Below, piece after piece: positions 1 through 64,000 of a stretch of DNA of 64,000 nucleotides. The notes below the pieces were generated by a model. The model was not told the DNA's origin. It made no database searches and saw only the letters and a program-made list of their open reading frames with translations. The stretch's first letter is position 1; each line of letters opens with the position of its first letter. Made by a program: the position numbers and the translations under genes. The stretch comes from an uncultured Oscillospiraceae bacterium (GTDB lineage: Bacteria > Bacillota > Clostridia > Oscillospirales > Oscillospiraceae), in the NCBI GenBank assembly GCA_947629915.1, contig CANRFN010000003.1, positions 1 to 64,000 of the forward strand, written 5' to 3'.

Positions 1-41
1 CTCCCCTGGTCCTGACCGCTCCATTTTATCCTGATACAGAG

Positions 42-71
42 ACAGCCTCGGTATGCCCGGGGCTGTTTTTT
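42..71 (+). terminator. Rho-independent terminator of an upstream gene
   Basis: A 10-bp stem (42-51 with 57-66) closes a 5-nt loop and is followed by six T. It ends a plus-strand gene that lies outside the window. Confidence 0.75.
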
Positions 72-118
72 CATGGCCAGACCCCCGCAGGTTTTACGGA
101 TTGTTCACAGACGCCCCC

Positions 119-146
119 TTGCCAATCCCGGGGGAGATGGTATAAT
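119..146 (+). promoter_or_regulatory. SigA-type promoter of the marR-ABC operon
   Basis: TTGCCA (119-124), a 16-nt spacer and a perfect TATAAT (141-146). Transcription would start near 153, about 45 nt before the marR start codon. Confidence 0.75.
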
Positions 147-161
147 TCCGAAAATATCAAA

Positions 162-177
162 ATTGAACTTTCTCAAT
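162..177. promoter_or_regulatory. Candidate MarR operator
   Basis: ATTGA and TCAAT form a 5-bp inverted repeat with a 6-nt spacer just downstream of the promoter and before marR. Size and place fit a MarR-dimer autoregulation site. The arms are short, so this is inference. Confidence 0.4.
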
Positions 178-197
178 CCGAAGCAACGAAAGGAGAG

Positions 198-650
198 ATG
201 CATATGCAGGAGAGCTTTGCCTTTGCCCTTTCCCGCAGCTTTACAGAGGCATACGCCTTGCGGTGCAAGCCGATCTGCACAGAGATGAACATCCCCCAGA
301 TGGCACTGGACGTCCTGATGATCCTGGGGGACGAGGGGATAGACCTCTGCACTGCCACGGAGATCAGCCAGGAGGCCTGCCTGAAGGAGAACATCCTCTC
401 GGTGCATGTGAACCGCCTGGTGACGCAAGGCTATGTGAGGCGGAGCCCTGTACCGGGGGACCGGCGCAAGGTGCATCTGGAGTGCACCGAGGCGGCAAAA
501 CCCTGGGTGGAGCGGGGGCTGGCCATACAGCGGCAGTTCTTCATCGACATCAACCAGGGCCTGACGCCGGAGGAGCTTGCGGTGCTGCGGCACTGTCTTG
601 TTGTGATGCATGAGAACACCAGCCGCATGTTGAGGGAGGAGTCCAAGTGA
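198..650 (+). CDS. MarR family transcriptional regulator
   Basis: A 150-residue protein of usual MarR size. The middle (residues ~50-95) reads as the winged helix-turn-helix, with a recognition stretch around NILSVHVNRLVTQGYVRR followed by a basic wing (VPGDRRKVHL). The start is the ATG at 198 behind AAAGGAGAG. It overlaps the next gene by four bases (GTGA), so it is translationally coupled to the ABC exporter it most likely represses. Its ligand cannot be read from the sequence. A palindrome between promoter and gene suggests autoregulation. Confidence 0.88.
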   Translation: MHMQESFAFALSRSFTEAYALRCKPICTEMNIPQMALDVLMILGDEGIDLCTATEISQEACLKENILSVHVNRLVTQGYVRRSPVPGDRRKVHLECTEAAKPWVERGLAIQRQFFIDINQGLTPEELAVLRHCLVVMHENTSRMLREESK

Positions 651-2809
651 AGGTTGTTTTTCACTATCTCAAGAAGTTCCGGGTGGCCATCGTCATCGTG
701 GTGTGCCTGCTGATCTTTCAGGCCATCTGCGACATGGCCCTGCCGGACTACACCAGTGACCTTTTGAACGTGGGCCTGCAGCAGGGCGGCATTCAGGACG
801 GCGTCCCGGATACCGTCCGAACCGAGACCCTGGCCCGCCTGGAACTGTTCCTGGCAGAGGGGGATGTGGACACGGTTGAGGCGGCCTATGGCCCGGCAGA
901 TCAGGACGGCATCCGCGCTCTGCAGAAGGACGCAGACCGGGAGGCACTGGCCTCGCTGCTGGCGATCCCGGACAGCGCGGTGTATCAGCTCACCCGCACG
1001 GAGGAGGGCACGGGCTCTCTGGCGCTGCTGCAGCAGATGCTGGACGCTGGGGCCGTCACCCGGGAGCAGATCCAACAGCAGCTGGCGGGGGAGATGGACG
1101 CCCTCTCAGACAGCACCGCGATCTACCTCAACCAGATCGCCACCGCCTTTGTCTCGGACGAGTACGCCGCCCAGGGGCGGGACCTCAACGCCATCCGCAA
1201 CCGGTACCTGTTCCAGGTGGGCGGCAAGATGCTGCTGATGTGCCTGGGCATGGCGGTGCTCTCGGTGATCGTGGGGTATCTGGCATCCCGGATCTCCGCC
1301 GGCCTGGGCCGGGATCTCCGGAGAGGCTTGTTCCAGCAGGTGATGCGCTATACCAGCACCGAGATTGAGCAGTTCTCCACCGCGTCCCTCATCACCCGGT
1401 GCACCAACGACATCATGCAGGTACAGTTCACCGCCGTGATGCTGCTGCGGATGGTGGCCTATGCCCCCATTCTGGCCATCGTGGGCGTGGTACGGGTGAT
1501 TGAGATTGGCTCCGACATGAGCTGGATCATCGTGGCCGCCGTGCTGGCACTGGCGGTGTGCATCGCCATCCTCTTTGTGGTGGCCTATCCCAAGTTCCGC
1601 ATCATGCAGCAGCTGGTGGACCGGGTAAACCTGGTCTCCCGGGAGATGCTCACCGGCATCATGCCCATCCGGGCCTTTGTCCGGCAGAAACATGAGGAGA
1701 AGCGGTTCGAGGGGGCCAACAAGGACCTGATGCGCACCCAGCTCTTCACCAACCGGGTCATGACGTTCATGAGCCCTGTGATGACTATGATCATGAACGG
1801 CGTGTCCGTGCTCATCGTCTGGGTGGGCGGCCACGGCGTAGACCAGGGCAGCGTCCAGGTGGGGGACCTGACTGCGTTTATCACCTACTCCATGGTGATC
1901 ATCATGGGCTTTCTGATGCTGTCCATGGTCTCGGTGATGCTGCCCCGCGCCGGCGTGGCCGCCAACCGCATCGCAGAGGTGCTCAATACGCCGGTGTCCC
2001 TGCAGGACCCGGCGCAGCCCCAGGACGGCGTGATCGCCTCCGGCAAGGGGGAGATCGTGTTCCACGATGTGAGCTTTGCCTATCCCGGCGCGGACGACTG
2101 CGTGCTGGAGCACATCAGCTTCACCGCCAGCCCCGGCAAGACCACCGCCATCATCGGCTCCACCGGCTGCGGCAAGTCCACCTTGATTCACCTGATTCCC
2201 CGCTTTTACGATGTCACCCAGGGATCCATCACCATGGACGGGGTAGACATCCGCAACCTGAACCAGAGGACCCTGCGGGATGCCATCGGCTACGTGCCCC
2301 AGAAGGGCATGCTGTTCTCCGGCACCGTGGAGAGCAACTTGAAATACGCCGGCGAGCAGGTCTCGGACGAGGACATGAAAGAGGCCGCCCGCATCGCCCA
2401 GGCGGAGGACTTCATCCTGGAGAAGCCGGACGGATACCAGTCCGCCATCGCCCAGAACGGCTCCAACGTCTCCGGCGGACAGCGGCAGCGGCTCTCCATC
2501 GCCCGGGCCGTGGCCAAACACCCCAAGGTGTTCCTCTTTGACGACACCTTCTCCGCCCTGGACTACAAGACCGATGCCGCCCTGCGGGCGGCGCTGGCCC
2601 GCAGCACCCGGGACGCAGTGGTGATCATCGTGGCCCAGAGAATCTCCACCATCCTCCAGGCGGATCAGATCCTGGTGATGGAGGAGGGGCGCATTGTGGG
2701 GCAGGGCACCCACAGCGCCCTGCTGCGGACCTGTCCCACCTACCTGGAGATCGCCCGGGGACAGCTCTCCGAGGAAGAGATCCGGGCCGGCATGAAGGGA
2801 GGCAAGTGA
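647..2809 (+). CDS. ABC exporter half, degenerate ATPase site
   Basis: A 720-residue fused membrane/ATPase protein of the multidrug exporter type. TM1 (~13-35) is separated from TM2 (~194-213) by an extracellular insert of about 150 residues. The remaining helices are followed by an ATPase domain with Walker A GSTGCGKST (~502) and signature SGGQRQ (~608). Two catalytic residues differ from canonical: Walker B ends in Asp-Asp (LFDDTFSALD) instead of Asp-Glu, and the switch His is Gln (AQRIST). This is the pattern of the degenerate half of heterodimeric exporters (TM287/288, BmrCD type). It starts with GTG inside the marR stop codon, and the partner begins one base after its stop. Confidence 0.92.
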   Translation: MKVVFHYLKKFRVAIVIVVCLLIFQAICDMALPDYTSDLLNVGLQQGGIQDGVPDTVRTETLARLELFLAEGDVDTVEAAYGPADQDGIRALQKDADREALASLLAIPDSAVYQLTRTEEGTGSLALLQQMLDAGAVTREQIQQQLAGEMDALSDSTAIYLNQIATAFVSDEYAAQGRDLNAIRNRYLFQVGGKMLLMCLGMAVLSVIVGYLASRISAGLGRDLRRGLFQQVMRYTSTEIEQFSTASLITRCTNDIMQVQFTAVMLLRMVAYAPILAIVGVVRVIEIGSDMSWIIVAAVLALAVCIAILFVVAYPKFRIMQQLVDRVNLVSREMLTGIMPIRAFVRQKHEEKRFEGANKDLMRTQLFTNRVMTFMSPVMTMIMNGVSVLIVWVGGHGVDQGSVQVGDLTAFITYSMVIIMGFLMLSMVSVMLPRAGVAANRIAEVLNTPVSLQDPAQPQDGVIASGKGEIVFHDVSFAYPGADDCVLEHISFTASPGKTTAIIGSTGCGKSTLIHLIPRFYDVTQGSITMDGVDIRNLNQRTLRDAIGYVPQKGMLFSGTVESNLKYAGEQVSDEDMKEAARIAQAEDFILEKPDGYQSAIAQNGSNVSGGQRQRLSIARAVAKHPKVFLFDDTFSALDYKTDAALRAALARSTRDAVVIIVAQRISTILQADQILVMEEGRIVGQGTHSALLRTCPTYLEIARGQLSEEEIRAGMKGGK

Positions 2810-2810
2810 G

Positions 2811-4643
2811 ATGGCGGACGACAACAAGAAGATCCAGCCCCGGAGGCGGGGGCCCATGCGGGGCCAGAAGCCCAAGAACTTCAAGGCCGCCATGGGCAAT
2901 ATCATCCACTACATGGGCCCGTACCTCGCGATCACGGTGGTAGTGGTGGTGCTGGCAGTGGCCGCCACCGTGCTGAACGTGTGGGGTCCCCGGATCCTGG
3001 GAGACGCCACCACCGAGCTCTTCCAGGGCCTGATGGCCAAGCTCTCCGGCACCGGCGCCATCGACTTCGACCGCCTCGGCGGCATTCTGATGAAGCTGAT
3101 GGGCCTCTACGCCATCTGCGCCGTGCTCTCCTTCGGCCAGGGCCTGCTCATGACCGAGATGTCCCAGCGGATCTGCTTCCGGCTGCGCAAGGACATCAGC
3201 GAGAAGATCAACCGGCTGCCCCTGTCCTACTTTGAGGACAGCGCGGTGGGCGATGTGCTGTCCCGGATCACCAACGATGTGGACCACCTGGGGCAGAACT
3301 TCAACCAGTCCGTGACCTCGGTGATCACCGCCATCTGCACCCTCATCGGCGTGGTGGTGATGATGCTGGACATCTCTCCCTTGATGACCCTCATCACCGT
3401 GCTGATCCTGCCGGTGTCCATCGTGCTGGTGTCCACCATCGTGAAGACCAGCCAGAAGTACTTCCGGCAGCAACAGCACAACCTGGGCGTCATCGATGGC
3501 CAGATCGAAGAGGCCTTCTCCGGCCACGAGATCGTAAAGGCCTTCAACCGGGAGGACGCCGAGCTGGCGGCCTTCGATGAGACCAACGGCATCCTATACA
3601 ACTCCGCCTGGCGCAGCCAGTTCCTGTCCGGCCTGATGCAGCCCATCATGAACTTTGTGAGCAACCTGGGCTATGTGGCGGTGGCCATCTCCGGCGCGAT
3701 GCTGGCGGCCGCCGGCAAGATCCTCATCGGCGACATCGTCTCCTTCGTCCAGTATGTGAAACGCTTTACCCAGCCCGTGACCCAGATGGCCCAGGTGATG
3801 AACATGCTCCAGTCCATGGCCGCCGCAGGGGAGCGCATCTTCGAGTTCCTCCAGGCCGATGAGGAGCAGCAAACCGAGCCCGTGACCGCAGACATCTCCC
3901 AGATCGATGGCAGCGTCTCCTTCGACCACGTCCGCTTCGGCTACCACCCGGACAAGATCATCATCCACGACTTCAACTGCCAGGTGAAGCCCGGTCAGAT
4001 GGTGGCCATCGTGGGCCCCACCGGCGCCGGAAAGACCACCATGGTGAAGCTGCTCATGCGGTTCTATGACGTGAACGATGGCGCCATCCGGCTGGGCGGG
4101 AAAGACATCCGCGCCTTTGACCGCACCAAGCTCCGGGACGGCTTCGGCATGGTGCTCCAGGACACCTGGCTGTTCAAGGGCACCATCATGGAGAACATCC
4201 GCTACGGCAGACTGGAGGCCACCGATGAAGAGGTGATTCGGGCGGCCAAACTGGCCCGGGCAGACAAGTTCATCCGGGCTCTCCCCGGCGGGTACCAGAT
4301 GGAGATCAACGAGGAGGCCTCCAACATCTCCCAGGGCCAGAAGCAGCTGCTCACCATCGCCCGTGCCATTCTGGCGGACAATCCCATCATGATCCTGGAC
4401 GAGGCCACCTCCTCCGTGGACACCCGCACAGAGCACCTGATCCAGGAGGCCATGGACACCCTGCTGAAGGGCAGGACATCGTTCGTCATCGCCCACCGGC
4501 TCAGCACCATCCGCAACGCGGACCTGATCCTGGTGATGCGGGACGGAGACATCGTGGAGCAGGGCACCCACCGGGAACTGCTGGACAAGGGCGGCTTCTA
4601 CGCCAGCCTGTACAACGCCCAGTTCGAAGAGATGGCCAGCTGA
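2811..4643 (+). CDS. ABC exporter half, catalytic ATPase
   Basis: A 610-residue partner of the preceding half-transporter, with an N-terminal six-helix membrane domain and a C-terminal ATPase. Walker A is GPTGAGKTT (~401), Walker B LDEATSSVD (~527) with the catalytic Glu, and the switch is the normal AHRLST. Its signature is altered to ISQGQ (~505). In a heterodimer that signature faces the degenerate Walker site of the partner, so the two oddities fall in the same nucleotide site. The N-terminus is basic and Pro/Arg-rich (residues 5-22). The substrate is unknown; a drug, lipid or peptide is possible. Confidence 0.92.
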   Translation: MADDNKKIQPRRRGPMRGQKPKNFKAAMGNIIHYMGPYLAITVVVVVLAVAATVLNVWGPRILGDATTELFQGLMAKLSGTGAIDFDRLGGILMKLMGLYAICAVLSFGQGLLMTEMSQRICFRLRKDISEKINRLPLSYFEDSAVGDVLSRITNDVDHLGQNFNQSVTSVITAICTLIGVVVMMLDISPLMTLITVLILPVSIVLVSTIVKTSQKYFRQQQHNLGVIDGQIEEAFSGHEIVKAFNREDAELAAFDETNGILYNSAWRSQFLSGLMQPIMNFVSNLGYVAVAISGAMLAAAGKILIGDIVSFVQYVKRFTQPVTQMAQVMNMLQSMAAAGERIFEFLQADEEQQTEPVTADISQIDGSVSFDHVRFGYHPDKIIIHDFNCQVKPGQMVAIVGPTGAGKTTMVKLLMRFYDVNDGAIRLGGKDIRAFDRTKLRDGFGMVLQDTWLFKGTIMENIRYGRLEATDEEVIRAAKLARADKFIRALPGGYQMEINEEASNISQGQKQLLTIARAILADNPIMILDEATSSVDTRTEHLIQEAMDTLLKGRTSFVIAHRLSTIRNADLILVMRDGDIVEQGTHRELLDKGGFYASLYNAQFEEMAS

Positions 4644-4681
4644 GGACCTGCGCACCCGACAGTCAATCACACATCAATCTG

Positions 4682-4711
4682 CAGCCCCGGACGCCCAAAC
4701 GTCCGGGGCTG
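4682..4711 (+). terminator. Terminator hairpin after the ABC operon
   Basis: A 12-bp GC-rich stem (4682-4693 with 4700-4711) with a 6-nt loop. The T-tract is weak (GTCTCCT), so it may be only partly effective. Confidence 0.55.
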
Positions 4712-4775
4712 TCTCCTGCCCAAACGCCGCGCAGCAATCCGGCCCCGAAAATTGGGACAGGCCTCATGTTCCATC

Positions 4776-4804
4776 TTGCCCCACGCCCGGTTTGGTGATA
4801 TGAT
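4776..4804 (+). promoter_or_regulatory. SigA-type promoter of the EamA-truA unit
   Basis: TTGCCC (4776-4781), a 17-nt spacer and TATGAT (4799-4804), about 88 nt before the EamA start codon. Confidence 0.55.
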
Positions 4805-4891
4805 GCAGCAGGAACTGGAAAACAAGACTTTTCCAGGGCGGAGGAGGGGCGAATGGGCTCCTCCCCGCAGCGAAAGAGAGGATGCTGTTCT

Positions 4892-5305
4892 ATGTGGTTT
4901 GTATTTGCCCTGCTGTCTGCGGTCTTTGCGGCCCTCACCTCCATCCTGGCCAAGGTGGGCATTGAGGGCGTAAACTCCAATCTGGCCACGGCATTGCGCA
5001 CGGTAGTGGTGCTGGTGATGGCCTGGGGCATGGTGTTCATCACCCAGGCCCAGACAGGGATCGCCGAGATCAGCCGGAAGAGCTGGCTGTTTCTGATTTT
5101 GTCCGGCCTCGCCACCGGTGCCTCCTGGCTCTGCTACTACCACGCCATCCAGATCGGCGAGGTCTCCAAGGTGGTGCCCATAGACAAGCTCAGCGTGGTG
5201 ATCACGCTGGTGCTGGCCTTCCTATTTCTCCACGAGGACTTCACCCCCAAATCGGCCATCGGCGCGGTGCTCATCACCATCGGCACCCTGGTGATGGTGC
5301 TCTGA
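4892..5305 (+). CDS. Half-size EamA/DMT family transporter
   Basis: A 137-residue hydrophobic protein with about five membrane segments (MWFVFALLSAVFAALTSILA at the N-terminus, and a final helix after KSAIGAVLITIGTLVMVL). It matches a single EamA repeat, whereas full-length members are about 300 residues with two repeats. Half-size members act as dimers. I chose the ATG at 4892, with AGAGAGG upstream; a longer in-frame start at 4853 would add a charged, non-membrane leader. It precedes truA by 12 bases and is probably cotranscribed. The substrate is unknown. Confidence 0.82.
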   Translation: MWFVFALLSAVFAALTSILAKVGIEGVNSNLATALRTVVVLVMAWGMVFITQAQTGIAEISRKSWLFLILSGLATGASWLCYYHAIQIGEVSKVVPIDKLSVVITLVLAFLFLHEDFTPKSAIGAVLITIGTLVMVL

Positions 5306-5317
5306 GAGGAGATTTGC

Positions 5318-6052
5318 ATGAACTGGAGGCTCATCCTCTCCTACGATGGCTCCCGATACAACGGATGGCAAAAGCAGGGGAACACCGAGAACACCATCCA
5401 GGGGAAACTGGAGCAGGTGCTGTCCCGCCTGATGGAACAATCCATCGAGGTACAAGGCGCCGGCAGGACTGACGCCGGGGTCCACGCCCTGGGGCAGGTG
5501 GCCAGCGTACGGCTGCCGGGGAAATGGGATCCCAGGCAGCTGCAGGAGAAACTGAACGAGTATCTGCCAGAGGACATCGCCGTGCTGGAGGCCGCTCCGG
5601 CGGAAGACCGCTTTCACGCACGGCTCTCCGCCAGGGGAAAGACATACCGCTACGAGATCCGCATCGGCACGGTGCCGGATGTCTTCCGGCGGAAGTACCA
5701 GTGGCAGCTGGCGGACCAGCCGGACCTTGAGAAGATGCGGGCCGCCGCGGCACAGCTCATCGGCACCCGGGACTTTCGCTCCTTCTGCGGGAATCGGCAG
5801 TTCAAGAAGTCCACGGAGCGCACGCTGGAATCGATAGACATTCAGCAGAACGGGGCAGACCTCACCATCACCTTTCGGGGAGACGGCTTTCTGCCCTACA
5901 TGGTGCGGATTCTCACCGGTACCCTGGTGGAAGTTGGGCTGGGAAAGATTCCAGCGGCATCGATCCCGGAGATCCTGGCGGCCAAGGACCGCATGGCGGC
6001 GGGACCCACCGCCCCGGCAAAAGGTCTCACCTTGGTGGAAGTCCGGTACTGA
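5318..6052 (+). CDS. truA: tRNA pseudouridine(38-40) synthase TruA
   Basis: A 244-residue cytosolic enzyme converting uridines 38-40 of the tRNA anticodon arm to pseudouridine. The catalytic Asp lies in GRTDAGVHALGQ (residues ~49-60). The N-terminal SYDGSRYNGWQKQ and the C-terminal GDGFLPYMVR blocks are standard TruA landmarks. Length is normal. The ATG at 5318 follows GAGAGGAG. It sits 12 bases behind the EamA-like gene. Confidence 0.96.
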   Translation: MNWRLILSYDGSRYNGWQKQGNTENTIQGKLEQVLSRLMEQSIEVQGAGRTDAGVHALGQVASVRLPGKWDPRQLQEKLNEYLPEDIAVLEAAPAEDRFHARLSARGKTYRYEIRIGTVPDVFRRKYQWQLADQPDLEKMRAAAAQLIGTRDFRSFCGNRQFKKSTERTLESIDIQQNGADLTITFRGDGFLPYMVRILTGTLVEVGLGKIPAASIPEILAAKDRMAAGPTAPAKGLTLVEVRY

Positions 6053-6145
6053 ATCGTGGATAGCCTGCCGGAAGGGGAAAATTGCCCTCCCCGAAGCGGG
6101 ACTGCGAAAAGCCGAAAAAAAACGAATCTTTTTCAAACCGTCTCA

Positions 6146-6174
6146 TTGCAAGGCACGGCAGATGGGGCTATCCT
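6146..6174 (+). promoter_or_regulatory. Candidate promoter of the alkyltransferase-like gene
   Basis: TTGCAA (6146-6151), a 17-nt spacer and TATCCT (6169-6174), about 20 nt before the GTG start. The -10 is imperfect. Confidence 0.4.
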
Positions 6175-6194
6175 GTGGGCAGGAGGTGTTTCTT

Positions 6195-6686
6195 GTGGCA
6201 AGCGAACACAACAAGGATTTCAACGCCATGCTGCAGGACAGCAAGGACATGCCCAAAGTCCAGATCATCACGGACCCCGGCAGCATCGCAAAATACGGCG
6301 GAGAGCGCATGTATTTTGCCCCGCCCATCGCCTACGACCGCATCATGCGGCAGATCCCGCCGGGAAAGCTCATCACGGTGGGGGAGATCCGCGCCTATTT
6401 GGCCCGGCAAAGCGGTGCGGACTTCACGGACCCCATCACCGCAGGCATCTTTGTCTCCATTGTAGCCTGGGCCAGCTACCAGCGGGAGGGAGACGAGACC
6501 CCGTACTGGCGCACCCTGAAGGCCGACGGGGTGCTGAATGAAAAGTATCCCGGCGGGGCTGAGGCACAGAAGGCAAAGCTGGAGGCGGAGGGCCACACCG
6601 TGGTGGCAAAGGGGCGAAAGCACATCCGCTGGGTGGTACAGGATCTGGATGCCTCCCTCTGGGATCTGGAGAAGAAGGAACCATAG
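6195..6686 (+). CDS. Alkyltransferase-like protein (MGMT fold, no acceptor Cys)
   Basis: A 163-residue protein whose C-terminal half matches the O6-alkylguanine-DNA alkyltransferase DNA-binding domain: IPPGKLITVGEIRAYLAR (from ~53), then a segment ending PYWRTLKADGVLNEKYPGG and AQKAKLEAEG. The active-site motif PCHR is replaced by PYWR (residues 103-106), so there is no alkyl-acceptor cysteine. Alkyltransferase-like (ATL) proteins, which carry PWHR, bind lesions and hand them to nucleotide excision repair; a similar role is inferred here. Start: GTG at 6195, seven bases after AGGAGGT (6181-6187). Longer in-frame starts would run into truA. Confidence 0.75.
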   Translation: MASEHNKDFNAMLQDSKDMPKVQIITDPGSIAKYGGERMYFAPPIAYDRIMRQIPPGKLITVGEIRAYLARQSGADFTDPITAGIFVSIVAWASYQREGDETPYWRTLKADGVLNEKYPGGAEAQKAKLEAEGHTVVAKGRKHIRWVVQDLDASLWDLEKKEP

Positions 6687-6862
6687 AGCCGCTCAAGCCG
6701 GCAGAGAACAGGGAATGGAAACATTTCAATATCTGTATCGTGATTTTCCTTTACAGGCAATATCGGTGATGCAATCGTTTGAACAACCTTCTGAGATTCC
6801 TCTTGCACGCAGACCGTGCTGCAGCAGATGGGACCGGATGAGATGAGAGGAGCGGGACAGGC

Positions 6863-8623
6863 ATGAAGGCAGTGATCATCGGCGCAGGCCTCGGCGGCCT
6901 CACCTTCGGCGCTCTGCTGGCCCGGGACGGCTGGCAGGTGGAAGTGATAGACCGCAACCCCAAGGTGGGCGGCGTCTGCGCACTGGCGGAGCACAACGGA
7001 TACCGCTGGGAGCAGGGGCCCCTGATCCTGGGAGACCTGCTGCCGGGAGAGCCGGTGGAGCGGCTGCTGCACGCGCTGGGGATTCACCTGGACGTGGAGC
7101 GGGCCGAGCGGGGGATTGAGATGCCGGACTTCGCCCTGTGGCGCCCGGACAAGTATGAGGGCAGGGACTGGCGGAAAAACCGGCTCCGCAAACTGTTCCC
7201 CGAGGAGCGGGACGGCATCGATGCCTACTACCGGTTCTACGATGACGTCATGGAACTGCGCCATCTGGCGGCGGTGGCGGAGGCAGAGCCCTCAATTGCC
7301 AACAAGCTGACACTGGCCCAGGCTTTCGGCAAGGTGAAACCATACGCTTCGATGAACGCCCAGGAGCTGGTGGAGCACTTCTTCCGCTCAGAGAAGCTGC
7401 AGGCCGTCTTCGCCGGGATCCTGGCGGACTTCTGCGCCTCTCCCGAGGAGGCCCAGGGGCTCTCCATCCCCATCCTGAACCCCGAGACCGCCTTCGACAA
7501 GCGCATCGCCTACACCAGAGATGGGTCCCCGTACTATCCCGGCTTCTGCACCATAACCGGCGGCATCCAGAAGCTGCCGGAGGCACTGGCCCAGAAGATC
7601 GAACAGCGTGGCGGAGCGCTGCGGCTGAACACCGTGGCCCAGCGGATCCTAGTGGACCGCGGCACGGCCAGGGCGGTGCAGCTGGAGGACGGCACCGTGC
7701 TGGAGGCAGATCTCATCGCCGCGGCCGGCAGCGCCCGGGATGTACTTCTGGGCATGGTGGGCGCCCAATACCTGGACCGCCACACCCGGTGGGTGCTGGA
7801 CTCCTTCCGGCCCATGGAAGCGGTGTTCATGGTGCACCTGGGCGTGGACTACGACCCACTCCAGTACATGAAGGCTCCTGTCTGCTACTACTACCACTCT
7901 TACGACCTCTACGGCGCCACGAGGCGCCTGCGGAGCGGGGAATACCACGGGGGCAGAGATGGCTTTGTGATCACGGTGGACTCCGCCCACGCCCCGGACT
8001 TCGCCCCGGAGGGCCATGCCGCCCTCACGATCTACACCATCGCCCCGGACACGCTGAAAGAGGGGGACTGGGAGACGGACAGAGACCGCTGGGCAGACCA
8101 GCTCATCGCGCTGGCGGAGCAGCACCTGCCGGACCTCCGGCAGCACATCACAGAGCGCTATGTGCTGGCCGCCCCGGACTATCGCACCCTCACCCACCAG
8201 ACGAAGTGCTCCTTCGGCGGCGTGGTGCCCATCATGGGCCGGGAGAACCCCGCCCACAGGACCTGCATACACCACCTGTGGTTCCTGGGTCAGCAGAGCG
8301 AGAACATGGGCGGCATCGGCAACGTGATGCTGGGCGCCAAAAAGGCCTATGAGCAGCTGCTGCCGGTGCTGGCGGCAGACCAGGCGGCTGCGGAGCGGCG
8401 AAAGGTCCAGGAGGAGAAGGCCGCCGAGAAGAGGCGGGTCCAGGACGAAAAGGCGGCGGAGAAGGCGCAAAAGCAGGCGGAGAAGGACAGAGAGAAAGAG
8501 GAGAGGGCCCGGGCAAAGGCGGAGAAGCAGAAGGCCAGGGAAGAGAAGCAGGCAAAGAAGGGGAAGAAGGACAAGAAGCAGAAAGGGAAGAAAGCCGAGG
8601 ACGCCGCGCCGCAGGACGCCTGA
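6863..8623 (+). CDS. CrtI-like FAD oxidoreductase with charged tail
   Basis: A 586-residue protein. The N-terminus is a clear dinucleotide-binding fold (VIIGAGLGGLTFGALLARDG, then an acidic strand end EVIDRN). The body resembles phytoene desaturase/carotenoid isomerase-type amine oxidases, with a C-terminal FAD block (GQQSENMGGIGNVMLGAKKA). The last ~80 residues are an unbroken Lys/Glu/Ala/Arg-rich stretch, likely a long charged helix, which is not usual for the family. No carotenoid genes lie nearby, so the substrate is unknown. The ATG at 6863 follows GAGAGGAG. Confidence 0.8.
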   Translation: MKAVIIGAGLGGLTFGALLARDGWQVEVIDRNPKVGGVCALAEHNGYRWEQGPLILGDLLPGEPVERLLHALGIHLDVERAERGIEMPDFALWRPDKYEGRDWRKNRLRKLFPEERDGIDAYYRFYDDVMELRHLAAVAEAEPSIANKLTLAQAFGKVKPYASMNAQELVEHFFRSEKLQAVFAGILADFCASPEEAQGLSIPILNPETAFDKRIAYTRDGSPYYPGFCTITGGIQKLPEALAQKIEQRGGALRLNTVAQRILVDRGTARAVQLEDGTVLEADLIAAAGSARDVLLGMVGAQYLDRHTRWVLDSFRPMEAVFMVHLGVDYDPLQYMKAPVCYYYHSYDLYGATRRLRSGEYHGGRDGFVITVDSAHAPDFAPEGHAALTIYTIAPDTLKEGDWETDRDRWADQLIALAEQHLPDLRQHITERYVLAAPDYRTLTHQTKCSFGGVVPIMGRENPAHRTCIHHLWFLGQQSENMGGIGNVMLGAKKAYEQLLPVLAADQAAAERRKVQEEKAAEKRRVQDEKAAEKAQKQAEKDREKEERARAKAEKQKAREEKQAKKGKKDKKQKGKKAEDAAPQDA

Positions 8624-8810
8624 TCCACGCGGTGTCAAGCTAGCCAAGCAAAGTGCATCTGGACAGCAACACCCATCCAAGATCATTGGAAAAGTTGCAA
8701 ATTGGCATTACACGAAAAAGCAGGGATTTGGACCCCGCAAATCGCGGCATAACCGCCACATTTTCCCTCGAGAAATCTGAACTTCTGCACAAAAAATGTC
8801 AGATTAGGTC

Positions 8811-8840
8811 TTGCCCCGTGGAATTGTTTTGTGATATACT
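8811..8840 (+). promoter_or_regulatory. Promoter of the TMEM175-like gene
   Basis: TTGCCC (8811-8816), an 18-nt spacer and TATACT (8835-8840), 26 nt before the start codon. Confidence 0.55.
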
Positions 8841-8866
8841 CCCTTCGCTGATTGGGGGGCTCGGCT

Positions 8867-9451
8867 ATGGACAAACAGAGACTGGTAAACTTCACAGATG
8901 CGGTGCTGGCCATCGTGATCACCATTCTGGTGCTGGATCTGCATCAGCCCTTGGTGCCCACGTTTGCCGCCGTCTGGGCACAGAAGGACAGCTATTTTGC
9001 CTATGCCATGTCCTTCTTCTGGCTGGGCGCCATCTGGATCAACCTGCACAACCAGTGGCATATGGCCACCCGGATCACCACCCGGGTGATGTGGCACACC
9101 GTGGGCATGCTGTTTTTCCTCTCACTGATCCCGTACGTCACGAAGTTTGCCGGCGCCAACCTGATGGACTTCTTCGCCCAGGGCGCGTACTGGCTGGTGT
9201 CCACCCTGGCCACCGTGAACATCATGGCCCAGGGATATGCCCTCGGCTATGCCAACCGGGAGGACAAGATCTTTCTGGAGAAGTCCCGGACCCTGAACCA
9301 CTGGATGTGGGTGGACCTGGCCGTGTGCCTCTTGGGCCTGCCCCTGGCCTATCTCACCGGCTACGCTCCCATGGTGATGATCATCACCGTGGCCTCCGCC
9401 ATCATCCCATCGATTGTGGTCCGCTTCCTGAACCATCAGTTTGAGGGCTGA
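8867..9451 (+). CDS. TMEM175/DUF1211-type potassium channel protein
   Basis: A 194-residue membrane protein with about six helices. The N-terminal FTDAVLAIVITILVLDL matches the pore-helix signature of the TMEM175 family (usually FSDAV...T.L.LD). Bacterial members form tetrameric K+-permeable channels. The ATG at 8867 follows a GGGGGGC stretch. It is monocistronic behind its own promoter. Confidence 0.85.
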   Translation: MDKQRLVNFTDAVLAIVITILVLDLHQPLVPTFAAVWAQKDSYFAYAMSFFWLGAIWINLHNQWHMATRITTRVMWHTVGMLFFLSLIPYVTKFAGANLMDFFAQGAYWLVSTLATVNIMAQGYALGYANREDKIFLEKSRTLNHWMWVDLAVCLLGLPLAYLTGYAPMVMIITVASAIIPSIVVRFLNHQFEG

Positions 9452-9549
9452 TTGCAGACCCCGCCAACCATCGTACATCCATCGCCACCGCAGGACGGCC
9501 GCGCACCGCCCTGCGGTGTTTCCTATCCAGACACCAAGGGAGGTAGACC

Positions 9550-10299
9550 ATGGCCATCTATTGCACCGGGGACACCCACGGGGACTTCAGCCGGCTCTCC
9601 GTCCGGCAGTTTCCCGAGCAGAAAGCCCTCACCCGGGAGGACTACCTGATCGTCCTGGGGGACTTCGGCGGCGTCTGGGACGGGGGAAGGCCAGAGCAGC
9701 ACCTGCTGGACGAGCTGGAGCGGCGGCCCTTCACCACCCTCTTTCTGGACGGCAACCACGAGAACTACGACCTGCTCGCCGCATATCCCACAATTTCCTG
9801 GCACGGCGGCCTGGTGCAGCCGGTGCGGCCCCATGTGCTGCACCTCTGCAGGGGACAGATCTTTCAGCTCCTGGGGAAGTCCTTCTTTGTCTTCGGCGGC
9901 GCCGCCTCCCACGACATCCAGGGCGGCGTGCTGGACCCAGCCGATCCGGACTGGAGGCGGCAGGCGAAGATCCTCCGCCGGCGGGGCGTCTCCTATCGGG
10001 TCCTGGGCCAGAGCTGGTGGCCGGAAGAGCTGCCGTCTCCGGAGGAGTATGAGACCGCTCGGCAGAACCTGGATGCGGCTCACTGGCAGGTGGACTATGT
10101 GCTCACCCACTGCGCCCCGGACAGTGTACAGCACGCCATCCTGGGCACCGCGGAGCAGGACAACGCCCTCACCGCCTTCCTGGAGAAGGTCTCCCGGCAC
10201 GCCGCCTTTTCCGCCTGGTACTTCGGCCACTATCACCGCAGCCAGGTGCTGGGGGAGAAATACCACCTGCTCTACACGGACATCGAGAAGCTCTGCTAG
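9550..10299 (+). CDS. Calcineurin-like metallophosphoesterase
   Basis: A 249-residue cytosolic protein with the ordered metal ligands of the calcineurin-like fold: GDTHGD (residues 7-12), GDFGGVWD (~36), GNHEN (~73), then TH (~187) and GHYH (~224). The substrate is not deducible. The ATG at 9550 follows GGGAGGT. It ends just before a strong terminator shared with the convergent ExbD-like operon. Confidence 0.88.
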   Translation: MAIYCTGDTHGDFSRLSVRQFPEQKALTREDYLIVLGDFGGVWDGGRPEQHLLDELERRPFTTLFLDGNHENYDLLAAYPTISWHGGLVQPVRPHVLHLCRGQIFQLLGKSFFVFGGAASHDIQGGVLDPADPDWRRQAKILRRRGVSYRVLGQSWWPEELPSPEEYETARQNLDAAHWQVDYVLTHCAPDSVQHAILGTAEQDNALTAFLEKVSRHAAFSAWYFGHYHRSQVLGEKYHLLYTDIEKLC

Positions 10300-10311
10300 C
10301 GGCAGAAAAAG

Positions 10312-10347
10312 AGAGGAGACCACCCGGCAATCCGGATGGTCTCCTCT
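10312..10347. terminator. Bidirectional terminator
   Basis: An 11-bp perfect stem (10312-10322 with 10337-10347) extended by CCGG/CCGG, followed by TTTC on the plus strand and preceded by AAAAAG, giving a U-run on the minus strand. It separates two convergent genes. Confidence 0.8.
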
Positions 10348-10364
10348 TTCTGGCTTATGCTGAA

Positions 10365-10862
10365 TTAAGACGCCTCGTCCAGGGGAATGGACATCTCCTG
10401 GAAGGCCTGGGTCACCCAATCGTAGGTGGCCAGGATGGAGTCGTGGTCCTCCAGCCGGAAGACGGTGTCGTCTGTGGAGAGGTCCAGCACGGCCTGCTTC
10501 AGGGCCTCTGCGTCTGCCACCACGGTGCCGTCCACAGACACGATCTCGCCATCGATGCGGACGATGATCACCTTGGCATCGCCGTCCTGGTCGGCGGCTG
10601 GCTCGGTCTCTGCGGCGCTGGGGGAAGTGGTGTTATTCTCCGGGGGCTGGGATGCGGTGCCGCCGGAACCGGTGCCGAAGCCCGGCCCCTTCCAGAGGTA
10701 CAGCACCAGGAGGATCAGCAGGACGAGGATGAGAATGGTCACGATCTTACGGAAGAGCCTTCTCTTCTTCCGCTTGGGCCTCCCGTGTTCCGGGGGCGGA
10801 GGCGGCGGGGGCGGGGGCGGCGGTGCGCCGTTCCCATGTGGGGGTTCGCGGTCTCTGGGCAT
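10365..10862 (-). CDS. Proline-rich membrane protein with ExbD-like domain
   Basis: A 165-residue protein. Residues 14-24 are a run of 11 prolines, 25-39 are strongly basic (PKRKKRRLFRK), ~40-57 are one membrane helix, ~58-95 are a Gly/Ser/Thr/Glu linker, and the last ~70 residues (from KVIIVRIDGEIVSVDGTVV) have the strand-helix pattern of the ExbD/TolR periplasmic domain. It lacks the Asp in the helix that ExbD uses for proton flow. It is the third gene of the ExbB/ExbD operon, 30 bases behind exbD. I chose ATG 10862, eight bases after AGGAG. The domain call is by eye. Confidence 0.65.
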   Translation of the reverse strand: MPRDREPPHGNGAPPPPPPPPPPPEHGRPKRKKRRLFRKIVTILILVLLILLVLYLWKGPGFGTGSGGTASQPPENNTTSPSAAETEPAADQDGDAKVIIVRIDGEIVSVDGTVVADAEALKQAVLDLSTDDTVFRLEDHDSILATYDWVTQAFQEMSIPLDEAS

Positions 10863-10892
10863 GTCCAACGCTCCTTTTCTGTGATGGTACGT

Positions 10893-11444
10893 CTATGGAC
10901 GGCTGGTCTCGTCCGTGGTATTTGCCAACTTCCAGAAGATCTCTTTGTAGTTCAGCTGGAGCTGGTCCAGTGTGCTCACAATGGCCTTGTATTGGGCGGT
11001 GCGGATGTGCTCCCGGTCAACGGAGAAGACGATGTAGATGGGCTGGTTGTCTGTGCCCTCCAGGTACCGGTCTATGAGGTCCGTGAGGCTCCGCTGCAGC
11101 CGCTCGGTGCCGCTGTCCCGCAGGGCGATCCCCTGGTCCTCCAGCTTCCGAGATCCCTCGGAGACCGCCAGGGTGGCGCCGTCTGCTGTGTTGGCCAGGG
11201 TGAGCACCACGGCCTCCCGGTGATACAGCTCCATGCTCTCCAGGCGCTGCTGGGTGTCTGCCAGGTCCTCTCCCATGGCGTCCACCTGCTGCTGCATCTC
11301 GGCGATGGATTGCGCATTCTCCGCCTGCAGGTCCGCCTCGGTCTGGGCGCTGGCCAGCAAGACGATGAAGAGAATGGTGAACAGCACGTCCAGCAGCGGC
11401 GTGAGGTTGATCTCCGCACCCCGGCTCTTTCTGCCCCGGCGCAT
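10893..11444 (-). CDS. ExbD/TolR-like proton-channel subunit
   Basis: A 183-residue protein with a basic cytoplasmic N-terminus (MRRGRKSRGAEINLTPLLD), one membrane helix carrying the conserved Asp of ExbD/TolR (PLLDVLFTILFIVLLAS, residues ~17-33), a coiled-coil-like stretch (~38-75) and an outside domain. With the ExbB/MotA-like protein it should form a proton-driven motor. Its ATG overlaps the upstream stop codon (TGATG). Confidence 0.82.
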   Translation of the reverse strand: MRRGRKSRGAEINLTPLLDVLFTILFIVLLASAQTEADLQAENAQSIAEMQQQVDAMGEDLADTQQRLESMELYHREAVVLTLANTADGATLAVSEGSRKLEDQGIALRDSGTERLQRSLTDLIDRYLEGTDNQPIYIVFSVDREHIRTAQYKAIVSTLDQLQLNYKEIFWKLANTTDETSRP

Positions 11445-12067
11445 CAGGGATTCCCTCCCACGGTCACCACCGGCTCCTCCAGGACGCCGGCGGCGGACAC
11501 CGCGGCGGCGCTGCGCACCTCATAGTCCTTCTCAAAGAGATCCAGCCGGATCTCGATGGTGTCCGCCAGAGGGGCGGTGAAGACGGCGTCCAGCATCTTG
11601 AAGATCACGGAGAACACGATGCCCAGGATGGTGGAGGAGAGGGCAAAGCCGATGCCATCGTAGGAAAAGCGCATGCCCGCCTCCACCACGTCGTTGAGGG
11701 AGAGGTACAGGCCCGCCACCGTGCCGAGGATGCCCAGAAGGGGGAAGACCTGAATCACCGCCACGAACATGTCGTAGATCTTCACCTCGTGGCCGTAATC
11801 CTCTTTCAGGCAGACGAACGCCTCCCAGTCCTTCAGCCGGGCGGTGCTGATGGTGTCCACCAGGGCCAGGGCGCCGGTCTTGCGGGAGGGCGAGACCACC
11901 GTCACGGTCTGGACCAGGGACTCGGTGCGGGCAGACAGCCCTTTCAGCCGCCTCATGGCCCGGACAAACCACACCGCCTCAAAGATGGCCAGGCACACGA
12001 TCCCCCCGTTCAACAGGAGATCCAGCACCTTGCAGAGCCCCAGAAGTATTCCCGCACCAATTCCCAA
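11444..12067 (-). CDS. MotA/TolQ/ExbB proton-channel family protein
   Basis: A 207-residue membrane protein with an N-terminal helix, a cytoplasmic stretch, and two C-terminal helices with the ExbB/TolQ block (PLLGILGTVAGLYLSL, then GIGFALSSTILGIVFSVIF). I place the start at the TTG at 12067, six bases after GGGAGGGG. An in-frame TTG at 12139 lies inside the -35 box of the promoter and cannot be the start. It is the first gene of a three-gene operon. Confidence 0.8.
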   Translation of the reverse strand: MGIGAGILLGLCKVLDLLLNGGIVCLAIFEAVWFVRAMRRLKGLSARTESLVQTVTVVSPSRKTGALALVDTISTARLKDWEAFVCLKEDYGHEVKIYDMFVAVIQVFPLLGILGTVAGLYLSLNDVVEAGMRFSYDGIGFALSSTILGIVFSVIFKMLDAVFTAPLADTIEIRLDLFEKDYEVRSAAAVSAAGVLEEPVVTVGGNP

Positions 12068-12110
12068 GCCGAACCCCTCCCAGGGCACAATTTTCGTTGC
12101 GATACGCTGT

Positions 12111-12139
12111 ATTGTACCCGATTCGGCAAAATGCGTCAA
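12111..12139 (-). promoter_or_regulatory. SigA promoter of the ExbB/ExbD operon
   Basis: On the minus strand: TTGACG (12139-12134), a 17-nt spacer, TACAAT (12116-12111). Transcription would start near 12104, about 37 nt before the TTG start. Confidence 0.75.
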
Positions 12140-12242
12140 GAAGGAAATACAAGTTTTGCAGATTCGTTCCAGCAGTTTCCATGGGGTCTATGGGTGCGGC
12201 GCCGCATGGCCGATGGGATGTCCGTCCCGCCGCGGTCTGAAC

Positions 12243-12428
12243 TCACTTCTTCCGGAAGTGGCGCACCAGGAGGGCGGTGATCACCACCGCGGCCACGATG
12301 AGAAGGGCGATCACAGGGAGATTATTCTGAAACTCGTTCATCGCGATCTCCACCGGGTCCACGATCACGTCTAGGGCCAGGGGGAGAAGGGACAGCAGCG
12401 CGAGAAGGGGGAATGTTGTGATTGTCAT
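12243..12428 (-). CDS. Small membrane protein, paralogue 2
   Basis: A 61-residue protein with a hydrophobic N-terminus, a middle segment (LDVIVDPVEIAMNEF), a membrane helix (LPVIALLIVAAVVITALL) and a basic end (VRHFRKK). It is a clear duplicate of the neighbouring 60-residue protein; the last 25 residues differ at only a few positions. The ATG at 12428 follows GGAGGT with a 6-nt gap. Function unknown. It could be a membrane subunit or modulator of the upstream MFS-like protein. Confidence 0.7.
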   Translation of the reverse strand: MTITTFPLLALLSLLPLALDVIVDPVEIAMNEFQNNLPVIALLIVAAVVITALLVRHFRKK

Positions 12429-12482
12429 AGGAAGACCTCCAGACAGAGATAGGCGTAAGACGTCAGCCGCAGATGGGCGGCC

Positions 12483-12665
12483 CTACTTTTTGCGAAAATG
12501 CCGCACCAGGAGGGCAGAGATCACCACAACTGCCACCATGAGAAGGGCGATCACGGGCAGGGATTCCAAGAGCAGATCCGTTGCGATTTCCACCGGGTCC
12601 ACGATGGCGTCCAGGGCCATGAGAGAGAGGGACAGGAGAACGGGAAGAAAAACGGGATTCAGCAA
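12483..12665 (-). CDS. Small membrane protein, paralogue 1
   Basis: A 60-residue protein with the same build as its neighbour: hydrophobic N-terminus, LDAIVDPVEIATDL, a helix (LPVIALLMVAVVVISALL) and VRHFRKK. The start is a TTG at 12665, seven bases after GGAGGT. It overlaps the end of the upstream 120-residue gene by seven bases, so it is coupled to it. The whole ribosome-site-plus-TTG unit is duplicated just upstream. Function unknown. Confidence 0.68.
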   Translation of the reverse strand: MLNPVFLPVLLSLSLMALDAIVDPVEIATDLLLESLPVIALLMVAVVVISALLVRHFRKK

Positions 12666-13021
12666 GACAGAGACCTCCAAGACAGAGACCTCCAGGCAGA
12701 GAGGAGCAGTCCGATGCAGAAGGAGAACAGGTTGGCGCAGAGGGAGAACCCCCAGGGGTGGCGGATGGCGGTGTAGCGGCGGTAGAACCAGCCCTCTCCA
12801 GTGCATGCGGCGATCTCCAGAAGGGCGGTGGCCGGGAGCAGAAGAGGCGGAAGATATACCAGAAACAGCCGGTGGAACAGCACCACCATGGGGTTGGAGA
12901 TCGCGTTTGCCAGGGCCACCGGCCGCAGGGAGGCGAGCGGCTCTCCCCAGAGGCGGGCAAAGGCCAGTTCCAGGAGCACAGTGAGGGCCAGGGAGAGGAG
13001 CAGGGCGGGAAGCAGGCTCAT
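12659..13021 (-). CDS. Conserved-looking small integral membrane protein
   Basis: A 120-residue protein with about four membrane helices (start MSLLPALLLSLALTVLLELA; a central stretch with ANAISNPMVVLFHRL; a final helix SLCANLFSFCIGLLL). Its ATG at 13021 overlaps the stop of the MFS gene (ATGA). I do not recognise the family. Tight coupling suggests a partner of the MFS-like protein. Same-frame sequence upstream of 13021 is a shadow of the MFS gene. Confidence 0.7.
   Translation of the reverse strand: MSLLPALLLSLALTVLLELAFARLWGEPLASLRPVALANAISNPMVVLFHRLFLVYLPPLLLPATALLEIAACTGEGWFYRRYTAIRHPWGFSLCANLFSFCIGLLLSAWRSLSWRSLSC
12664..12693. repeat. Tandem 15-bp duplication of an SD-plus-TTG unit
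   Basis: Two perfect copies of a 15-bp unit (12664-12678 and 12679-12693). On the minus strand each copy reads GGAGGTCTCTGTCTT; the inner copy is followed by G, giving the TTG start at 12665. The duplication doubles the ribosome-binding site of the 60-residue gene. Confidence 0.85.
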
Positions 13022-14052
13022 CGCCAGTCCCTCACACGCAGCACCGGGATGAGCAGCGCCAGGAGGACAGCCGTGCCGATGGCCAGGGGAATGGAACCCG
13101 GCTGGGGCAGCGCCAGGCCGATGGTTGTGGGAAGCGCCCCCAGGAAGAGGGCGAACTTCAGAAGGCCAAAGGAGAAGCCCTTCGCCTGAGGCAGCAGTCT
13201 GGCGGCATACCAGAAGAGCAGCGGGACGGAGCAGTGGAAGAGGAAGATCGCGCCGATGCCCGGGATGGCGTAACCGCTGGCGAGAAAGAGGACGGCGGAA
13301 AGGCCGATGGTCCCGGCGGTGGTCTTGTTTGCGCCCAGGCGATCCCCGAGGAAGCCGCCCAATGTCTTGCCCAATACCACCGCGATGGCGGCCCACACGG
13401 CGAGGCCGCCCGCCTTCCAGGGAAAGGACAGGGAGAGGCTCAGGTAGGACTGGAGGAGCACCGCCAGAAAGCAGCTCACCAGCACGAGGGCGGCGCTTTT
13501 GCCCCCAGGTGTAGACAGCGTGAGAGACAGGGGCTGGTTTCTGGAGCGGAGGCTGCGGTTGTGGTAGATGTCCAAAAGGGGTATGACGGACGCGAAGAGC
13601 ACCAGCCCCGTGAGGGGGATCCACATGGAGACCGCCCGAGACTGTCCCCACAGGGTGCCCAGAAAGATCCCCATGGCGCCGGGGGAGACGAAGATCCCCA
13701 GAGGGGATATCTCCTCCTCGCAGGTGTTCAGCACGTCCACGCCGCCGCCCACATGGTAGCAGGCGTTGCCGATGCCGGCCAGAATCACCGCTGCCAGAGG
13801 GGCCCGCAGGAACAGCCATCCGCCAAACACCAGAACGCACCCGGCGGCGGCCAGGGTGGAGTTGCGGTTCAGCCGGTCTGCCAGCAGCCCGATGGGCATC
13901 TGCAGGGCAAAGGCGCAGAAATTGTAGAGCAGCATGGCCATCAGCCAGTCCTGGGACCCGCGGAGCCAGGAGAACAGCAGCAGGGCACAGGAGAAATCGA
14001 TCCAGAAGTGCCCGCAGGCGTAAGCGGCCAGCTGGCTGCCGAGGCGTTTCAA
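13018..14052 (-). CDS. MFS-type transporter
   Basis: A 344-residue protein with about 10-12 membrane helices. The loop QMPIGLLADRLNR (~45-57) matches the MFS loop 2-3 motif, and a GACYHVGGG-like stretch follows. The start is taken as TTG at 14052, nine bases after AGGAG; a TTG at 14061 abuts that site. A possible -10 (TATACT, 14181-14176) lies upstream, with no clear -35. It leads a coupled set: MFS, 120-residue, 60-residue and 61-residue proteins. Slightly shorter than usual for MFS (~400). Substrate unknown. Confidence 0.78.
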   Translation of the reverse strand: MKRLGSQLAAYACGHFWIDFSCALLLFSWLRGSQDWLMAMLLYNFCAFALQMPIGLLADRLNRNSTLAAAGCVLVFGGWLFLRAPLAAVILAGIGNACYHVGGGVDVLNTCEEEISPLGIFVSPGAMGIFLGTLWGQSRAVSMWIPLTGLVLFASVIPLLDIYHNRSLRSRNQPLSLTLSTPGGKSAALVLVSCFLAVLLQSYLSLSLSFPWKAGGLAVWAAIAVVLGKTLGGFLGDRLGANKTTAGTIGLSAVLFLASGYAIPGIGAIFLFHCSVPLLFWYAARLLPQAKGFSFGLLKFALFLGALPTTIGLALPQPGSIPLAIGTAVLLALLIPVLRVRDWR

Positions 14053-14205
14053 GGGGCTCAACTCCTCTCAGGAAGGGATATCCTTTAGACGAGTGGAGAG
14101 GCAAAAAGTTCCTTCCAGTGCGCGAAAACTGGAAGAGAACACCCGTTCGCTGGCGTCTCAAGACAATGAAAATGCAGTATATCAAATAATAGGACAATCA
14201 CGAGG

Positions 14206-14348
14206 CAAAAAAGGTGCCCACGCCGCGACTGCAGTCCGGAAAACCAGCAGCCGATGCGCAGGCAAAGAAGGGAAAAGAGCGGAAAAACAGATGAGGTCTC
14301 AAGGATAGCACGCGGACAGAGAATCCGCAAGATGGGAACAGGGATTTT
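14206..14348 (-). ncRNA. Structured small RNA, array copy C
   Basis: Predicted 143-nt RNA. The -10 is a perfect TATAAT (14360-14355). The 5' box (14339-14327), a 5-bp hairpin (GCGGA/TCCGC), GTGCTATC (14311-14304) and a pyrimidine-rich run follow. The end is a branched hairpin whose outer 8-bp arms (14263-14256 with 14223-14216) precede ACC and six U (14212-14207). The 76-nt core (14264-14339) aligns without gaps to copies A and B. No ORF fits. Confidence 0.6.
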
Positions 14349-14354
14349 TAGGAA

Positions 14355-14383
14355 ATTATAATGAGGATGAGGATACTGGTCTG
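14355..14383 (-). promoter_or_regulatory. Promoter of small RNA copy C
   Basis: CAGACC (14383-14378), a 17-nt spacer and TATAAT (14360-14355). The -35 is unusual but matches the TCAGAC found ahead of copy A. Confidence 0.6.
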
Positions 14384-14447
14384 AAGCGGTTCTCCGCCTG
14401 TCCCGCAAAGCGGCTCCTCCAGGGCCAGGGGAGAAGAGAACCCCGGA

Positions 14448-14575
14448 AAATAGAAAGCGCTGCCTAAGCAGAGGTGCTTAGGCAGCAAAAAAACTGGGGG
14501 TGGTGTGTGTGAACACCGGTGAGAAGAGTAGCACATTTCCGCCCCCAATGCAAGAGGAAAATCGAAAAAAATCGA
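14448..14575 (-). ncRNA. Structured small RNA, array copy B
   Basis: Predicted ~128-nt RNA. The 76-nt core (14487-14562) carries TTTTCCTCTTGC, then GTGCTACTC, a 5-bp hairpin (GGTGT/ACACC read on the plus strand) and an ACCCCCA run. It ends in a perfect 11-bp stem with a 6-nt loop (14459-14469 with 14476-14486) followed by GCTTTCTATTTT on the minus strand. Confidence 0.58.
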
Positions 14576-14581
14576 GGCCTT

Positions 14582-14610
14582 TCGATAGCAAGTTCATGTA
14601 AGTATGGCAA
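14582..14610 (-). promoter_or_regulatory. Possible promoter of small RNA copy B
   Basis: TTGCCA (14610-14605), a 17-nt spacer and a weak TATCGA (14587-14582). Poorer than the promoters of copies A and C. Confidence 0.35.
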
Positions 14611-14646
14611 TTTAAGTTAGATATTGGCGGCACCGATCCCCCGGAA

Positions 14647-14803
14647 GAGAAAAAAGTGCTGCCTGTGTATCCAGATACGCAGATCGCTCTGCGCCGCAAC
14701 CACAATTACACAGGCAGCAAAGAAATGGGGGGTAGGTTCTGCACGAACCGTGCACTAAGATAGCACAATCCTGCCGAAAAGGCAAGAAGGAAATCGCATT
14801 TTC
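14647..14803 (-). ncRNA. Structured small RNA, array copy A
   Basis: Predicted ~157-nt RNA. The core (14719-14794) has TTTCCTTCTTGCC, a TGCC/GGCA hairpin, GTGCTATC, a GGTTC/GAACC hairpin and an ACCCCCC run. It ends in a 12-bp perfect stem (14658-14669 with 14707-14718) holding an inner CGCAGA/TCTGCG hairpin, followed by ACTTTTTTCTCTT on the minus strand. It has the longest terminator loop of the three copies. Confidence 0.6.
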
Positions 14804-14809
14804 AGGGAG

Positions 14810-14840
14810 ATTATCGCGGATTACAAAGGATGGATGTCTG
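14810..14840 (-). promoter_or_regulatory. Promoter of small RNA copy A
   Basis: GATAAT (14815-14810) with CAGACA (14840-14835) upstream at a 19-nt spacing. The -10 lies exactly as far from the RNA core (15 intervening nt) as in copy C. Confidence 0.5.
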
Positions 14841-14873
14841 ACACGGCGGGCCTCATGAATTTTGCCGAACCGA

Positions 14874-14902
14874 TTGCAATCCAGGGGGACAGGCGGTACA
14901 AT
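14874..14902 (+). promoter_or_regulatory. SigA promoter of the PHP gene
   Basis: TTGCAA (14874-14879), a 17-nt spacer and TACAAT (14897-14902), 21 nt before the ATG. It is divergent from the small-RNA promoter at 14810-14840. Confidence 0.7.
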
Positions 14903-14923
14903 GTCGGAGAAAGGACTGGTTCT

Positions 14924-15787
14924 ATGTTCGCCGATCTCCACATGCACAGCACTGCCAGTGACGGCACAGACGTCCCGGAAGCGCTGCCGGCCCTGGCCAA
15001 ATCTCACGGCCTTGCCGCCGTTGCCCTCACAGACCACGACACCATCTCCGGCTGGAGGCCCTGGCTGGACGCCGCGCCCCGGGACATTCTCCGGGTGCCG
15101 GGCATCGAGTTCTCCTGCTATGGGGACCACGGGAAGTGCCACATTCTAGGGTTCTGTCCGGACCCGGAGCACCCCCAGTTCCAGGCCGCCCTGCAGGAGG
15201 GGGCGGACCTGCGCAGGAAAAAGCTGGACACCAGGCTGCAGTGGCTGGAGCGCCACGGGTACGCGCTCACCCGTGCGGAAAAAGACCAGCTGTATCACCT
15301 CTCCAGCGCCGGAAAGCCCCACCTGGCCAACCTTCTGGTGGAGCACGGGTATTTCCCGGACCGCACCACGGCCATCCAGGCCGCCCTGAACGGCATTCCC
15401 GGCGGAAACGCCCGCATCCCGGCCAGAATTGCGGTGGAGGCCATACACGCCTCCGGCGGGGTGGCGGTGTGGGCCCACCCCTTGGGCGGCGTAGGGGAGA
15501 GGACCGCCTCCCCGGAGGAGTTTGACAGCCTCCTCCAGGAGCTGATGGGGTATGGCCTCCAGGGACTGGAGTGCTGGTACTCCAAGTACGACAGCCCCAC
15601 CTGCGGCCAGCTGGAGGCCCGGGCCAAGGAGCTGGGCCTGCTGGTCTCCGGCGGCAGCGACTACCACGGCGCCAACAAACAGGTCTGTATGGGCACCCTC
15701 TGCGATGGACCCGCTCCGGTCCCCGGCGTGTCCGCAGACCGCCTCACCGTCCTCCCGTGGCTGGAGAAAGAAGGTCTGATCCGTTGA
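14924..15787 (+). CDS. PHP-domain phosphoesterase (YciV/TrpH type)
   Basis: A 287-residue protein beginning with the PHP metal motifs: DLHMHSTASDG (residues 4-14), then ALTDHDTISG (~36) and GIEFSC (~63), with a later HPLGG (~185) and SGGSDYHG (~240). These fit the family that hydrolyses nucleoside 3',5'-bisphosphates or short RNA 5' ends. I chose ATG 14924, which follows GGAGAAAGGA and sits just behind the promoter; an upstream in-frame start at 14834 would precede that promoter. It is coupled to the next gene by a TTGA overlap. Confidence 0.85.
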   Translation: MFADLHMHSTASDGTDVPEALPALAKSHGLAAVALTDHDTISGWRPWLDAAPRDILRVPGIEFSCYGDHGKCHILGFCPDPEHPQFQAALQEGADLRRKKLDTRLQWLERHGYALTRAEKDQLYHLSSAGKPHLANLLVEHGYFPDRTTAIQAALNGIPGGNARIPARIAVEAIHASGGVAVWAHPLGGVGERTASPEEFDSLLQELMGYGLQGLECWYSKYDSPTCGQLEARAKELGLLVSGGSDYHGANKQVCMGTLCDGPAPVPGVSADRLTVLPWLEKEGLIR

Positions 15788-16524
15788 GCTACACCTACGA
15801 AAACTATATCCGGGGCCTCCAGATCCACTGGAGCGAGGTGGAGCGGGGGAGCTACCTCTGGCGGATCCCTGCCATCTCCCATCTGGACGGGCTGGGCTTT
15901 CACAAGCCGGTAACCCTGTTCTGCGGGGAGAACGGGACGGGGAAATCCACCCTCCTGGAGGCCATCGCCATCGCCTATGGCTTCAACCCCGAGGGCGGCA
16001 CCATGAACTTCCGGTTCTCCACCTTCGACGACTTCTCCCCCCTGTACAAGGCCATGACCCTCATCAAAAGCCCCCACAGGCCCCTCATCGGGTACTTCTT
16101 CCGGGCGGAGACCTTCTTCAACGTGGCCACCAAGGCCATAGACTACAGCTGGGACCACTCAGACCAGTATCACGTCCAGTCCCACGGGGAGAGCTTTATG
16201 GACTTCCTGCAGACCTATCAGGACGCGGGCCTGTTCCTCATGGACGAGCCAGAGGCGGCCCTCTCCCCCCAGCACCAGCTGAGCCTGCTGCTGCACATCG
16301 CAGACATGGCCCGGACGGGATCTCAGTTTCTCATCGCCACCCACTCGCCGATTCTGCTGGGGATCCCCAACGCGGAGATTCTCTCCTTTGACGGCTCCTC
16401 CATCACCCCCTGTGCCTATGAGGACACGGAGAGCTACAAAGTCACGGAGCTCTTTCTCAACCACCGGGAGCAGGTGCTGCGCAGCCTCTTCCGGGAGGAG
16501 GGGCAGGACCGCGATCTGTACTGA
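15784..16524 (+). CDS. ABC/RecF-type AAA ATPase
   Basis: A 246-residue cytosolic ATPase. Walker A is CGENGTGKST (~45), the Walker B block is LFLMDEPEAALS (~150) and the switch is ATHSPILL (~185). This is the compact single-domain form seen in SMC-related ATPases and toxin/defence modules. The TTG start at 15784 overlaps the PHP stop (TTGA). Translational coupling to a PHP phosphoesterase suggests a functional pair, which is inference. No further partner gene follows. Confidence 0.8.
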   Translation: MSYTYENYIRGLQIHWSEVERGSYLWRIPAISHLDGLGFHKPVTLFCGENGTGKSTLLEAIAIAYGFNPEGGTMNFRFSTFDDFSPLYKAMTLIKSPHRPLIGYFFRAETFFNVATKAIDYSWDHSDQYHVQSHGESFMDFLQTYQDAGLFLMDEPEAALSPQHQLSLLLHIADMARTGSQFLIATHSPILLGIPNAEILSFDGSSITPCAYEDTESYKVTELFLNHREQVLRSLFREEGQDRDLY

Positions 16525-16647
16525 GGGGAGAACCAACCCTGTGTTCAGCGCTGGGAGGGCAGACAGCATTGCGCCGGAGCTGCAGCGGGTGATCCGCGAG
16601 ACGATTGGCAATCTGGTAAGGGAAAACACGATACAGCCCATAGAAAA

Positions 16648-16689
16648 ACACGCCTCAGCGCGGCGATCTCCCGCCGCGCTGAGGCGTGT
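16648..16689. terminator. Strong bidirectional terminator
   Basis: An 18-bp perfect stem (16648-16665 with 16672-16689), a 6-nt loop, TGTTCTTTC on the plus side and a run of A before it (U on the minus strand). It ends both the PHP-ATPase unit and the 10-kb fatty-acid operon. Confidence 0.88.
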
Positions 16690-16702
16690 TGTTCTTTCTA
16701 TC

Positions 16703-17170
16703 CTAGGCCTCCAGGACCGGCGCCTCCCCGGGCTTCATGGACACCTCCGGCATCAGTTCCTGGCTGAGCATGGTCAGGACGCGTTCCAGGAAGACCTGCT
16801 CCTCCGGGGAGACCCGGCTGCTGAGCCGCTGGGTCACGGTGTGGACGTAGTCCAGGCTGATGTTGTAGTAGTTCATGTACTTCTGGGTGGGCCTGAGGTG
16901 GAACTCCCGCTTGTCCGCCTCGGAGCGGATCTTCTCCACATATCCCTTGCGGATGAGGCTGTTGATCTTGTACGCCGCATTGGGGGAGGAGATCCGCATA
17001 AAGGCGGCAAACTCGTTCACCGTGGGCTCCTTCAGGAAGAGAATGGTCTCCATGGCGAAGGTCTCCACCGTGGTGAGGCTGGCCTCCCGGTCCTGAAAGC
17101 GGGCGAAGACCTCTTTGTAAAAGTGCACCTTGAACTTCTGATAGACATCGATAAACTTGTCTTCCAACAT
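16703..17170 (-). CDS. MarR family regulator of the fatty-acid operon (FabT-like)
   Basis: A 155-residue MarR-type protein with a winged-helix middle (NEFAAFMRISSPNAAYKINS, then GYVEKIRSEADKREFHLR). It is the last gene of the acc/fab operon, so by place it is a FabT-type regulator that senses long-chain acyl-ACP. Starts at ATG 17170 behind GAGGAGG. A matching inverted repeat lies over the operon's transcription start (26333-26364). Confidence 0.78.
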   Translation of the reverse strand: MLEDKFIDVYQKFKVHFYKEVFARFQDREASLTTVETFAMETILFLKEPTVNEFAAFMRISSPNAAYKINSLIRKGYVEKIRSEADKREFHLRPTQKYMNYYNISLDYVHTVTQRLSSRVSPEEQVFLERVLTMLSQELMPEVSMKPGEAPVLEA

Positions 17171-17211
17171 GAGGCAGGCCTCCTCAGGAGAGATGGTGAT
17201 GGGGAAGGAGA

Positions 17212-17643
17212 TCAATTGTCTGTGATCACAAAGGTGAGCTCCGCATCGGCGGCCACCTCGCCGTTTACCTTGGCCACGGCGGAACCGATGCCCACCGGGC
17301 CCTTTTGCCGGACGAGTCGGGTCTCCAGTTCCAGCACGTCTCCCGGGATCACCTGGCGGCGGAACCGGGCGTTTTTGATGCCCCCAAAGATGGCCAGCTT
17401 TCCCCTGTTCGCCGGCAGGCTGAGGGCGGCAACCGCCCCCACCTGGGCCAGGGCCTCGATGATCAGCACCCCGGGCATCACATGTTTGCCGGGGAAGTGG
17501 CCGCAGAACGCCGGCTCGTTGGCGGAGACGCACTTGATGCCCTTGGCCCACACCCCGGGCTCTCCGTCTACGATCCGATCCACCAGGGCAAAAGGATACC
17601 GGTGGGGCAGGATCTCTGCGATTTCGTTGGAGTTGAGCTGCAT
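17212..17643 (-). CDS. fabZ: 3-hydroxyacyl-ACP dehydratase FabZ
   Basis: A 143-residue hot-dog enzyme removing water from 3-hydroxyacyl-ACP. The catalytic His is in [13 protein letters not shown] (His14), and [20 protein letters not shown] holds the catalytic Glu (~64). Length is normal. It lies one base behind fabF, and the regulator follows 41 bases later. Confidence 0.96.
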
Positions 17644-17644
17644 G

Positions 17645-18889
17645 TCAGTCTGCCTCCCATTTCTTCAGTAGGATGCTGGCGTTGTGGCCGCCGAAGCCCA
17701 GCGAGTTGGACAGGGCATACTTGAGGTCCGCCTTCCGCCCGGTGTTGGGCACCACGTCCAGGTCGCAGTCGGGGTCCGGGACGCTGTAGTGGAGGGTGGG
17801 GGGAAGGTACCCCTCCTGGAGGGCCAGGGCGGAGAAGATGGCCTCCACCGCGCCGGCAGCCCCCAGCATGTGGCCGGTGTTGGACTTGGTGGAGCTCACC
17901 GCCAGCCGGTATGCGTGTTCCCCGAACACGCGCTTGATGGCCAGGGTCTCACACTTGTCGTTCAGCGGGGTAGACGTGCCGTGGGCGTTGATGTAGTCCA
18001 CGTCCTCCGGCCGGATGCCGGCATCTGCAATGGCGTCCGCCATGGCAGCGGCGCCGCCGGCCCCGTCCGGGTCCGGGGCGGTCATGTGATAGGCATCGCA
18101 GGAGGCGCCGTAGCCCACCACTTCTGCAATGATATTGGCCCCCCTGGCCCTGGCGTGCTCCAGCTCCTCCAGCACCAGAATGCCGGCGCCCTCGCCCATC
18201 ACAAAGCCGCTGCGCTCCTGATCAAAGGGGATGGAGGCCCGCTCCGGATCAGATCCGGTGTAGAGGGCCCGCATGGTGGTAAAGCCGCCGATGGCGAGGG
18301 GGGTGAACACGCTCTCCGTGCCGCCGCCGATGGCCACATCCAGGTAGCCGTCCCGGATCGCCCGAAACGCATCGCCCAGCGCATTGGTGCCCCCGGCACA
18401 GGCGGTCACCGGGCTGGTGCACATGCCCTTGAAGCCGAACCGGATGGCGATGAGGCCGGCGGCCATATTGCAGAGGATCATGGGGACAAAGAAGGGGCTG
18501 CAGCGGTCGTAGCCCACCTTCATGCACCGGGCCAGCTCCGTGGAGGTGAAAGACAGGCCGCCGATGGCGCTGGACACGATCACCCCGCACCGGTTGGCGT
18601 TCTCCTCCTCGATCTTCAGCCCGCTCTGCTCCATGGCCTCGCAGGCGGCGGAGACGGCGAACTGAGAGAACCGGCTCATGTGTTTCCCCTCACGGGGCTC
18701 GATCCGGAGGGTGGGGTCGTAGCCCTTCACCTCCGCACCCAGCTTCACCTTCATCTCGGAGGTGTCGTACTGGGTGATGGGGGCCACGCCGCAGACCCCA
18801 TCGTGGATGGCCTGCCAGCACTCCGCCGTGGAGAGGCCCACCGGGGAGATGCAGCCCATGCCCGTGATTACCACTTTACGCTTTTCCAT
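17645..18889 (-). CDS. fabF: 3-oxoacyl-ACP synthase II FabF
   Basis: A 414-residue elongating condensing enzyme. The active-site Cys is in [14 protein letters not shown] (~165); the two His lie in [11 protein letters not shown] (~305) and [11 protein letters not shown] (~340). I use ATG 18889 because family proteins begin with a short lead before [12 protein letters not shown] at 18901 is possible, and no well-spaced ribosome site picks one. A 140-nt gap separates it from fabG, wider than the other joints in the operon. Confidence 0.95.
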
Positions 18890-19029
18890 AGACTGTGTCA
18901 CAACCTTTCAAACACAACCAGATGGTTCGATCTGGGAAGGCCGCACCGACAACCCGGCGAGGGAAGCGCATCACCCATGCCAGGTGAGTTCTGCAGGTGC
19001 GGTATCTCAAGACGGGAAGGGGAGCGCTG

Positions 19030-19776
19030 TCAGACGGCCATGCCGCCGTCCACGCAGAGCACCTGTCCCGTGATGTAGGAGGCCTCCTCCGAGGCGAAGA
19101 AGGCCACGGCCCGGGCCACATCCTCCGGGGCGCCCAGGCGCTTCATGGGGATGCCGTTCAGCAGGGACGCCTTCGCCTGTTCCGGCAGGACGGCGGTCAT
19201 GTCGGTGTCGATGAAGCCGGGCGCCACGGCATTCACCGTGATGTTCCGGGTGGCCAGCTCCTTGGCCAGGGTCTTGGTGAGCCCGATGAGGCCCGCCTTG
19301 CTGGCGGCGTAGTTGGCCTGGCCGGCGTTGCCCCGGAGCCCTACGATGGAGCTCAGGTTGATGATCCGGCCCCAGCGCTTTTTCATCATGGGCCGCTCGG
19401 CGGCCTTGGCGCAGAGAAAGGCCCCTTTCAAGTTCACCCGGAGGACCTCGTCAAAGGCGTCCTCGGACATGGTCATGGAGAGGCCGTCCTTGGTGATGCC
19501 GGCGTTGTTCACCAGAATGTCCACCGGGCCCAACGCCCGGGTCACGGTGTCAAAGAGGGCCTTTACCGCCGCAGCGTCCCCGCTGTCCGCGTGGACCGCC
19601 AGGGCCTTCCCGCCCAGGGCTGAGACCAGGGAAACCGTCTCATGGGCGGCCTCCTCCCGGCTGGCGTAGCTGAAGGCCACAGCCGCACCCCGGCGGGCCA
19701 GTTCCAGCACAATCGCCCTGCCGATGCCCCGGCTGCCCCCCGTCACAAGGGCCACTTTTCCTGTGAGATCAGACAT
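19030..19776 (-). CDS. fabG: 3-oxoacyl-ACP reductase FabG
   Basis: A 248-residue NADPH-dependent short-chain dehydrogenase. The cofactor site is TGGSRGIGRAI (~11-21), then NNAGIT (~88), the catalytic Ser in LSSIVG (~139) and YAASKAG (~152). The ATG at 19776 follows AAAGGAG. It overlaps fabD by eight bases. Confidence 0.96.
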   Translation of the reverse strand: MSDLTGKVALVTGGSRGIGRAIVLELARRGAAVAFSYASREEAAHETVSLVSALGGKALAVHADSGDAAAVKALFDTVTRALGPVDILVNNAGITKDGLSMTMSEDAFDEVLRVNLKGAFLCAKAAERPMMKKRWGRIINLSSIVGLRGNAGQANYAASKAGLIGLTKTLAKELATRNITVNAVAPGFIDTDMTAVLPEQAKASLLNGIPMKRLGAPEDVARAVAFFASEEASYITGQVLCVDGGMAV

Positions 19777-20707
19777 TGGCTTCTCCTTTCCAGGCGGCCG
19801 CTGCCGCCTGCAGATCTTCTGGGGTCTCCACCACAAAGGAGCGGATCTCCGGGGCGGTCTTCCGGAGGAATCCGGAGAGCACCTTGCCGGGGCCGATCTC
19901 CACCACGGTGTCCACCCCGAGGGCCTGGAGCCTCTGAAGGATGTTCACCAGATAGACGCTGGACTGTACCTGGCGCACCAGCAGGTCCGGGATGCTGTCT
20001 TCGGGCTTTTTCAAGTCTCCCAGACAGTTGAACAGCACCGGAATTTGCATGGGCTGGAAGGAGACATTGGGGAAGACCTTGGCCAGGGCCTCGCCGGCGG
20101 GGGCCATCAGGGCCGTGTGGAAGGGCCCGGATACCTTCAGGGAGACGCACCTCCGGGCCCCACGCTCCTTGGCGAAATGGGCCGCAGCTTCCACCGCCTC
20201 CCGGGTGCCGCCCAGCACCAGCTGGCCGGGGTAGTTGTAGTTGGCAATGGACACTGTGCCGAGAGGGGAGGCCTCTTCACAGCACTGCAGCAAGGTGTCC
20301 CGGTCCAGGCCGATCACGGCGATCATGGCGCAGTCCAGGCCCGCAGAGGCCTCCTGCATCACCTGGCCCCGGTAGGCGGCGAGGCGGATCACCGTGTCCC
20401 GGTCCAGCACCCCGGCGCAGTAGAGGGCGGAGTACTCGCCCAGGCTGAGCCCCGCGGTGTAGTCCGGGGTGACGCCCGCCTCTCGGAGGAGATCCGTCAC
20501 CCCGCAGGCGAAGGCCACCATACAGGGCTGGGTGAACCGGGTCTCGTTGAGCTGCTCCTCCGGCCCCTGGAGGCAGAGGGCGGCGAGGTCGAAATCCACC
20601 GGCGCGGTGTCCAGCACCTCCCGGAAGTGGGGAGAGGCATCGTAGAACGCCTGGCCCATGCCCACATGCTGAGACCCCTGGCCGGCGTAGAGAAAGGCGG
20701 TTTTCAC
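19769..20707 (-). CDS. fabD: Malonyl-CoA:ACP transacylase FabD
   Basis: A 312-residue enzyme moving malonyl groups from CoA to ACP. The nucleophile is Ser88 in GLSLGEYSAL; the N-terminal AFLYAGQGSQ and the later SGPFHT block are standard. It begins with GTG at 20707, inside the fabK stop (GTGA), with GGAGG four bases upstream. Confidence 0.95.
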   Translation of the reverse strand: MKTAFLYAGQGSQHVGMGQAFYDASPHFREVLDTAPVDFDLAALCLQGPEEQLNETRFTQPCMVAFACGVTDLLREAGVTPDYTAGLSLGEYSALYCAGVLDRDTVIRLAAYRGQVMQEASAGLDCAMIAVIGLDRDTLLQCCEEASPLGTVSIANYNYPGQLVLGGTREAVEAAAHFAKERGARRCVSLKVSGPFHTALMAPAGEALAKVFPNVSFQPMQIPVLFNCLGDLKKPEDSIPDLLVRQVQSSVYLVNILQRLQALGVDTVVEIGPGKVLSGFLRKTAPEIRSFVVETPEDLQAAAAAWKGEANV

Positions 20708-21636
20708 AGCTCCTCCAACCTCCCGATGCACGCCTTGCAGTCTGCCATCAGCTTCTCAAAGATGGTGCGCAGGGGGAGGATCTCGTGGAGCATGCCCGCC
20801 ACCTGTCCGGCCATCAGGCTGCCCCGCTCCGTGTCTCCGTCCACCACGGCCCGGCGGAGGGAGCCCAAGGTGAGCTTCTCCAGCTCTTCCAGGGGCAGGT
20901 TATCCTTTTCCATCTTCACATACGCCCGGGCCATGGGGTTTTTCAGCACCCGCACCGGCGCCCCGGTGCTGCGGCCCGTCACCATGGTGTCTGAGTCCTT
21001 CGCCTTGAGAAGGGCCTGCTTGTAGTTGGGGTGGATGGGGCACTCTTCGCTCACCAGGAGACAGGTCCCCAACTGTGCCCCCACAGCCCCCAGCGCGAAG
21101 GCCGCCGCCAGCTGCCGGCCGTCTGCGATGCCGCCGGCCGCCACCACAGGGACCTGCACCGCGTCCACCACCTGGGGTACCAGGGCCATGGTGGTGAGCT
21201 CTCCGATGTGGCCGCCGGACTCGGTGCCCTCCGCGATCACCCCATCGATGCCGCTGCGCTCCAGACGGCGGGCCAGCACAGAGGCCGGCACCACCGGGAA
21301 CACCAGGCTGCCGGCGTCCTTCCACAGGGGCACATAGGACCCGGGGTTGCCGGCGCCGGTGGTGATCACCGGAATGTGTTCCTCCGCCAGCATGGGGGCG
21401 ATGTCCGCCACATGGGGGTTCATCAACATCAGATTCACCCCGAAGGGCTTGTCTGTCTTGTCCCGGCAGACGTGGATCTCGTGGCGCAGGGCGTCCGCAT
21501 CCATGCCGCCGGAGGCGATGAGGCCCAGGGCGCCGGCGTTGGACACCGCCGCGGCAAAGCTGCCGGTGGCGATGTTGGCCATGCCGCCCTGGATCAGGGG
21601 AAATTCTGTGCCGAGGATTTCATTGAGCCGTTTCAT
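20704..21636 (-). CDS. fabK: Enoyl-ACP reductase II FabK (FMN)
   Basis: A 310-residue flavin-dependent enoyl-ACP reductase of the nitronate monooxygenase fold. Landmarks are the N-terminal FPLIQGGMANI, AEGTESGGHIGE (~145-156), VVAAGGIADG (~180) and GAVGAQLGTCLLVSEE. It supplies the last step of the elongation cycle in place of FabI; no fabI is seen in the window. It overlaps fabH by 17 bases. Confidence 0.94.
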   Translation of the reverse strand: MKRLNEILGTEFPLIQGGMANIATGSFAAAVSNAGALGLIASGGMDADALRHEIHVCRDKTDKPFGVNLMLMNPHVADIAPMLAEEHIPVITTGAGNPGSYVPLWKDAGSLVFPVVPASVLARRLERSGIDGVIAEGTESGGHIGELTTMALVPQVVDAVQVPVVAAGGIADGRQLAAAFALGAVGAQLGTCLLVSEECPIHPNYKQALLKAKDSDTMVTGRSTGAPVRVLKNPMARAYVKMEKDNLPLEELEKLTLGSLRRAVVDGDTERGSLMAGQVAGMLHEILPLRTIFEKLMADCKACIGRLEEL

Positions 21637-22591
21637 TCGTTCGCACTCCTAACTCCACAAGGGCGCCGCCCCAGGTGAGACCGCCGCCGAAGCCCACGCA
21701 GAGCACCCGGCTTCCGGGCCCAATGGTGCCGGCCTGCCAGAGCTCGCTGAGCAGCAGGGGAATGCTGGCGGCGGAGGTATTTCCATAGCGGTCTATGTTT
21801 TTGGCCACCTTTTCCGGCGGCAGGTTGTATCTTCTTGCCGCCAGGTCTATGATCCTGGCGTTGGCCTGGTGGAAGACGTAGCAGTCCGGGTCCTCCGGGG
21901 TGAGCCCGGCGGCGGACAAGACTGCATCGATGCACTTGGGCAAGGTCTCCACGGCAAAGCGGAACACCGCCTGGCCGTCCATGGAGACGGTGTTGGGCAG
22001 GCCTCTCCCGGCGCCGGGAATGCTGAGGGGGCCGGCATCTCCCCGGGCCCCCAGCACGGCGTGGATGGAGGGCCATTCGGGCCGGTACTGTACCACCGCG
22101 GCGCCGGCCCCGTCTCCGAAGAGCACGCAGGTGCTCCGGTCCTGGTAGTCCACCAGGTGGGAGAGGGCCTCCGCCCCGATGACGAGGCCGAACTTTCGCG
22201 GACAGGCCGCCAGGAGACACTCCATGGTGTGCAGCCCGTAGAGGAAGCCGGAACAGGCCGCGTTGAGGTCAAAAGAGAGGGTGTCTTCGGGCAGATGGAG
22301 TCTCCGCTGGACGAGGCATGCGGCAGACGGGGTGAGGTAGTCTGCCGAGAGGGTACAGACGATCACCGCGCCGATCTCCTCCGGCTGTACCTGGGCGCAC
22401 GCCAGCGCCTGCTGGGCAGATCGGACACAGAGATCTGCGTGGGTCTCCCCCCGGCAGATCCGCCGCTCCCGGATGCCGGTGCGGGTGCGGATCCACTCAT
22501 CTGAGGTCTCCACCATCGCCTCCAGATCCTGGTTCGTGAGCACTTTCTTCGGGACGCTGTGTCCCATGCCGATGATTTTGATTCCGCTCAT
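21620..22591 (-). CDS. fabH: 3-oxoacyl-ACP synthase III FabH
   Basis: A 323-residue initiating condensing enzyme (acyl-CoA + malonyl-ACP). The triad is Cys113 (LNAACSGF), His in FHQANARII (~245) and Asn in YGNTSAASIP (~275). The start ATG 22591 overlaps the accA stop (ATGA). Same-frame sequence further upstream is a shadow of accA/accD. Confidence 0.96.
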   Translation of the reverse strand: MSGIKIIGMGHSVPKKVLTNQDLEAMVETSDEWIRTRTGIRERRICRGETHADLCVRSAQQALACAQVQPEEIGAVIVCTLSADYLTPSAACLVQRRLHLPEDTLSFDLNAACSGFLYGLHTMECLLAACPRKFGLVIGAEALSHLVDYQDRSTCVLFGDGAGAAVVQYRPEWPSIHAVLGARGDAGPLSIPGAGRGLPNTVSMDGQAVFRFAVETLPKCIDAVLSAAGLTPEDPDCYVFHQANARIIDLAARRYNLPPEKVAKNIDRYGNTSAASIPLLLSELWQAGTIGPGSRVLCVGFGGGLTWGGALVELGVRTNETAQ

Positions 22592-23406
22592 TGATTTGCT
22601 CCCTTGGCGGGCCAGGAACCCATGGCCCGGAACTTTTGATAGCGTTGATTCCGCAGGGCGGTGCCGCTCTGCCGGAGGAGGGTGGAGAGGGCCTGGTAGA
22701 GGGCCTTGTCCACAGTCTGCAGCACCGCTGCGGGGTCGTTGTGGGCGCCGCCCTCCGGCTCCGGCAGCACGGCGTCTGCCACCCCCAGGGAGACCAGATC
22801 CTGGGCGGTGAGTTTCATCACGCCGCTGGCCTCCTCCGCCCGGGCGGCGTCCTTCCACAGGATCGCCGCAAAGCCCTCCGGGGAGAGCACCGAGTACACG
22901 GCGTTTTCCAGCATCAGCACCGTGTTGGCCACGCCCAGCGCCAGGGCGCCGCCGCTGCCGCCCTCGCCGATCACCACCGCCACCGCGGGGACGGTGAGCC
23001 CGCTCATGATTTTCAGGCAGCTGGCGATGGCCTCTCCCTGGCCCCGCGCCTCCGCCTCCATGCCGGGATATGCCCCGGGGGTGTCGATAAAGGTGATCAC
23101 CGGCCGGCGGAATTTCTCCGCCTGCAGCATCAGCCGCTGGGCCTTGCGGTATCCCTCCGGGTTGGGCATGCCGAACCGGCAGGCCACCCGCTCCTCCAGG
23201 CTGTGGCCCTTTCGGTGGCCGATCACCGTCACGGGCAGCCCGTGGTACAGGGCGATGCCGCCCACAATGGCGGGATCGTCCCCCTGCAGCCGGTCTCCCC
23301 GCTGTTGAAAGAAGTCTGCAAAGAGCCCGGCGATGTAGTCCTCTGTGCCAGGCCGCTGGGGGTTTCTGGCGATGGCCACCCGCTCCCAGGGGGTCAAGAC
23401 GCTCAT
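22588..23406 (-). CDS. accA: Acetyl-CoA carboxylase carboxyltransferase alpha, AccA
   Basis: A 272-residue subunit that, with AccD, moves CO2 from carboxybiotin to acetyl-CoA. Landmarks: VIGHRKGHSLEERVACRFG, DTPGAYPGMEAEARGQGEAI and VIGEGGSGGALALG. It is slightly short at the N-terminus compared with E. coli AccA (319), as is common in Firmicutes. ATGA overlap with accD. Confidence 0.95.
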   Translation of the reverse strand: MSVLTPWERVAIARNPQRPGTEDYIAGLFADFFQQRGDRLQGDDPAIVGGIALYHGLPVTVIGHRKGHSLEERVACRFGMPNPEGYRKAQRLMLQAEKFRRPVITFIDTPGAYPGMEAEARGQGEAIASCLKIMSGLTVPAVAVVIGEGGSGGALALGVANTVLMLENAVYSVLSPEGFAAILWKDAARAEEASGVMKLTAQDLVSLGVADAVLPEPEGGAHNDPAAVLQTVDKALYQALSTLLRQSGTALRNQRYQKFRAMGSWPAKGANQ

Positions 23407-24272
23407 GCCAGTTTGCCCCCTCTCCGGTGGAGCTGCAGCAGCTGGACCAGGGTGTCCCGGAGCGCACCCCGGGGCACCACCGCGTCCACAAAGCCGTGCT
23501 CCTGCTGGAATTCAGAGCGCTGAAAGCCCTCCGGCAGGCTCTGGCCGATGGTCTGCTCGATCACCCGGGGGCCGGCAAAGCCGATGAGGGCGCCGGGCTC
23601 AGCCAGGGTGATGTCTCCCAGGCTTGCAAAGCTGGCGGTGACGCCCCCGGTGGTAGGGTGGGTGAGCACCGATATGGAGAGGCCTCCGTTTCGGGAGAAC
23701 TGCTCCATGGCGGCGGAGGTCTTGGCCATCTGCATGAGGGAGACAATGCCCTCCTGCATCCGGGCCCCGCCGCTGGCGGAGAAGAGGATCAAGGGCAGTT
23801 TGTCCTTGTTCGCGTGTTCGATGAGCCGGGTGATCTTCTCGCCCACCGCAGTCCCCATGCTGCCCATGAGAAAGCGGCTGTCCAGCACCCCCACGGCCAC
23901 GCGAATGCCGTGAATCCGGCCGGTGCAGGTCACCGCGGCGTCCTTCAAACCGGTCTTGCCCTCCGCCGCCTGGGCCTTCTCCCCGTAGCCGGGGAAGTGC
24001 AGGGGGTCCAGCCCGCCGATGTCCTCATCCAGCTCCCGGAACGAGCTGGGATCCAGGATCGTCCGCAGCCGGTAATAGGCGCCCACCGGGTGGTGATACC
24101 CGCAGTTGGGGCAGACATAGAGGGCCTTGGCCAGCTCCCGCTGGTCTGCCGGCTGTCCGCAGGCGGGGCAGGGCGCCGCCTGAGAGACCCCCAGAGACGG
24201 GTGGCTCTGGCGATCCCGCAGTGCCTTCAGGGCCAGCAGTTCCTCCCGGCGCTTGGCAAACAGATTGGTCAC
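23403..24272 (-). CDS. accD: Acetyl-CoA carboxylase carboxyltransferase beta, AccD
   Basis: A 289-residue subunit with the N-terminal zinc ribbon (CPACGQ ... CPNCGY, residues ~37-60) and the crotonase-like core (SASGGARMQEG, GGVTASFA and FAGPRVIEQT). ATGA overlaps join it to both neighbours. Confidence 0.95.
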   Translation of the reverse strand: MTNLFAKRREELLALKALRDRQSHPSLGVSQAAPCPACGQPADQRELAKALYVCPNCGYHHPVGAYYRLRTILDPSSFRELDEDIGGLDPLHFPGYGEKAQAAEGKTGLKDAAVTCTGRIHGIRVAVGVLDSRFLMGSMGTAVGEKITRLIEHANKDKLPLILFSASGGARMQEGIVSLMQMAKTSAAMEQFSRNGGLSISVLTHPTTGGVTASFASLGDITLAEPGALIGFAGPRVIEQTIGQSLPEGFQRSEFQQEHGFVDAVVPRGALRDTLVQLLQLHRRGGKLA

Positions 24273-25639
24273 GCGAGCCCCTCCTTACACCAGGCCAGCA
24301 GCTCGTCCATGTGCTCGGCCAGAAAGTCTGTGGTGACGTTGCCCCGCACGTAGTCCGGGTGGTGCATGATCTGCAGGTCCAGCATGGCGTTGGTGGGGAA
24401 GCCCTCCAGGAGAAACTCCTCCAGGGCCCGCCGCATCCGCCGGATGGCCTCCAGACGGGTGGGGGCCAGCACACAGAGCTTGGCGATGAGGGAGTCGTAA
24501 TAGGGGGAGACCTTGCAGCCGGTGTAGAGGGCGGTGTCGGTCCGCACCCCGCAGCCGCCAGGCAGCTGTATGAACTCCACGGTGCCCGGACAGGGGGCAA
24601 AGTCCCGGGCGGGGTCCTCCGCGTTGATCCGGCACTCGATGGCGCAGCCCCTGCACTGGACGTCTTCCTGTCTGCAGGACAGAGACAGCCCGGCCGCCAC
24701 CCGCAGCTGTTCCCGCACCAGATCCAGACCGGTCACCAGCTCGGTGACGGCGTGCTCCACCTGGATGCGGGTGTTCATCTCGATGAAATAGAAGTGGCCC
24801 TCCGGGTCCACCACGAACTCCACGGTGCCGGCGTTCTCATAGCCGGCCGCCCGGGCCGCAGACACCGCGGCCTCCCCCATCTCCGCCCGCAGGGCGGGGG
24901 AGAGAAACCGGGAGGGGGACTCCTCAATGAGCTTCTGGTGCCGGCGCTGCAGGGAGCAGTCCCGCTCCCCCAGGTGGATCACATGGCCGTGGCGGTCCGC
25001 CAGAATCTGAAATTCGATGTGCCGGGGGTGGTGGATCAACTTTTCCACATAGAGGTCCCCGTCTCCAAAGCAGGCGATGGCCTCTGCCTGGGCCTCCCGA
25101 TAGAGCCGCTCCAGGTCTTTGGGGTCCTCCACCTGGCGCATGCCCCGGCCGCCCCCGCCGGCGCTGGCCTTCAGCAGCACCGGGTAGCCGATGGACGCCG
25201 CGATCTCCGCCGCCTCCTCCAGGGACACCGGGCCGTCTGAACCCGGCACCACCGGGATGCCGGCCTGTTGCATGAGGGACCGGGCTGCCGCCTTGTCCCC
25301 CATCTGGCGGATCACCGCCGCAGAGGGCCCGACAAAGGTGATGCCAGCCGCTGCACAGCGGCCGGCAAATTCGGCGTTTTCGGAGAGCAGTCCGTACCCC
25401 GGGTGGATGGCATCGCAGCCGGTGGCCTTGGCCACGGTGAGCAGGGCCTCCTGGTTAAGGTAGCTGTCTGCCGTCTTGGCCGGTCCGATGCACACCGCCT
25501 GCCCGGCAAGCTGCACCGGCATGGAGTCCCGGTCTGCCTCGGAGTACACCGCCACCGTGCCGATGTCCATCTCCCGGCAGGTGCGCAAAATCCGCAGGGC
25601 GATTTCCCCGCGGTTGGCGATCAGGACCCTGCGGAACAT
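24269..25639 (-). CDS. accC: Biotin carboxylase AccC
   Basis: A 456-residue ATP-grasp enzyme carboxylating biotin on AccB. The N-terminal RRVLIANRGEIALRILR, the glycine-rich ATP loop KASAGGGGRGMR (~160) and FIEMNTRIQVEHAVTE (~280) are diagnostic. The ATG at 25639 overlaps the accB 3' end by 19 bases. Confidence 0.96.
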   Translation of the reverse strand: MFRRVLIANRGEIALRILRTCREMDIGTVAVYSEADRDSMPVQLAGQAVCIGPAKTADSYLNQEALLTVAKATGCDAIHPGYGLLSENAEFAGRCAAAGITFVGPSAAVIRQMGDKAAARSLMQQAGIPVVPGSDGPVSLEEAAEIAASIGYPVLLKASAGGGGRGMRQVEDPKDLERLYREAQAEAIACFGDGDLYVEKLIHHPRHIEFQILADRHGHVIHLGERDCSLQRRHQKLIEESPSRFLSPALRAEMGEAAVSAARAAGYENAGTVEFVVDPEGHFYFIEMNTRIQVEHAVTELVTGLDLVREQLRVAAGLSLSCRQEDVQCRGCAIECRINAEDPARDFAPCPGTVEFIQLPGGCGVRTDTALYTGCKVSPYYDSLIAKLCVLAPTRLEAIRRMRRALEEFLLEGFPTNAMLDLQIMHHPDYVRGNVTTDFLAEHMDELLAWCKEGLA

Positions 25640-26079
25640 GGCTGCAGCGGTTGATACCGCAAAATAGGCGCCCCGTATTCCACCAGCTGCCCGTCCTGGC
25701 AGAGGACAGACAGCACCTGCAGGTCCTGGGGGGCCTTTACCTCGTTCATGGTCTTCATGGCCTCCAGAAGGCACACCGTCTGTCCCCTCTGCACCCGATC
25801 GCCGGGAGAGACAAAAGGCGCCTCCCCGGGGGCCGGCGCTGCATAGAAGGTGCCCACTACCGGGGCATTCAGGGGCACGCCGCTCTCCTGGCCCTCCGGG
25901 ACCGGCTGCGGTGCCGGCTCTATGGAAGCGGCGGGGGAGACGGCTTCGGAGGCGGGCACAGAGACAGGAGCGCCCTCCCGGCCGAGGTCCAGGCAGAAAG
26001 ACCCGTCCTGGAGCTTCAGCCGGGTGAGGGAGCTGCGCTCAAACCAGTTCAGCAGCGCATACAGCTCCTGGGCGTCCAT
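25621..26079 (-). CDS. accB: Biotin carboxyl carrier protein AccB
   Basis: A 152-residue carrier. An N-terminal helical domain is followed by a Pro/Ala/Glu-rich linker (~40-68) and the biotinyl domain with the target Lys109 in EAMKTMNEV. Its ATG shares one base with the acpP stop (TAATG). Confidence 0.95.
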   Translation of the reverse strand: MDAQELYALLNWFERSSLTRLKLQDGSFCLDLGREGAPVSVPASEAVSPAASIEPAPQPVPEGQESGVPLNAPVVGTFYAAPAPGEAPFVSPGDRVQRGQTVCLLEAMKTMNEVKAPQDLQVLSVLCQDGQLVEYGAPILRYQPLQPCSAGS

Positions 26080-26309
26080 TACGCGTTGGCCTCGATGTAC
26101 TTCACCAGATCGCCCACGGTCTTGATGGTGGGCAGCTCGTCATCGCCGATGGTGATGCCGAACTCATCCTCCATGGCCATGCTCATCTCCACCACGGACA
26201 GGGAGTCTGCGCCCAGGTCGTCCACCAGCTTGGCCTCCAGGGTGACCTCTGCCCCATCGCAGCCCAGGTTCTCTACGATGATGTCTTTCACTTTGTCGAA
26301 TGTGCTCAT
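26079..26309 (-). CDS. acpP: Acyl carrier protein AcpP
   Basis: A 76-residue acidic carrier with the phosphopantetheine serine at position 36 ([12 protein letters not shown]). It is the first gene of the acc/fab operon. The ATG at 26309 follows an AGGAGGT site. Confidence 0.96.
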
Positions 26310-26332
26310 GATGGTACCTCCTGATTCGAAAA

Positions 26333-26364
26333 AGAATTTAGCTAAAATTTTTGAACTAAATTCT
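26333..26364. promoter_or_regulatory. Candidate operator at the acc/fab transcription start
   Basis: A 9-bp perfect inverted repeat AGAATTTAG/CTAAATTCT (26333-26341 and 26356-26364), with a shorter palindrome TTTAGCTAAA nested in it on the minus strand. It begins at the predicted transcription start (~26364), so a bound MarR-type protein would block initiation or early elongation. The likely binder is the MarR protein at the end of the operon. Confidence 0.6.
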
Positions 26365-26370
26365 GGGCGT

Positions 26371-26400
26371 ATTCTAATCCACGGGGGGAGGGGTTGTCAA
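26371..26400 (-). promoter_or_regulatory. SigA promoter of the acc/fab operon
   Basis: A perfect TTGACA (26400-26395), an 18-nt spacer and TAGAAT (26376-26371) on the minus strand. Confidence 0.75.
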
Positions 26401-26556
26401 GGGAAAAAAGGGGGGATGGTGGCTGGAATAGTTCATGAATTATCCGCGGCTTCCGGGGGAATCCTGGTGCAAAACACAAACAGGGAGGGGCAATCGCACC
26501 CCGGACATCCGCTGATTTCCAAATGATTCCGGTAAAACGCTGCGGCACAATCAAAA

Positions 26557-26593
26557 CAGTGCCCGGGACACCATTTCGGTGTCCCGGGCACTG
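26557..26593 (-). terminator. Terminator of the ACP-like gene
   Basis: A 16-bp perfect stem (26557-26572 with 26578-26593) and 5-nt loop, followed on the minus strand by TTTTGATTG. It separates the ACP-like gene from the acc/fab operon. Confidence 0.8.
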
Positions 26594-26638
26594 CCTGGAA
26601 CTTATTCAGCCCTTCGGGGCGCACTTGTGGGGGCCTTT

Positions 26639-26872
26639 TCAGTCTGCGTTCTCCATCAGGTAGCGGACAATGTCCCCTACGGTGTCGAAGGCTTCCAACT
26701 CGTCTTCGTCCAGCTCGATGTCGAACTCGCCCTCGAGCGCCATGCCCAGGGCCATGGCATCCAAATCGTCGTAGCCGAGGTCAAAGCGAAGAGAGGAGTC
26801 CATCTGAATGTCTGCCTCCGATACACCAAACTGCTCTGCCAGAATGGGTCTGACGCGATCCAGGATATCCAT
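26639..26872 (-). CDS. ACP-like protein lacking the phosphopantetheine serine
   Basis: A 77-residue acidic protein that aligns along its full length with the AcpP next door (ILDRVRPILAEQFGVSEADI; MALEGEFDIELDEDELEAFD). At position 36, where AcpP has the modified Ser (GADSL), this protein has Asp (GYDDL). The codon is GAT, so no single base change restores any Ser codon. It therefore cannot carry an acyl chain. It is a single-gene unit with its own promoter and terminator. The ATG at 26872 follows GGAGG. A regulatory or structural partner role is inferred. Confidence 0.78.
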   Translation of the reverse strand: MDILDRVRPILAEQFGVSEADIQMDSSLRFDLGYDDLDAMALGMALEGEFDIELDEDELEAFDTVGDIVRYLMENAD

Positions 26873-26928
26873 ACAGCGATTGCCTCCTTGCATTGGGATA
26901 ACGGCAGTCTGTGCTGCTGCCTGGCCCA

Positions 26929-26957
26929 AGCATAGACCCATATGCGCCAGAATGCAA
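26929..26957 (-). promoter_or_regulatory. Promoter of the ACP-like gene
   Basis: TTGCAT (26957-26952), a 17-nt spacer and TATGCT (26934-26929) on the minus strand, ~55 nt before the ATG. Confidence 0.6.
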
Positions 26958-27040
26958 TAGGAATTTTCTCAAAATCATGAAGCAAAGCCATTTATTTCCG
27001 AGTCCAATTTCCAATATCCGTGGAAACACTGGCATACGGG

Positions 27041-27079
27041 CAACAAAAGGCGGGCAGCCCGGGAAAAGAGCTGCCCGCC
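27041..27079 (-). terminator. Terminator of the oxidoreductase pair
   Basis: A 10-bp stem (27049-27058 with 27070-27079) followed on the minus strand by TTTTGTTG. Confidence 0.7.
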
Positions 27080-27101
27080 GTTGGTTCTTGAGGGGTGAGA
27101 C

Positions 27102-29120
27102 TCAGATCTGGTTGGCCGCGTGATATGCGCTGCGGATGGCGGCGGCGATGTCTGCGGTCTTCTCGCCGCTGCAGTCTCCCACGAAGGAGACGGGGACGTG
27201 GACATCGGCGGTGTCGAAGGGCACCTTTTTGGAGCCAACGGCCTCCACGATCCAGTCCGCCGGGATCACCACCGGCTCGTTGGTCTCGGTGTGGATCGCC
27301 TCCACGCCGCTGGCTGTGTAGCCCGTCACCTTGGTCTTCACATACTGGGCCACGCCGTGGTCCTTGAAGTCCTTCTGGATCAGCGGGAGGATGGTGGAGG
27401 ACTCACCGGTGGCGATCTGGTCCAGCATCTCCACGATGGCCACCTGGCAGCCCTTCTCCAGCAGGTACTCCGCGGTCTCGGTGCCCACAAGGCCCCCGCC
27501 GATCACGGCGCAGGTGCCAGACACCTGGACTTTGCCGGCCAGCACATCCCAGGCGGACACCACGTTGTCTCCGTCCGCCCCAGGGACGGGGAGGGAGACA
27601 TTGGCGGCGCCCACCGCCACAATGGCGGCATCGGCGGCATTCATGATCTCCGGGGTGCAGGCCTCCCCCAGGTGCAACTTCACGCCCAGGGCGGGGAGGA
27701 TCTCGCTGTAGTACTCCAGAGAGCGGAGGATCTCAGCCTTCCGGGGCGGCACGGCGGCCAGCAGGATCTGTCCGCCGATCTTGTCTGCGGTGTCGTAGAG
27801 GTCCACGGTGTAGCCGCGCTTGGCGGCCACCCGGGCGGCCTCCAGGCCGGCGATGCCGGCGCCCGCCACCACAACGCGCTTCTGGCCCTCGCCGGGGCGG
27901 AGGAAGATGGTCTCCTCATCGCCGTTCTCCGCGTTCAGCACGCAGGAGATATACCGGCGGTTCTGAATGGCGTCCACGCAGCCCCGGTTGCAGTTGAGGC
28001 AGGTGCGGATGGGCTCATCCCGGGCCACTTTCAGGGCGATGTCCGGATCCGTGAGCAGGGAGCGGCCATAGCCCACAACGTCTGCCTCGCCGCTGTTCAG
28101 GATCGCCTCGCCGGCGGCCACGGTGATCACCCGGCCCACGGTGGCCACGGGGATGGAGACCAGCCCCTTGATCTCTTTGGCCACCGGCAGGGTCCAGTTG
28201 TACGGCATGGTGCCCATGGGCGGGATGGTGTCCCCCATGTTACCGGTGTGGTTGGCCTGGGCCACCTGCAGCATGTCTACGCCGGCCTTTTCCAGCAGCA
28301 CCGCCAGCTGTTTGGCCTCCTCCGGTACGAGACCGCCCTTGCCTCTGGGGGTGCCGTCCGGGTTGGCGGTGATGATGGGCAGCTTGTACTCCAGGATCAG
28401 GTCCGGCGCCGCCGCCCGGATGGCCTCGGTCACCTCCAGGGCATAGCGGACCCGGTTTTCAAAGCTGCCGCCGTACTCGTCTGTGCGGTGGTTCAAAAGG
28501 GAGGAGCAGAGGGAGCCCACCAGCCGATCCCCGTGGACCTCAATGGCGTCTGCCCCCGCCTCCTGGGCCCTTCTGGCACAGGCGGCAATGGCTTCCTTGA
28601 TGGCGGTGAGCTGCTCCACCGTGGCCTCGGAGACAAAGTGGAGCATATCGTGGTGCAGCTTGGCATAGGCCTCCTGCCGAATCTTTTCAGACTCCGCCAT
28701 CTTGGCCTGGAAGGTGGCCATGTCGCCAGAGGCCCTGGCTGCCTGGGCCGCTTTGGCCGCCATCATGGACCCCACGATCATCCTGCCCACCCCGGGGACG
28801 TCATACTCCGGGTGGAAGATCTGCAGGGCCAGCAGGCTGCCGTGGGCGTGGACGGCGTCCGCCAGCTTGCGGAAGCTGGGGATCTGGCTGTCCTCACAGA
28901 GTTTGGGGGTGGGGGAGGCGGTGTTCACCGGGGCCACATCGCCGATGGCGATGTAGGCCACGCCGCCCTTGGCCAGGCGCTCATAGAAGTGCAGACTTCT
29001 GGGGCCGATAGAGCCGTCCCGCTCCTCGTATCCGGTGGTGAGCGGCGGGAACATGATGCGGTTTTTCAGGGTGCGGCTGCCCACCTGAATGGGCTGCAGC
29101 AGTGGAGAGTTCATACCCAT
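27102..29120 (-). CDS. NADH:flavin oxidoreductase / enoate reductase, OYE type
   Basis: A 672-residue enzyme of the 2,4-dienoyl-CoA reductase / BaiCD layout: an N-terminal FMN barrel (LLQPIQVGSRTLKNRIMFPP; catalytic region VHGDRLVGSLCSSLLNHRTD), a 4Fe-4S motif Cys-x2-Cys-x3-Cys-x11-Cys (CLNCNRGC...YISC, ~300) and C-terminal FAD/NAD folds (VVVAGAGIAGLEAARVAAKRG; CAVIGGGLVGTETAEYL). It reduces activated C=C bonds; the substrate is unknown. ATG 29120 follows GGAAAGGA. It lies 92 bases behind a paralogue. Confidence 0.88.
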   Translation of the reverse strand: MGMNSPLLQPIQVGSRTLKNRIMFPPLTTGYEERDGSIGPRSLHFYERLAKGGVAYIAIGDVAPVNTASPTPKLCEDSQIPSFRKLADAVHAHGSLLALQIFHPEYDVPGVGRMIVGSMMAAKAAQAARASGDMATFQAKMAESEKIRQEAYAKLHHDMLHFVSEATVEQLTAIKEAIAACARRAQEAGADAIEVHGDRLVGSLCSSLLNHRTDEYGGSFENRVRYALEVTEAIRAAAPDLILEYKLPIITANPDGTPRGKGGLVPEEAKQLAVLLEKAGVDMLQVAQANHTGNMGDTIPPMGTMPYNWTLPVAKEIKGLVSIPVATVGRVITVAAGEAILNSGEADVVGYGRSLLTDPDIALKVARDEPIRTCLNCNRGCVDAIQNRRYISCVLNAENGDEETIFLRPGEGQKRVVVAGAGIAGLEAARVAAKRGYTVDLYDTADKIGGQILLAAVPPRKAEILRSLEYYSEILPALGVKLHLGEACTPEIMNAADAAIVAVGAANVSLPVPGADGDNVVSAWDVLAGKVQVSGTCAVIGGGLVGTETAEYLLEKGCQVAIVEMLDQIATGESSTILPLIQKDFKDHGVAQYVKTKVTGYTASGVEAIHTETNEPVVIPADWIVEAVGSKKVPFDTADVHVPVSFVGDCSGEKTADIAAAIRSAYHAANQI

Positions 29121-29212
29121 GGTGCGTTCATCCTTTCCAAATTGTGTGCTTTGTGCCGTGGGGGATTCCCGGGAATGGTGCTGCCGGGAAAGGGTTTCGG
29201 TCTCACATGGTC

Positions 29213-31375
29213 TCAAATGGATCTGCCCGCCAGGTATCCCTGACGAATGGCGTCTTTCAGGTTGCCCGCCTGCAGCCCGTCTCCGATGATCTGGTAGGAC
29301 AGGCCGCTTCTCTGGAGCATCTCCTCCAGGGCGGGATTGGGCCGGTATCCGATGGCCAGGATCAGGGTGTCCAGGTCCCGGATGGCATGCTCCACGCCGT
29401 CCTGCTCATAGATCACGGCGTCCGGCTCCGTCCTCGAGACCTTCGCCCCGCAGAGGATCTTCACGCCCTTGCGGCGCATCCGCTGGACCAGAAGGCTGCG
29501 GCCTGGGCCGGACTCGGTGAGCATCACGCCGTTTGCCATCTCCAGCACCGTGACGTCCCGGTTCCGGGGGAAGAGGTCGTCCACGAGAGGGGCCAGAAAG
29601 TCCGCCGTCTCGCAGCCCACGGCGCCGCCGCCCAATACCACCACTTTCCGGCCCGGCACCGCCCGGCCTGCCAGTACGTCATCTGCGGTGAGGGTGGAGC
29701 GGAACTGGGCAAGGGACGCCGGCACGATGGGGGCGGCCCCTGGTGCGGCGATCACGGTATAACCCCGGAACTCCCTCTGCAGCATCTCTGCGGTGACTTT
29801 AACGCCCAGCCGGACGTCCACATCGGAGACCTTCAATTTGTGAATCATGTACTTGGCCGCCTTGGCCAGGTCCTGTTTGGCGATGGGCACCGCCGCGATC
29901 CGGAGCTGGCCGCCCAATACCTCCTCCTGCTCACAGAGCACCACATGGTGTCCGCGGGCAGAGGCCACATAGGCGGCCTCCATGCCGGCGGGACCGCCGC
30001 CGATCACCAGCACGTCTCGGGGGTTCTCCGCCGGGGTGAGGGTCTCCTCGTTGTCCGGCTCCAGGGAGGGGTTCATGGTGCAGGAGACCGGCTTGCCGAA
30101 CATGATGCCGTTGAGGCAGCGGAGGCAGCCGATGCAGGGGCGGATGTCCTCGTCCAGGCCCAGGGTGATCTTGTTCACAAACTCGGGGTCGCAGAGATTG
30201 GCCCGGCCCATCATGCAGATGTCCGTCTTGTGGTTGGCGATGAGGCTGTCCCCCAGCCAGGCCTCGGTGATCCGGCCAACGGTGGCCACCGGGATGGTGA
30301 CGTACTTGCGGATCTCCTCGCCGCCCCGGACGTGGGAGCCCATGGGGGTGCCGGGGGCGGGGATGGCGCTGCCCCGCATGATGGTGGTGCCGCCGGAGAC
30401 GTGGAGCATGTCCGCACCGGCCTGCTCCAGCTGTTTTGCCACGTAGATCTGATCGGCCACGGTGAGGCCGCCGTCTGTGTACTCATCGCAGGAGATGCGC
30501 ACATCGATGAGGAAGCTCTTCCCGCAGCGGTTGCGGACCTCTTCCACCACTTCCAGGGCCAGACGGGCTCTGCCGTTGATGTCCCCGCCGTACGCGTCCG
30601 TGCGCTTGTTGTACAGGGGAGAGAGAAACCCGCCCAACAGGCCGTGGGCATGGGCGGCGTGGATCTCCACCCCGTCCGCACCGGCCTTTTTTGCCCGGAG
30701 GGCGGCATCGCCGAACTGACGGATGATCTCCTGCAGCTCCGCCACGGAGACCGCTCTCGGCGCCTCTTTGGCGTAGTACGGGCCCACGGTGGAGGGGGCG
30801 ATCAGCTGGGGCGTGCCGGGCCTGGGATAGGCCATAAAGGCGGGGTGGAAGAGCTGGGGCAGGAGCTTGCAGTCGTAGGCATGGACGGCATCGGCCAATT
30901 TGGCCCAGCCGGGGATGTAGGAGTCGTCCGCAATGGAGATGTCCCCGGGCAGATAGCAGTAGGTGGGCTCTACGGTGGTGACCTCGGTGATGATACAGCC
31001 CACACCGCCGGCCGCCCGTGCGGCGTAGTGGTCCACCAGGGCGCCTGTGATATAGCCGTTGTCCGCCAGGTTGGTGGAGAGGGGCGGCATGAAGACACGG
31101 TTTTTGATCAGGGTGGACCCGACAAGAATCGGCGCCAGGAGATAGGGGTAGCGGGTTCCCAGGCGGATGGGGATGCGGTCGTTGCGGTGGGCGCTGGGGA
31201 TCAGGCCCTCCGGTGTGATCTTGCCTAAAATGTGGCCGGACTTCTTTTTCACCCGCTTGGTGATGGGGTCGTAGACGGTGTTCCTCTCGTAAAGGTACCA
31301 ATTGTCCTTGATGCACTTGATCTCGGTGTTCTTTGGCCTTACAAAGTTTTTCACGTAGTCTGGCTTTTGGATCAT
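29213..31375 (-). CDS. OYE-type oxidoreductase with transposase-like N-terminus
   Basis: A 720-residue protein. From ~75 on it is the same FMN barrel / Fe-S / FAD / NAD architecture as its neighbour (LLAPILVGSTLIKNRVFMPP; CIGCLRCLNG...VSC; VLVIGGGPAGMEAAYVASARG; VVVLGGGAVGCETADFL). Residues ~8-61, before the enzyme start, read RPKNTEIKCI...WYLYERNTVYDPITKRVKKK...GHILGKITPEGLIPS. This closely resembles the first domain of IS4/IS1634-type transposases. No stop or frameshift separates the parts, so it is a true fusion. It faces a TetR gene that may regulate it. Confidence 0.85.
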   Translation of the reverse strand: MIQKPDYVKNFVRPKNTEIKCIKDNWYLYERNTVYDPITKRVKKKSGHILGKITPEGLIPSAHRNDRIPIRLGTRYPYLLAPILVGSTLIKNRVFMPPLSTNLADNGYITGALVDHYAARAAGGVGCIITEVTTVEPTYCYLPGDISIADDSYIPGWAKLADAVHAYDCKLLPQLFHPAFMAYPRPGTPQLIAPSTVGPYYAKEAPRAVSVAELQEIIRQFGDAALRAKKAGADGVEIHAAHAHGLLGGFLSPLYNKRTDAYGGDINGRARLALEVVEEVRNRCGKSFLIDVRISCDEYTDGGLTVADQIYVAKQLEQAGADMLHVSGGTTIMRGSAIPAPGTPMGSHVRGGEEIRKYVTIPVATVGRITEAWLGDSLIANHKTDICMMGRANLCDPEFVNKITLGLDEDIRPCIGCLRCLNGIMFGKPVSCTMNPSLEPDNEETLTPAENPRDVLVIGGGPAGMEAAYVASARGHHVVLCEQEEVLGGQLRIAAVPIAKQDLAKAAKYMIHKLKVSDVDVRLGVKVTAEMLQREFRGYTVIAAPGAAPIVPASLAQFRSTLTADDVLAGRAVPGRKVVVLGGGAVGCETADFLAPLVDDLFPRNRDVTVLEMANGVMLTESGPGRSLLVQRMRRKGVKILCGAKVSRTEPDAVIYEQDGVEHAIRDLDTLILAIGYRPNPALEEMLQRSGLSYQIIGDGLQAGNLKDAIRQGYLAGRSI

Positions 31376-31668
31376 TTTTCAGTCGCCTCTGCTTTCTGCT
31401 TCTCAGTTTGGGGCTCTGCTTGGACTGGAAATGGTGCGCCAGGGGTCTGGTTGCTTGGCGGACTTGTCTCTCAGATCGGTGGATGGCTTGCTGGGACCGA
31501 TGTCGCCGTTGTCGCTTTCCCTTGCAGAAGGGGGCTTTCTGCGGCACGGCTGAGGGCTGTCCGCGCCACAGGGTGCAGTGTCCGTCACAGGCAGACACTA
31601 CATCGGTATAAGCCGGTGCTTCATCGCAAAAAAGTGCTCAAAAAGCTTTGTAATTTTTTAAAAAAGGC
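31376..31668. other. Intergenic stretch before the oxidoreductases
   Basis: No coding sequence is supported. It must hold the minus-strand promoter and leader of the oxidoreductase pair, but I could not find a convincing -35/-10 pair. Confidence 0.5.
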
Positions 31669-31696
31669 GTGACATTCTGCCAAGACCTGCTATAAT
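31669..31696 (+). promoter_or_regulatory. Promoter of the tetR gene
   Basis: GTGACA (31669-31674), a 16-nt spacer and a perfect TATAAT (31691-31696), with an AT-rich stretch directly upstream. The leader to the ATG is ~90 nt. Confidence 0.65.
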
Positions 31697-31794
31697 AAGG
31701 GAGCGACAGTGGTCCACCTCCATTATACAAGAAGGGCCGATTTGTGCAATAGGTCAACCCCTGGAATCCACATACGAGAGGATTTGTTGCATTT

Positions 31795-32355
31795 ATGAGA
31801 CGGAAGGACACAACCCTGAATATGACCAAGGGCTACATGTCCCAGGCCCTCCTGTTGCTGCTGGAGAGACAACCATACGACCAGATCACCATCGGCGAGA
31901 TCACCGCCAAGGCCGGCGTGGACCGCTCCACCTATTACAGGCACTTCACCTGCAAGGAGGACATCGTCCGCTTCTACTACAACGCCCTGATGGACGAGTG
32001 CAGCCGGGCATTTCGCAAGAGCCACTGCACCACCTTCGACAGCTATATGCGCATCCGCTTCAAGATTCTCTACCTGCACAAGACAGATCTGCTCCGCCTC
32101 CACCGGTCCAACCTGACCCACCTCCTGCTGGACGTGATGATGGACCGCTATGGCAGGGAGGGGGTACACGATCCCACCCGGCTGGAGCAGGAGTTCCGAA
32201 GGGCCTACCGCACAGGCGGCATCTACAGCACCATTCGGCTCTGGCTGGACCACGGCATGCGGGAGTCCCCGGAGTGCATGGCGGCCATGGCCTCCATGTA
32301 CCGTCCCGCAGAGCCCCTCAGCCCGTGGAACCAGGTCATGGACGATGTGCTCTGA
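31795..32355 (+). CDS. TetR family transcriptional regulator
   Basis: A 186-residue protein with the TetR helix-turn-helix at residues ~26-46 (ITIGEITAKAGVDRSTYYRHF), followed by an all-helical ligand domain. This short-helix version resembles the TetR/AcrR C-terminal type of Firmicutes. It is divergent from the two oxidoreductases, which suggests it controls them. The start codon is ATG 31795; the GAGAGGA upstream is 12 bases away, so the site is weak. Confidence 0.85.
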   Translation: MRRKDTTLNMTKGYMSQALLLLLERQPYDQITIGEITAKAGVDRSTYYRHFTCKEDIVRFYYNALMDECSRAFRKSHCTTFDSYMRIRFKILYLHKTDLLRLHRSNLTHLLLDVMMDRYGREGVHDPTRLEQEFRRAYRTGGIYSTIRLWLDHGMRESPECMAAMASMYRPAEPLSPWNQVMDDVL

Positions 32356-32692
32356 TGCGCATCTTACCTTAGGGCCTTTTAAATCTGCGCATTCAAGAGC
32401 TGTATTGTATTTTTCCTTTACAGTATTTTCTTCGATGCCTCGAACTGCACACAGTGTCTGGACTCTCTCAAGCCTCCAATATCTGTTTTGTGTGAGCACA
32501 TAGTTTCCATACCGCATGCCGGACCTCCGCCGATCCTCTCTCAGCGCCGATGGTTGCAGGCATGCGGTTTTCTTTGGGTGGCACAGGAATTGGAAAGTTG
32601 TCTGGAACTTCCGCGCAAACGTCGCCATTTCGGCTCGGAATCCACCGGTTTCACACTTTTTCTACCGTTCCTCCCGCATCTCTTCGCCTTCC
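32356..32692. other. Intergenic stretch between tetR and araC
   Basis: No gene is supported. It holds a 24-bp sequence (32402-32425) that nearly repeats one at 6729-6752. An in-frame extension of the AraC reading frame crosses part of it but has no ribosome site and no family match. Confidence 0.4.
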
Positions 32693-32722
32693 TTGACAGC
32701 CCCTCGCAAAAACCGGTAAGGT
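32693..32722 (+). promoter_or_regulatory. Candidate promoter of the araC gene
   Basis: A perfect TTGACA (32693-32698), an 18-nt spacer and TAAGGT (32717-32722), ~69 nt before the ATG. Confidence 0.5.
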
Positions 32723-32790
32723 ACGCTATCTCAGCTTTTCGGGCCGGCACTTCTCGGACCCCAAAGCGGCACAGGGAGGAAACGAGAGGA

Positions 32791-33678
32791 ATGCAGCATT
32801 ATGCGTTTCAAAACAACGGGACCGGGGTCTATCAGCTGCACCGCGTCTGGCGGTACCGGGGAGAGCTGCCGGACGGGGACTGGCGCACCGCTCCCCACGA
32901 GACGGTATACGCCGTGCTGGCCGGCAGCGGCCAGATGGAGACCGGGGAGGGCAGCCGTCCCCTGCGGGTGGGGGACCTCGTGGTAGTGCCGGCGGGGACC
33001 TGGTACAAGCCGCCGTCTTCACAGGACCGCACCTTTGAGGTGCTGGCCCTGGAACTGGACAGCGATGCCCTGCTGCAGGGGATGGACCAGGCCCGTCCGG
33101 ACCAGGTACTGCAGATCAGCGACCTGCAGACCGGAGACGGCTGCCGGTACTGCCTGGAGGCCATCTATCAGGAGCGGATGGCCGCGAGAGAGGGCTATGA
33201 GGAGATCTGCGCCGGATTCGCCGCAGTCCTGTATCTGCTGCTCCGCCGGGGCATCCAGCAGACAGCGGATGCCCCGGAGCGCACCCGGTCCACGCAGCAG
33301 TGCACCCAAGTGAAGCGGTATCTGGAGATCCACTACCGGGAGGACATCAACCTGGAGAAGCTGGCGGACCTGGTGGGCATCAACCGGTTCCACCTGAGCC
33401 ACGTCTTCCGCCGGGTGTTCGGGGTGAGCCCCATCCGCTATCTCTTCACCCTTCGGATCCACGCCGCCCGCCACCTGCTCACCGTCTCAGACCGGTCTGT
33501 GGCGGAGATCGGCATGGACCTGGGGTTCTCCAGTCCCAGTTACTTCAGCCAGCGGTTTCACCAGATGGTGGGCATGTCTCCTCTGGAGTACCGCCGGGTC
33601 TCCCGAAAGGCGGGCCGAGGCGGGGTGCAGCTGCCTCTGCCTCTGCCGGTGGCGGATCCGGAGGACAGCATCTCCTGA
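32791..33678 (+). CDS. AraC family regulator with cupin sensor
   Basis: A 295-residue protein. The N-terminal cupin barrel (~20-95; HETVYAVLAGSGQME, then GDLVVVPAGTWYKP) is followed by a linker and two C-terminal helix-turn-helix units (INLEKLADLVGINRFHLSHV, then VAEIGMDLGFSSPSYFSQRF). The layout fits sugar- or metabolite-sensing activators. I chose ATG 32791, preceded by GGGAGGA. Its target is not evident. Confidence 0.88.
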   Translation: MQHYAFQNNGTGVYQLHRVWRYRGELPDGDWRTAPHETVYAVLAGSGQMETGEGSRPLRVGDLVVVPAGTWYKPPSSQDRTFEVLALELDSDALLQGMDQARPDQVLQISDLQTGDGCRYCLEAIYQERMAAREGYEEICAGFAAVLYLLLRRGIQQTADAPERTRSTQQCTQVKRYLEIHYREDINLEKLADLVGINRFHLSHVFRRVFGVSPIRYLFTLRIHAARHLLTVSDRSVAEIGMDLGFSSPSYFSQRFHQMVGMSPLEYRRVSRKAGRGGVQLPLPLPVADPEDSIS

Positions 33679-33750
33679 TAGACTTCCAACCAGCGGAAAA
33701 AACGGCAAAAAGTTTCATTCGTATTTTGGCAAAATTACCGTGTTTTAGGG

Positions 33751-33779
33751 TTGAAATACAGCACTGATTCGGGTACAAT
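33751..33779 (+). promoter_or_regulatory. Promoter of the ADP-ribosylglycohydrolase gene
   Basis: TTGAAA (33751-33756), a 17-nt spacer and TACAAT (33774-33779), 64 nt before the ATG. Confidence 0.65.
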
Positions 33780-33843
33780 CACCATATAAATTCCAAGCAA
33801 TCTGCTGGGAATTTGGGAACAAGCACGAAAGAAGCGAAATGGT

Positions 33844-34671
33844 ATGATCGGAGCCATCATCGGAGACATCGCCGGATCCAGGTTTGAGTGGAACAACCAC
33901 AAATCCACGGACTTTGCACTCTTCGCCTATCCGGACCGGCCCACGGACGACAGCGTCATGACCCTGGCCGTGGCCCAGGCCATCCTGGAGACGGACAAGG
34001 ACTACAACCTGCTGCCCGCGGCCTTTGCCCACTCCATGCAGCTGCTGGGGCGCCGCTATCCCCGGGCGGGATATGGCGGACGCTTCTTCCAGTGGATCTA
34101 CCTGGAGAAGCCACGGCCGTACAACAGCTATGGAAACGGCTCCGCCATGCGGGTGAGCCCCTGCGGGTTTGCCGCCGAGAGCCTGGAGGACGCCATCGCC
34201 CTGGCCCAGCTGTCTGCCGCCGTGACCCACAACCACCCGGAGGGGATCCGGGGCGCCGAGGCGGTGGCGGCCTCCATCTGGCTGCTGCGGCAGGGCTGCT
34301 CCAAGGGGGAGCTGCGGCAGTTTGTCCGGGCGCACTACTACAAGTTGGACTTCACCCTGGACGAGATCCGGCCGGTCTACACCTTTGATGTGAGCTGCCA
34401 GGGATCGGTGCCCCAGGCCATCCAGGCCTTTCTGGAGTCTGAGGACTTTGAGGACGCGGTGCGAAAGGCCATCTCCATCGGCGGGGACAGCGACACCATC
34501 GCCGCCATCGCCGGCTCTCTGGCCGAGGCCTGTTACGGCGTGCCGGGGGAGCTCCGGGAGCAGGCGGAGGCCTATTTGGACGACTACCAGCGCAACATCT
34601 ATCTCGCCTTTGAGGAGAGATACGGCAGCTGCGTACCGGTGGGCACCGGAATCGGAGCGGAAGCACAGTAG
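33844..34671 (+). CDS. ADP-ribosylglycohydrolase family protein
   Basis: A 275-residue all-helical DraG-type hydrolase. Metal-binding motifs are GDIAGSRFE (~7-15), PTDDSVMTL (~32-40) and the C-terminal GGDSDTIAAIAGS (~214-226). It removes ADP-ribose from proteins or small molecules; the target is unknown. No ADP-ribosyltransferase lies in the window. The ribosome site is weak (AAGAAGCG). Confidence 0.88.
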   Translation: MIGAIIGDIAGSRFEWNNHKSTDFALFAYPDRPTDDSVMTLAVAQAILETDKDYNLLPAAFAHSMQLLGRRYPRAGYGGRFFQWIYLEKPRPYNSYGNGSAMRVSPCGFAAESLEDAIALAQLSAAVTHNHPEGIRGAEAVAASIWLLRQGCSKGELRQFVRAHYYKLDFTLDEIRPVYTFDVSCQGSVPQAIQAFLESEDFEDAVRKAISIGGDSDTIAAIAGSLAEACYGVPGELREQAEAYLDDYQRNIYLAFEERYGSCVPVGTGIGAEAQ

Positions 34672-34704
34672 GGCAGAGAGGCAATTCTCTCACAGAGGCG
34701 CCAG

Positions 34705-34737
34705 CGGCACGGCGGGACCGGGCACGTCCGCCGTGCC
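34705..34737 (+). terminator. Terminator hairpin after the ADP-ribosylglycohydrolase gene
   Basis: An 11-bp perfect stem (34705-34715 with 34727-34737) and 11-nt loop, followed by TCTCTT. The U-tract is weak. Confidence 0.5.
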
Positions 34738-35022
34738 GTCTCTTGGCCTGGGACCGATATGGCGTGCCTTTCCCGGGGCGGGGAAGCACCCCGGGCAAAG
34801 AGAGTGGCCTGCTGGATGACAGATCCTTCCAGAAAGTGTGTTTCCAGGCGGTTCTGGCAGGCGGACTTCGCCGTCTTTCGGCGGCTTTTCCCGGAAACCG
34901 GGGAGAACAGCCGTTTTTCGGCGGGAATCCCTTTCAAATCCCGCTGAAGCCGTCCCAATTCGGAATTGGAAATCCTTGGATAATTCGGGCAAAAAAACTT
35001 TTCAAAAATCGCAAAAAGGGTG
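34738..35022. other. Non-coding stretch before the tRNA genes
   Basis: I see no gene. Reading frames crossing this region also run through the tRNA genes and lack family features. The composition turns AT-rich toward the tRNA promoter. Confidence 0.5.
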
Positions 35023-35051
35023 TTGACAGCCGGCCAAGCACCTGCTATAAT
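35023..35051 (+). promoter_or_regulatory. Consensus promoter of the tRNA operon
   Basis: A perfect TTGACA (35023-35028), 17-nt spacer and perfect TATAAT (35046-35051), as expected for stable RNA. It lies 42 nt before the first tRNA. Confidence 0.85.
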
Positions 35052-35093
35052 CCGGCATGTCGTTTGACGAACGGCGGTTCCAAAGAGCCCCAA

Positions 35094-35169
35094 GGGAGCA
35101 TAGCTCAGCTGGGAGAGCACTTGCCTTACAAGCAAGGGGTCACAGGTTCGAGTCCTGTTGTTCCCACCA
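35094..35169 (+). tRNA. tRNA-Val (UAC)
   Basis: A 76-nt cloverleaf. Acceptor GGGAGCA pairs with TGTTCCC, the anticodon loop is CTTACAA in a CTTGC/GCAAG stem, the T-loop is TTCGAGT, and CCA is encoded. Confidence 0.96.
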
Positions 35170-35174
35170 AATGT

Positions 35175-35251
<77 letters not shown>

Positions 35252-35262
35252 CAATCTCATAT

Positions 35263-35335
<73 letters not shown>

Positions 35336-35341
35336 CTCAAT

Positions 35342-35417
35342 GCGAGTGTAGCTCATCTGGTAGAGCGCCACCTTGCCAAGGTGGAGGTAGCGAGTTCGAG
35401 CCTCGTCACTCGCTCCA
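35342..35417 (+). tRNA. tRNA-Gly (GCC)
   Basis: Acceptor GCGAGTG/CACTCGC, anticodon loop TTGCCAA in a CCACC/GGTGG stem, discriminator T, CCA encoded. Confidence 0.96.
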
Positions 35418-35475
35418 AATTTTCTCTCAATCGGGGTTCTGTTTGGAGATACCAGTGCATATCGTACTGGTGTAC

Positions 35476-35546
35476 GGCGCCATAGCCAAGTGGTAAGGCA
35501 AGGGTCTGCAAAATCCTCACCCCCAGTTCGAGTCTGGGTGGCGCCT
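35476..35546 (+). tRNA. tRNA-Cys (GCA)
   Basis: A 71-nt gene. Acceptor GGCGCCA/TGGCGCC, anticodon loop CTGCAAA, discriminator U73 as expected for Cys. CCA is not encoded. Confidence 0.95.
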
Positions 35547-35592
35547 CTTTTGAAAGAGCAGGCCGAAAGCCTGTTCTTTCTTCTTCTTTTAT

Positions 35593-35665
35593 CCGGGTGT
35601 AGCGCAGCTGGTAGCGCGCTTGGTTCGGGACCAAGAGGCCGTGGGTTCAAATCCCGCCACTCGGA
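35593..35665 (+). tRNA. tRNA-Pro (CGG)
   Basis: Acceptor CCGGGTG/CACTCGG, D-arm GCGC/GCGC, anticodon loop TTCGGGA in a CTTGG/CCAAG stem, T-arm GTGGG/CCCGC, discriminator A. CCA is not encoded. The CGG anticodon reads CCG, a codon favoured in high-GC genomes. Confidence 0.94.
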
Positions 35666-35669
35666 CTTT

Positions 35670-35706
35670 CCCAGAGTGCTTGTCACTCTGGGATTTGTTT
35701 TTTCCC
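35670..35706 (+). terminator. Terminator of the tRNA operon
   Basis: A 9-bp stem CCCAGAGTG/CACTCTGGG with a 5-nt loop (35670-35692) and ATTTGTTTTTT. Confidence 0.88.
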
Positions 35707-35716
35707 GGAGAGCGAT

Positions 35717-35751
35717 CCGGCCCGCCTGAAAACCAAGCGGGCCGGTTTTTT
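35717..35751 (+). terminator. Second terminator behind the tRNA operon
   Basis: A 9-bp stem CCGGCCCGC/GCGGGCCGG (35717-35725 with 35737-35745) and six T. The stem is the same as the core of the terminator after the MATE gene. Confidence 0.8.
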
Positions 35752-35992
35752 GCTCTTTGTTGGGGGCGGGGGGGGAGCGCAGACGCCCTCGGGAATGTGC
35801 ACCCGCCTTCACTAGATCCGTCCCATGCCGTCAGTCAGAAAAAGCACGTCCTTTTCCTAGCGTTTTGGTGGTTTTTCCGCTTGTTCTCCCCGAAATGATG
35901 TGCTATATATTGCTCGCTCTCCCCAGGCGTCCCCGCCTGGGTCGGCGATATGTCAGACCATTCGTGTCGAGAAGATAGGAGTATGAGTACAC

Positions 35993-37408
35993 ATGGAAAG
36001 GCGCAGGTCTGCCCATGAGATCGATATGACCCACGGCCCGCTGGCCGGGAAGCTGCTGCTGTTCGCCATCCCGCTGATGCTGTCCAGCCTGTTGCAGCTG
36101 CTGTTCAACGCCGCCGATGTGGTGGTGGTGGGCCGGTACGCCGGCGATGCGGCCCTGGCCGCGGTAGGGTCCACCACCGCCCTCATCAACCTGATGGTGA
36201 ACATCTTCATCGGCCTGTCCGTGGGCGCCAACGTGGTGGTGGCCCTGGACCTGGGGGCCGGACGGGCCGAGGATGTCCGAAAGGATGTCCACACCTCCGT
36301 CACCCTGGCCCTCATCGGCGGCGTTCTGCTGACGGCCCTGGGCACCGTGCTGTCCCGGCAAATGCTGGTCTGGACCTCCACGCCGGCGGACGTCATCGAC
36401 CTGGCCACCCTGTACCTGCGCATCTACTTTCTGGGGATGCCCGCCAACATGCTGTACAACTTCGGCGCGGCCGTCCTCCGGGCCCAGGGGGACACCCAGC
36501 GCCCCCTGTACATTCTGTTCGCCGCCGGCGTGCTGAACGCTGGGCTGAACCTGTACTTCGTCATCGTCTGGCAGATGAGTGTGGCGGGGGTGGCCCTGGC
36601 CACCATCCTCTCGCAGTACCTCTCCGCCGCTCTGATTCTCGCCTGCCTGGTGCGGGACAAGGGGCTGCTGCGGCTGGACCTGAAGAAGTTGGGGCTGGAC
36701 GTGGCGGTGGTGGGCCGCATCGCCCGGGTGGGTCTCCCCGCCGGATTCCAGGGGATGGTATTCTCCATCTCCAACGTGGTCATCCAGTCCTCCATCAACG
36801 CCTTCGACAACACCGCCATCGTGGCCGGCTCCGCTGCCTCCTCCAACATCGAAGGCTTCGTCTATGCGTCCATGAATACCTTTTATCAGACCTGCCTCAC
36901 CTTCTCCAGCCAGAATTACGGCGCGGGGGAGACGAAGCGGGTGGACCGGACCCTGCTGCTGTGTCAGCTGTACGTCACGATCACCGGCCTTGTGCTGGGG
37001 CAGCTGTCTGTGGTATTCGGCCGCCAGCTGGCCTCCATCTACGCCCCCGGTGAGGAGGCGGTCATCGATCAGGCCGTGGCCCGGCTGCGCATCGTCAGCG
37101 GGACGTACTGCCTCTGCGGGATGATGGACACCATGGTGGGCGTGCTGCGGGGCATTGGCTATTCGGTGATCCCTATGGTGGTGTCCATGGTGGGGGCCTG
37201 CGGTCTCCGGCTTGTGTGGGTGGCCACGGTGTTCCAGATGTTCCACACCCTCACCGTGCTGTACATCTCCTACCCGGTGACCTGGACCATCACGGCCCTG
37301 ACCCATCTCGTCTTCTTCCTGGCGGTGCGCAAGCGGGCCTACGCCAAGGTCTCCCGGCCCGCCGCCCAGACAACAGCCGTGCATTTGAAAAAAGCCCACG
37401 CCGCCTGA
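35993..37408 (+). CDS. MATE family multidrug/cation exporter
   Basis: A 471-residue protein with twelve membrane helices. The N-terminal ...GPLAGKLLLFAIPLMLSSLL and FNAADVVVVGRYAG blocks are typical of NorM/DinF-type MATE proteins. It uses a Na+ or H+ gradient to export drugs or metabolites; the substrate is unknown. The ATG at 35993 has AGGAG 11 bases upstream. It is a single gene flanked by near-identical terminator stems. Confidence 0.92.
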   Translation: MERRRSAHEIDMTHGPLAGKLLLFAIPLMLSSLLQLLFNAADVVVVGRYAGDAALAAVGSTTALINLMVNIFIGLSVGANVVVALDLGAGRAEDVRKDVHTSVTLALIGGVLLTALGTVLSRQMLVWTSTPADVIDLATLYLRIYFLGMPANMLYNFGAAVLRAQGDTQRPLYILFAAGVLNAGLNLYFVIVWQMSVAGVALATILSQYLSAALILACLVRDKGLLRLDLKKLGLDVAVVGRIARVGLPAGFQGMVFSISNVVIQSSINAFDNTAIVAGSAASSNIEGFVYASMNTFYQTCLTFSSQNYGAGETKRVDRTLLLCQLYVTITGLVLGQLSVVFGRQLASIYAPGEEAVIDQAVARLRIVSGTYCLCGMMDTMVGVLRGIGYSVIPMVVSMVGACGLRLVWVATVFQMFHTLTVLYISYPVTWTITALTHLVFFLAVRKRAYAKVSRPAAQTTAVHLKKAHAA

Positions 37409-37440
37409 GAAGGGGATCCTTCATCCAACATCCAGAAAAG

Positions 37441-37478
37441 ATCCGGCCCGCTTGTGCTGCCAAGCGGGCCGGATTTGT
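37441..37478. terminator. Bidirectional terminator between MATE and hslO
   Basis: A 14-bp perfect stem (37441-37454 with 37461-37474), 6-nt loop, TTGTTTT on the plus side and AAAAG before it for the minus strand. Confidence 0.85.
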
Positions 37479-37510
37479 TTTAGACAGACAGGGGAGGGCA
37501 TCCAAAGGCT

Positions 37511-38422
37511 TCAGGCGCCTTCGCTCTCCTCTTCCGCGTCCTTTTTCATGGACTCCTCTTTCAGCTGCCGGAGGTCCTCTGCGGTAAAGTGGTACACCTT
37601 GTCGCAGAAGTTGCAGGTGAGCTCTGCGCCGCCCTGCTCCTGGATCATCTTCTCCAGCTCCGCAGGGCCCATGCTGATGAGCGCCCGCTCCACCCGCTCC
37701 CGGGAGCAGTAGCAGCGGTACTCAATGGGGGAGGTCTCCAGCACCTCCAGTTCAAAGTCTGAGAGCGCCTCCTGGAGCAGTTCCAGGGGGCCCATGCCGC
37801 TGTCCAGCCGGCTGCTCACCGCCCCAAGGCGGGCCACGCCGTTTTCCACGGAGGTGATCACGCTGTCATCCGCGCCAGGGAGCAGCTGGATGAGATAGCC
37901 GCCGGCGGTCTTTACAGATTGATCCCGGTCGATGAGAACGCCCAGGGCACAGGCGGTGGGCACCTGCTCGCTCTCCACGTAGTACGCGGCGATGTCCTCG
38001 GCGATCTCGCCGCTCACCAGCCGCACGGAGCCCACATAGGGCTCTTTCATGTTCAGGTCCCGGATCACGGTGAGCTCGCCGTCCTTGCCCACGGCGCCGC
38101 CCACGTCCAGTTTGCCCACGGTCTTCCGGGGCAGGTCCACGCCGGGATTGGTCACACAGCCCCGGACATTGCCCATGCTGTCTGAGACCGCGATCACAGA
38201 GCCCAGGGGGCCGCCGCCGTTCAGCCGCAGCGTGACAGAGGCCTGTTCCTCTTTCATCACGTTGCCCATCATGGACGCCGCCATGAGCAGCCGGCCCAGG
38301 GCGGCGGTGGCGGTGGGGGAGGTGTGGAAGATCTCCCGGGCGTGCTCCACCACCCCGCCGGCGGAGATGGCCATGGCCTTCACCGAGGCGTCTTTTGCCA
38401 GAATACGTACTATCTGATCCAT
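37511..38422 (-). CDS. hslO: Redox-regulated chaperone Hsp33
   Basis: A 303-residue holdase activated by oxidation. The C-terminal zinc center is present as CYC (~235) and CNFC (~267). The N-terminal core includes the HTSPTATAALGRLLMAASMM helix. The acidic tail (KKDAEEESEGA) is normal. The ATG at 38422 follows AAAGGA. It lies two bases behind the methyltransferase gene. Confidence 0.95.
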   Translation of the reverse strand: MDQIVRILAKDASVKAMAISAGGVVEHAREIFHTSPTATAALGRLLMAASMMGNVMKEEQASVTLRLNGGGPLGSVIAVSDSMGNVRGCVTNPGVDLPRKTVGKLDVGGAVGKDGELTVIRDLNMKEPYVGSVRLVSGEIAEDIAAYYVESEQVPTACALGVLIDRDQSVKTAGGYLIQLLPGADDSVITSVENGVARLGAVSSRLDSGMGPLELLQEALSDFELEVLETSPIEYRCYCSRERVERALISMGPAELEKMIQEQGGAELTCNFCDKVYHFTAEDLRQLKEESMKKDAEEESEGA

Positions 38423-38424
38423 TG

Positions 38425-39192
38425 TCAGGAGTCCTTTCGCGCTGAAATAAAGATCCGCATGTCCTTGTCCTGGGGCCTGCCCATGCGGAGGCAGCCGTAA
38501 AGGGAAACCCCTTGAAAGCCAGCCTGCTCCAACCACGGGATGAGCTCCTCCGGCAGCCAGAGGTGCTCCTCATGCCACTCCTCCATCCGCCGCCAGAGGT
38601 CTCCCTGTTCCCGGACGAAGAGGTCCAGCTGATAGGTGCACACGGTCTGCCGCCGGCGCAGCTCGCTCTGCCAGATGCAATAGAGGTTCTCGTCCTCGTC
38701 CGTGTTGATCTGCCCGTCTGCGCTGGTGAAGGCCAGCGGCGTCTTGACGTCAAAGAGGAAGAGGCCGCCGGGCGCCAATGCATTGTAAACACTGCGGAAG
38801 GTGCTCTGCACCCCCACGGGGGTCATCAGGTAGTTCAAGCTGTCCAGGCAGCACACCACTGCGTCAACAGGCTCCGGCAGGCGGATCTTCCGCATGTCCC
38901 CGGAGATAAAAAATGCCGTGTCCGGGTCGACATCATTGAACTTCTGTTGGGCCACAGTGAGCATGTCCACAGAGAGATCAGAGCCGATCACCCGATAGCC
39001 CCTCTGGACCAGCTCATAGGCCAGGCTTCCCGTGCCGCAGCCAAGATCCAGCACGGTGTGTACAGGTTGCCTGGCCTTGGCGAAGTGCCGCTGGATGTAG
39101 TCCGCCCACTTGCCGTAGTCCACGTCCTGGGTGAGCCGGTCATAGTAGGAGGCCAGTACGGTATAGGCCTCACCGCTTGTCTCATGTTCCAT
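38425..39192 (-). CDS. Class I SAM-dependent methyltransferase
   Basis: A 255-residue protein. The SAM-binding loop is TVLDLGCGTGSLAYEL (~44-59), with the next acidic strand end IGSDLS (~69) and motif AVVCCLDSLNYL (~107). The N-terminal YDRLTQDVDYGKWADYI is common in Firmicute members of this group (YqeM/YjhP-like). The substrate is unknown. Eight bases follow the YerC-like gene, so it belongs to the yerC-methyltransferase-hslO operon. Confidence 0.88.
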   Translation of the reverse strand: MEHETSGEAYTVLASYYDRLTQDVDYGKWADYIQRHFAKARQPVHTVLDLGCGTGSLAYELVQRGYRVIGSDLSVDMLTVAQQKFNDVDPDTAFFISGDMRKIRLPEPVDAVVCCLDSLNYLMTPVGVQSTFRSVYNALAPGGLFLFDVKTPLAFTSADGQINTDEDENLYCIWQSELRRRQTVCTYQLDLFVREQGDLWRRMEEWHEEHLWLPEELIPWLEQAGFQGVSLYGCLRMGRPQDKDMRIFISARKDS

Positions 39193-39200
39193 AGGGCAGG

Positions 39201-39482
39201 CTACTCCTTCAGCTTTACCAGTACGGAGGAATATCCGCCGGCGCCGTACTGCAGTGCACGGTTGACCCGGCTGATGGTGGCACTGGAGGCCCCAGTGCGC
39301 TGGAGAATATCGTTATAGATCAGCCCCTCGTCCAGCAACTGCGCCACTTCCAGGCGCTGCGCCATGGCGCGAAGTTCTGCTACGGTACATAGGTCTTGGA
39401 AAAAGTTTTGGCACTCCTCTACGGTCTCCAGAGAGACGATTGCCTTGTAGAGAAGTGCCTGACTGCGCTCGTCATTGATCAT
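39201..39482 (-). CDS. YerC/YecD family TrpR-like DNA-binding protein
   Basis: A 93-residue protein of the TrpR superfamily with helix-turn-helix ...LLDEGLIYNDILQRTGASSATISRVNRAL (~42-72). YerC-type proteins share the fold of the Trp repressor but have no known tryptophan role. I chose ATG 39482, seven bases after AAGGAGGG. First gene of its operon. Confidence 0.9.
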   Translation of the reverse strand: MINDERSQALLYKAIVSLETVEECQNFFQDLCTVAELRAMAQRLEVAQLLDEGLIYNDILQRTGASSATISRVNRALQYGAGGYSSVLVKLKE

Positions 39483-39507
39483 GCTATCGCCCTCCTTTGG
39501 CGGTTTC

Positions 39508-39536
39508 ATTCTAGCACTACAGCGAGCTAAAGTAAA
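39508..39536 (-). promoter_or_regulatory. Promoter of the yerC-hslO operon
   Basis: TTTACT (39536-39531), a 17-nt spacer and TAGAAT (39513-39508) on the minus strand. Confidence 0.65.
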
Positions 39537-39693
39537 GGGATATTTTCGTCTCTCCGCCTATGGTTGCGTATGATCTGCATTTGCAGCACTTTCTGCCTGC
39601 TGTGCTGCGGCAGGGGAACGGCTGGAATGTTCTGGATTTTTCGGAACAGGGGCAGAAAATCGCCGTTTTCCCGAGGAAATTTGCAAGAAAGGC

Positions 39694-39722
39694 TTGCGCA
39701 GGCGGCCATTCCCGCATATAAT
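39694..39722 (+). promoter_or_regulatory. Promoter of purA
   Basis: TTGCGC (39694-39699), a 17-nt spacer and a perfect TATAAT (39717-39722), giving a leader of ~88 nt. The 334-nt divergent intergenic region (39483-39816) holds only this and the opposing promoter as far as I can see. Confidence 0.7.
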
Positions 39723-39816
39723 GTGGGCTGCTGCAGGGGACAGCGGTCCCTTGCGCTGGATGATCGGAAAAGGCAGACCGGAAGCCGGCTGCGAATCCCG
39801 GACATCGGAGGAATGT

Positions 39817-41097
39817 ATGGTCAAAGCAATTGTAGGTGCCAACTGGGGCGATGAAGGGAAGGGGAAGATCACCGATCTCTTGGCGGCGTCCTCAGACGTG
39901 GTGGTCCGCTTTCAGGGCGGTGCCAATGCCGGACATACCATCATCAACGATTATGGACGGTTTGCACTGCACATCCTGCCCTCCGGCATTTTCTACCCCC
40001 ACATCACCAACGTGATCGGCAACGGCGTGGCGCTGGATATCGCCAAGCTGGCCAAGGAGCTGGCGGATATCATGGGACAGGGGGTGCCGCAGCCCAATCT
40101 CATCGTCTCGGAGCGTGCCCAGCTGCTCATGCCCTATCATGTGCTGCAGGACGGCTATGAGGAGGAGCGGCTGGGAGGAAAGGCATTCGGCTCCACCAAG
40201 AGCGGCATTGCCCCCTTCTACTCGGACAAGTATGCCAAGACCGGCATCCAGGTCTGCGACCTCTTCGATGAGAACAGGCTCCGGGAGCGGCTGCACCGCG
40301 CCCTGGAGGTAAAAAACGTCCTGTTCGAACACCTCTATCACAAGCCCCCCATGGACGAGGAGGCGCTCTATCAGCAGCTTCTCACCCTGCGGGAGCAGAT
40401 CGCCCCCTTCGTTGGGGACGCCGTGGGCTTCCTGCACAGCGCCGTGACGGCGGGGAAGACCATCCTGCTGGAGGGACAGCTGGGCTCCATGAAGGACCCG
40501 GATCTGGGCATCTTCCCCATGACCACCTCCTCCCACACCCTGGCCGGCTACGGATGTGTGGGCGCCCCTGTGCCGCCCACCGCCATTGAGGATGTGATCT
40601 GCGTCACCAAGGCGTACTCCTCCAGCGTGGGATCCCACACCGAGCCATTTGTCAGCGAAGTCACCGGCGAGGCCGGGGATGAGCTCCGCCGGAGAGGGGG
40701 AGACCGGGGCGAGTTCGGCGCCACCACAGGCCGTCCCCGCCGGGTGGGCTGGTTCGATGCTGTGGCCACCCGCTACGGCTGCATGGTCCAGGGTGCCACC
40801 CAGGCCGCCCTCACATGCCTGGACGTGCTGGGCTACCTGGACGAGATCAAGGTGTGCACCGGCTATGAGATCGATGGGGTGGAGACAGATGTATTCCCCA
40901 CCACGCCCCGGCTCATGCGGGCAAAGCCGGTCTTCACCACGCTGCCCGGATGGAAGTGCGACATCCGCGGCATCACGGAGTACAGCGCCCTCCCGGAGAA
41001 TGCACGGCACTACGTGGAGTTTTTGGAGGAGAAGATCGGTGTGCCCATCCACATCGTCTCCACCGGCCCCAGCCGCCACGAGAACTGTGTCCGCTGA
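39817..41097 (+). CDS. purA: Adenylosuccinate synthetase PurA
   Basis: A 426-residue enzyme making adenylosuccinate from IMP, Asp and GTP. Landmarks: VGANWGDEGKGKITD (~6-20), QGGANAGHT (~34-42), GSTKSGIAPFYSDK (~128) and the GTP-site TTGRPRRVGWFD (~305). The ATG at 39817 follows GGAGGA. Single-gene unit, away from the de novo operon at 57-64 kb. Confidence 0.96.
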   Translation: MVKAIVGANWGDEGKGKITDLLAASSDVVVRFQGGANAGHTIINDYGRFALHILPSGIFYPHITNVIGNGVALDIAKLAKELADIMGQGVPQPNLIVSERAQLLMPYHVLQDGYEEERLGGKAFGSTKSGIAPFYSDKYAKTGIQVCDLFDENRLRERLHRALEVKNVLFEHLYHKPPMDEEALYQQLLTLREQIAPFVGDAVGFLHSAVTAGKTILLEGQLGSMKDPDLGIFPMTTSSHTLAGYGCVGAPVPPTAIEDVICVTKAYSSSVGSHTEPFVSEVTGEAGDELRRRGGDRGEFGATTGRPRRVGWFDAVATRYGCMVQGATQAALTCLDVLGYLDEIKVCTGYEIDGVETDVFPTTPRLMRAKPVFTTLPGWKCDIRGITEYSALPENARHYVEFLEEKIGVPIHIVSTGPSRHENCVR

Positions 41098-41126
41098 GCC
41101 GCCCGGCACACAACGAAAAACGGACG

Positions 41127-41164
41127 AAACGGCAGCGATTTCTCTGGAGAGGTCGCTGCCGTTT
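41127..41164 (+). terminator. Terminator of purA
   Basis: A 12-bp perfect stem (41127-41138 with 41153-41164), 14-nt loop and a short GTTTGGCT end. Confidence 0.6.
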
Positions 41165-41330
41165 GGCTATGCGGGGAGGTCCCTGTCCTCGGGCCCTGCG
41201 GTACCGGACAGGGGCAGCCAGTTTGCGGATGCCCGGCAACAGACAATGCGCTGGAGACATTCCCAAAGTGGGACATTTGTCCGGGGCAATACCTTCCCAA
41301 AAAGCTAACGTAAAGAAATTATAAAACGTC

Positions 41331-41359
41331 TTGCAGAGTCTCCCGAAATCTGCTATACT
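41331..41359 (+). promoter_or_regulatory. Promoter of the orphan double-HTH gene
   Basis: TTGCAG (41331-41336), a 17-nt spacer and TATACT (41354-41359). Confidence 0.7.
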
Positions 41360-41391
41360 CCCCAGTAACAGGACTGACAGGAGGTTTTTGA

Positions 41392-41880
41392 ATGGCACAA
41401 CGTCGGAAAGTGGTATTGGATCCAGAAGATAAAGTGCGGGCGGAGAGAATGGCAGTGGCCACCGATCTGCCCGAGCCCGTGACACAGCGCTGCAAGGCGC
41501 TGCTGATGAAAGCAGAGGGCAAGAAAGAGGCGGACATCGCGGCGGCGTTGGATCTCCCCCAGCACACCATCGCCTCGTGGTCCGTCTCCTATATCTATCG
41601 CTCCCCCCAGGACGATTTTCTCACCGCGCTGGGCCTCCCGGCAGACATCGAGTGGAAGGACAAACTCACCGAGGACGCCACCGTCTGGCTGGCCAACATC
41701 GTGGGCGGGACGCCGAAGGACTTCGGCCTGCCGGAGGAGAACTGGTCCTGCCAGGCGCTGGCAGACTACATCTCCAGCCATGCCGTAGAGGCGGGCTATC
41801 CCTACCTGCAATACGTCACCACGCTGGGGATCCGGTACTACCTGGACCGGCACAACATCAAGCTGCCGGAGCATCCCTGA
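41392..41880 (+). CDS. Orphan double-HTH protein, IS630-transposase-like
   Basis: A 162-residue protein. Residues ~35-65 form one helix-turn-helix (LMKAEGKKEADIAAALDLPQ, then HTIASWSV). A second unit (~105-155) includes DFGLPEENWSCQALADYI and IRYYLDRHNIKL. This order matches the N-terminal DNA-binding half of IS630-family transposases, but the DDE catalytic half is absent and no remnant follows. With a good promoter, AGGAGGT site and clean stop it looks like a domesticated DNA-binding protein rather than debris. Function unknown. Confidence 0.65.
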   Translation: MAQRRKVVLDPEDKVRAERMAVATDLPEPVTQRCKALLMKAEGKKEADIAAALDLPQHTIASWSVSYIYRSPQDDFLTALGLPADIEWKDKLTEDATVWLANIVGGTPKDFGLPEENWSCQALADYISSHAVEAGYPYLQYVTTLGIRYYLDRHNIKLPEHP

Positions 41881-41931
41881 GCGCCCCGGCGCTGTAGTCC
41901 GCCCCACGGGCGCATCGCCCGTCTCGTTTTC

Positions 41932-41957
41932 ACCGATTTCCCGGTGTGTCATAGAAT
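41932..41957 (+). promoter_or_regulatory. Candidate SigK/SigE sporulation promoter
   Basis: AC (41932-41933), 16 nt, then CATAGAAT (41950-41957). This fits the mother-cell pattern AC-N16-CATA-NNN-T, and no SigA-type pair is seen nearby. The gene starts 53 nt downstream. Confidence 0.5.
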
Positions 41958-42010
41958 GGTTTGCGGGTGCAGAATCACCCACGATCCCAAGACCATCGGG
42001 AGGTACGAAA

Positions 42011-42868
42011 ATGGCTGAACAGATCGGGCCCGGCCCCATCGGCGATACCACCGGTATCCGGGAGGCCGTGTGCATTCACACCAGAAAGATCTTCGACAGC
42101 TGCCGAGACAAGGACTGCGTAGAGGACCTTCGCCTGTATCCCACCGTAAGCTCTCAGGCGGTGCTGGATCGCGCCATCAGCCTGAAGGCGGGCAAGGCGG
42201 AGCTGCTGTACGCCTACATCGATGTGGAGCCGGTGGGCTTCAACCGCGGGTACTACACCGTAGATGTGCGCTACTTCTACCGGGTGACGGCAGACGCCTT
42301 TGTGGGCGCCGCTCGCCCGGTGTCCGTGAGCGGCCTGGCCGTCTTTGACAAGCGGGCCATCCTCTTCGGCAGCGAGGGCTCTGCCAAGGTGTTCTCCTCT
42401 TCCGCGGCAGCGGGCGCACTGGATCAGCAGGGGATCACCGCCACCAATCTGCCCATCGCAGTGGTGAACTCGGTGGATCCCATCATTCTCTCCATGCGCC
42501 TGGCAGACCCCTGCGATGCGCCGGCGGGCTGCGCCTGCGCACCGGACGGGGCCGAGGTGCCCGCCGGCATCGCGGCCTGCTTCCCCGGGGAGCTGAACAT
42601 GGGCGGAGAGGGCCGCCGGGTGTACGTCACCCTGGGCCAGTTCTCCATCATCCGCCTGGAGCGGGAGAGCCAGCTGCTGATCCCCGCCTACGACTACTGC
42701 GTACCCACCAAAGAGTGCTCCGGCAGCGGCAGCAGCGGGGAGGAGGACCCCTGCGCCATCTTCCGTCAGGTGCAGTTCCCCACGGAGGAGTTCTTCCCGC
42801 CGAACACCATCGCCCAGCCGGAGGGCTGGCAGGAGACCAAATCCGCCTGCGGGTGCAGCTGCAGCTGA
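42011..42868 (+). CDS. Cysteine-rich clostridial protein, probable spore coat
   Basis: A 285-residue protein with no signal peptide or membrane segment. The N-terminal IREAVCIHTRKIFDSCRDKD followed by CVEDLRLYP is a pattern I associate with conserved clostridial proteins of the spore surface. It has about 15 cysteines, many in pairs (AGCACAP; a C-terminal CGCSCS), suiting disulfide or metal cross-linking. GGGAGGT precedes the ATG. The SigK-like promoter supports a mother-cell coat or exosporium role. The product name is inference. Confidence 0.6.
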   Translation: MAEQIGPGPIGDTTGIREAVCIHTRKIFDSCRDKDCVEDLRLYPTVSSQAVLDRAISLKAGKAELLYAYIDVEPVGFNRGYYTVDVRYFYRVTADAFVGAARPVSVSGLAVFDKRAILFGSEGSAKVFSSSAAAGALDQQGITATNLPIAVVNSVDPIILSMRLADPCDAPAGCACAPDGAEVPAGIAACFPGELNMGGEGRRVYVTLGQFSIIRLERESQLLIPAYDYCVPTKECSGSGSSGEEDPCAIFRQVQFPTEEFFPPNTIAQPEGWQETKSACGCSCS

Positions 42869-42967
42869 CCTAAATCCAGATGGCGCCGCGCCCGCGGCGC
42901 CATCTTGGCTATACCGGTTTTCCGGGGTGACCCGGCGAATTCCGGCGCCCAAATTTGGGAAAGACTA

Positions 42968-42996
42968 TTCTCAAGAGACGGGGAATCTGCTATAAT
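42968..42996 (+). promoter_or_regulatory. Promoter of the murB operon
   Basis: TTCTCA (42968-42973), a 17-nt spacer and a perfect TATAAT (42991-42996), 42 nt before the ATG. Confidence 0.65.
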
Positions 42997-43038
42997 GGGT
43001 AGCTGCCCGGCCCAGTCTGCCGGACGAGGAGGAAGATC

Positions 43039-43953
43039 ATGCCCCAACTGGATACATTGTTTCAGCGCCTGCGGCAGAGGCTGCCGGGCTTGGAGCTGCG
43101 GAAAGACGAGCCACTGAGCCGGTACACCACCTTCCGGGTGGGGGGACCGGCGGCCCTGATGGCCCTCCCCGCCACCGAGGAGGAGGTCCGCGCTGTGCTG
43201 CAGGAGGCATCGTCCCTGGACATCCACCCGTTTTTCCTGGGAAACGGCTCCAATCTGCTGGTGTCGGACAGAGGCTATCCCGGCCTGATGATCAAGCTCT
43301 CCGGGGCACTGGACAGCTGCCGCTGTGTGGAGAAGCGCATCATCGCCGGCGGCGGTATGCTGCTCTCCAGACTGTCCTCCGCGGCATTGGAGCACGGTCT
43401 CAGCGGCCTGGAGTTCGCCTCCGGCATCCCCGGCACCCTGGGAGGCGGCATCTGCATGAATGCCGGCGCATACGGCGGAGAGCTCTGCCAGGTGGTGGCA
43501 TCGGTCCGGGTGATGGATGGGCAGGGAAACGCGGAAGACCTGCCCCGGGAGGCCTGCGATTTCGGCTACCGGCACTCCGCCTTTCTGGACGGTCAGCGGC
43601 TGGTGCTCTCGGCAGTACTGGAGCTCACCCCAGGCGATCCCCAGGCCATCCGGCGGCAGATGGAGGAGCTGGGCAGGAGACGCCGGGAAAAGCAGCCCCT
43701 GGAGTACCCCAGCGCCGGCTCCACTTTTAAGCGGCCACCGGGACATTATGCCGCCGCCCTGATCGACCAGTGCGGCCTGAAGGGACTGACGGTGGGCGGG
43801 GCACAGGTGTCTGAAAAGCATGCGGGGTTTGTGATCAACCGCGGCGGGGCCACCTGCGCCGATATCCACACCCTGATGGAACGGGTACAGGGCGAAGTAT
43901 TCCGGCAGACCGGCGTGATGCTGGAGCCTGAAGTCCGCTATCTGGGCGATTGA
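43039..43953 (+). CDS. murB: UDP-N-acetylenolpyruvoylglucosamine reductase MurB
   Basis: A 304-residue FAD enzyme of peptidoglycan precursor synthesis. Landmarks: RYTTFRVGGPA (~28-38), LGNGSNLLVSD (~70-80), GLEFASGIPGTLGGGICMNAG (in two adjoining blocks, ~125-145), the catalytic Ser in YPSAGSTFKRP (~225) and GFVINRGGAT. It is the type II (short) form usual in Firmicutes. First gene of murB-rapZ-yvcK-whiA. Confidence 0.96.
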   Translation: MPQLDTLFQRLRQRLPGLELRKDEPLSRYTTFRVGGPAALMALPATEEEVRAVLQEASSLDIHPFFLGNGSNLLVSDRGYPGLMIKLSGALDSCRCVEKRIIAGGGMLLSRLSSAALEHGLSGLEFASGIPGTLGGGICMNAGAYGGELCQVVASVRVMDGQGNAEDLPREACDFGYRHSAFLDGQRLVLSAVLELTPGDPQAIRRQMEELGRRRREKQPLEYPSAGSTFKRPPGHYAAALIDQCGLKGLTVGGAQVSEKHAGFVINRGGATCADIHTLMERVQGEVFRQTGVMLEPEVRYLGD

Positions 43954-43984
43954 CTGCCAACATCTGAGAGAGGATGGGTTCTTC

Positions 43985-44848
43985 TTGAAATTTCTCATTG
44001 TGTCCGGCCTCTCCGGGGCCGGGAAGTCCACCATCATGTCCATCCTGGAGGACAGCGGCTTTTTCTGTGTGGACAATCTGCCGCCGGTGCTGATCCCCAA
44101 GTTCGCGGAGATCTGTCAGGCGGGCAGCGGCCTCTACGAGCGGGTGGCCATGGTCTGCGACATCCGGGCCGGGGAGACCTTTGACGGCCTCTTTGAGTCC
44201 CTGGGCATCCTGCAGGAGCAGCACTTCCCGTACAAGATTCTATTTGTGGAGGCGGACAACGCCACCATCATCCAGCGGTACAAGGAGACCCGCCGGCTCC
44301 ACCCCCTGATGGAGGAGGCCGGCTCCCTGGTCCAGGCGGTGGAGCGGGAGCGGGCCGCCATGGAGCCCGTCCGCAACCGGGCAGACTACATCATCACCAC
44401 CTCCAGCCAGCCGGTGAAAAAGCTCCGGGGCCTGATTCTGGACATGTTTGCCCCGGAGGGGAACGGCCGGCAGGAGATGAGCATCACGGTGACCTCCTTT
44501 GGCTTCAAGTACGGCATCCCCCTGGAGGCAGATATGGTCTTTGACGTCCGCTTCCTGCCCAACCCCTTCTATGTACAGGAGCTCCGGCAGCTCACCGGCC
44601 TGGACGCCGGGGTGCGGGACTACGTGTATCAGTATCCGGAGACCACCACCTTCATGGAGCACCTCCAGGAGATGATCGCCTTTCTGCTCCCCCACTTTGT
44701 GGAAGAGGGGAAGACCGCTCTCGTAATCGCCGTGGGCTGCACCGGCGGCCGGCACCGCTCTGTGGCCGTCACCCACGCCCTCACCGAGTACATCCAGAGC
44801 CTGGGCTATGCCGCGGCCGAGACCCACCGGGATATGACCCGGGCGTGA
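43985..44848 (+). CDS. rapZ: RNase adapter / nucleotide-binding protein RapZ (YvcJ)
   Basis: A 287-residue protein with Walker A GLSGAGKST (~8-16), VDNLPP (~30) and the C-terminal VGCTGGRHRSV (~252). In Bacillota the homologue YvcJ binds nucleotides and affects competence; the E. coli protein guides RNase E decay of an sRNA and senses GlcN6P. It begins with TTG (43985) behind AGAGGATG. It overlaps yvcK by four bases. Confidence 0.94.
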   Translation: MKFLIVSGLSGAGKSTIMSILEDSGFFCVDNLPPVLIPKFAEICQAGSGLYERVAMVCDIRAGETFDGLFESLGILQEQHFPYKILFVEADNATIIQRYKETRRLHPLMEEAGSLVQAVERERAAMEPVRNRADYIITTSSQPVKKLRGLILDMFAPEGNGRQEMSITVTSFGFKYGIPLEADMVFDVRFLPNPFYVQELRQLTGLDAGVRDYVYQYPETTTFMEHLQEMIAFLLPHFVEEGKTALVIAVGCTGGRHRSVAVTHALTEYIQSLGYAAAETHRDMTRA

Positions 44849-45849
44849 CCATGGGCAAGCGGAAACGAAGTCGCGGACCTGCCATTGTGGCGGTGGGCGG
44901 CGGCACAGGTCTGTCCACCATTCTCCGCGGTTTGAAGCAGTGCACAGACGATCTCACAGCCATCGTCACCGTGGCAGATGACGGCGGCGGCTCCGGCGTG
45001 CTCCGGGAGGATCTGGGCATGCTCCCCCCGGGAGACATCCGCCACTGCATGGAGGCCCTGGCGGATCAGGAGTCCTTGATGCAGCAGCTTTTGGCCTACC
45101 GCTATCCGGATGGGCGCCTGGCCGGGCAGGCATTTGGAAACCTGCTCCTGGCGGCGCTGAACGGGGTGAGCGGCAGCTTTGACCAGGCGGTGGCCCGGAT
45201 GGGAGAGATTCTGGCCATCACGGGACAGATCCTCCCGGTGACCAACACCGATGTGCAGCTGGAGGCCGTCTTTGACGATGGCAGCACGGTGCTGGGGGAG
45301 TCCAAGATCTGCCTCTTCAAGAAGGAGAAGGCCTGCCGGGTGCACCATGTGCGGCTGCTCCCGGAGCACCCGCCAGCCCTTCCGGCAGCGGTGGAGGCCA
45401 TCCGCCGGGCGGAGGTGCTGCTGCTGGGGCCGGGCAGCCTCTACACCAGCGTGATCCCCAACCTCCTCGTGGGCGGCATCGCCGAGGCCATGCAGGAGAG
45501 CCGGGCCCTGAAGATCTACATCAGCAACATCATGACAGAGGACGGGGAGACCGAGGGCATGACCGCCGCCGATCACCTCAGCGCCTTGCTGGAACACGGC
45601 GGACCTGGGCTCATCCAGATCTGCCTCTGCAACAACCAGCCCTTTGACGGGGAAGTGCTGGAGCGGTACCACGCGGAGAACGCCGTGCCGCTGCTGGTGG
45701 ACCCCCAGGACATCGCCCTTTTGGGGGCGGAGGCGGTGCTGCGCCCCCTGGCAGACGACACCGGCCACCTCGCCCGGCACAGCGGAAAAAAGGTGGCCGA
45801 GGCGGTGATGGAGCTCTATCACCAGCGGGCAGACACCCGTATCTTCTGA
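44845..45849 (+). CDS. yvcK: Gluconeogenesis factor YvcK (CofD-like)
   Basis: A 334-residue Rossmann-like protein with IVAVGGGTGLSTILRGLK (~13-30) and VADDGGGSGVLRE (~44-56). In B. subtilis it binds UDP-sugars and is needed for cell shape on gluconeogenic media. It starts with GTG in the rapZ stop region or ATG at 44851; no strong ribosome site is visible, so translation probably relies on coupling. Confidence 0.94.
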   Translation: MTMGKRKRSRGPAIVAVGGGTGLSTILRGLKQCTDDLTAIVTVADDGGGSGVLREDLGMLPPGDIRHCMEALADQESLMQQLLAYRYPDGRLAGQAFGNLLLAALNGVSGSFDQAVARMGEILAITGQILPVTNTDVQLEAVFDDGSTVLGESKICLFKKEKACRVHHVRLLPEHPPALPAAVEAIRRAEVLLLGPGSLYTSVIPNLLVGGIAEAMQESRALKIYISNIMTEDGETEGMTAADHLSALLEHGGPGLIQICLCNNQPFDGEVLERYHAENAVPLLVDPQDIALLGAEAVLRPLADDTGHLARHSGKKVAEAVMELYHQRADTRIF

Positions 45850-45891
45850 GCGGAGCGAGACGCAGATACAGACAGAGAGGAGAATTCGTCC

Positions 45892-46824
45892 ATGGGATTC
45901 GCCGCAGAGGTGAAGGAGGAACTCTGTAAGGTGCCCTTAAAGCGGCGCTGCTGCGCCGTGGCGGAGGCCTACGGGGTTCTGCTCTTCTGCAACACCTTTC
46001 AGCCCCAGCAGGTGCGGATCATCACAGAGTCCCGGTCTTTCAAGGCCAGGCTGCCCCACCTCTTTCGGAAGGCCTTTCGGGTGGATTTTGACACCGTGCC
46101 CCCGCCGGGTGAGGGGAAGGGCACCTTCCTCATCGACCAGCCGGAGAAGATGCACGCCATCTACCAGGCCTTCGGGCTGGAGTGGCCGGGCTCCGTGTCC
46201 CTGCACATCAACCTGGCGCTGCTGGAGGATGAGCACGACCGCAAGGCATTCCTCCGGGGGGCATTTCTGGCCGGGGGCGCCATCACGGACCCCATGAAGG
46301 GGTTTCACATGGAGATCGACACCACCCACTACAGCGTGGGGCGGGAGACCCCGGCGCTGCTCCAGGAGATGGGGTTTGAGCCCAAGCTGGCCTGCCGGAA
46401 GGGGAGCCAGATCATCTACTTCAAGCAGAGCAATCACATTGAGGACATTCTCATCACCATTGGGGCCCCCGCTGCCGCCATGACCGTCATGACCGCCAAG
46501 CGGGCCCGGGACATCCGGGGCAGCGTGAACCGCCAGGTGAATTGCGACAGCGCCAACCTGGACAAGTCTGTGGAGGCGGCCCAGGAACAGCTGGACGCCA
46601 TCCGAACGCTGGAGGAGGCGGGGGTGCTGCCCACCCTCTCCGGCAAGCTCCAGTACGCCGCCCGACTGCGGCTGGACCACGCGGAGCTCTCCCTGGCCCA
46701 GTTGGCGGCCCTCTGCGACCCGCCCCTGAGCAAGTCCGCCCTGAACCACCGGCTGCACAAGCTGGTGGACCTGGCAAAAGACCTGGAGACGGCCCAGGCC
46801 GCCCCCCAGGAGCAGTCTTCTTAG
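45892..46824 (+). CDS. whiA: DNA-binding protein WhiA
   Basis: A 310-residue protein with an N-terminal LAGLIDADG-like domain (LRGAFLAGGAITDP, ~125) and a C-terminal helix-turn-helix (LAALCDPPLSKSALNHRLHKL, ~280). WhiA affects division and, in actinomycetes, sporulation. The ATG at 45892 follows AGAGGAG. Its stop codon lies four bases before the AT-rich island with insertion-sequence debris. Confidence 0.95.
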   Translation: MGFAAEVKEELCKVPLKRRCCAVAEAYGVLLFCNTFQPQQVRIITESRSFKARLPHLFRKAFRVDFDTVPPPGEGKGTFLIDQPEKMHAIYQAFGLEWPGSVSLHINLALLEDEHDRKAFLRGAFLAGGAITDPMKGFHMEIDTTHYSVGRETPALLQEMGFEPKLACRKGSQIIYFKQSNHIEDILITIGAPAAAMTVMTAKRARDIRGSVNRQVNCDSANLDKSVEAAQEQLDAIRTLEEAGVLPTLSGKLQYAARLRLDHAELSLAQLAALCDPPLSKSALNHRLHKLVDLAKDLETAQAAPQEQSS

Positions 46825-47176
46825 AACCTATCTGACATAGTTTCGTAATTAACAGCAGATTATTAGAATTATCGTAAAGTAAAACCAGCCTTGAAAAGGC
46901 TGGTTGATAATTCTGATAATCTCATTGAACTAAGTGCGGGCATCCGTAGCCGCCAATCTGATTACAAGGTGCTATCAAAAAGCTCCCTAGTAATTTAAAA
47001 CAGGCAGTAATCAAACGTTGTACCAAGCGGGGCCATATTGGGCGTATGCATGCTTATCGTTTAATTGCATTGCCCATTTTACCACATAATGAGTGATTGC
47101 GCAAGGCCCCGCGTTTAGAATTGCCCAAGCTGGAAGCCATGCCCACCCCGCGAAGCGGTTAGTTCAAGAAAAATTA
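46825..47176. other. AT-rich intergenic island with IS-end-like sequence
   Basis: This stretch is much richer in A+T than its neighbours. It begins with AGAACCTATCTGACATAG (46823-46840), which looks like the terminal repeat of an IS5-type element, and holds a long hairpin. No coding frame with family features is present. Confidence 0.5.
46858..46921. repeat. 64-nt long hairpin in the AT-rich island
   Basis: An inner 8-bp stem AACCAGCC/GGCTGGTT with loop TTGAAAA is extended by an outer 16-nt arm pair (46858-46873 with 46906-46921; 15 of 16 positions pair), with one 9-nt bulge. It may terminate the whiA operon, but no T-run follows, or it may be part of a mobile element. Confidence 0.6.
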
Positions 47177-47205
47177 TTGCACCCGCTTCCGATCTGTGGT
47201 AGAAT
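47177..47205 (+). promoter_or_regulatory. Promoter of the IS630-like HTH gene
   Basis: TTGCAC (47177-47182), a 17-nt spacer and TAGAAT (47200-47205). Confidence 0.6.
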
Positions 47206-47225
47206 CTGGTCGGAGGCGATGACCA

Positions 47226-47702
47226 ATGTATACCAGACAGCACGAGAGCGATCCGGCCATCCTGCTGGCAGAAGCAGAGAACCTCGCTTTTGATCCCGCC
47301 GACCCGAAGTTTGCACAGCGCGTCAAGCTTGTCTGCATGGTGCTGAGGGATGGAATGAGTCCCGCCCAGGTGGCGGAAATCAGCGGATACTCCAAGCGAT
47401 CCGTACAGGGATGGGTCAGCAAAGCCAAAGAGAGTGGGTGGGATACACTCAGATCCTCTCAGGTAGGCCGCCCAAATAAGCTTTCAGCAGTGCAGATCGA
47501 GGAGATCAAACACGCAGTGCTGCATGATCCTAAGGATAAGGGCTACGATGAATGGACAGGCAAAACACTGGCAGAGCATATCAGCAAAACGTACCATATT
47601 GAGTACGGAGCGAGCTCTGCAACGAAACTGATGGTTCGACTGGGGCTAAGGGCCATGCTGAATGAAAGGGCTGGGAGAACTCCAGGGAAAGCCGGCAGCT
47701 GA
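47226..47702 (+). CDS. IS630-family transposase N-terminal half (orphan)
   Basis: A 158-residue protein: first helix-turn-helix at ~42-65 (GMSPAQVAEISGYSKRSVQG), a GRPNKLS linker typical of IS630 transposases, and a second winged-helix (~112-145; WTGKTLAEHISKTYHIEYG). It stops where the DDE catalytic domain should begin, and no such domain follows in any frame. The codons AAA, ATA and TCC are used more freely than in the neighbours, which suggests transfer. GGAGG lies nine bases before the ATG. Confidence 0.65.
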   Translation: MYTRQHESDPAILLAEAENLAFDPADPKFAQRVKLVCMVLRDGMSPAQVAEISGYSKRSVQGWVSKAKESGWDTLRSSQVGRPNKLSAVQIEEIKHAVLHDPKDKGYDEWTGKTLAEHISKTYHIEYGASSATKLMVRLGLRAMLNERAGRTPGKAGS

Positions 47703-47743
47703 GTCGCCGCTTCCGCGGATACACCAGCCAGGAAAAAGCTGTA

Positions 47744-47959
47744 GACGGGAGGCAAGCCCCGCAAGCAGAGGGAAAGAAAACACTTGTTGACGGGGGCTAC
47801 TCCAGGAAGGCGTTTGCGGATCAAGTGCAGAGTCTCCTCCCGAATACCGAGGTCGAGGTAGGAAAGAGGAATGCGTTGCACACTTTCAGCGTGCTGCCGA
47901 AACGCTGGATTGTTGAGCGGAGCTTTGGGTGGCTGGAAAGTAGCACCCTGCAGCCCTGA
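47744..47959 (+). pseudogene. IS5-family transposase C-terminal fragment
   Basis: No start codon. The frame opened after a stop at 47741 reads KKTLVDGGYSRKAFADQV (from 47774) and later VLPKRWIVERSFGWLE (to ~47938), the conserved end of IS5-type DDE transposases including the catalytic Glu region. It ends 27 bases before the dnaE start codon. The N-terminal two-thirds are missing. Confidence 0.75.
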
Positions 47960-47986
47960 AACAAAAGAGAAACAGGAGGTGCCTCA

Positions 47987-50900
47987 ATGGCCTTTGCGCA
48001 TCTGCATCTGCACACGGAGTATTCGCTGCTGGACGGCGCATGCCGGGTAAAGTCGCTGGTAAAGCGGGTAAAGGAGATGGGACAGACCGCCTGTGCCATC
48101 ACAGACCACGGGGTGATGTACGGTGCCATCGAGTTCTACAAGGCCTGCAAAGCGGAGGGCATCAAGCCTGTGATCGGCTGCGAGGTCTATGTAGCACCTC
48201 GGACCCGCTTCGACCGCGTCTACGACATCGACGCCCAATCCCGCCACCTGGTGCTGCTCTGTCGGAATGAGACGGGATACCACAACCTCTGTAAGCTGGT
48301 CTCCGCCGGCTTCCTGGAGGGCTTCTACAACAAGCCCCGGATCGACATGGACCTGCTGCAGCAGCACCACGAGGGCCTCATCGCCCTGTCTGCGTGTCTG
48401 GCAGGGGAGATCCCCCGGCTCATCTGCGCCGGCAACTACCCCAGGGCGGTGGAAGTGGCCAATGAGATGCGGGACCTCTTCGGGGAGGACGGCTTCTACC
48501 TGGAGCTGCAAGACCACAGGCTGCCGGAGGAGCAGACCATGAACGCCGGCATTCTCCGGCTGCACAGGGAGACTGGCATCCCCGTGGTGGCCACCAACGA
48601 TGCCCACTACCTCACCCGGGACGATGCGGACATGCACGATGTGCTGCTGTGCATCCAGACCGGCAAGCTGCTGGAGGACAAGAACCGGATGCGCTTTGGC
48701 ACCCCGGAGTTCTATCTGAAGAGCGAAGAGGAGATGCGCTCCCTGTTCCCCAACTGCCCGGAGGCCATTGAGAACACCCAGAAGGTGGCGGATCTCTGCA
48801 ATCTGGAGTTCACCTTCAAGCAGTATCACATCCCCCAGTATCAGCTCCCGCCGGGCTACGCCACCGCAGACGAATACTTTGAGAAACTCTGCTGGGAGGG
48901 CTTTGCCCAGCGGTATCCCGATGCAGATGACGCGTACCGGGACCGGCTTCGGTATGAGATGGGCGTCATCCGGCAGATGAAGTTTGTGGACTACTTTCTC
49001 ATCGTCCAGGACTTCATCGGCTATGCCAAGCGCCAGGGCGTTCCCGTGGGGCCGGGCCGCGGCTCCGCCGCCGGCTCCATGGTGGCGTACTGCCTCCAGA
49101 TCACCGATGTGGACCCCGTCCGCTACGAGCTCTACTTCGAGCGCTTTTTGAACCCGGAGCGGGTCTCCATGCCGGATATCGACATCGACTTCTGCATCCG
49201 CCGGCGGCAGGAAGTGATAGACTACGTGGCCCGGAAGTACGGGGAGGACCACGTCTGCCAGATCATCACCTTCGGCACCCTGAAGGCCAAGGCGGCCATC
49301 CGGGACGTGGGCCGGGTGATGAACATCCCCTACGCCAACGTGGACGTCATCGCCAAGCTGATCCCCGGGGATCTGGACATCACCCTGGACAAGGCCCTGG
49401 CCAACAGCCGCCCCTTTGCGGAGCTCTACATGGGGGATGAGCGGGTACGGGCCCTGGTGGACATGGCCCGGCGCATTGAAGGCATGCCCCGCAACGCCTC
49501 CACCCATGCGGCCGGCGTGATCATCTCCGGCCGCCCGGTGGTGGACTATGTGCCGCTGGCCACCAACGAAGGTGTGGTGGTGGCCCAGTTTGAAAAGGGC
49601 ACCATCGAGGAGCTGGGCCTTTTGAAGATGGACTTCCTGGGCCTTCGGAACATCACGATTCTGGACGATGCGGTACAGCTCATCCAGGAGACGGACCCCA
49701 CCTTCCGCCTGGACAAGGTGCCCATGGGGGACCAGGCCACCTATCGGATGATCTCAGACGGCCGCACCAGCGGCGTCTTCCAGCTGGAGTCCGCCGGCAT
49801 GACGGACCTCTGCATGCAGATCAAGCCCAAGAACGTGGAGGAGCTCTGCGACATCATCTCCCTGTTCCGGCCGGGCCCCATGAAGTTCCGCCCCCAGTAC
49901 CTGGAGGGCTTCCGGGATCCCCGCACCGTGACCTACCGCCACCCGCTGCTGAAGGACATCCTCTCCTCCACGTACGGGTGCCCTCTCTATCAGGAGCAGG
50001 TGATGGAGATCTTCCGGCAGCTGGGCGGCTTCTCCCTGGGACAGGCAGACCTGGTCCGCCGGGCCATCGCCAAAAAGCACCTGGACCAGATGCAGCGGGA
50101 GCGCCAGGCCTTCATCTACGGAGACCCGGAGCGGAACATCTGCGGCTGCGTGGCCAAGGGCATCTCCCCGGAGCTGGCCGGCGCCATCTACGACGACATT
50201 GAGTCCTTTGCCGAGTACGGCTTCAACAAGGCCCACTCCCTGGCCTACGCTGTGATCTCCTATCAGACGGCGTGGTTCAAGTGCCACTACCCCCGGCAGT
50301 ATCTGGCGGCCCTGCTCACCTCCGTGCTGGGCAACCCCAACAAGATCGCGGAGTACATCTCCGAGTGCCGGGAGACGGGCATTGCAATCCTGCCCCCGGA
50401 CGTGAACGAGTCCGGCCCCTACTTCAACGTGGTGGGCAACAACATCCGCTTCGGCCTGGCCGCCATCAAGGGAGTGGGGGTCTCCTTTGCCAGCAACCTT
50501 CTGGCGGAGCGGCAGCACGGCGGCCCCTTTGTCTCCTTCCAGGACTTCTGCTCCCGGATGCAGGAGAAGGACCTGAACAAGCGGGTGGTGGAGAACCTGA
50601 TCCGCAGCGGCTCTTTCGACAGCCTCCACATCCGCCGCTCTCAGCTCATGGCGGTGTACGAGTCCGTGCTGGAGACCACCGCCAAGGTCCAGCGGATGAA
50701 CCTGGAGGGGCAGATGGATCTCTTCGGCATCCACGTCAGCGCGGCGGCGCCGGACATGAAGCTGCCGGACATCCCGGAGTTCTCCATGGGGGAGCTCTCC
50801 GCCATGGAGAAGGAGCTCACCGGGCTCTATCTCTCCGGCCACCCCATGGACGCATACCGGGACATCGTCCACCAGCTGAAGGCGGTGAACATCGCCTCTG

Positions 50901-51535
50901 TGCTGGCCTCTGGGAGCGCCCAGGACAGCCCGGAGGGCGCAGACGGCCCCCAGGGCTTTGCAGACGGGGCCTATGTAACGGTGGCGGGGATCATCTCCCA
51001 GGTGCGGGTGAAGAACACCCGAAACAACACCCAGATGGCCTATGTCACTGTGGAGGACGCCTCCGGCAGCATCGAGCTGGTGGTATTTCCCCGGGTGCTG
51101 GAGGCCAACCGCAATCTCCTGCAGAACAGCACGCCGGTGGCGGTGTTCGGCAAGGTCTCCCTCCGGGAGGAGAAGCTGCCCCAGATCACCGTGGACCGGA
51201 TGCAGCTGCTCCAAAAGGGCGTCCAGGTACAGCCCATGGCGGCCCCCCAGCCAGGGCCCAAGTCCGCAAGGCCCGCCAACGGGCAGAGCCCCCAGCGGCG
51301 GCCGGCGGAAAACCACAGGCAATACGAGGGCAAGACCCTCTATATCCGCCTTCCCAACGGGGGAGCGCCCTTGAAATGGCTGGGCAAGCTGTTGGACATG
51401 TTCCCCGGCCAGGACAACATGCAGGTGTACTGCAGCGAGGAGAAGCGCCGGCTTCGCACCAGAGGGCTCATCCACAGCGCTCTTCTGGCCGAGCTGCGGG
51501 AGACCCTGGGAGAGGAAAACGTGGTGCTGAAATAG
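47987..51535 (+). CDS. dnaE: DNA polymerase III alpha subunit DnaE
   Basis: A 1182-residue replicative-type polymerase. The N-terminal PHP domain starts FAHLHLHTEYSLLDGA. The palm carries GPGRGSAAGSMVAYC (~355) and PDIDIDFC (~397), followed by fingers, a helix-hairpin-helix region (~800) and the OB-fold (VTVAGIISQVRVKNTRNNTQ, ~995). The C-terminal tail has a Pro/Gln/Arg-rich linker (~1085-1115). The ATG follows CAGGAGGT. Confidence 0.96.
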   Translation: MAFAHLHLHTEYSLLDGACRVKSLVKRVKEMGQTACAITDHGVMYGAIEFYKACKAEGIKPVIGCEVYVAPRTRFDRVYDIDAQSRHLVLLCRNETGYHNLCKLVSAGFLEGFYNKPRIDMDLLQQHHEGLIALSACLAGEIPRLICAGNYPRAVEVANEMRDLFGEDGFYLELQDHRLPEEQTMNAGILRLHRETGIPVVATNDAHYLTRDDADMHDVLLCIQTGKLLEDKNRMRFGTPEFYLKSEEEMRSLFPNCPEAIENTQKVADLCNLEFTFKQYHIPQYQLPPGYATADEYFEKLCWEGFAQRYPDADDAYRDRLRYEMGVIRQMKFVDYFLIVQDFIGYAKRQGVPVGPGRGSAAGSMVAYCLQITDVDPVRYELYFERFLNPERVSMPDIDIDFCIRRRQEVIDYVARKYGEDHVCQIITFGTLKAKAAIRDVGRVMNIPYANVDVIAKLIPGDLDITLDKALANSRPFAELYMGDERVRALVDMARRIEGMPRNASTHAAGVIISGRPVVDYVPLATNEGVVVAQFEKGTIEELGLLKMDFLGLRNITILDDAVQLIQETDPTFRLDKVPMGDQATYRMISDGRTSGVFQLESAGMTDLCMQIKPKNVEELCDIISLFRPGPMKFRPQYLEGFRDPRTVTYRHPLLKDILSSTYGCPLYQEQVMEIFRQLGGFSLGQADLVRRAIAKKHLDQMQRERQAFIYGDPERNICGCVAKGISPELAGAIYDDIESFAEYGFNKAHSLAYAVISYQTAWFKCHYPRQYLAALLTSVLGNPNKIAEYISECRETGIAILPPDVNESGPYFNVVGNNIRFGLAAIKGVGVSFASNLLAERQHGGPFVSFQDFCSRMQEKDLNKRVVENLIRSGSFDSLHIRRSQLMAVYESVLETTAKVQRMNLEGQMDLFGIHVSAAAPDMKLPDIPEFSMGELSAMEKELTGLYLSGHPMDAYRDIVHQLKAVNIASVLASGSAQDSPEGADGPQGFADGAYVTVAGIISQVRVKNTRNNTQMAYVTVEDASGSIELVVFPRVLEANRNLLQNSTPVAVFGKVSLREEKLPQITVDRMQLLQKGVQVQPMAAPQPGPKSARPANGQSPQRRPAENHRQYEGKTLYIRLPNGGAPLKWLGKLLDMFPGQDNMQVYCSEEKRRLRTRGLIHSALLAELRETLGEENVVLK

Positions 51536-51573
51536 AGACGGAACCGAGGCAGGGAGGCCTCCAACGAGCAGAG

Positions 51574-53115
51574 ATGAAAAAGGTTCTAACAAACATCGGA
51601 AAGATTCTCTTTCACCGGGTGGGCATCGTGGCGGTGCTGATCATCGCCCAGCTGCTGCTGTACTTCTGGATGCTGGCGGCGGCCATCGATGCCGCCCCCA
51701 TCTACGGGGCGCTGATGGTGGCCCTGTCCGCCGCCACCGTGCTGTGGATCGTAACCCGGCGGAACAACCCCGGCTACCAGATCGGGTGGATCATCATCGT
51801 GCTGGTGCTGATGCCGCTGGGCTCTGCGGCCTATCTGCTGCTGGGGGGCAACCGCCTGTCCCGGTTCAACCAGAGGAGGCTGCGCACCATGGAGAACCAG
51901 ATGCGCCGCCACCTCCAGCCGGAGTGCGGCCGCTCGGACTCTCTGGCCGAGCTCATGGGAGAGGACGCCGGCTGCATGGCCCACTATCTGGAGCAGACCA
52001 TGTACTGCCCGGTGTACGGCAACACCCGCACCAAGTACTATCCCCTGGGGGACGCCGCCCTCCAGGACATCCTGGACGCCCTCCGGCAGGCGAAGCACTA
52101 CATCTTCGTGGAGTACTTCATCATCGAGGAGGGCACCTTCTGGGGCTCCGTGCTGAAAGTCCTCCAGGAGAAGGCCAAGAGCGGGGTAGAGGTCCGGGTG
52201 ATCTACGATGACATCGGCTCCATCGTAAAGCTCCCCTACGACTACCCCAACACCCTGGAGGCCATGGGCATCCACTGCCGGGTGTTCAACCGCTTTGTGC
52301 CGGTGGTGTCCATGCGCCAGAACAACCGGGACCACCGCAAGTATCTCATCGTGGACGGGGAGACCGCCTTCACCGGCGGCATCAACATGGCAGACGAGTA
52401 CATCAACGTGAAGCGGGTGTTCGGCCACTGGAAAGACGCCGCCATCCGGCTGGAGGGGGATGCGGTCTGGTCCATGGCGGTGTCCTTTCTGGCCATGTGG
52501 GACTTCACCGTGAGCGAGCGGGAGCAGTTTCAGAACTTCCGCCCGCGGCCTTCCCACGGCGGCACCCAGGGCTACGTCCAGCCCTATCACGACTGCCCCT
52601 GGGACAACGAGCCGGTGGGGCAGACGGTGTACCTCAACCTGATCTACCGGGCCAAGCGGTACATCTACATCACCACCCCCTATCTGGTGCTGGACTACTC
52701 CCTCACCACCGGCCTTGTGGCGGCGGCCAAGAGCGGGGTGGACGTGCGGATCATCACGCCCCACATCCCGGACAAGAAGTACGTCTTCGAGCTCACCCGC
52801 TCCTATTACCGGGACCTGCTGGAGGCGGGGGTGCAGATCTTTGAGTACGCCCCGGGCTTCATCCACTCCAAGAACTTCGTCGTGGACGACAAATTCGCCA
52901 CGGTGGGCACCGTGAACCTGGACTACCGCTCCATGTTCCTCCACTTTGAAAACGGCGTGCTGCTCTACGGCACCCCCTCCGTGGAGGACATCCGGGACGA
53001 CTTCCTGGAGACCCAGACCAAGAGCCTGATGGTTACCATGGCAGACTGCAATGCCGTCCCCTGGCCCCGCAGGGCCATGCGCAGCGCCCTTCGGGTGCTG
53101 GCACCGCTGCTGTAG
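51574..53115 (+). CDS. cls: Cardiolipin synthase (phospholipase D family)
   Basis: A 513-residue membrane enzyme joining two phosphatidylglycerols. Two N-terminal helices are followed by a third hydrophobic segment and the two HKD motifs: HRKYLIVDG (~254) and HSKNFVVDD (~430). Length and layout match Firmicute Cls. The ribosome site is poor (GGGAGG 18 bases upstream). It lies 38 bases behind dnaE. Confidence 0.94.
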   Translation: MKKVLTNIGKILFHRVGIVAVLIIAQLLLYFWMLAAAIDAAPIYGALMVALSAATVLWIVTRRNNPGYQIGWIIIVLVLMPLGSAAYLLLGGNRLSRFNQRRLRTMENQMRRHLQPECGRSDSLAELMGEDAGCMAHYLEQTMYCPVYGNTRTKYYPLGDAALQDILDALRQAKHYIFVEYFIIEEGTFWGSVLKVLQEKAKSGVEVRVIYDDIGSIVKLPYDYPNTLEAMGIHCRVFNRFVPVVSMRQNNRDHRKYLIVDGETAFTGGINMADEYINVKRVFGHWKDAAIRLEGDAVWSMAVSFLAMWDFTVSEREQFQNFRPRPSHGGTQGYVQPYHDCPWDNEPVGQTVYLNLIYRAKRYIYITTPYLVLDYSLTTGLVAAAKSGVDVRIITPHIPDKKYVFELTRSYYRDLLEAGVQIFEYAPGFIHSKNFVVDDKFATVGTVNLDYRSMFLHFENGVLLYGTPSVEDIRDDFLETQTKSLMVTMADCNAVPWPRRAMRSALRVLAPLL

Positions 53116-53142
53116 CGGGGGAATCAGACACAGTTGAGACGA

Positions 53143-53179
53143 GCAAAAGGCGCTGGCAAAATTCGCCAGCGCCTTTTGC
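53143..53179. terminator. Bidirectional terminator
   Basis: A 15-bp perfect stem GCAAAAGGCGCTGGC/GCCAGCGCCTTTTGC with a 7-nt loop. T and A runs lie inside the stem arms. It separates convergent cls and pnkp. Confidence 0.8.
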
Positions 53180-53241
53180 GCACTTGTGGGGCGGTCCGGG
53201 AGACCGCTCTGTTTGTTTCGATGCGGGGTAGGGCAGGCCTC

Positions 53242-55809
53242 TCAGAGGCGGGGGTCCACCGGTTCGCTCTCCAGGGCCAGCACCCCGAAGGCGCACTGGT
53301 GCACCCGGTACAGGGGCTCCCCCTGGACAAAGCGGGTGAGGGATTCCATCCCCAGGGAGAACTCCTTCAGGGCCAGGGACTGCTTCCGATACAGGGAGCG
53401 GACCTTAAGACGCCTGAGGTGGTCCTCCTGCAGGTACTCCGCCCCGTAGATGATGCGGAGGTACTCCCGGCCTCTGCACTTCACCGCCGGCTGCAGCAGT
53501 CTGCCGTTGCCCCAGGCCGTGAAGGTCTCTGGCTTTACAACCATTCCCTCGCCGCCGCGCTCCGTGAGGGCAGTCCACCAGTCCACAGCCTTTTGCACGC
53601 TGGCCTCGTCCCCGGTGTCCACCACCAGGTACGGCGTCTCCAGAAAGATGGGATCCCGGCCGGTGATGTACTTGCGGATGGTCTCCATGTGCCAGACATG
53701 GGTCTTGTCCTGGAATACCCGCCCCTCTACGGCCAACACATGGAAGGGGGCAATCCGGATGTCCTCCAGATTCCGCACCGTCCAGCAGTACTGCTGGTAT
53801 GCGCTCTTGTACCGGCGGAGGTCCTCCAGCCGCCCCTGATAGCGCGTCAGGAGGGCGGTGAGGTCCACGCTGTTTGGGGCCTCCGGGTCCAACCGGGGAA
53901 TGTCCCGGGATGCCGCCTGGGCCAGCACAGCGGTGGCGGCCTCCAGCCCGGCGATGCCGGCATAGCCCGTGGGGGCGTACTGCCTCCGCAACAGCCCCTG
54001 GGCCTTCTCAGACCAGGGCATGAGCTCCGTGTCCAGGCACACCCAGTCTGTCTCCATCTCCGCCCAGAAGCCGGTCTCGGTGAGCACGGCGGAGAGCCGG
54101 TCCAGAAGGGCGGTCTCCGTCTCCTTCTCCTGGAAGAAGGCCCGGCCGGTGCGGGTGTAGAGGATACCCCGGGTGCCGTCCTGGACGCCGAAGCGCCGCC
54201 GGGCGGTGTCCGCGTCCCGGCAGAGGACGATCACCGCACGGGAGCCCATGTGCTTCTGCTCGCAGACCGCGGTGGCGATGCCGTTGTTCCGGTAGTACGC
54301 CAGGGCCTCCAGGGGGTGCTCCAGATAGCCGTCCAGTTTGCTGGTCTCGCAGGGAGACATGGTGGGCGGGAGGTAGATGAGCCAGTGGGGATCTGCCGCA
54401 TACCGGGACATGATCTCCAGGGCGGCCGCGGCGTTGTTCTCGTGGACGTCCACAGAGAGGCCCAGGGCGGTCTCCAGGTGCATCTTCTGGTTAAAGTCCT
54501 CCACGGTGAGAAGATCCCCCAGGTCCTCTCCCGGGGCTTGCGCGTCCAGGGGCTTTGCGGGCTCGTAGTACTGCCGCCTGGCCGGGACAGAGACCAGGTC
54601 CATCTCGGGGTACCGGAGGGCAGTGAGCTTCCCGCCGAAGACGCAGCCGGTGTCGATGCAGTAGGTGCGGTTCTCCACCTTCACCTCCCGCCGGGCGATG
54701 TGGCCAAAGACCACCGCCGCATTGCCACGATATTCTGCGGCCCAATTGAGGCGCACCGGCAGGCCGTATTGGTCTGTCTCCCCGGTGGTCTCCCCGTAGA
54801 GGCAGAAGGCCCGGATTTTGCCGGAGGATCTGCCGATGTACTCCTGCTTCAGGCCGGCGTGGGACACCACCAGTTTGCCCCCGTCCAGCCAGTAGTACGC
54901 CACAAGGCCGTCCAGGAAGGAGCGCACCTCCATCCGGAAGGCATCGTCCCGGGCGTCCAGGGCGGCGATGGTCTCCTCCACGCCGTGGGTGCGGGAGATG
55001 TTCTTGCCGAAGAGGTATTTCAGCAGCTTCACATCGTGGTTGCCCGCCACCGCGAGGGCAGTACCGGCCTTCCCCATGTCCATCACCAGGCGCAGCACGT
55101 CCATGCTCCGGGGACCTCTGTCTGTAAAGTCCCCCAGAAAGACGGCCTTGCGGCCGGCGGGGTGGCGGTATGTACCGTCCGCCTTCTCATAGCCCAGTTT
55201 TGCCAGCAGCTCCTCCAGCTCATCGCAGCAGCCGTGGACATCTCCGATGACGTCAAAGGGGCCGGTGTCCTCCCGGTGATCGTTCCAGAGCTTGGTGCGC
55301 ACGATCTCCACGTTGTCCGCCTGCTCCTGGGAGGTGATCTCGTAGACGAAGGAGAAGCCGTCCCGCCTCAGGTATTTCACGCATCTCCGGGTGTCCCGGG
55401 CATGCTGGCGCACCACCCGGTCCGGGATGCGGTGGTCCGTCCGGGCCCGATTCCGCTCCAGAAGGGTCTCCTCCGGCAGGTTCATCACGATGGCCACCGG
55501 GTGGACGTTCTGCTCCCTGGCGCAGTCCAGGATCTGTTTGCGGGCGCTCTGCTGCAGGCTGGTGGCATCGATCACGGTGAGCTTGCGGTTGCCGAGGCGC
55601 TTGTTGGCGGCGTAGAAGAGCAGATCAAAGGCGTCTTTGGAGGCGCTCTGGTCGTCCGGGTTGTCTGAGACCATGCCCCGGAAGAAGTCTGCGCTCAGCA
55701 CCTCTGTGGGCTTGAAATAGCGCTGGGCAAAGGTGGACTTCCCGGAGGAGGTGCTGCCCACCATGGCCACCAGGGCAAACTCCGGGATCTCGATTTTGAA
55801 CTTATCCAT
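53242..55809 (-). CDS. pnkp: Polynucleotide kinase-phosphatase Pnkp (RNA repair)
   Basis: An 855-residue three-domain enzyme. The kinase has P-loop GSTSSGKST (18-26). The metallophosphatase has GDVHGCCDEL (~190), GDFTDRGP (~229) and AGNHD (~255). The C-terminal ligase-like nucleotidyltransferase has motif I EQKHMGSR with the adenylated Lys (~518). It restores 5'-phosphate and 3'-OH ends on cleaved RNA; ligation needs Hen1. The ATG at 55809 overlaps the hen1 end by eight bases. Confidence 0.94.
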   Translation of the reverse strand: MDKFKIEIPEFALVAMVGSTSSGKSTFAQRYFKPTEVLSADFFRGMVSDNPDDQSASKDAFDLLFYAANKRLGNRKLTVIDATSLQQSARKQILDCAREQNVHPVAIVMNLPEETLLERNRARTDHRIPDRVVRQHARDTRRCVKYLRRDGFSFVYEITSQEQADNVEIVRTKLWNDHREDTGPFDVIGDVHGCCDELEELLAKLGYEKADGTYRHPAGRKAVFLGDFTDRGPRSMDVLRLVMDMGKAGTALAVAGNHDVKLLKYLFGKNISRTHGVEETIAALDARDDAFRMEVRSFLDGLVAYYWLDGGKLVVSHAGLKQEYIGRSSGKIRAFCLYGETTGETDQYGLPVRLNWAAEYRGNAAVVFGHIARREVKVENRTYCIDTGCVFGGKLTALRYPEMDLVSVPARRQYYEPAKPLDAQAPGEDLGDLLTVEDFNQKMHLETALGLSVDVHENNAAAALEIMSRYAADPHWLIYLPPTMSPCETSKLDGYLEHPLEALAYYRNNGIATAVCEQKHMGSRAVIVLCRDADTARRRFGVQDGTRGILYTRTGRAFFQEKETETALLDRLSAVLTETGFWAEMETDWVCLDTELMPWSEKAQGLLRRQYAPTGYAGIAGLEAATAVLAQAASRDIPRLDPEAPNSVDLTALLTRYQGRLEDLRRYKSAYQQYCWTVRNLEDIRIAPFHVLAVEGRVFQDKTHVWHMETIRKYITGRDPIFLETPYLVVDTGDEASVQKAVDWWTALTERGGEGMVVKPETFTAWGNGRLLQPAVKCRGREYLRIIYGAEYLQEDHLRRLKVRSLYRKQSLALKEFSLGMESLTRFVQGEPLYRVHQCAFGVLALESEPVDPRL

Positions 55810-57244
55810 TTCTCGTGAACACCACCATCTGGGTTGGGCACCCGAAGTTTTCGTCCACCGCGCCGATGCCGCGGATCGCCGCAGTGTATCCATAGGTAGC
55901 GCAGACCCGCTCCGTCCAGGCGGCAAACTCCGCCCGGGTCCACTCAAAGCGGTGGTCTGAATGCCGCAGCGACCCGGGGGCCATGCCGTACACCGCGTTG
56001 TACTCCCGGTTGGGGGTGGTGAGCACCGCCGTCCTAGGCGCCACAAACCCGAACAGATTCCGCTCCAGGGCCGGCAGCCGATTGAGATCGATGTGCTCCA
56101 GCACCTCGATGACGCAGGCGCAGTCCATCCCGTCCATCCGCTTGTCTCGGTAGGTGAGAGAGCCCTGGAACAGGGTGAGCTTTTCTCTCTGGACTTCGGG
56201 CATCCGGTCCAGGTGCAGCCGCTTTGCCGCCTTCTCCAGGGCCATCACGGAGACATCGCAGGCGGTGATCTTCTGGATCTGGGGCTCTTTCAGCAGCAGG
56301 GCCACCAGGCGGCCCTCGCCGCAGCCGGCGTCCAGCACCGAGGCGGCGCCGCTGGCCAGCACCGCATTGCGCACCGCCTCCATGCGCAGGGTATTCAGAG
56401 ACACCGGCTTGTCCTGCTCCGCCGGGGCATCGTCCGATTCCGCAGCCGGGGTCTCTTCCGTCTCCTCGGACTCTTCCGTCTCCTCGTCCTCACCGGCGTC
56501 CTTCTCCGGCACATCCGTCTGGCGGAGCCGCTCCAGGGCCTCGTTGGCAAGGCCCCGCTTTTTGAAGAGGTAGCGCCTGGTGATCCGCTCCCGCTCCGGG
56601 TGGGCGGCCAGCCAGCCCTCCCCGTGGCTCAGAAGCTTGCGGATCTCATCGGCGGAGGTGTAATAGTGCTTCTGTCGATCGAAGACGGGGATCAGCACGT
56701 AGAGGTGGTGCAATAGGGCAGAGAGCAGCACCTTGCCACGAATGGTGAGGGTGATGTACGGGGACATCCCCCACTCCGGGAAGGCGTCTGTGAGCAGGCC
56801 CCTTTTCGTCTCCACGGTGTAGCCCAGGGGTTCAAAGAGTTTCCGGGCCAGCTCCTCATCGCCCCGGTCCTTGAGACAGGGCAGGGTGGCGGTGAGCTGC
56901 AGCGGGGTCTTGGCTAGATCGGGGAACTTGTCACAGCGGCCGGACATGGCAGTGCCGAACACTTTGGAGATGGCAGTGCTCAGAAAGGAAGTGGCCGCAT
57001 AGGGTCTGTCGTTGACGTAGTCGAAGAGGCCGGGCACTCCGCTGCCCTCTTTGCCTTTCGCCAGGTCCAGGGGGTCGATGTCCAACAGCAGGGCCGCGGT
57101 GGTACGGGCATCGCTCACCTCCGGGTAGAAGACGTAGGCCTTGCCGAAAGACAGGGAAAAGGCCTGGGGCCGGTCTGGGTTTTTGAACAGCAGATAGCCC
57201 AGATCCTGGGTGTGGCTGCCCTCATAGGTGATGGTCAGGAGCAT
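55802..57244 (-). CDS. hen1: RNA 3'-terminal 2'-O-methyltransferase Hen1
   Basis: A 480-residue protein. The N-terminal bacterial Hen1 domain (1-240), which activates the Pnkp ligase, is joined by an acidic linker (~250-290, rich in Glu/Asp/Thr) to the methyltransferase: VLDAGCGEGRLVALLL (~305), EVLEHIDL (~378) and HRFEWTRAEF (~440), which hold the metal-binding Glu/His set. It methylates the repaired 3' end so it cannot be cut again. ATG 57244 follows GAGAGGAG. Confidence 0.94.
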   Translation of the reverse strand: MLLTITYEGSHTQDLGYLLFKNPDRPQAFSLSFGKAYVFYPEVSDARTTAALLLDIDPLDLAKGKEGSGVPGLFDYVNDRPYAATSFLSTAISKVFGTAMSGRCDKFPDLAKTPLQLTATLPCLKDRGDEELARKLFEPLGYTVETKRGLLTDAFPEWGMSPYITLTIRGKVLLSALLHHLYVLIPVFDRQKHYYTSADEIRKLLSHGEGWLAAHPERERITRRYLFKKRGLANEALERLRQTDVPEKDAGEDEETEESEETEETPAAESDDAPAEQDKPVSLNTLRMEAVRNAVLASGAASVLDAGCGEGRLVALLLKEPQIQKITACDVSVMALEKAAKRLHLDRMPEVQREKLTLFQGSLTYRDKRMDGMDCACVIEVLEHIDLNRLPALERNLFGFVAPRTAVLTTPNREYNAVYGMAPGSLRHSDHRFEWTRAEFAAWTERVCATYGYTAAIRGIGAVDENFGCPTQMVVFTRNG

Positions 57245-57325
57245 GCCGCATCACTCCTCTCTGGCGCGGGGTCCTGCCTTGGCAGGGGCGCCGTTCCGGC
57301 ATGAAAACTGCATCACGTTCGGTCT

Positions 57326-57354
57326 ATTATAGGGGGCCGCCGGGAGGCTGTCAA
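57326..57354 (-). promoter_or_regulatory. Consensus SigA promoter of hen1-pnkp
   Basis: A perfect TTGACA (57354-57349), 17-nt spacer and perfect TATAAT (57331-57326) on the minus strand. It implies strong or constitutive expression unless repressed. Confidence 0.85.
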
Positions 57355-57390
57355 GTGAACTGCTGGTTCACAACCGCCCGCAATGTGGGA

Positions 57391-57423
57391 AAAACCGGGG
57401 CATCCCGCTGTGAGATGCCCCGG
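57391..57423 (-). terminator. Terminator of the purine operon
   Basis: A 10-bp stem CCGGGGCATC/GATGCCCCGG with a 9-nt loop (57395-57423), followed on the minus strand by TTTTTCCC. Confidence 0.82.
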
Positions 57424-57438
57424 CTTTTGGGGGAGAGA

Positions 57439-58701
57439 TTAAAATGCGTGGCCGATGTCGGTGCGCATGTGCATATCCTTAAAGGAGATATGCTTGGCGG
57501 CCTCATAGGAGGCCTCGATGGCGTCCTCCAGATTGGCTGCGGTGCAGGTCACCCCCAGCACCCGGCCGCCGTTGGTGAGAACCTCGCCCTCCGGGCCCAG
57601 TTTGGTGCCGGCGTGGAAGACCATGGAGGTCTTGCCCGCCTCCTCCAGACCGGTGATGGGATATCCCTTCTGATAGGACAGGGGGTAGCCGCCGGAGGCC
57701 AGTACCAGGCAGCAGGCAGCGCCATCGCGCCAGCGGATGTCGCACTGGTCCAGGGTGCCGTTTCGGCAGGCCAGCATGATGTCCAGAAGGTCGGTGTCCA
57801 GCAGAGACAGCACCGCCTGGCACTCCGGGTCGCCGAAGCGGGCGTTGTACTCCACCACCTTGGGGCCCTCCGGGGTGAGCATCAGGCCGAAGTACAGCAC
57901 GCCGTGGAAGGGGCGCCCCTCCGCCTTCAGGGCCTGCACCGTGGGGAGAAAGATCTCGTCCATGCAGCGCTGGGCGATCTCCGGGGTGTACTGGGGCGGC
58001 GGGGTGATGGCGCCCATGCCGCCGGTGTTGGGACCCCGGTTGCCGTTGAAGGCCCGCTTGTGGTCCTGGCTGGGGGGCATGGGGGAGACGTGCTCGCCGT
58101 CCACAAAGGCCAGCACCGTGACCTCGGGGCCGGTCATGCACTCCTCGATGACAAGGGTGGTGCCGGCATCGCCGAACTTCCGGCCTTCCATCATCTCGGC
58201 GGCGGCCAGTTTGGCCTCGTCCTCGGTCTGGGCCACGGTGACGCCCTTGCCTAGAGCCAGGCCGTCTGCCTTTACCACGATGGGGGCGCCCTGCTGCTCA
58301 ATGTACTTGAGGGCGCTGTCCAGGTCGTGGAAGGTGCCGGATTTCGCCGTGGGGATGTGATACTGTTCCATCAGCGCCTTGGAGAAGGCCTTGCTGGCCT
58401 CCACAATGGCGGCGTTCTTTCGGGGGCCGAAGGCGGGGATGCCCGCCTCCTCCAGGGCGTCCACCATGCCCATGGCCAGGGGATCGTCCGGGGCCACCAC
58501 CACGAAGTCCATGGCGTTCTCCCTGGCCCAGGAGACCATGCCGTCCACATCGGTGGCGCCCACGTTGACGCACTTGGCCACCGAGGCAATGCCGCCGTTG
58601 CCGGGGGCGCAGTACAGTTCCTGCACCTTCGGGGACTGAGACAGCTTCCAGCAGATGGCGTGTTCCCGCCCGCCGGAGCCCACTACCAGTACTTTCATCA
58701 C
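57439..58701 (-). CDS. purD: Phosphoribosylamine-glycine ligase PurD
   Basis: A 420-residue ATP-grasp enzyme making GAR. Landmarks: KVLVVGSGGREHAICWKL (3-20), PDDPLAMGMVD (~76), ADGLALGKGV (~144) and RFGDPECQAVL (~290). It is the last gene of the purine operon, with the terminator directly after it. Confidence 0.96.
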   Translation of the reverse strand: MMKVLVVGSGGREHAICWKLSQSPKVQELYCAPGNGGIASVAKCVNVGATDVDGMVSWARENAMDFVVVAPDDPLAMGMVDALEEAGIPAFGPRKNAAIVEASKAFSKALMEQYHIPTAKSGTFHDLDSALKYIEQQGAPIVVKADGLALGKGVTVAQTEDEAKLAAAEMMEGRKFGDAGTTLVIEECMTGPEVTVLAFVDGEHVSPMPPSQDHKRAFNGNRGPNTGGMGAITPPPQYTPEIAQRCMDEIFLPTVQALKAEGRPFHGVLYFGLMLTPEGPKVVEYNARFGDPECQAVLSLLDTDLLDIMLACRNGTLDQCDIRWRDGAACCLVLASGGYPLSYQKGYPITGLEEAGKTSMVFHAGTKLGPEGEVLTNGGRVLGVTCTAANLEDAIEASYEAAKHISFKDMHMRTDIGHAF

Positions 58702-58716
58702 AAACTCCTCCGCTTC

Positions 58717-59889
58717 TCAGTGATGGAAAAGACGCATGCCGGTGAAGGCCATCACGATGCCGTACCTGTCGCAGGCCTGGATCACCGCATCGTCCCGGAT
58801 GGACCCGCCGGGCTGTGCGATATACTGCACGCCGGACTTTCGGGCCCGCTCCACGTTGTCCCCAAAGGGGAAGAAGGCGTCCGAGCCCACGGAGACGCCG
58901 CTGAGGGTGGCAATCCAGGCCTTTTTCTCCTCCGGCAGCAGGGGCTCCGGCCGGCTCACGAAGATCTCCTGCCAGGCGCCGTCTGCCAGCACGTCCTCAT
59001 ACTCGTCCGAGATGTAAACATCGATGGCGTTGTCCCGGTTGGGGCGGCGGATCCCGGGCTTAAAGGGCAGAGCCAATACCTTCGGGTGCTGGCGGAGCAT
59101 CCAGGTGTCCGCCTTGTTGCCGGCGAGGCGGGTGCAGTGAATGCGGCTCTGCTGTCCGGCGCCCACGCCGATGGTCTGGCCGTCCTTCACATAGCACACG
59201 GAGTTGGACTGGGTGTATTTCAGGGTGAGCAGCGCCAGGAGGAGGTCCTTCTTCGCGGCGTCCGGGAGGTCTTTGTTCTCCGTGACGATGTTCTCCAGCA
59301 GGCCCTCGTGGATCTCAAAGGCGTTGTATCCCTGCTCGAAGGTGATGCCGTAGATGTTGCGGCGCTCGATGGGGGCGGGCTCGTAGGCGGGGTCGATCTG
59401 CACCACGTTGTATCCGCCCTTGCGCTTGGTCTTCAGGATCTCCAGGGCCTCATCGGTGTAGCCCGGGGCGATGACGCCGTCCGAGACCTCCAGGGCCAGG
59501 AATCTGGCGGTGGGGGCATCGCAGACATCGCTGAGGGCCGCCCAGTCCCCGTAGGAGGAGAGGCGGTCGCAGCCGCGGGCCTTGATGTAGGCCCGGGCGA
59601 TGGGGGAGGTGTCCAGGCCCTCGGCAAAGTAGATCTTCTGCTGGGTCTCGCTGAGGGGCGTGCCCAGGGCGGCACCGGCGGGGGAGACGTGCTTAAAGGA
59701 TGCCGCTGCCGGCAGACCGGTGGCCTTGCGCAGTGCCTTCACCAGCTGCCAGGAGTTGAGGGCGTCCATGAAGTTGATGTAGCCTGGCTTCCCGTTCAGC
59801 ACCTGCAGAGGCAGCTCGCCGTTCTCCATGTAGATCCGGGCCGGCTTCTGATTGGGGTTACAGCCGTATTTCAATTCCAGTTCGGTCAC
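58717..59889 (-). CDS. purH: AICAR transformylase, stand-alone PurH C-domain
   Basis: A 390-residue protein matching only the formyltransferase part of PurH: LKYGCNPNQKPARIY at the start, AAASFKHVSPAGAALG (~61-76), TQSNSVCYVKDGQTIGVGAG (~227) and the C-terminal SDAFFPFGDNVERARKSGV. The N-terminal IMP-cyclohydrolase (MGS-like) domain is missing; that step is supplied by the separate protein at 60504-61205. GTG start, overlapping the ASCH stop (GTGA). Confidence 0.92.
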   Translation of the reverse strand: MTELELKYGCNPNQKPARIYMENGELPLQVLNGKPGYINFMDALNSWQLVKALRKATGLPAAASFKHVSPAGAALGTPLSETQQKIYFAEGLDTSPIARAYIKARGCDRLSSYGDWAALSDVCDAPTARFLALEVSDGVIAPGYTDEALEILKTKRKGGYNVVQIDPAYEPAPIERRNIYGITFEQGYNAFEIHEGLLENIVTENKDLPDAAKKDLLLALLTLKYTQSNSVCYVKDGQTIGVGAGQQSRIHCTRLAGNKADTWMLRQHPKVLALPFKPGIRRPNRDNAIDVYISDEYEDVLADGAWQEIFVSRPEPLLPEEKKAWIATLSGVSVGSDAFFPFGDNVERARKSGVQYIAQPGGSIRDDAVIQACDRYGIVMAFTGMRLFHH

Positions 59890-60362
59890 AGGTAATCGCT
59901 CTCCTTGTCATTGTTCGTCGGATAAACCAGTTCGAATTCCTCACAGACCACGGGCATGTCCTCGTCAAAGGTGAGGCCGGCCTCCCGCAGGGAGCGGGTG
60001 AAAAAGCGGCGGTGGATCTCCCGCCAGGTCTCCAGCGAGCGGTCTCCCTCCCCCTCCAGCCAGGCGTGGTTGGCGGAGACCTCCTTGAACGGCACCACGG
60101 TCACCCGGGTGGTGCGGATGATGCACACGGCCTCGCCGCTGCCGTCCAGGATGATGGAGAAGTCGCCGGGCTTGGGCAGCGCCTCGTGGTCCACCTCATA
60201 CAGGGGAAACGCCGAGGAAGTGGCGGTTTTCACACCGGTTCGCACCAGTTCGGCCAGACCGTCCGGGTCATCGCCCAGGGCATAGTCCGTGTATTCGCAG
60301 TTGCCGCCGGTGTAAGAACCGGTGGAAGCGGAGTACTCCGCCCACAGCTCCGGGGCGGTCAT
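59886..60362 (-). CDS. ASCH domain protein
   Basis: A 158-residue protein with the ASCH (PUA-like) fold pattern: VRTGVKTATSSAF (~41), LPKPGDFSIILDGSGEAVCI (~62) and a late GDRSLETWREIHRRFF (~109). ASCH proteins bind RNA or nucleotides, and some hydrolyse modified nucleosides (N4-acetylcytidine). It is coupled to AICAR transformylase downstream and to a 30-codon ORF upstream. Why it sits in the purine operon is unknown. Confidence 0.82.
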   Translation of the reverse strand: MTAPELWAEYSASTGSYTGGNCEYTDYALGDDPDGLAELVRTGVKTATSSAFPLYEVDHEALPKPGDFSIILDGSGEAVCIIRTTRVTVVPFKEVSANHAWLEGEGDRSLETWREIHRRFFTRSLREAGLTFDEDMPVVCEEFELVYPTNNDKESDYL

Positions 60363-60451
60363 CGGGGGACCTCCTCACGGCGCACTGCAGGGTTGCGCGG
60401 TTGGACTGCAGCCTTTTCCCCGAGGGGCACGTTGCGGGAAAGCTGTTTCAT
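60359..60451 (-). CDS. 30-codon leader ORF coupled to the ASCH gene
   Basis: ATG at 60451, eight bases after AGGAG, encodes 30 residues (MKQLSRNVPLGEKAAV, then a basic, Pro/Arg-rich end). Its stop overlaps the ASCH start (ATGA), and GAGGAGG for ASCH lies inside it. No family is recognisable. It may be a real microprotein or a coupling leader. Confidence 0.45.
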   Translation of the reverse strand: MKQLSRNVPLGEKAAVQPRNPAVRREEVPR

Positions 60452-60503
60452 AATGAAATCTCCTGTCTGCTGAAATTCCGGTTTCAACGGATCTCAACCG
60501 GGA

Positions 60504-61205
60504 TCAGCGATTTTGGTTGCGCAGCGCGGTCTCCCGGGCACCGTCTGCCAGGCGGATCATCTGCACAAAGAGGGATACCTTGTTGTCCGGGTTCAGGCTC
60601 TCCCACAGCGCATCGGCCCACTGCTCCGCCGTGGCATCGGGAATGGCCACCGCCTTGGGCTCTCCGGCAAAGGAGGGCAGGGGATTGCCGTCTCCCTGAT
60701 AGGTGGAGATGAAGTGGCCCACGCCGGCCTTGGGGGCCTCGTACTCATAGAAGTACCGGCAGCAGCAGGACGGGTCTCCCTCCAGGGACTTCAGGATGGA
60801 CAGCACGTAGCTGCCGTCCGGGTCCACCACGCCGGAGATCCGGGGGGTCCAGTTGGGGCCGTCCGGCTCGAAGGTGCGGGTCTTCAGGGCGTGGCGGTAG
60901 CACTTGCCCTGGGCCATGGCGTCCCGAATGGTGTCGGTCTGGTCGCCGTTGGTGACAATGGTGGCGCCGTCCAGGATGCGCACCGGGTGATAGATGATGA
61001 GGGAGGGGTCCTCCATCTTGCTCTCGTCATAGGCCTTGGTGCGGATGCCGTCTTCCGTGGCCTCGAAGATCCGGTTGCGGCTGTTGGCGCTGCGGCCCAT
61101 GATGAAGTAGGCGATGGCCGCCCTTTGGTTGTCCGGGGTCCTGCCCAGGACGATGCCGCGGCCGGGATAGGATGTCTCTCGCAAATAGGCGTTGAGATCG
61201 GTCAT
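60504..61205 (-). CDS. purO: IMP cyclohydrolase, PurO type
   Basis: A 233-residue protein (LNAYLRETSYPGRGIVLGRT; AYFIMGRSANSRNRIF; PSLIIYHPVRIL; TNGDQTDTI). This is the PurO-like cyclohydrolase family, first known from archaea and found in Firmicutes that have a split PurH. It closes the FAICAR ring to IMP. The start ATG 61205 overlaps the purN stop (ATGA). Confidence 0.9.
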   Translation of the reverse strand: MTDLNAYLRETSYPGRGIVLGRTPDNQRAAIAYFIMGRSANSRNRIFEATEDGIRTKAYDESKMEDPSLIIYHPVRILDGATIVTNGDQTDTIRDAMAQGKCYRHALKTRTFEPDGPNWTPRISGVVDPDGSYVLSILKSLEGDPSCCCRYFYEYEAPKAGVGHFISTYQGDGNPLPSFAGEPKAVAIPDATAEQWADALWESLNPDNKVSLFVQMIRLADGARETALRNQNR

Positions 61206-61852
61206 AGGTCGGTTCTCCTTCCTGATTCGTCCAGTATGTGTACGATGCGTCCCTCCACCTGCAGCCGGTCCTGGCAGAAGAGCGCCACCGCCCGGGGCAG
61301 GAGGATCCACTCCGCCTGCTCCATGATCCTGCGCTGCAGGGTCTCCGGGGTGTCTCCCTCCAGCACGGGCACCGCCTTCTGGGCGATCACCGGGCCGGCA
61401 TCGCAGTCCGGGGAGACAAAGTGGACCGTGGCACCGGACACCTTCACCCCGTAGGCCAATGCGGCCTCGTGGACGCGGAGCCCGTAGAAGCCGGGACCGC
61501 AAAAGGAGGGGATCAGCGCCGGGTGTACGTTGACAATGGCGTTGGGATAGGCATCGGTGAGCTCCGAGGTGAGGATGATCATAAAGCCGGCCAGCACCAC
61601 AAGGTCGATGTGCAGCGCCTGCAGGCGATCCCGCAGGGCGATGGTGTACGCCTGGCTGTTCTCGTAGTCCCTCCGGGCCATCACCTCCCCGGGGATGCCG
61701 GCGGCCGCCGCCCGCTCCAGGGCGTATACCCCGGGCTTGGAGGCGATCACCGCGGCGATGGTGCCGTTAGGAATTTCTCCCCGGCGCTCAGCATCGATGA
61801 GGGCCTGCAGGTTGGTGCCGCCGCCGGAGACCAGAACCGCGATACGCTTCAC
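61202..61852 (-). CDS. purN: GAR transformylase PurN
   Basis: A 216-residue folate-dependent enzyme. Landmarks: VLVSGGGTNLQALID (7-21), the catalytic NVHPALIPSF block (~108-117) with Asn and His, and VHFVSPDCDAGPVI with the catalytic Asp (~145). ATGA overlaps on both sides. Confidence 0.96.
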   Translation of the reverse strand: MKRIAVLVSGGGTNLQALIDAERRGEIPNGTIAAVIASKPGVYALERAAAAGIPGEVMARRDYENSQAYTIALRDRLQALHIDLVVLAGFMIILTSELTDAYPNAIVNVHPALIPSFCGPGFYGLRVHEAALAYGVKVSGATVHFVSPDCDAGPVIAQKAVPVLEGDTPETLQRRIMEQAEWILLPRAVALFCQDRLQVEGRIVHILDESGRRTDL

Positions 61853-62892
61853 AGCAGCACCACCCCGGTCTCGCCGGCCTTCACCGCGCCGATTTGATAC
61901 GCCGCCTCGCCGGCGGCGGTGGCGGCCGCCAGGGCGGCCTCTGCCTGCCCTGCGGGCACCGCCATGAGAAAGCCGATGCCCATGTTGAAGGTGTTGTACA
62001 TGTCCCGCCGGGGGATATCGCCCCGCCTCTGGATCATGGAGAAGATGGGCGGGCAGGGGAAGGCGGCGCAGTCGATCTCGGCGCTGAGGCCCTCCGGCAG
62101 CATCCGGGGCACGTTCTCATAGAACCCGCCGCCGGTGATGTGGCTCATGCCGTGGATGTCCACGCCGGCGTGCAGCACCGCCTTCACCGCCTTCACATAG
62201 ATGCGGGTGGGGGTGAGGAGCACCTCGCCCAGGCTCTTGCCGTCCAGCTCTGCCACCGGGGCCTGGAGATCGGCGTTCTCCACATCGAAGACCTTTCGCA
62301 CCAGGGAGAAGCCGTTGGAGTGGACGCCGGAGGAGGCGAGGCCGATGAGCACATCGCCCGCCGCCATGCGGCTGCCATCGATGATCTTGGACCGGTCTGC
62401 CAGCCCCACGGAGAAGCCGGCAAGATCGTAGTCCTCCGGGGCCATGGTGCCCGGGTGCTCGGCGGTCTCGCCGCCCACCAGGGCGCACTCAGACTGGATG
62501 CAGCCCTCTGCGATGCCGGAGACGATCTCGGCGATGCGCACCGGGTCGTTTTTTCCGCAGGCGATATAGTCCAGGAAAAACAGGGGCATGGCGCCGCCGC
62601 AGATGATGTCGTTGACGCACATGGCCACGCAGTCGATGCCAACGGTGTTGTGGCGGTTCATGAGCTGGGCGATGCGCAGCTTGGTGCCCACGCCATCGGT
62701 GCCGGAGACCAGCACCGGCTCCTGCATGTCCTTTACGTTTGGGGCAAAGCAGCCGCCAAAGCCGCCGATGGTCCCCAGCACCCCGGGGATATAGGTGGCC
62801 TCCGCCATGGGCTTGATGCGGCGCACCGCGTCATATCCCGCGGTGACGTCCACCCCGGCGGCAGCATAGGAAGCGGAATGGGAATTTTGCAT
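61849..62892 (-). CDS. purM: AIR synthetase PurM
   Basis: A 347-residue enzyme closing the imidazole ring. Landmarks: SYAAAGVDVTAGYDAVRRIK, VSGTDGVGTKLRIA (~63-76), GGETAEHPGTM (~141) and HITGGGFYENVPRML (~252). ATG 62892; the gap to purF is 19 bases. Confidence 0.96.
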   Translation of the reverse strand: MQNSHSASYAAAGVDVTAGYDAVRRIKPMAEATYIPGVLGTIGGFGGCFAPNVKDMQEPVLVSGTDGVGTKLRIAQLMNRHNTVGIDCVAMCVNDIICGGAMPLFFLDYIACGKNDPVRIAEIVSGIAEGCIQSECALVGGETAEHPGTMAPEDYDLAGFSVGLADRSKIIDGSRMAAGDVLIGLASSGVHSNGFSLVRKVFDVENADLQAPVAELDGKSLGEVLLTPTRIYVKAVKAVLHAGVDIHGMSHITGGGFYENVPRMLPEGLSAEIDCAAFPCPPIFSMIQRRGDIPRRDMYNTFNMGIGFLMAVPAGQAEAALAAATAAGEAAYQIGAVKAGETGVVLL

Positions 62893-62911
62893 GGAAAAAC
62901 CCTCCTGGCTG

Positions 62912-64000
62912 TTAGTCTTTTCCGTTCCAGCAGTACGTGCAGATCTTGTCCCGGTCCAGGCCGATGGACTCCAGCAGGCCGTCCAGGGACTGATAGCCCA
63001 GGGAGTCGAAGCCGAGGGTCTCCCGGATCCGCTTGAGCAGGCACTGTCCCCGCTGGGTGTGGCTGTCTGCGTACTCCTCCAGGTGGGTCTGGCCCTGCTC
63101 GCCCTCCAGCTCGGCCACGGTGCGCCGGGCGATGAGCTCCATGGCGGAATTGCTGCGGGAGAAGTTTAAAAAGCGGCAGCCGTACATGATGGGCGGGCAG
63201 GCGGAGCGCATGTGGACCTCTTTGGCGCCGCTGGCGTAGAGGAATTCCACGGTCTCCCGCAGCTGGGTACCCCGCACGATGGAGTCGTCCACAAAGAGCA
63301 GCTTTTTCCCCTCGATGAGCTCAGGCACGGGGATCTGCTTCATCTTGGCCACCTGGTTGCGGATGTTCTGGTCCGCCGGCATAAAGGACCGGGGCCAGGT
63401 GGGGGTGTACTTTACAAACGGCCGGGCAAAGGGCATCCCGCTCTCGTTGGAGTAGCCGATGGCGTGGGGGAGTCCGGAGTCCGGCACCCCTGCCACGTAG
63501 TCCACCGCGGGGAGGATGCCCTGCTTCCGCTCGTCCCGGGCCATGATGGCGCCGTTGCGGTAGCGCATCATCTCCACGTTTACCCCCTCATAGCGGGAGT
63601 TGGGATAGCCGTAGTAGGTCCAGAGGAAGGCGCAGATGCGCATCTTGTCTCCGGGCGGGGAGAGGGACTCCCAGCCGTCCGCATTGATCTTTACGATCTC
63701 CCGGGGGCCCAGCTCATACGCGTCCTGATAGCCCAGCTTCTGATAGGCAAAGGACTCAAAGGAGACGCAGCAGCCCTCATCGCTCCTGCCGATGAGCACG
63801 GGAAGCCGGCCCACCTTGTCTCTGGCGGCGATGATCTCTCCCGCCTCCGTGAGGATCAGCAGGGTGAGGGAGCCGTCCACCATCTCCTGGGCCTTTCGGA
63901 TGCCGTCCACCAGGGTCTCTCCCTGGTTGATGATGGCGGACACCAGCTCGGTGGCGTTCACCTTGCCGGAGCTCATGGCCATAAAGTGGTTGCCGCCCAT
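62912..64000 (-). CDS. purF: Amidophosphoribosyltransferase PurF (5' end outside window)
   Basis: The C-terminal ~362 residues of PurF, cut by the window edge. What remains is part of the glutaminase domain (FESFAYQKLGYQDAYELGPR) and the phosphoribosyltransferase domain with the PRPP motif LLFVDDSIVRGTQLRETVEF, plus the C-terminal ICTYCWNGKD. Compared with ~470-residue homologues, about 110 N-terminal residues, including the catalytic Cys, lie upstream. The Met codon at the edge is not the true start. Confidence 0.94.
   Translation of the reverse strand: MGGNHFMAMSSGKVNATELVSAIINQGETLVDGIRKAQEMVDGSLTLLILTEAGEIIAARDKVGRLPVLIGRSDEGCCVSFESFAYQKLGYQDAYELGPREIVKINADGWESLSPPGDKMRICAFLWTYYGYPNSRYEGVNVEMMRYRNGAIMARDERKQGILPAVDYVAGVPDSGLPHAIGYSNESGMPFARPFVKYTPTWPRSFMPADQNIRNQVAKMKQIPVPELIEGKKLLFVDDSIVRGTQLRETVEFLYASGAKEVHMRSACPPIMYGCRFLNFSRSNSAMELIARRTVAELEGEQGQTHLEEYADSHTQRGQCLLKRIRETLGFDSLGYQSLDGLLESIGLDRDKICTYCWNGKD

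Follow-up and report, generated by a model that had tools for sequence, protein, structure and literature searches.

Three minus-strand promoter-terminator units, two with predicted sibling small RNAs, in the genome of an uncultured Oscillospiraceae bacterium

C-rich motifs that bind Shine-Dalgarno sequences have been described in several bacterial small RNAs, including LhrC, RsaE, FsrA and IsrR (PMC4132741, PMC9410917). The LhrC RNAs of Listeria monocytogenes are multicopy, C/U-rich small RNAs with a C-rich motif complementary to the Shine-Dalgarno sequence (PMC4132741), while the AT-rich genome of the staphylococci is said to render runs of G selective as targets (PMC9410917). The csRNAs of Streptococcus are CiaR-dependent sibling small RNAs, some of which are encoded in tandem (PMC4211561).

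The locus considered here lies in a 64,000-nt window (the whole stretch of DNA that was analysed) and is predicted to encode three short minus-strand RNAs, termed RNAs 1 to 3. It resembles LhrC in having several related copies and in the succession of 5' stem-loop, single-stranded C/U-rich stretch and terminator (PMC4132741); folding places an unpaired C-rich motif between a 5' stem-loop and a terminator in RNAs 1 and 2, though RNA 3 has no 5' hairpin. LhrC, however, carries three redundant UCCC sites where the RNAs here have one C motif, the present locus offers two, or at most three, copies at one site, and regulation of the LisR type is a feature described for LhrC. The csRNAs are likewise sibling small RNAs, some in tandem (PMC4211561), but they belong to another host group and are described as CiaR-dependent, and neither an Rfam match nor any sequence relation to the units was seen. 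With RsaE/RoxS, FsrA and IsrR of the Firmicutes the point in common is a C-rich stretch left single-stranded, for which binding to ribosome-binding sites has been proposed (PMC4132741, PMC9410917); targets have been mapped for those RNAs, whereas no target signal clearly above base composition emerged here. There is no Rfam similarity to the LhrC, csRNA or RsaE families, as far as these are held in Rfam.

The region from 14060 to 14920 was read on both strands and analysed by alignment, by folding and by scans for open reading frames, repeats, terminators and Rfam families. An earlier note on this DNA had placed three minus-strand units in the gap between two divergent genes, at about 14803-14647 (unit 1), 14575-14448 (unit 2) and 14348-14206 (unit 3), and both reading and alignment bear this out. 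The units lie head to tail, and each runs from a predicted sigma-A promoter through a 5' segment of about 33 nt to an intrinsic terminator, which includes the strong G+C stem and U-rich sequence that the note had seen at the end of each unit. All three promoters are orphans, with an intrinsic terminator within about 150 nt and no convincing open reading frame between; overlapping frames of 66-107 aa in the region were judged spurious by eye.

On the right, the locus is bounded by the divergent promoter of a PHP-domain gene (TTGCAA-N17-TACAAT, 14874..14902, plus strand), whose likely start is the ATG at 14924. Its left edge is a terminator-like hairpin followed by TTTTT (14111..14136, minus strand) in the leader of a downstream transporter-like gene starting at about 14049. 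This leader (14111-14170, minus strand) also contains an extended -10 element (TGATATACT), and the hairpin and T tract before the start codon are possibly an attenuator. For the gene itself (13018-14061, minus strand), previously called MFS, Pfam gives no match at E 0.001, and the best homologue found, at 42% identity, belongs to another genus. Further along the same strand, 12243-12428 and 12483-12806 encode two small, membrane-like proteins, tandem duplicates that both end in ALLVRHFRKK and share 73% identity over 51 residues; they have no Pfam match, and their genes adjoin ExbB/ExbD-like genes.

The three units share a 76-nt core that aligns without gaps around an invariant CTTGC-N15-GTGCTA (within 14761-14787, 14529-14555 and 14306-14332), just as had been described. 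These blocks had been taken for RNA motifs, a reading that does not hold: judged by comparison with the host genome and family, they are the -35 and extended -10 elements of the host sigma-A promoter, that is, TTGCnn, a 17-nt spacer that ends in an extended TGC, and TAnnnT. Boxes of the sigma-A type (-35 TTGnnn and -10 TAnnnT, 16-18 nt apart) occur in every unit, always with a 17-nt spacer. On the minus strand, promoter P1 (14757..14785) combines TTGCCT with TGC-TATCTT, P2 (14525..14553) TTGCAT with TGC-TACTCT, and P3 (14302..14330) TTGCGG with TGC-TATCCT.

The motif recurs before genes and tRNAs, both throughout the genome and across the family. The pattern TCTTGC-N14..16-GTGCTA has matches in 161 of 200 family genomes, and its matches far outnumber those of a reversed control pattern. 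A TAnnnT continuation, most often TATAAT, is present at all 33 sites read (30 family loci and the window's three), and several of the 30 family loci lead directly into apparent tRNA genes or into a Shine-Dalgarno sequence and start codon. Across the 1.26 Mb read in stretches from the genome that carries the locus, TAnnnT is present at each of the 13 TTGC-N15-GTGCTA sites, with 0 exceptions. Nine of the 13 are intergenic, in DNA that is 85% coding, and most of those outside the locus lie a short distance upstream of a start codon. The window also holds a six-tRNA operon (Val, Asp, Phe, Gly, Cys, Pro; 34900-35670, plus strand) with a textbook promoter, TTGACA-N17-TATAAT, in which the same extended TGC precedes the -10 box; two related genomes have TTGACA-N17-TATAAT after GTGC, upstream of a gene. 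Elsewhere in the genome, at C17:38299-38327, a promoter of the same type leads directly into a hairpin and a T-rich stretch. No open reading frame was found downstream of it within the DNA examined, and this site is a possible further small-RNA gene.

Because of the TAnnnT continuation, the genome- and family-wide sites before genes and the promoter of the tRNA operon, the shared core reads as a housekeeping promoter, and the "conserved core" of 76 nt is mostly promoter, not an RNA motif. The Oscillospiraceae-type promoter, TTGCnn-N17-TAnnnT with an extended TGC, accounts for the invariant blocks; the three -10 boxes at this locus (TATCTT, TACTCT, TATCCT) depart from it in being C-rich and off consensus. 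Several earlier proposals change accordingly. The arm in which TGCC/GGCA was said to be replaced by GCGGA/TCCGC lies between the -35 and -10 boxes and hence is not in a transcript from that promoter; both the hairpin and its supposed compensation fall outside the RNA because both are in promoter spacers, and the unit 2 counterpart of the TGCC/GGCA hairpin is not a good hairpin (-2.0 kcal/mol). The GATAAT and TATAAT boxes proposed as upstream -10 elements are not needed, as a full promoter lies inside the core, and by eye unit 2 is without such a box. Transcripts of about 70-105 nt are predicted in place of the 130-160 nt suggested before.

RNA 1 (14649..14751, minus strand) is predicted to be about 100 nt long, from a start placed some 6-7 nt past the -10 box, and comprises a 5' hairpin (GGUUC/GAACC), an unpaired UACCCCCCAUUUCUUU, a long-armed terminator stem of 13 bp and a U tract. 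The predicted RNA 2 (14446..14520, minus strand; about 72 nt) has a 5' hairpin (GGUGU/ACACC), an unpaired ACCCCCAGUUUUUUU, a 13-bp terminator stem and an imperfect, interrupted U tail (CUUUCUAUUUU). Across the aligned 76-nt core, identity between units 1 and 2 is 62%. Within the first 45 nt of the RNAs, the register-locked identity is 29/45, a value that none of 5000 dinucleotide shuffles matched, and the score of an unregistered local alignment was reached by 2 of 2000 shuffles. Folded from their predicted starts, the two RNAs adopt the same shape, with z-scores of -4.7 and -6.8. The common 5-bp 5' hairpin has changed at two positions with pairing kept; the second of the variable arms claimed earlier does correspond to real hairpins in the fold. 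Also in common are a single-stranded ACCCCC(C) and U-rich run, the CCCCC beginning 28 nt past GTGCTA in both RNAs, and the terminator stem, which has diverged in sequence with its pairing retained. Units 1 and 2 are thus, on the evidence of alignment and folding, paralogous, duplicated "sibling" genes for predicted small RNAs.

Unit 3 is another matter, and the idea of three copies stands for the first two units only. Its core is 47% identical to that of unit 1 and 41% to that of unit 2, mostly in the promoter boxes. RNA 3 (predicted, about 90 nt; 14205..14298, minus strand) has a C/U-rich single-stranded 5' part and a terminator with a CUUUUUU tract; its register-locked matches to RNAs 1 and 2 (15/45 and 16/45) give p values of 0.34 and 0.27, and a covariance model of the RNA 1/2 pair did not recover it. 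Since it shares with the other units both the promoter and the distance of about 33 nt from start to terminator stem, unit 3 may be a far-diverged third copy, or else an unrelated unit with the same layout.

The distribution of the pair was surveyed widely. Rfam covariance models at the gathering threshold identified only tRNAs in the window, and a scan of the region gave chance matches only, in keeping with the earlier view that the RNAs belong to no known family. No additional unit copy was found in the genome itself, a BLAST search of 99 relatives with the region returned short chance matches only, and a distant blastn search of phages and plasmids gave no match. The covariance model of RNAs 1 and 2 was run against 149 relatives and 400 family genomes (overlapping sets, about 490 genomes in all) and found its own copies and weak matches but no homologue, with the stricter filters of the larger scans being such that weak matches can be lost. 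The weak matches that were inspected proved to be terminators of a generic kind, the ends of T-boxes and, antisense to a transposase, a C-run. A pattern search of 394 genomes of the order, which recovers both known copies, likewise yielded no homologue. A promoter plus CCCCC pattern occurs in 64 of 400 family genomes, and by eye these appear to be assorted promoters rather than homologues. Five exact pattern matches turned up in viral contigs, and a few are expected by chance because the pattern has 17 fixed bases and the collection is large. Within the sampled genus there is no close homologue of either flanking gene, PHP or transporter-like. The PHP protein has its nearest relatives (up to 51% identity) in Oscillospiraceae MAGs of the "Lapin" series, and upstream of those scanned there were no comparable units. 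The genome itself is 5.8 Mb (100% completeness, 1.3% contamination), others placed in the genus being 1.7-5.1 Mb and mostly under 4 Mb. The RNA 1/2 pair is therefore known from one genome among those searched. The conservation in related genomes that had been anticipated was not seen, and there is no cross-species covariation because there is no homologue elsewhere.

What might such RNAs do? The three units would be transcribed as short, terminated and presumably noncoding RNAs that most likely act in trans. Their unpaired C- or U-rich stretch (UACCCCCC and ACCCCC; UUUUCCCUUCUUU in RNA 3) could pair with purine-rich ribosome-binding sites and so lower translation of the targets, while the 5' hairpin and the terminator would shield the RNA ends. 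Pairing of the C-rich runs with Shine-Dalgarno sequences, already suggested in the earlier note, is possible, but target prediction supports it no better than base composition does. Duplex energies at 363 predicted start regions are stronger than in coding interiors for all three RNAs, yet show no clear advantage over those of composition-matched shuffles of each RNA. The C run is not very selective here because the genome is 57% G+C. The analysis establishes the promoter identity, on comparative evidence, as well as the terminators, the paralogy of RNAs 1 and 2 and the absence of homologues in the searched genomes. We favour the model as a whole (three sigma-A units, two of them sibling small RNAs, with anti-Shine-Dalgarno action in trans) and give it about an even chance of being correct.

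The chief rival holds that these are tandem promoter-terminator units with no function in trans, either terminated by-products of duplicated promoters or neutral relics of local duplication. Their presence in one genome only, the off-consensus -10 boxes, the unrelated body of unit 3 and the second tandem duplication close by, that of the small membrane proteins, all fit such an origin. It does not readily explain why the 5' hairpin of RNAs 1 and 2 stays paired despite a changed stem, or why the C run is kept and a perfect terminator stem has diverged with pairing intact, and we consider it unlikely, if still a serious contender. Alternatively, the region might be a long attenuated leader of the transporter-like gene, built of serial promoters and partial terminators. 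The units and this gene are on one strand, the gene's own leader has its terminator-like hairpin (14136-14111), and the tail of the RNA 2 terminator is imperfect; but units 1 and 3 end in strong terminators, a separate extended -10 for the gene seems to lie just upstream of it (TGATATACT), and no known riboswitch or T-box matches, which leaves this explanation rather improbable.

Least probable by far is the original proposal, in which one novel structured RNA, 130-160 nt long and sharing a conserved core of 76 nt, would be present in three copies. The cores do align gap-free with invariant blocks, but those blocks are a generic, family-wide promoter and the body of RNA 3 is not detectably like RNAs 1 and 2. 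Tandem small-RNA genes nonetheless remain a fair description, with no Rfam match; it is the structural argument that was largely promoter DNA, and only two of the RNAs are demonstrably related. Returning to the favoured model, the locus is a plausible small-RNA locus of ordinary architecture whose sequences are new. A more specific picture can be offered tentatively, as something that may well prove wrong: a species-specific family of C-rich, trans-acting small RNAs caught just after tandem duplication of promoter and RNA together, with the third copy diverged to new targets.

To our knowledge, there is little description so far of regulatory RNAs in this large family of gut bacteria. If RNAs 1 and 2 are a lineage-specific sibling pair, they would provide a small test case for the birth of new small RNAs. 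As CTTGC-N15-GTGCTA is a promoter signature in the family, tandem "conserved RNA cores" that contain this motif should be read as promoters first.
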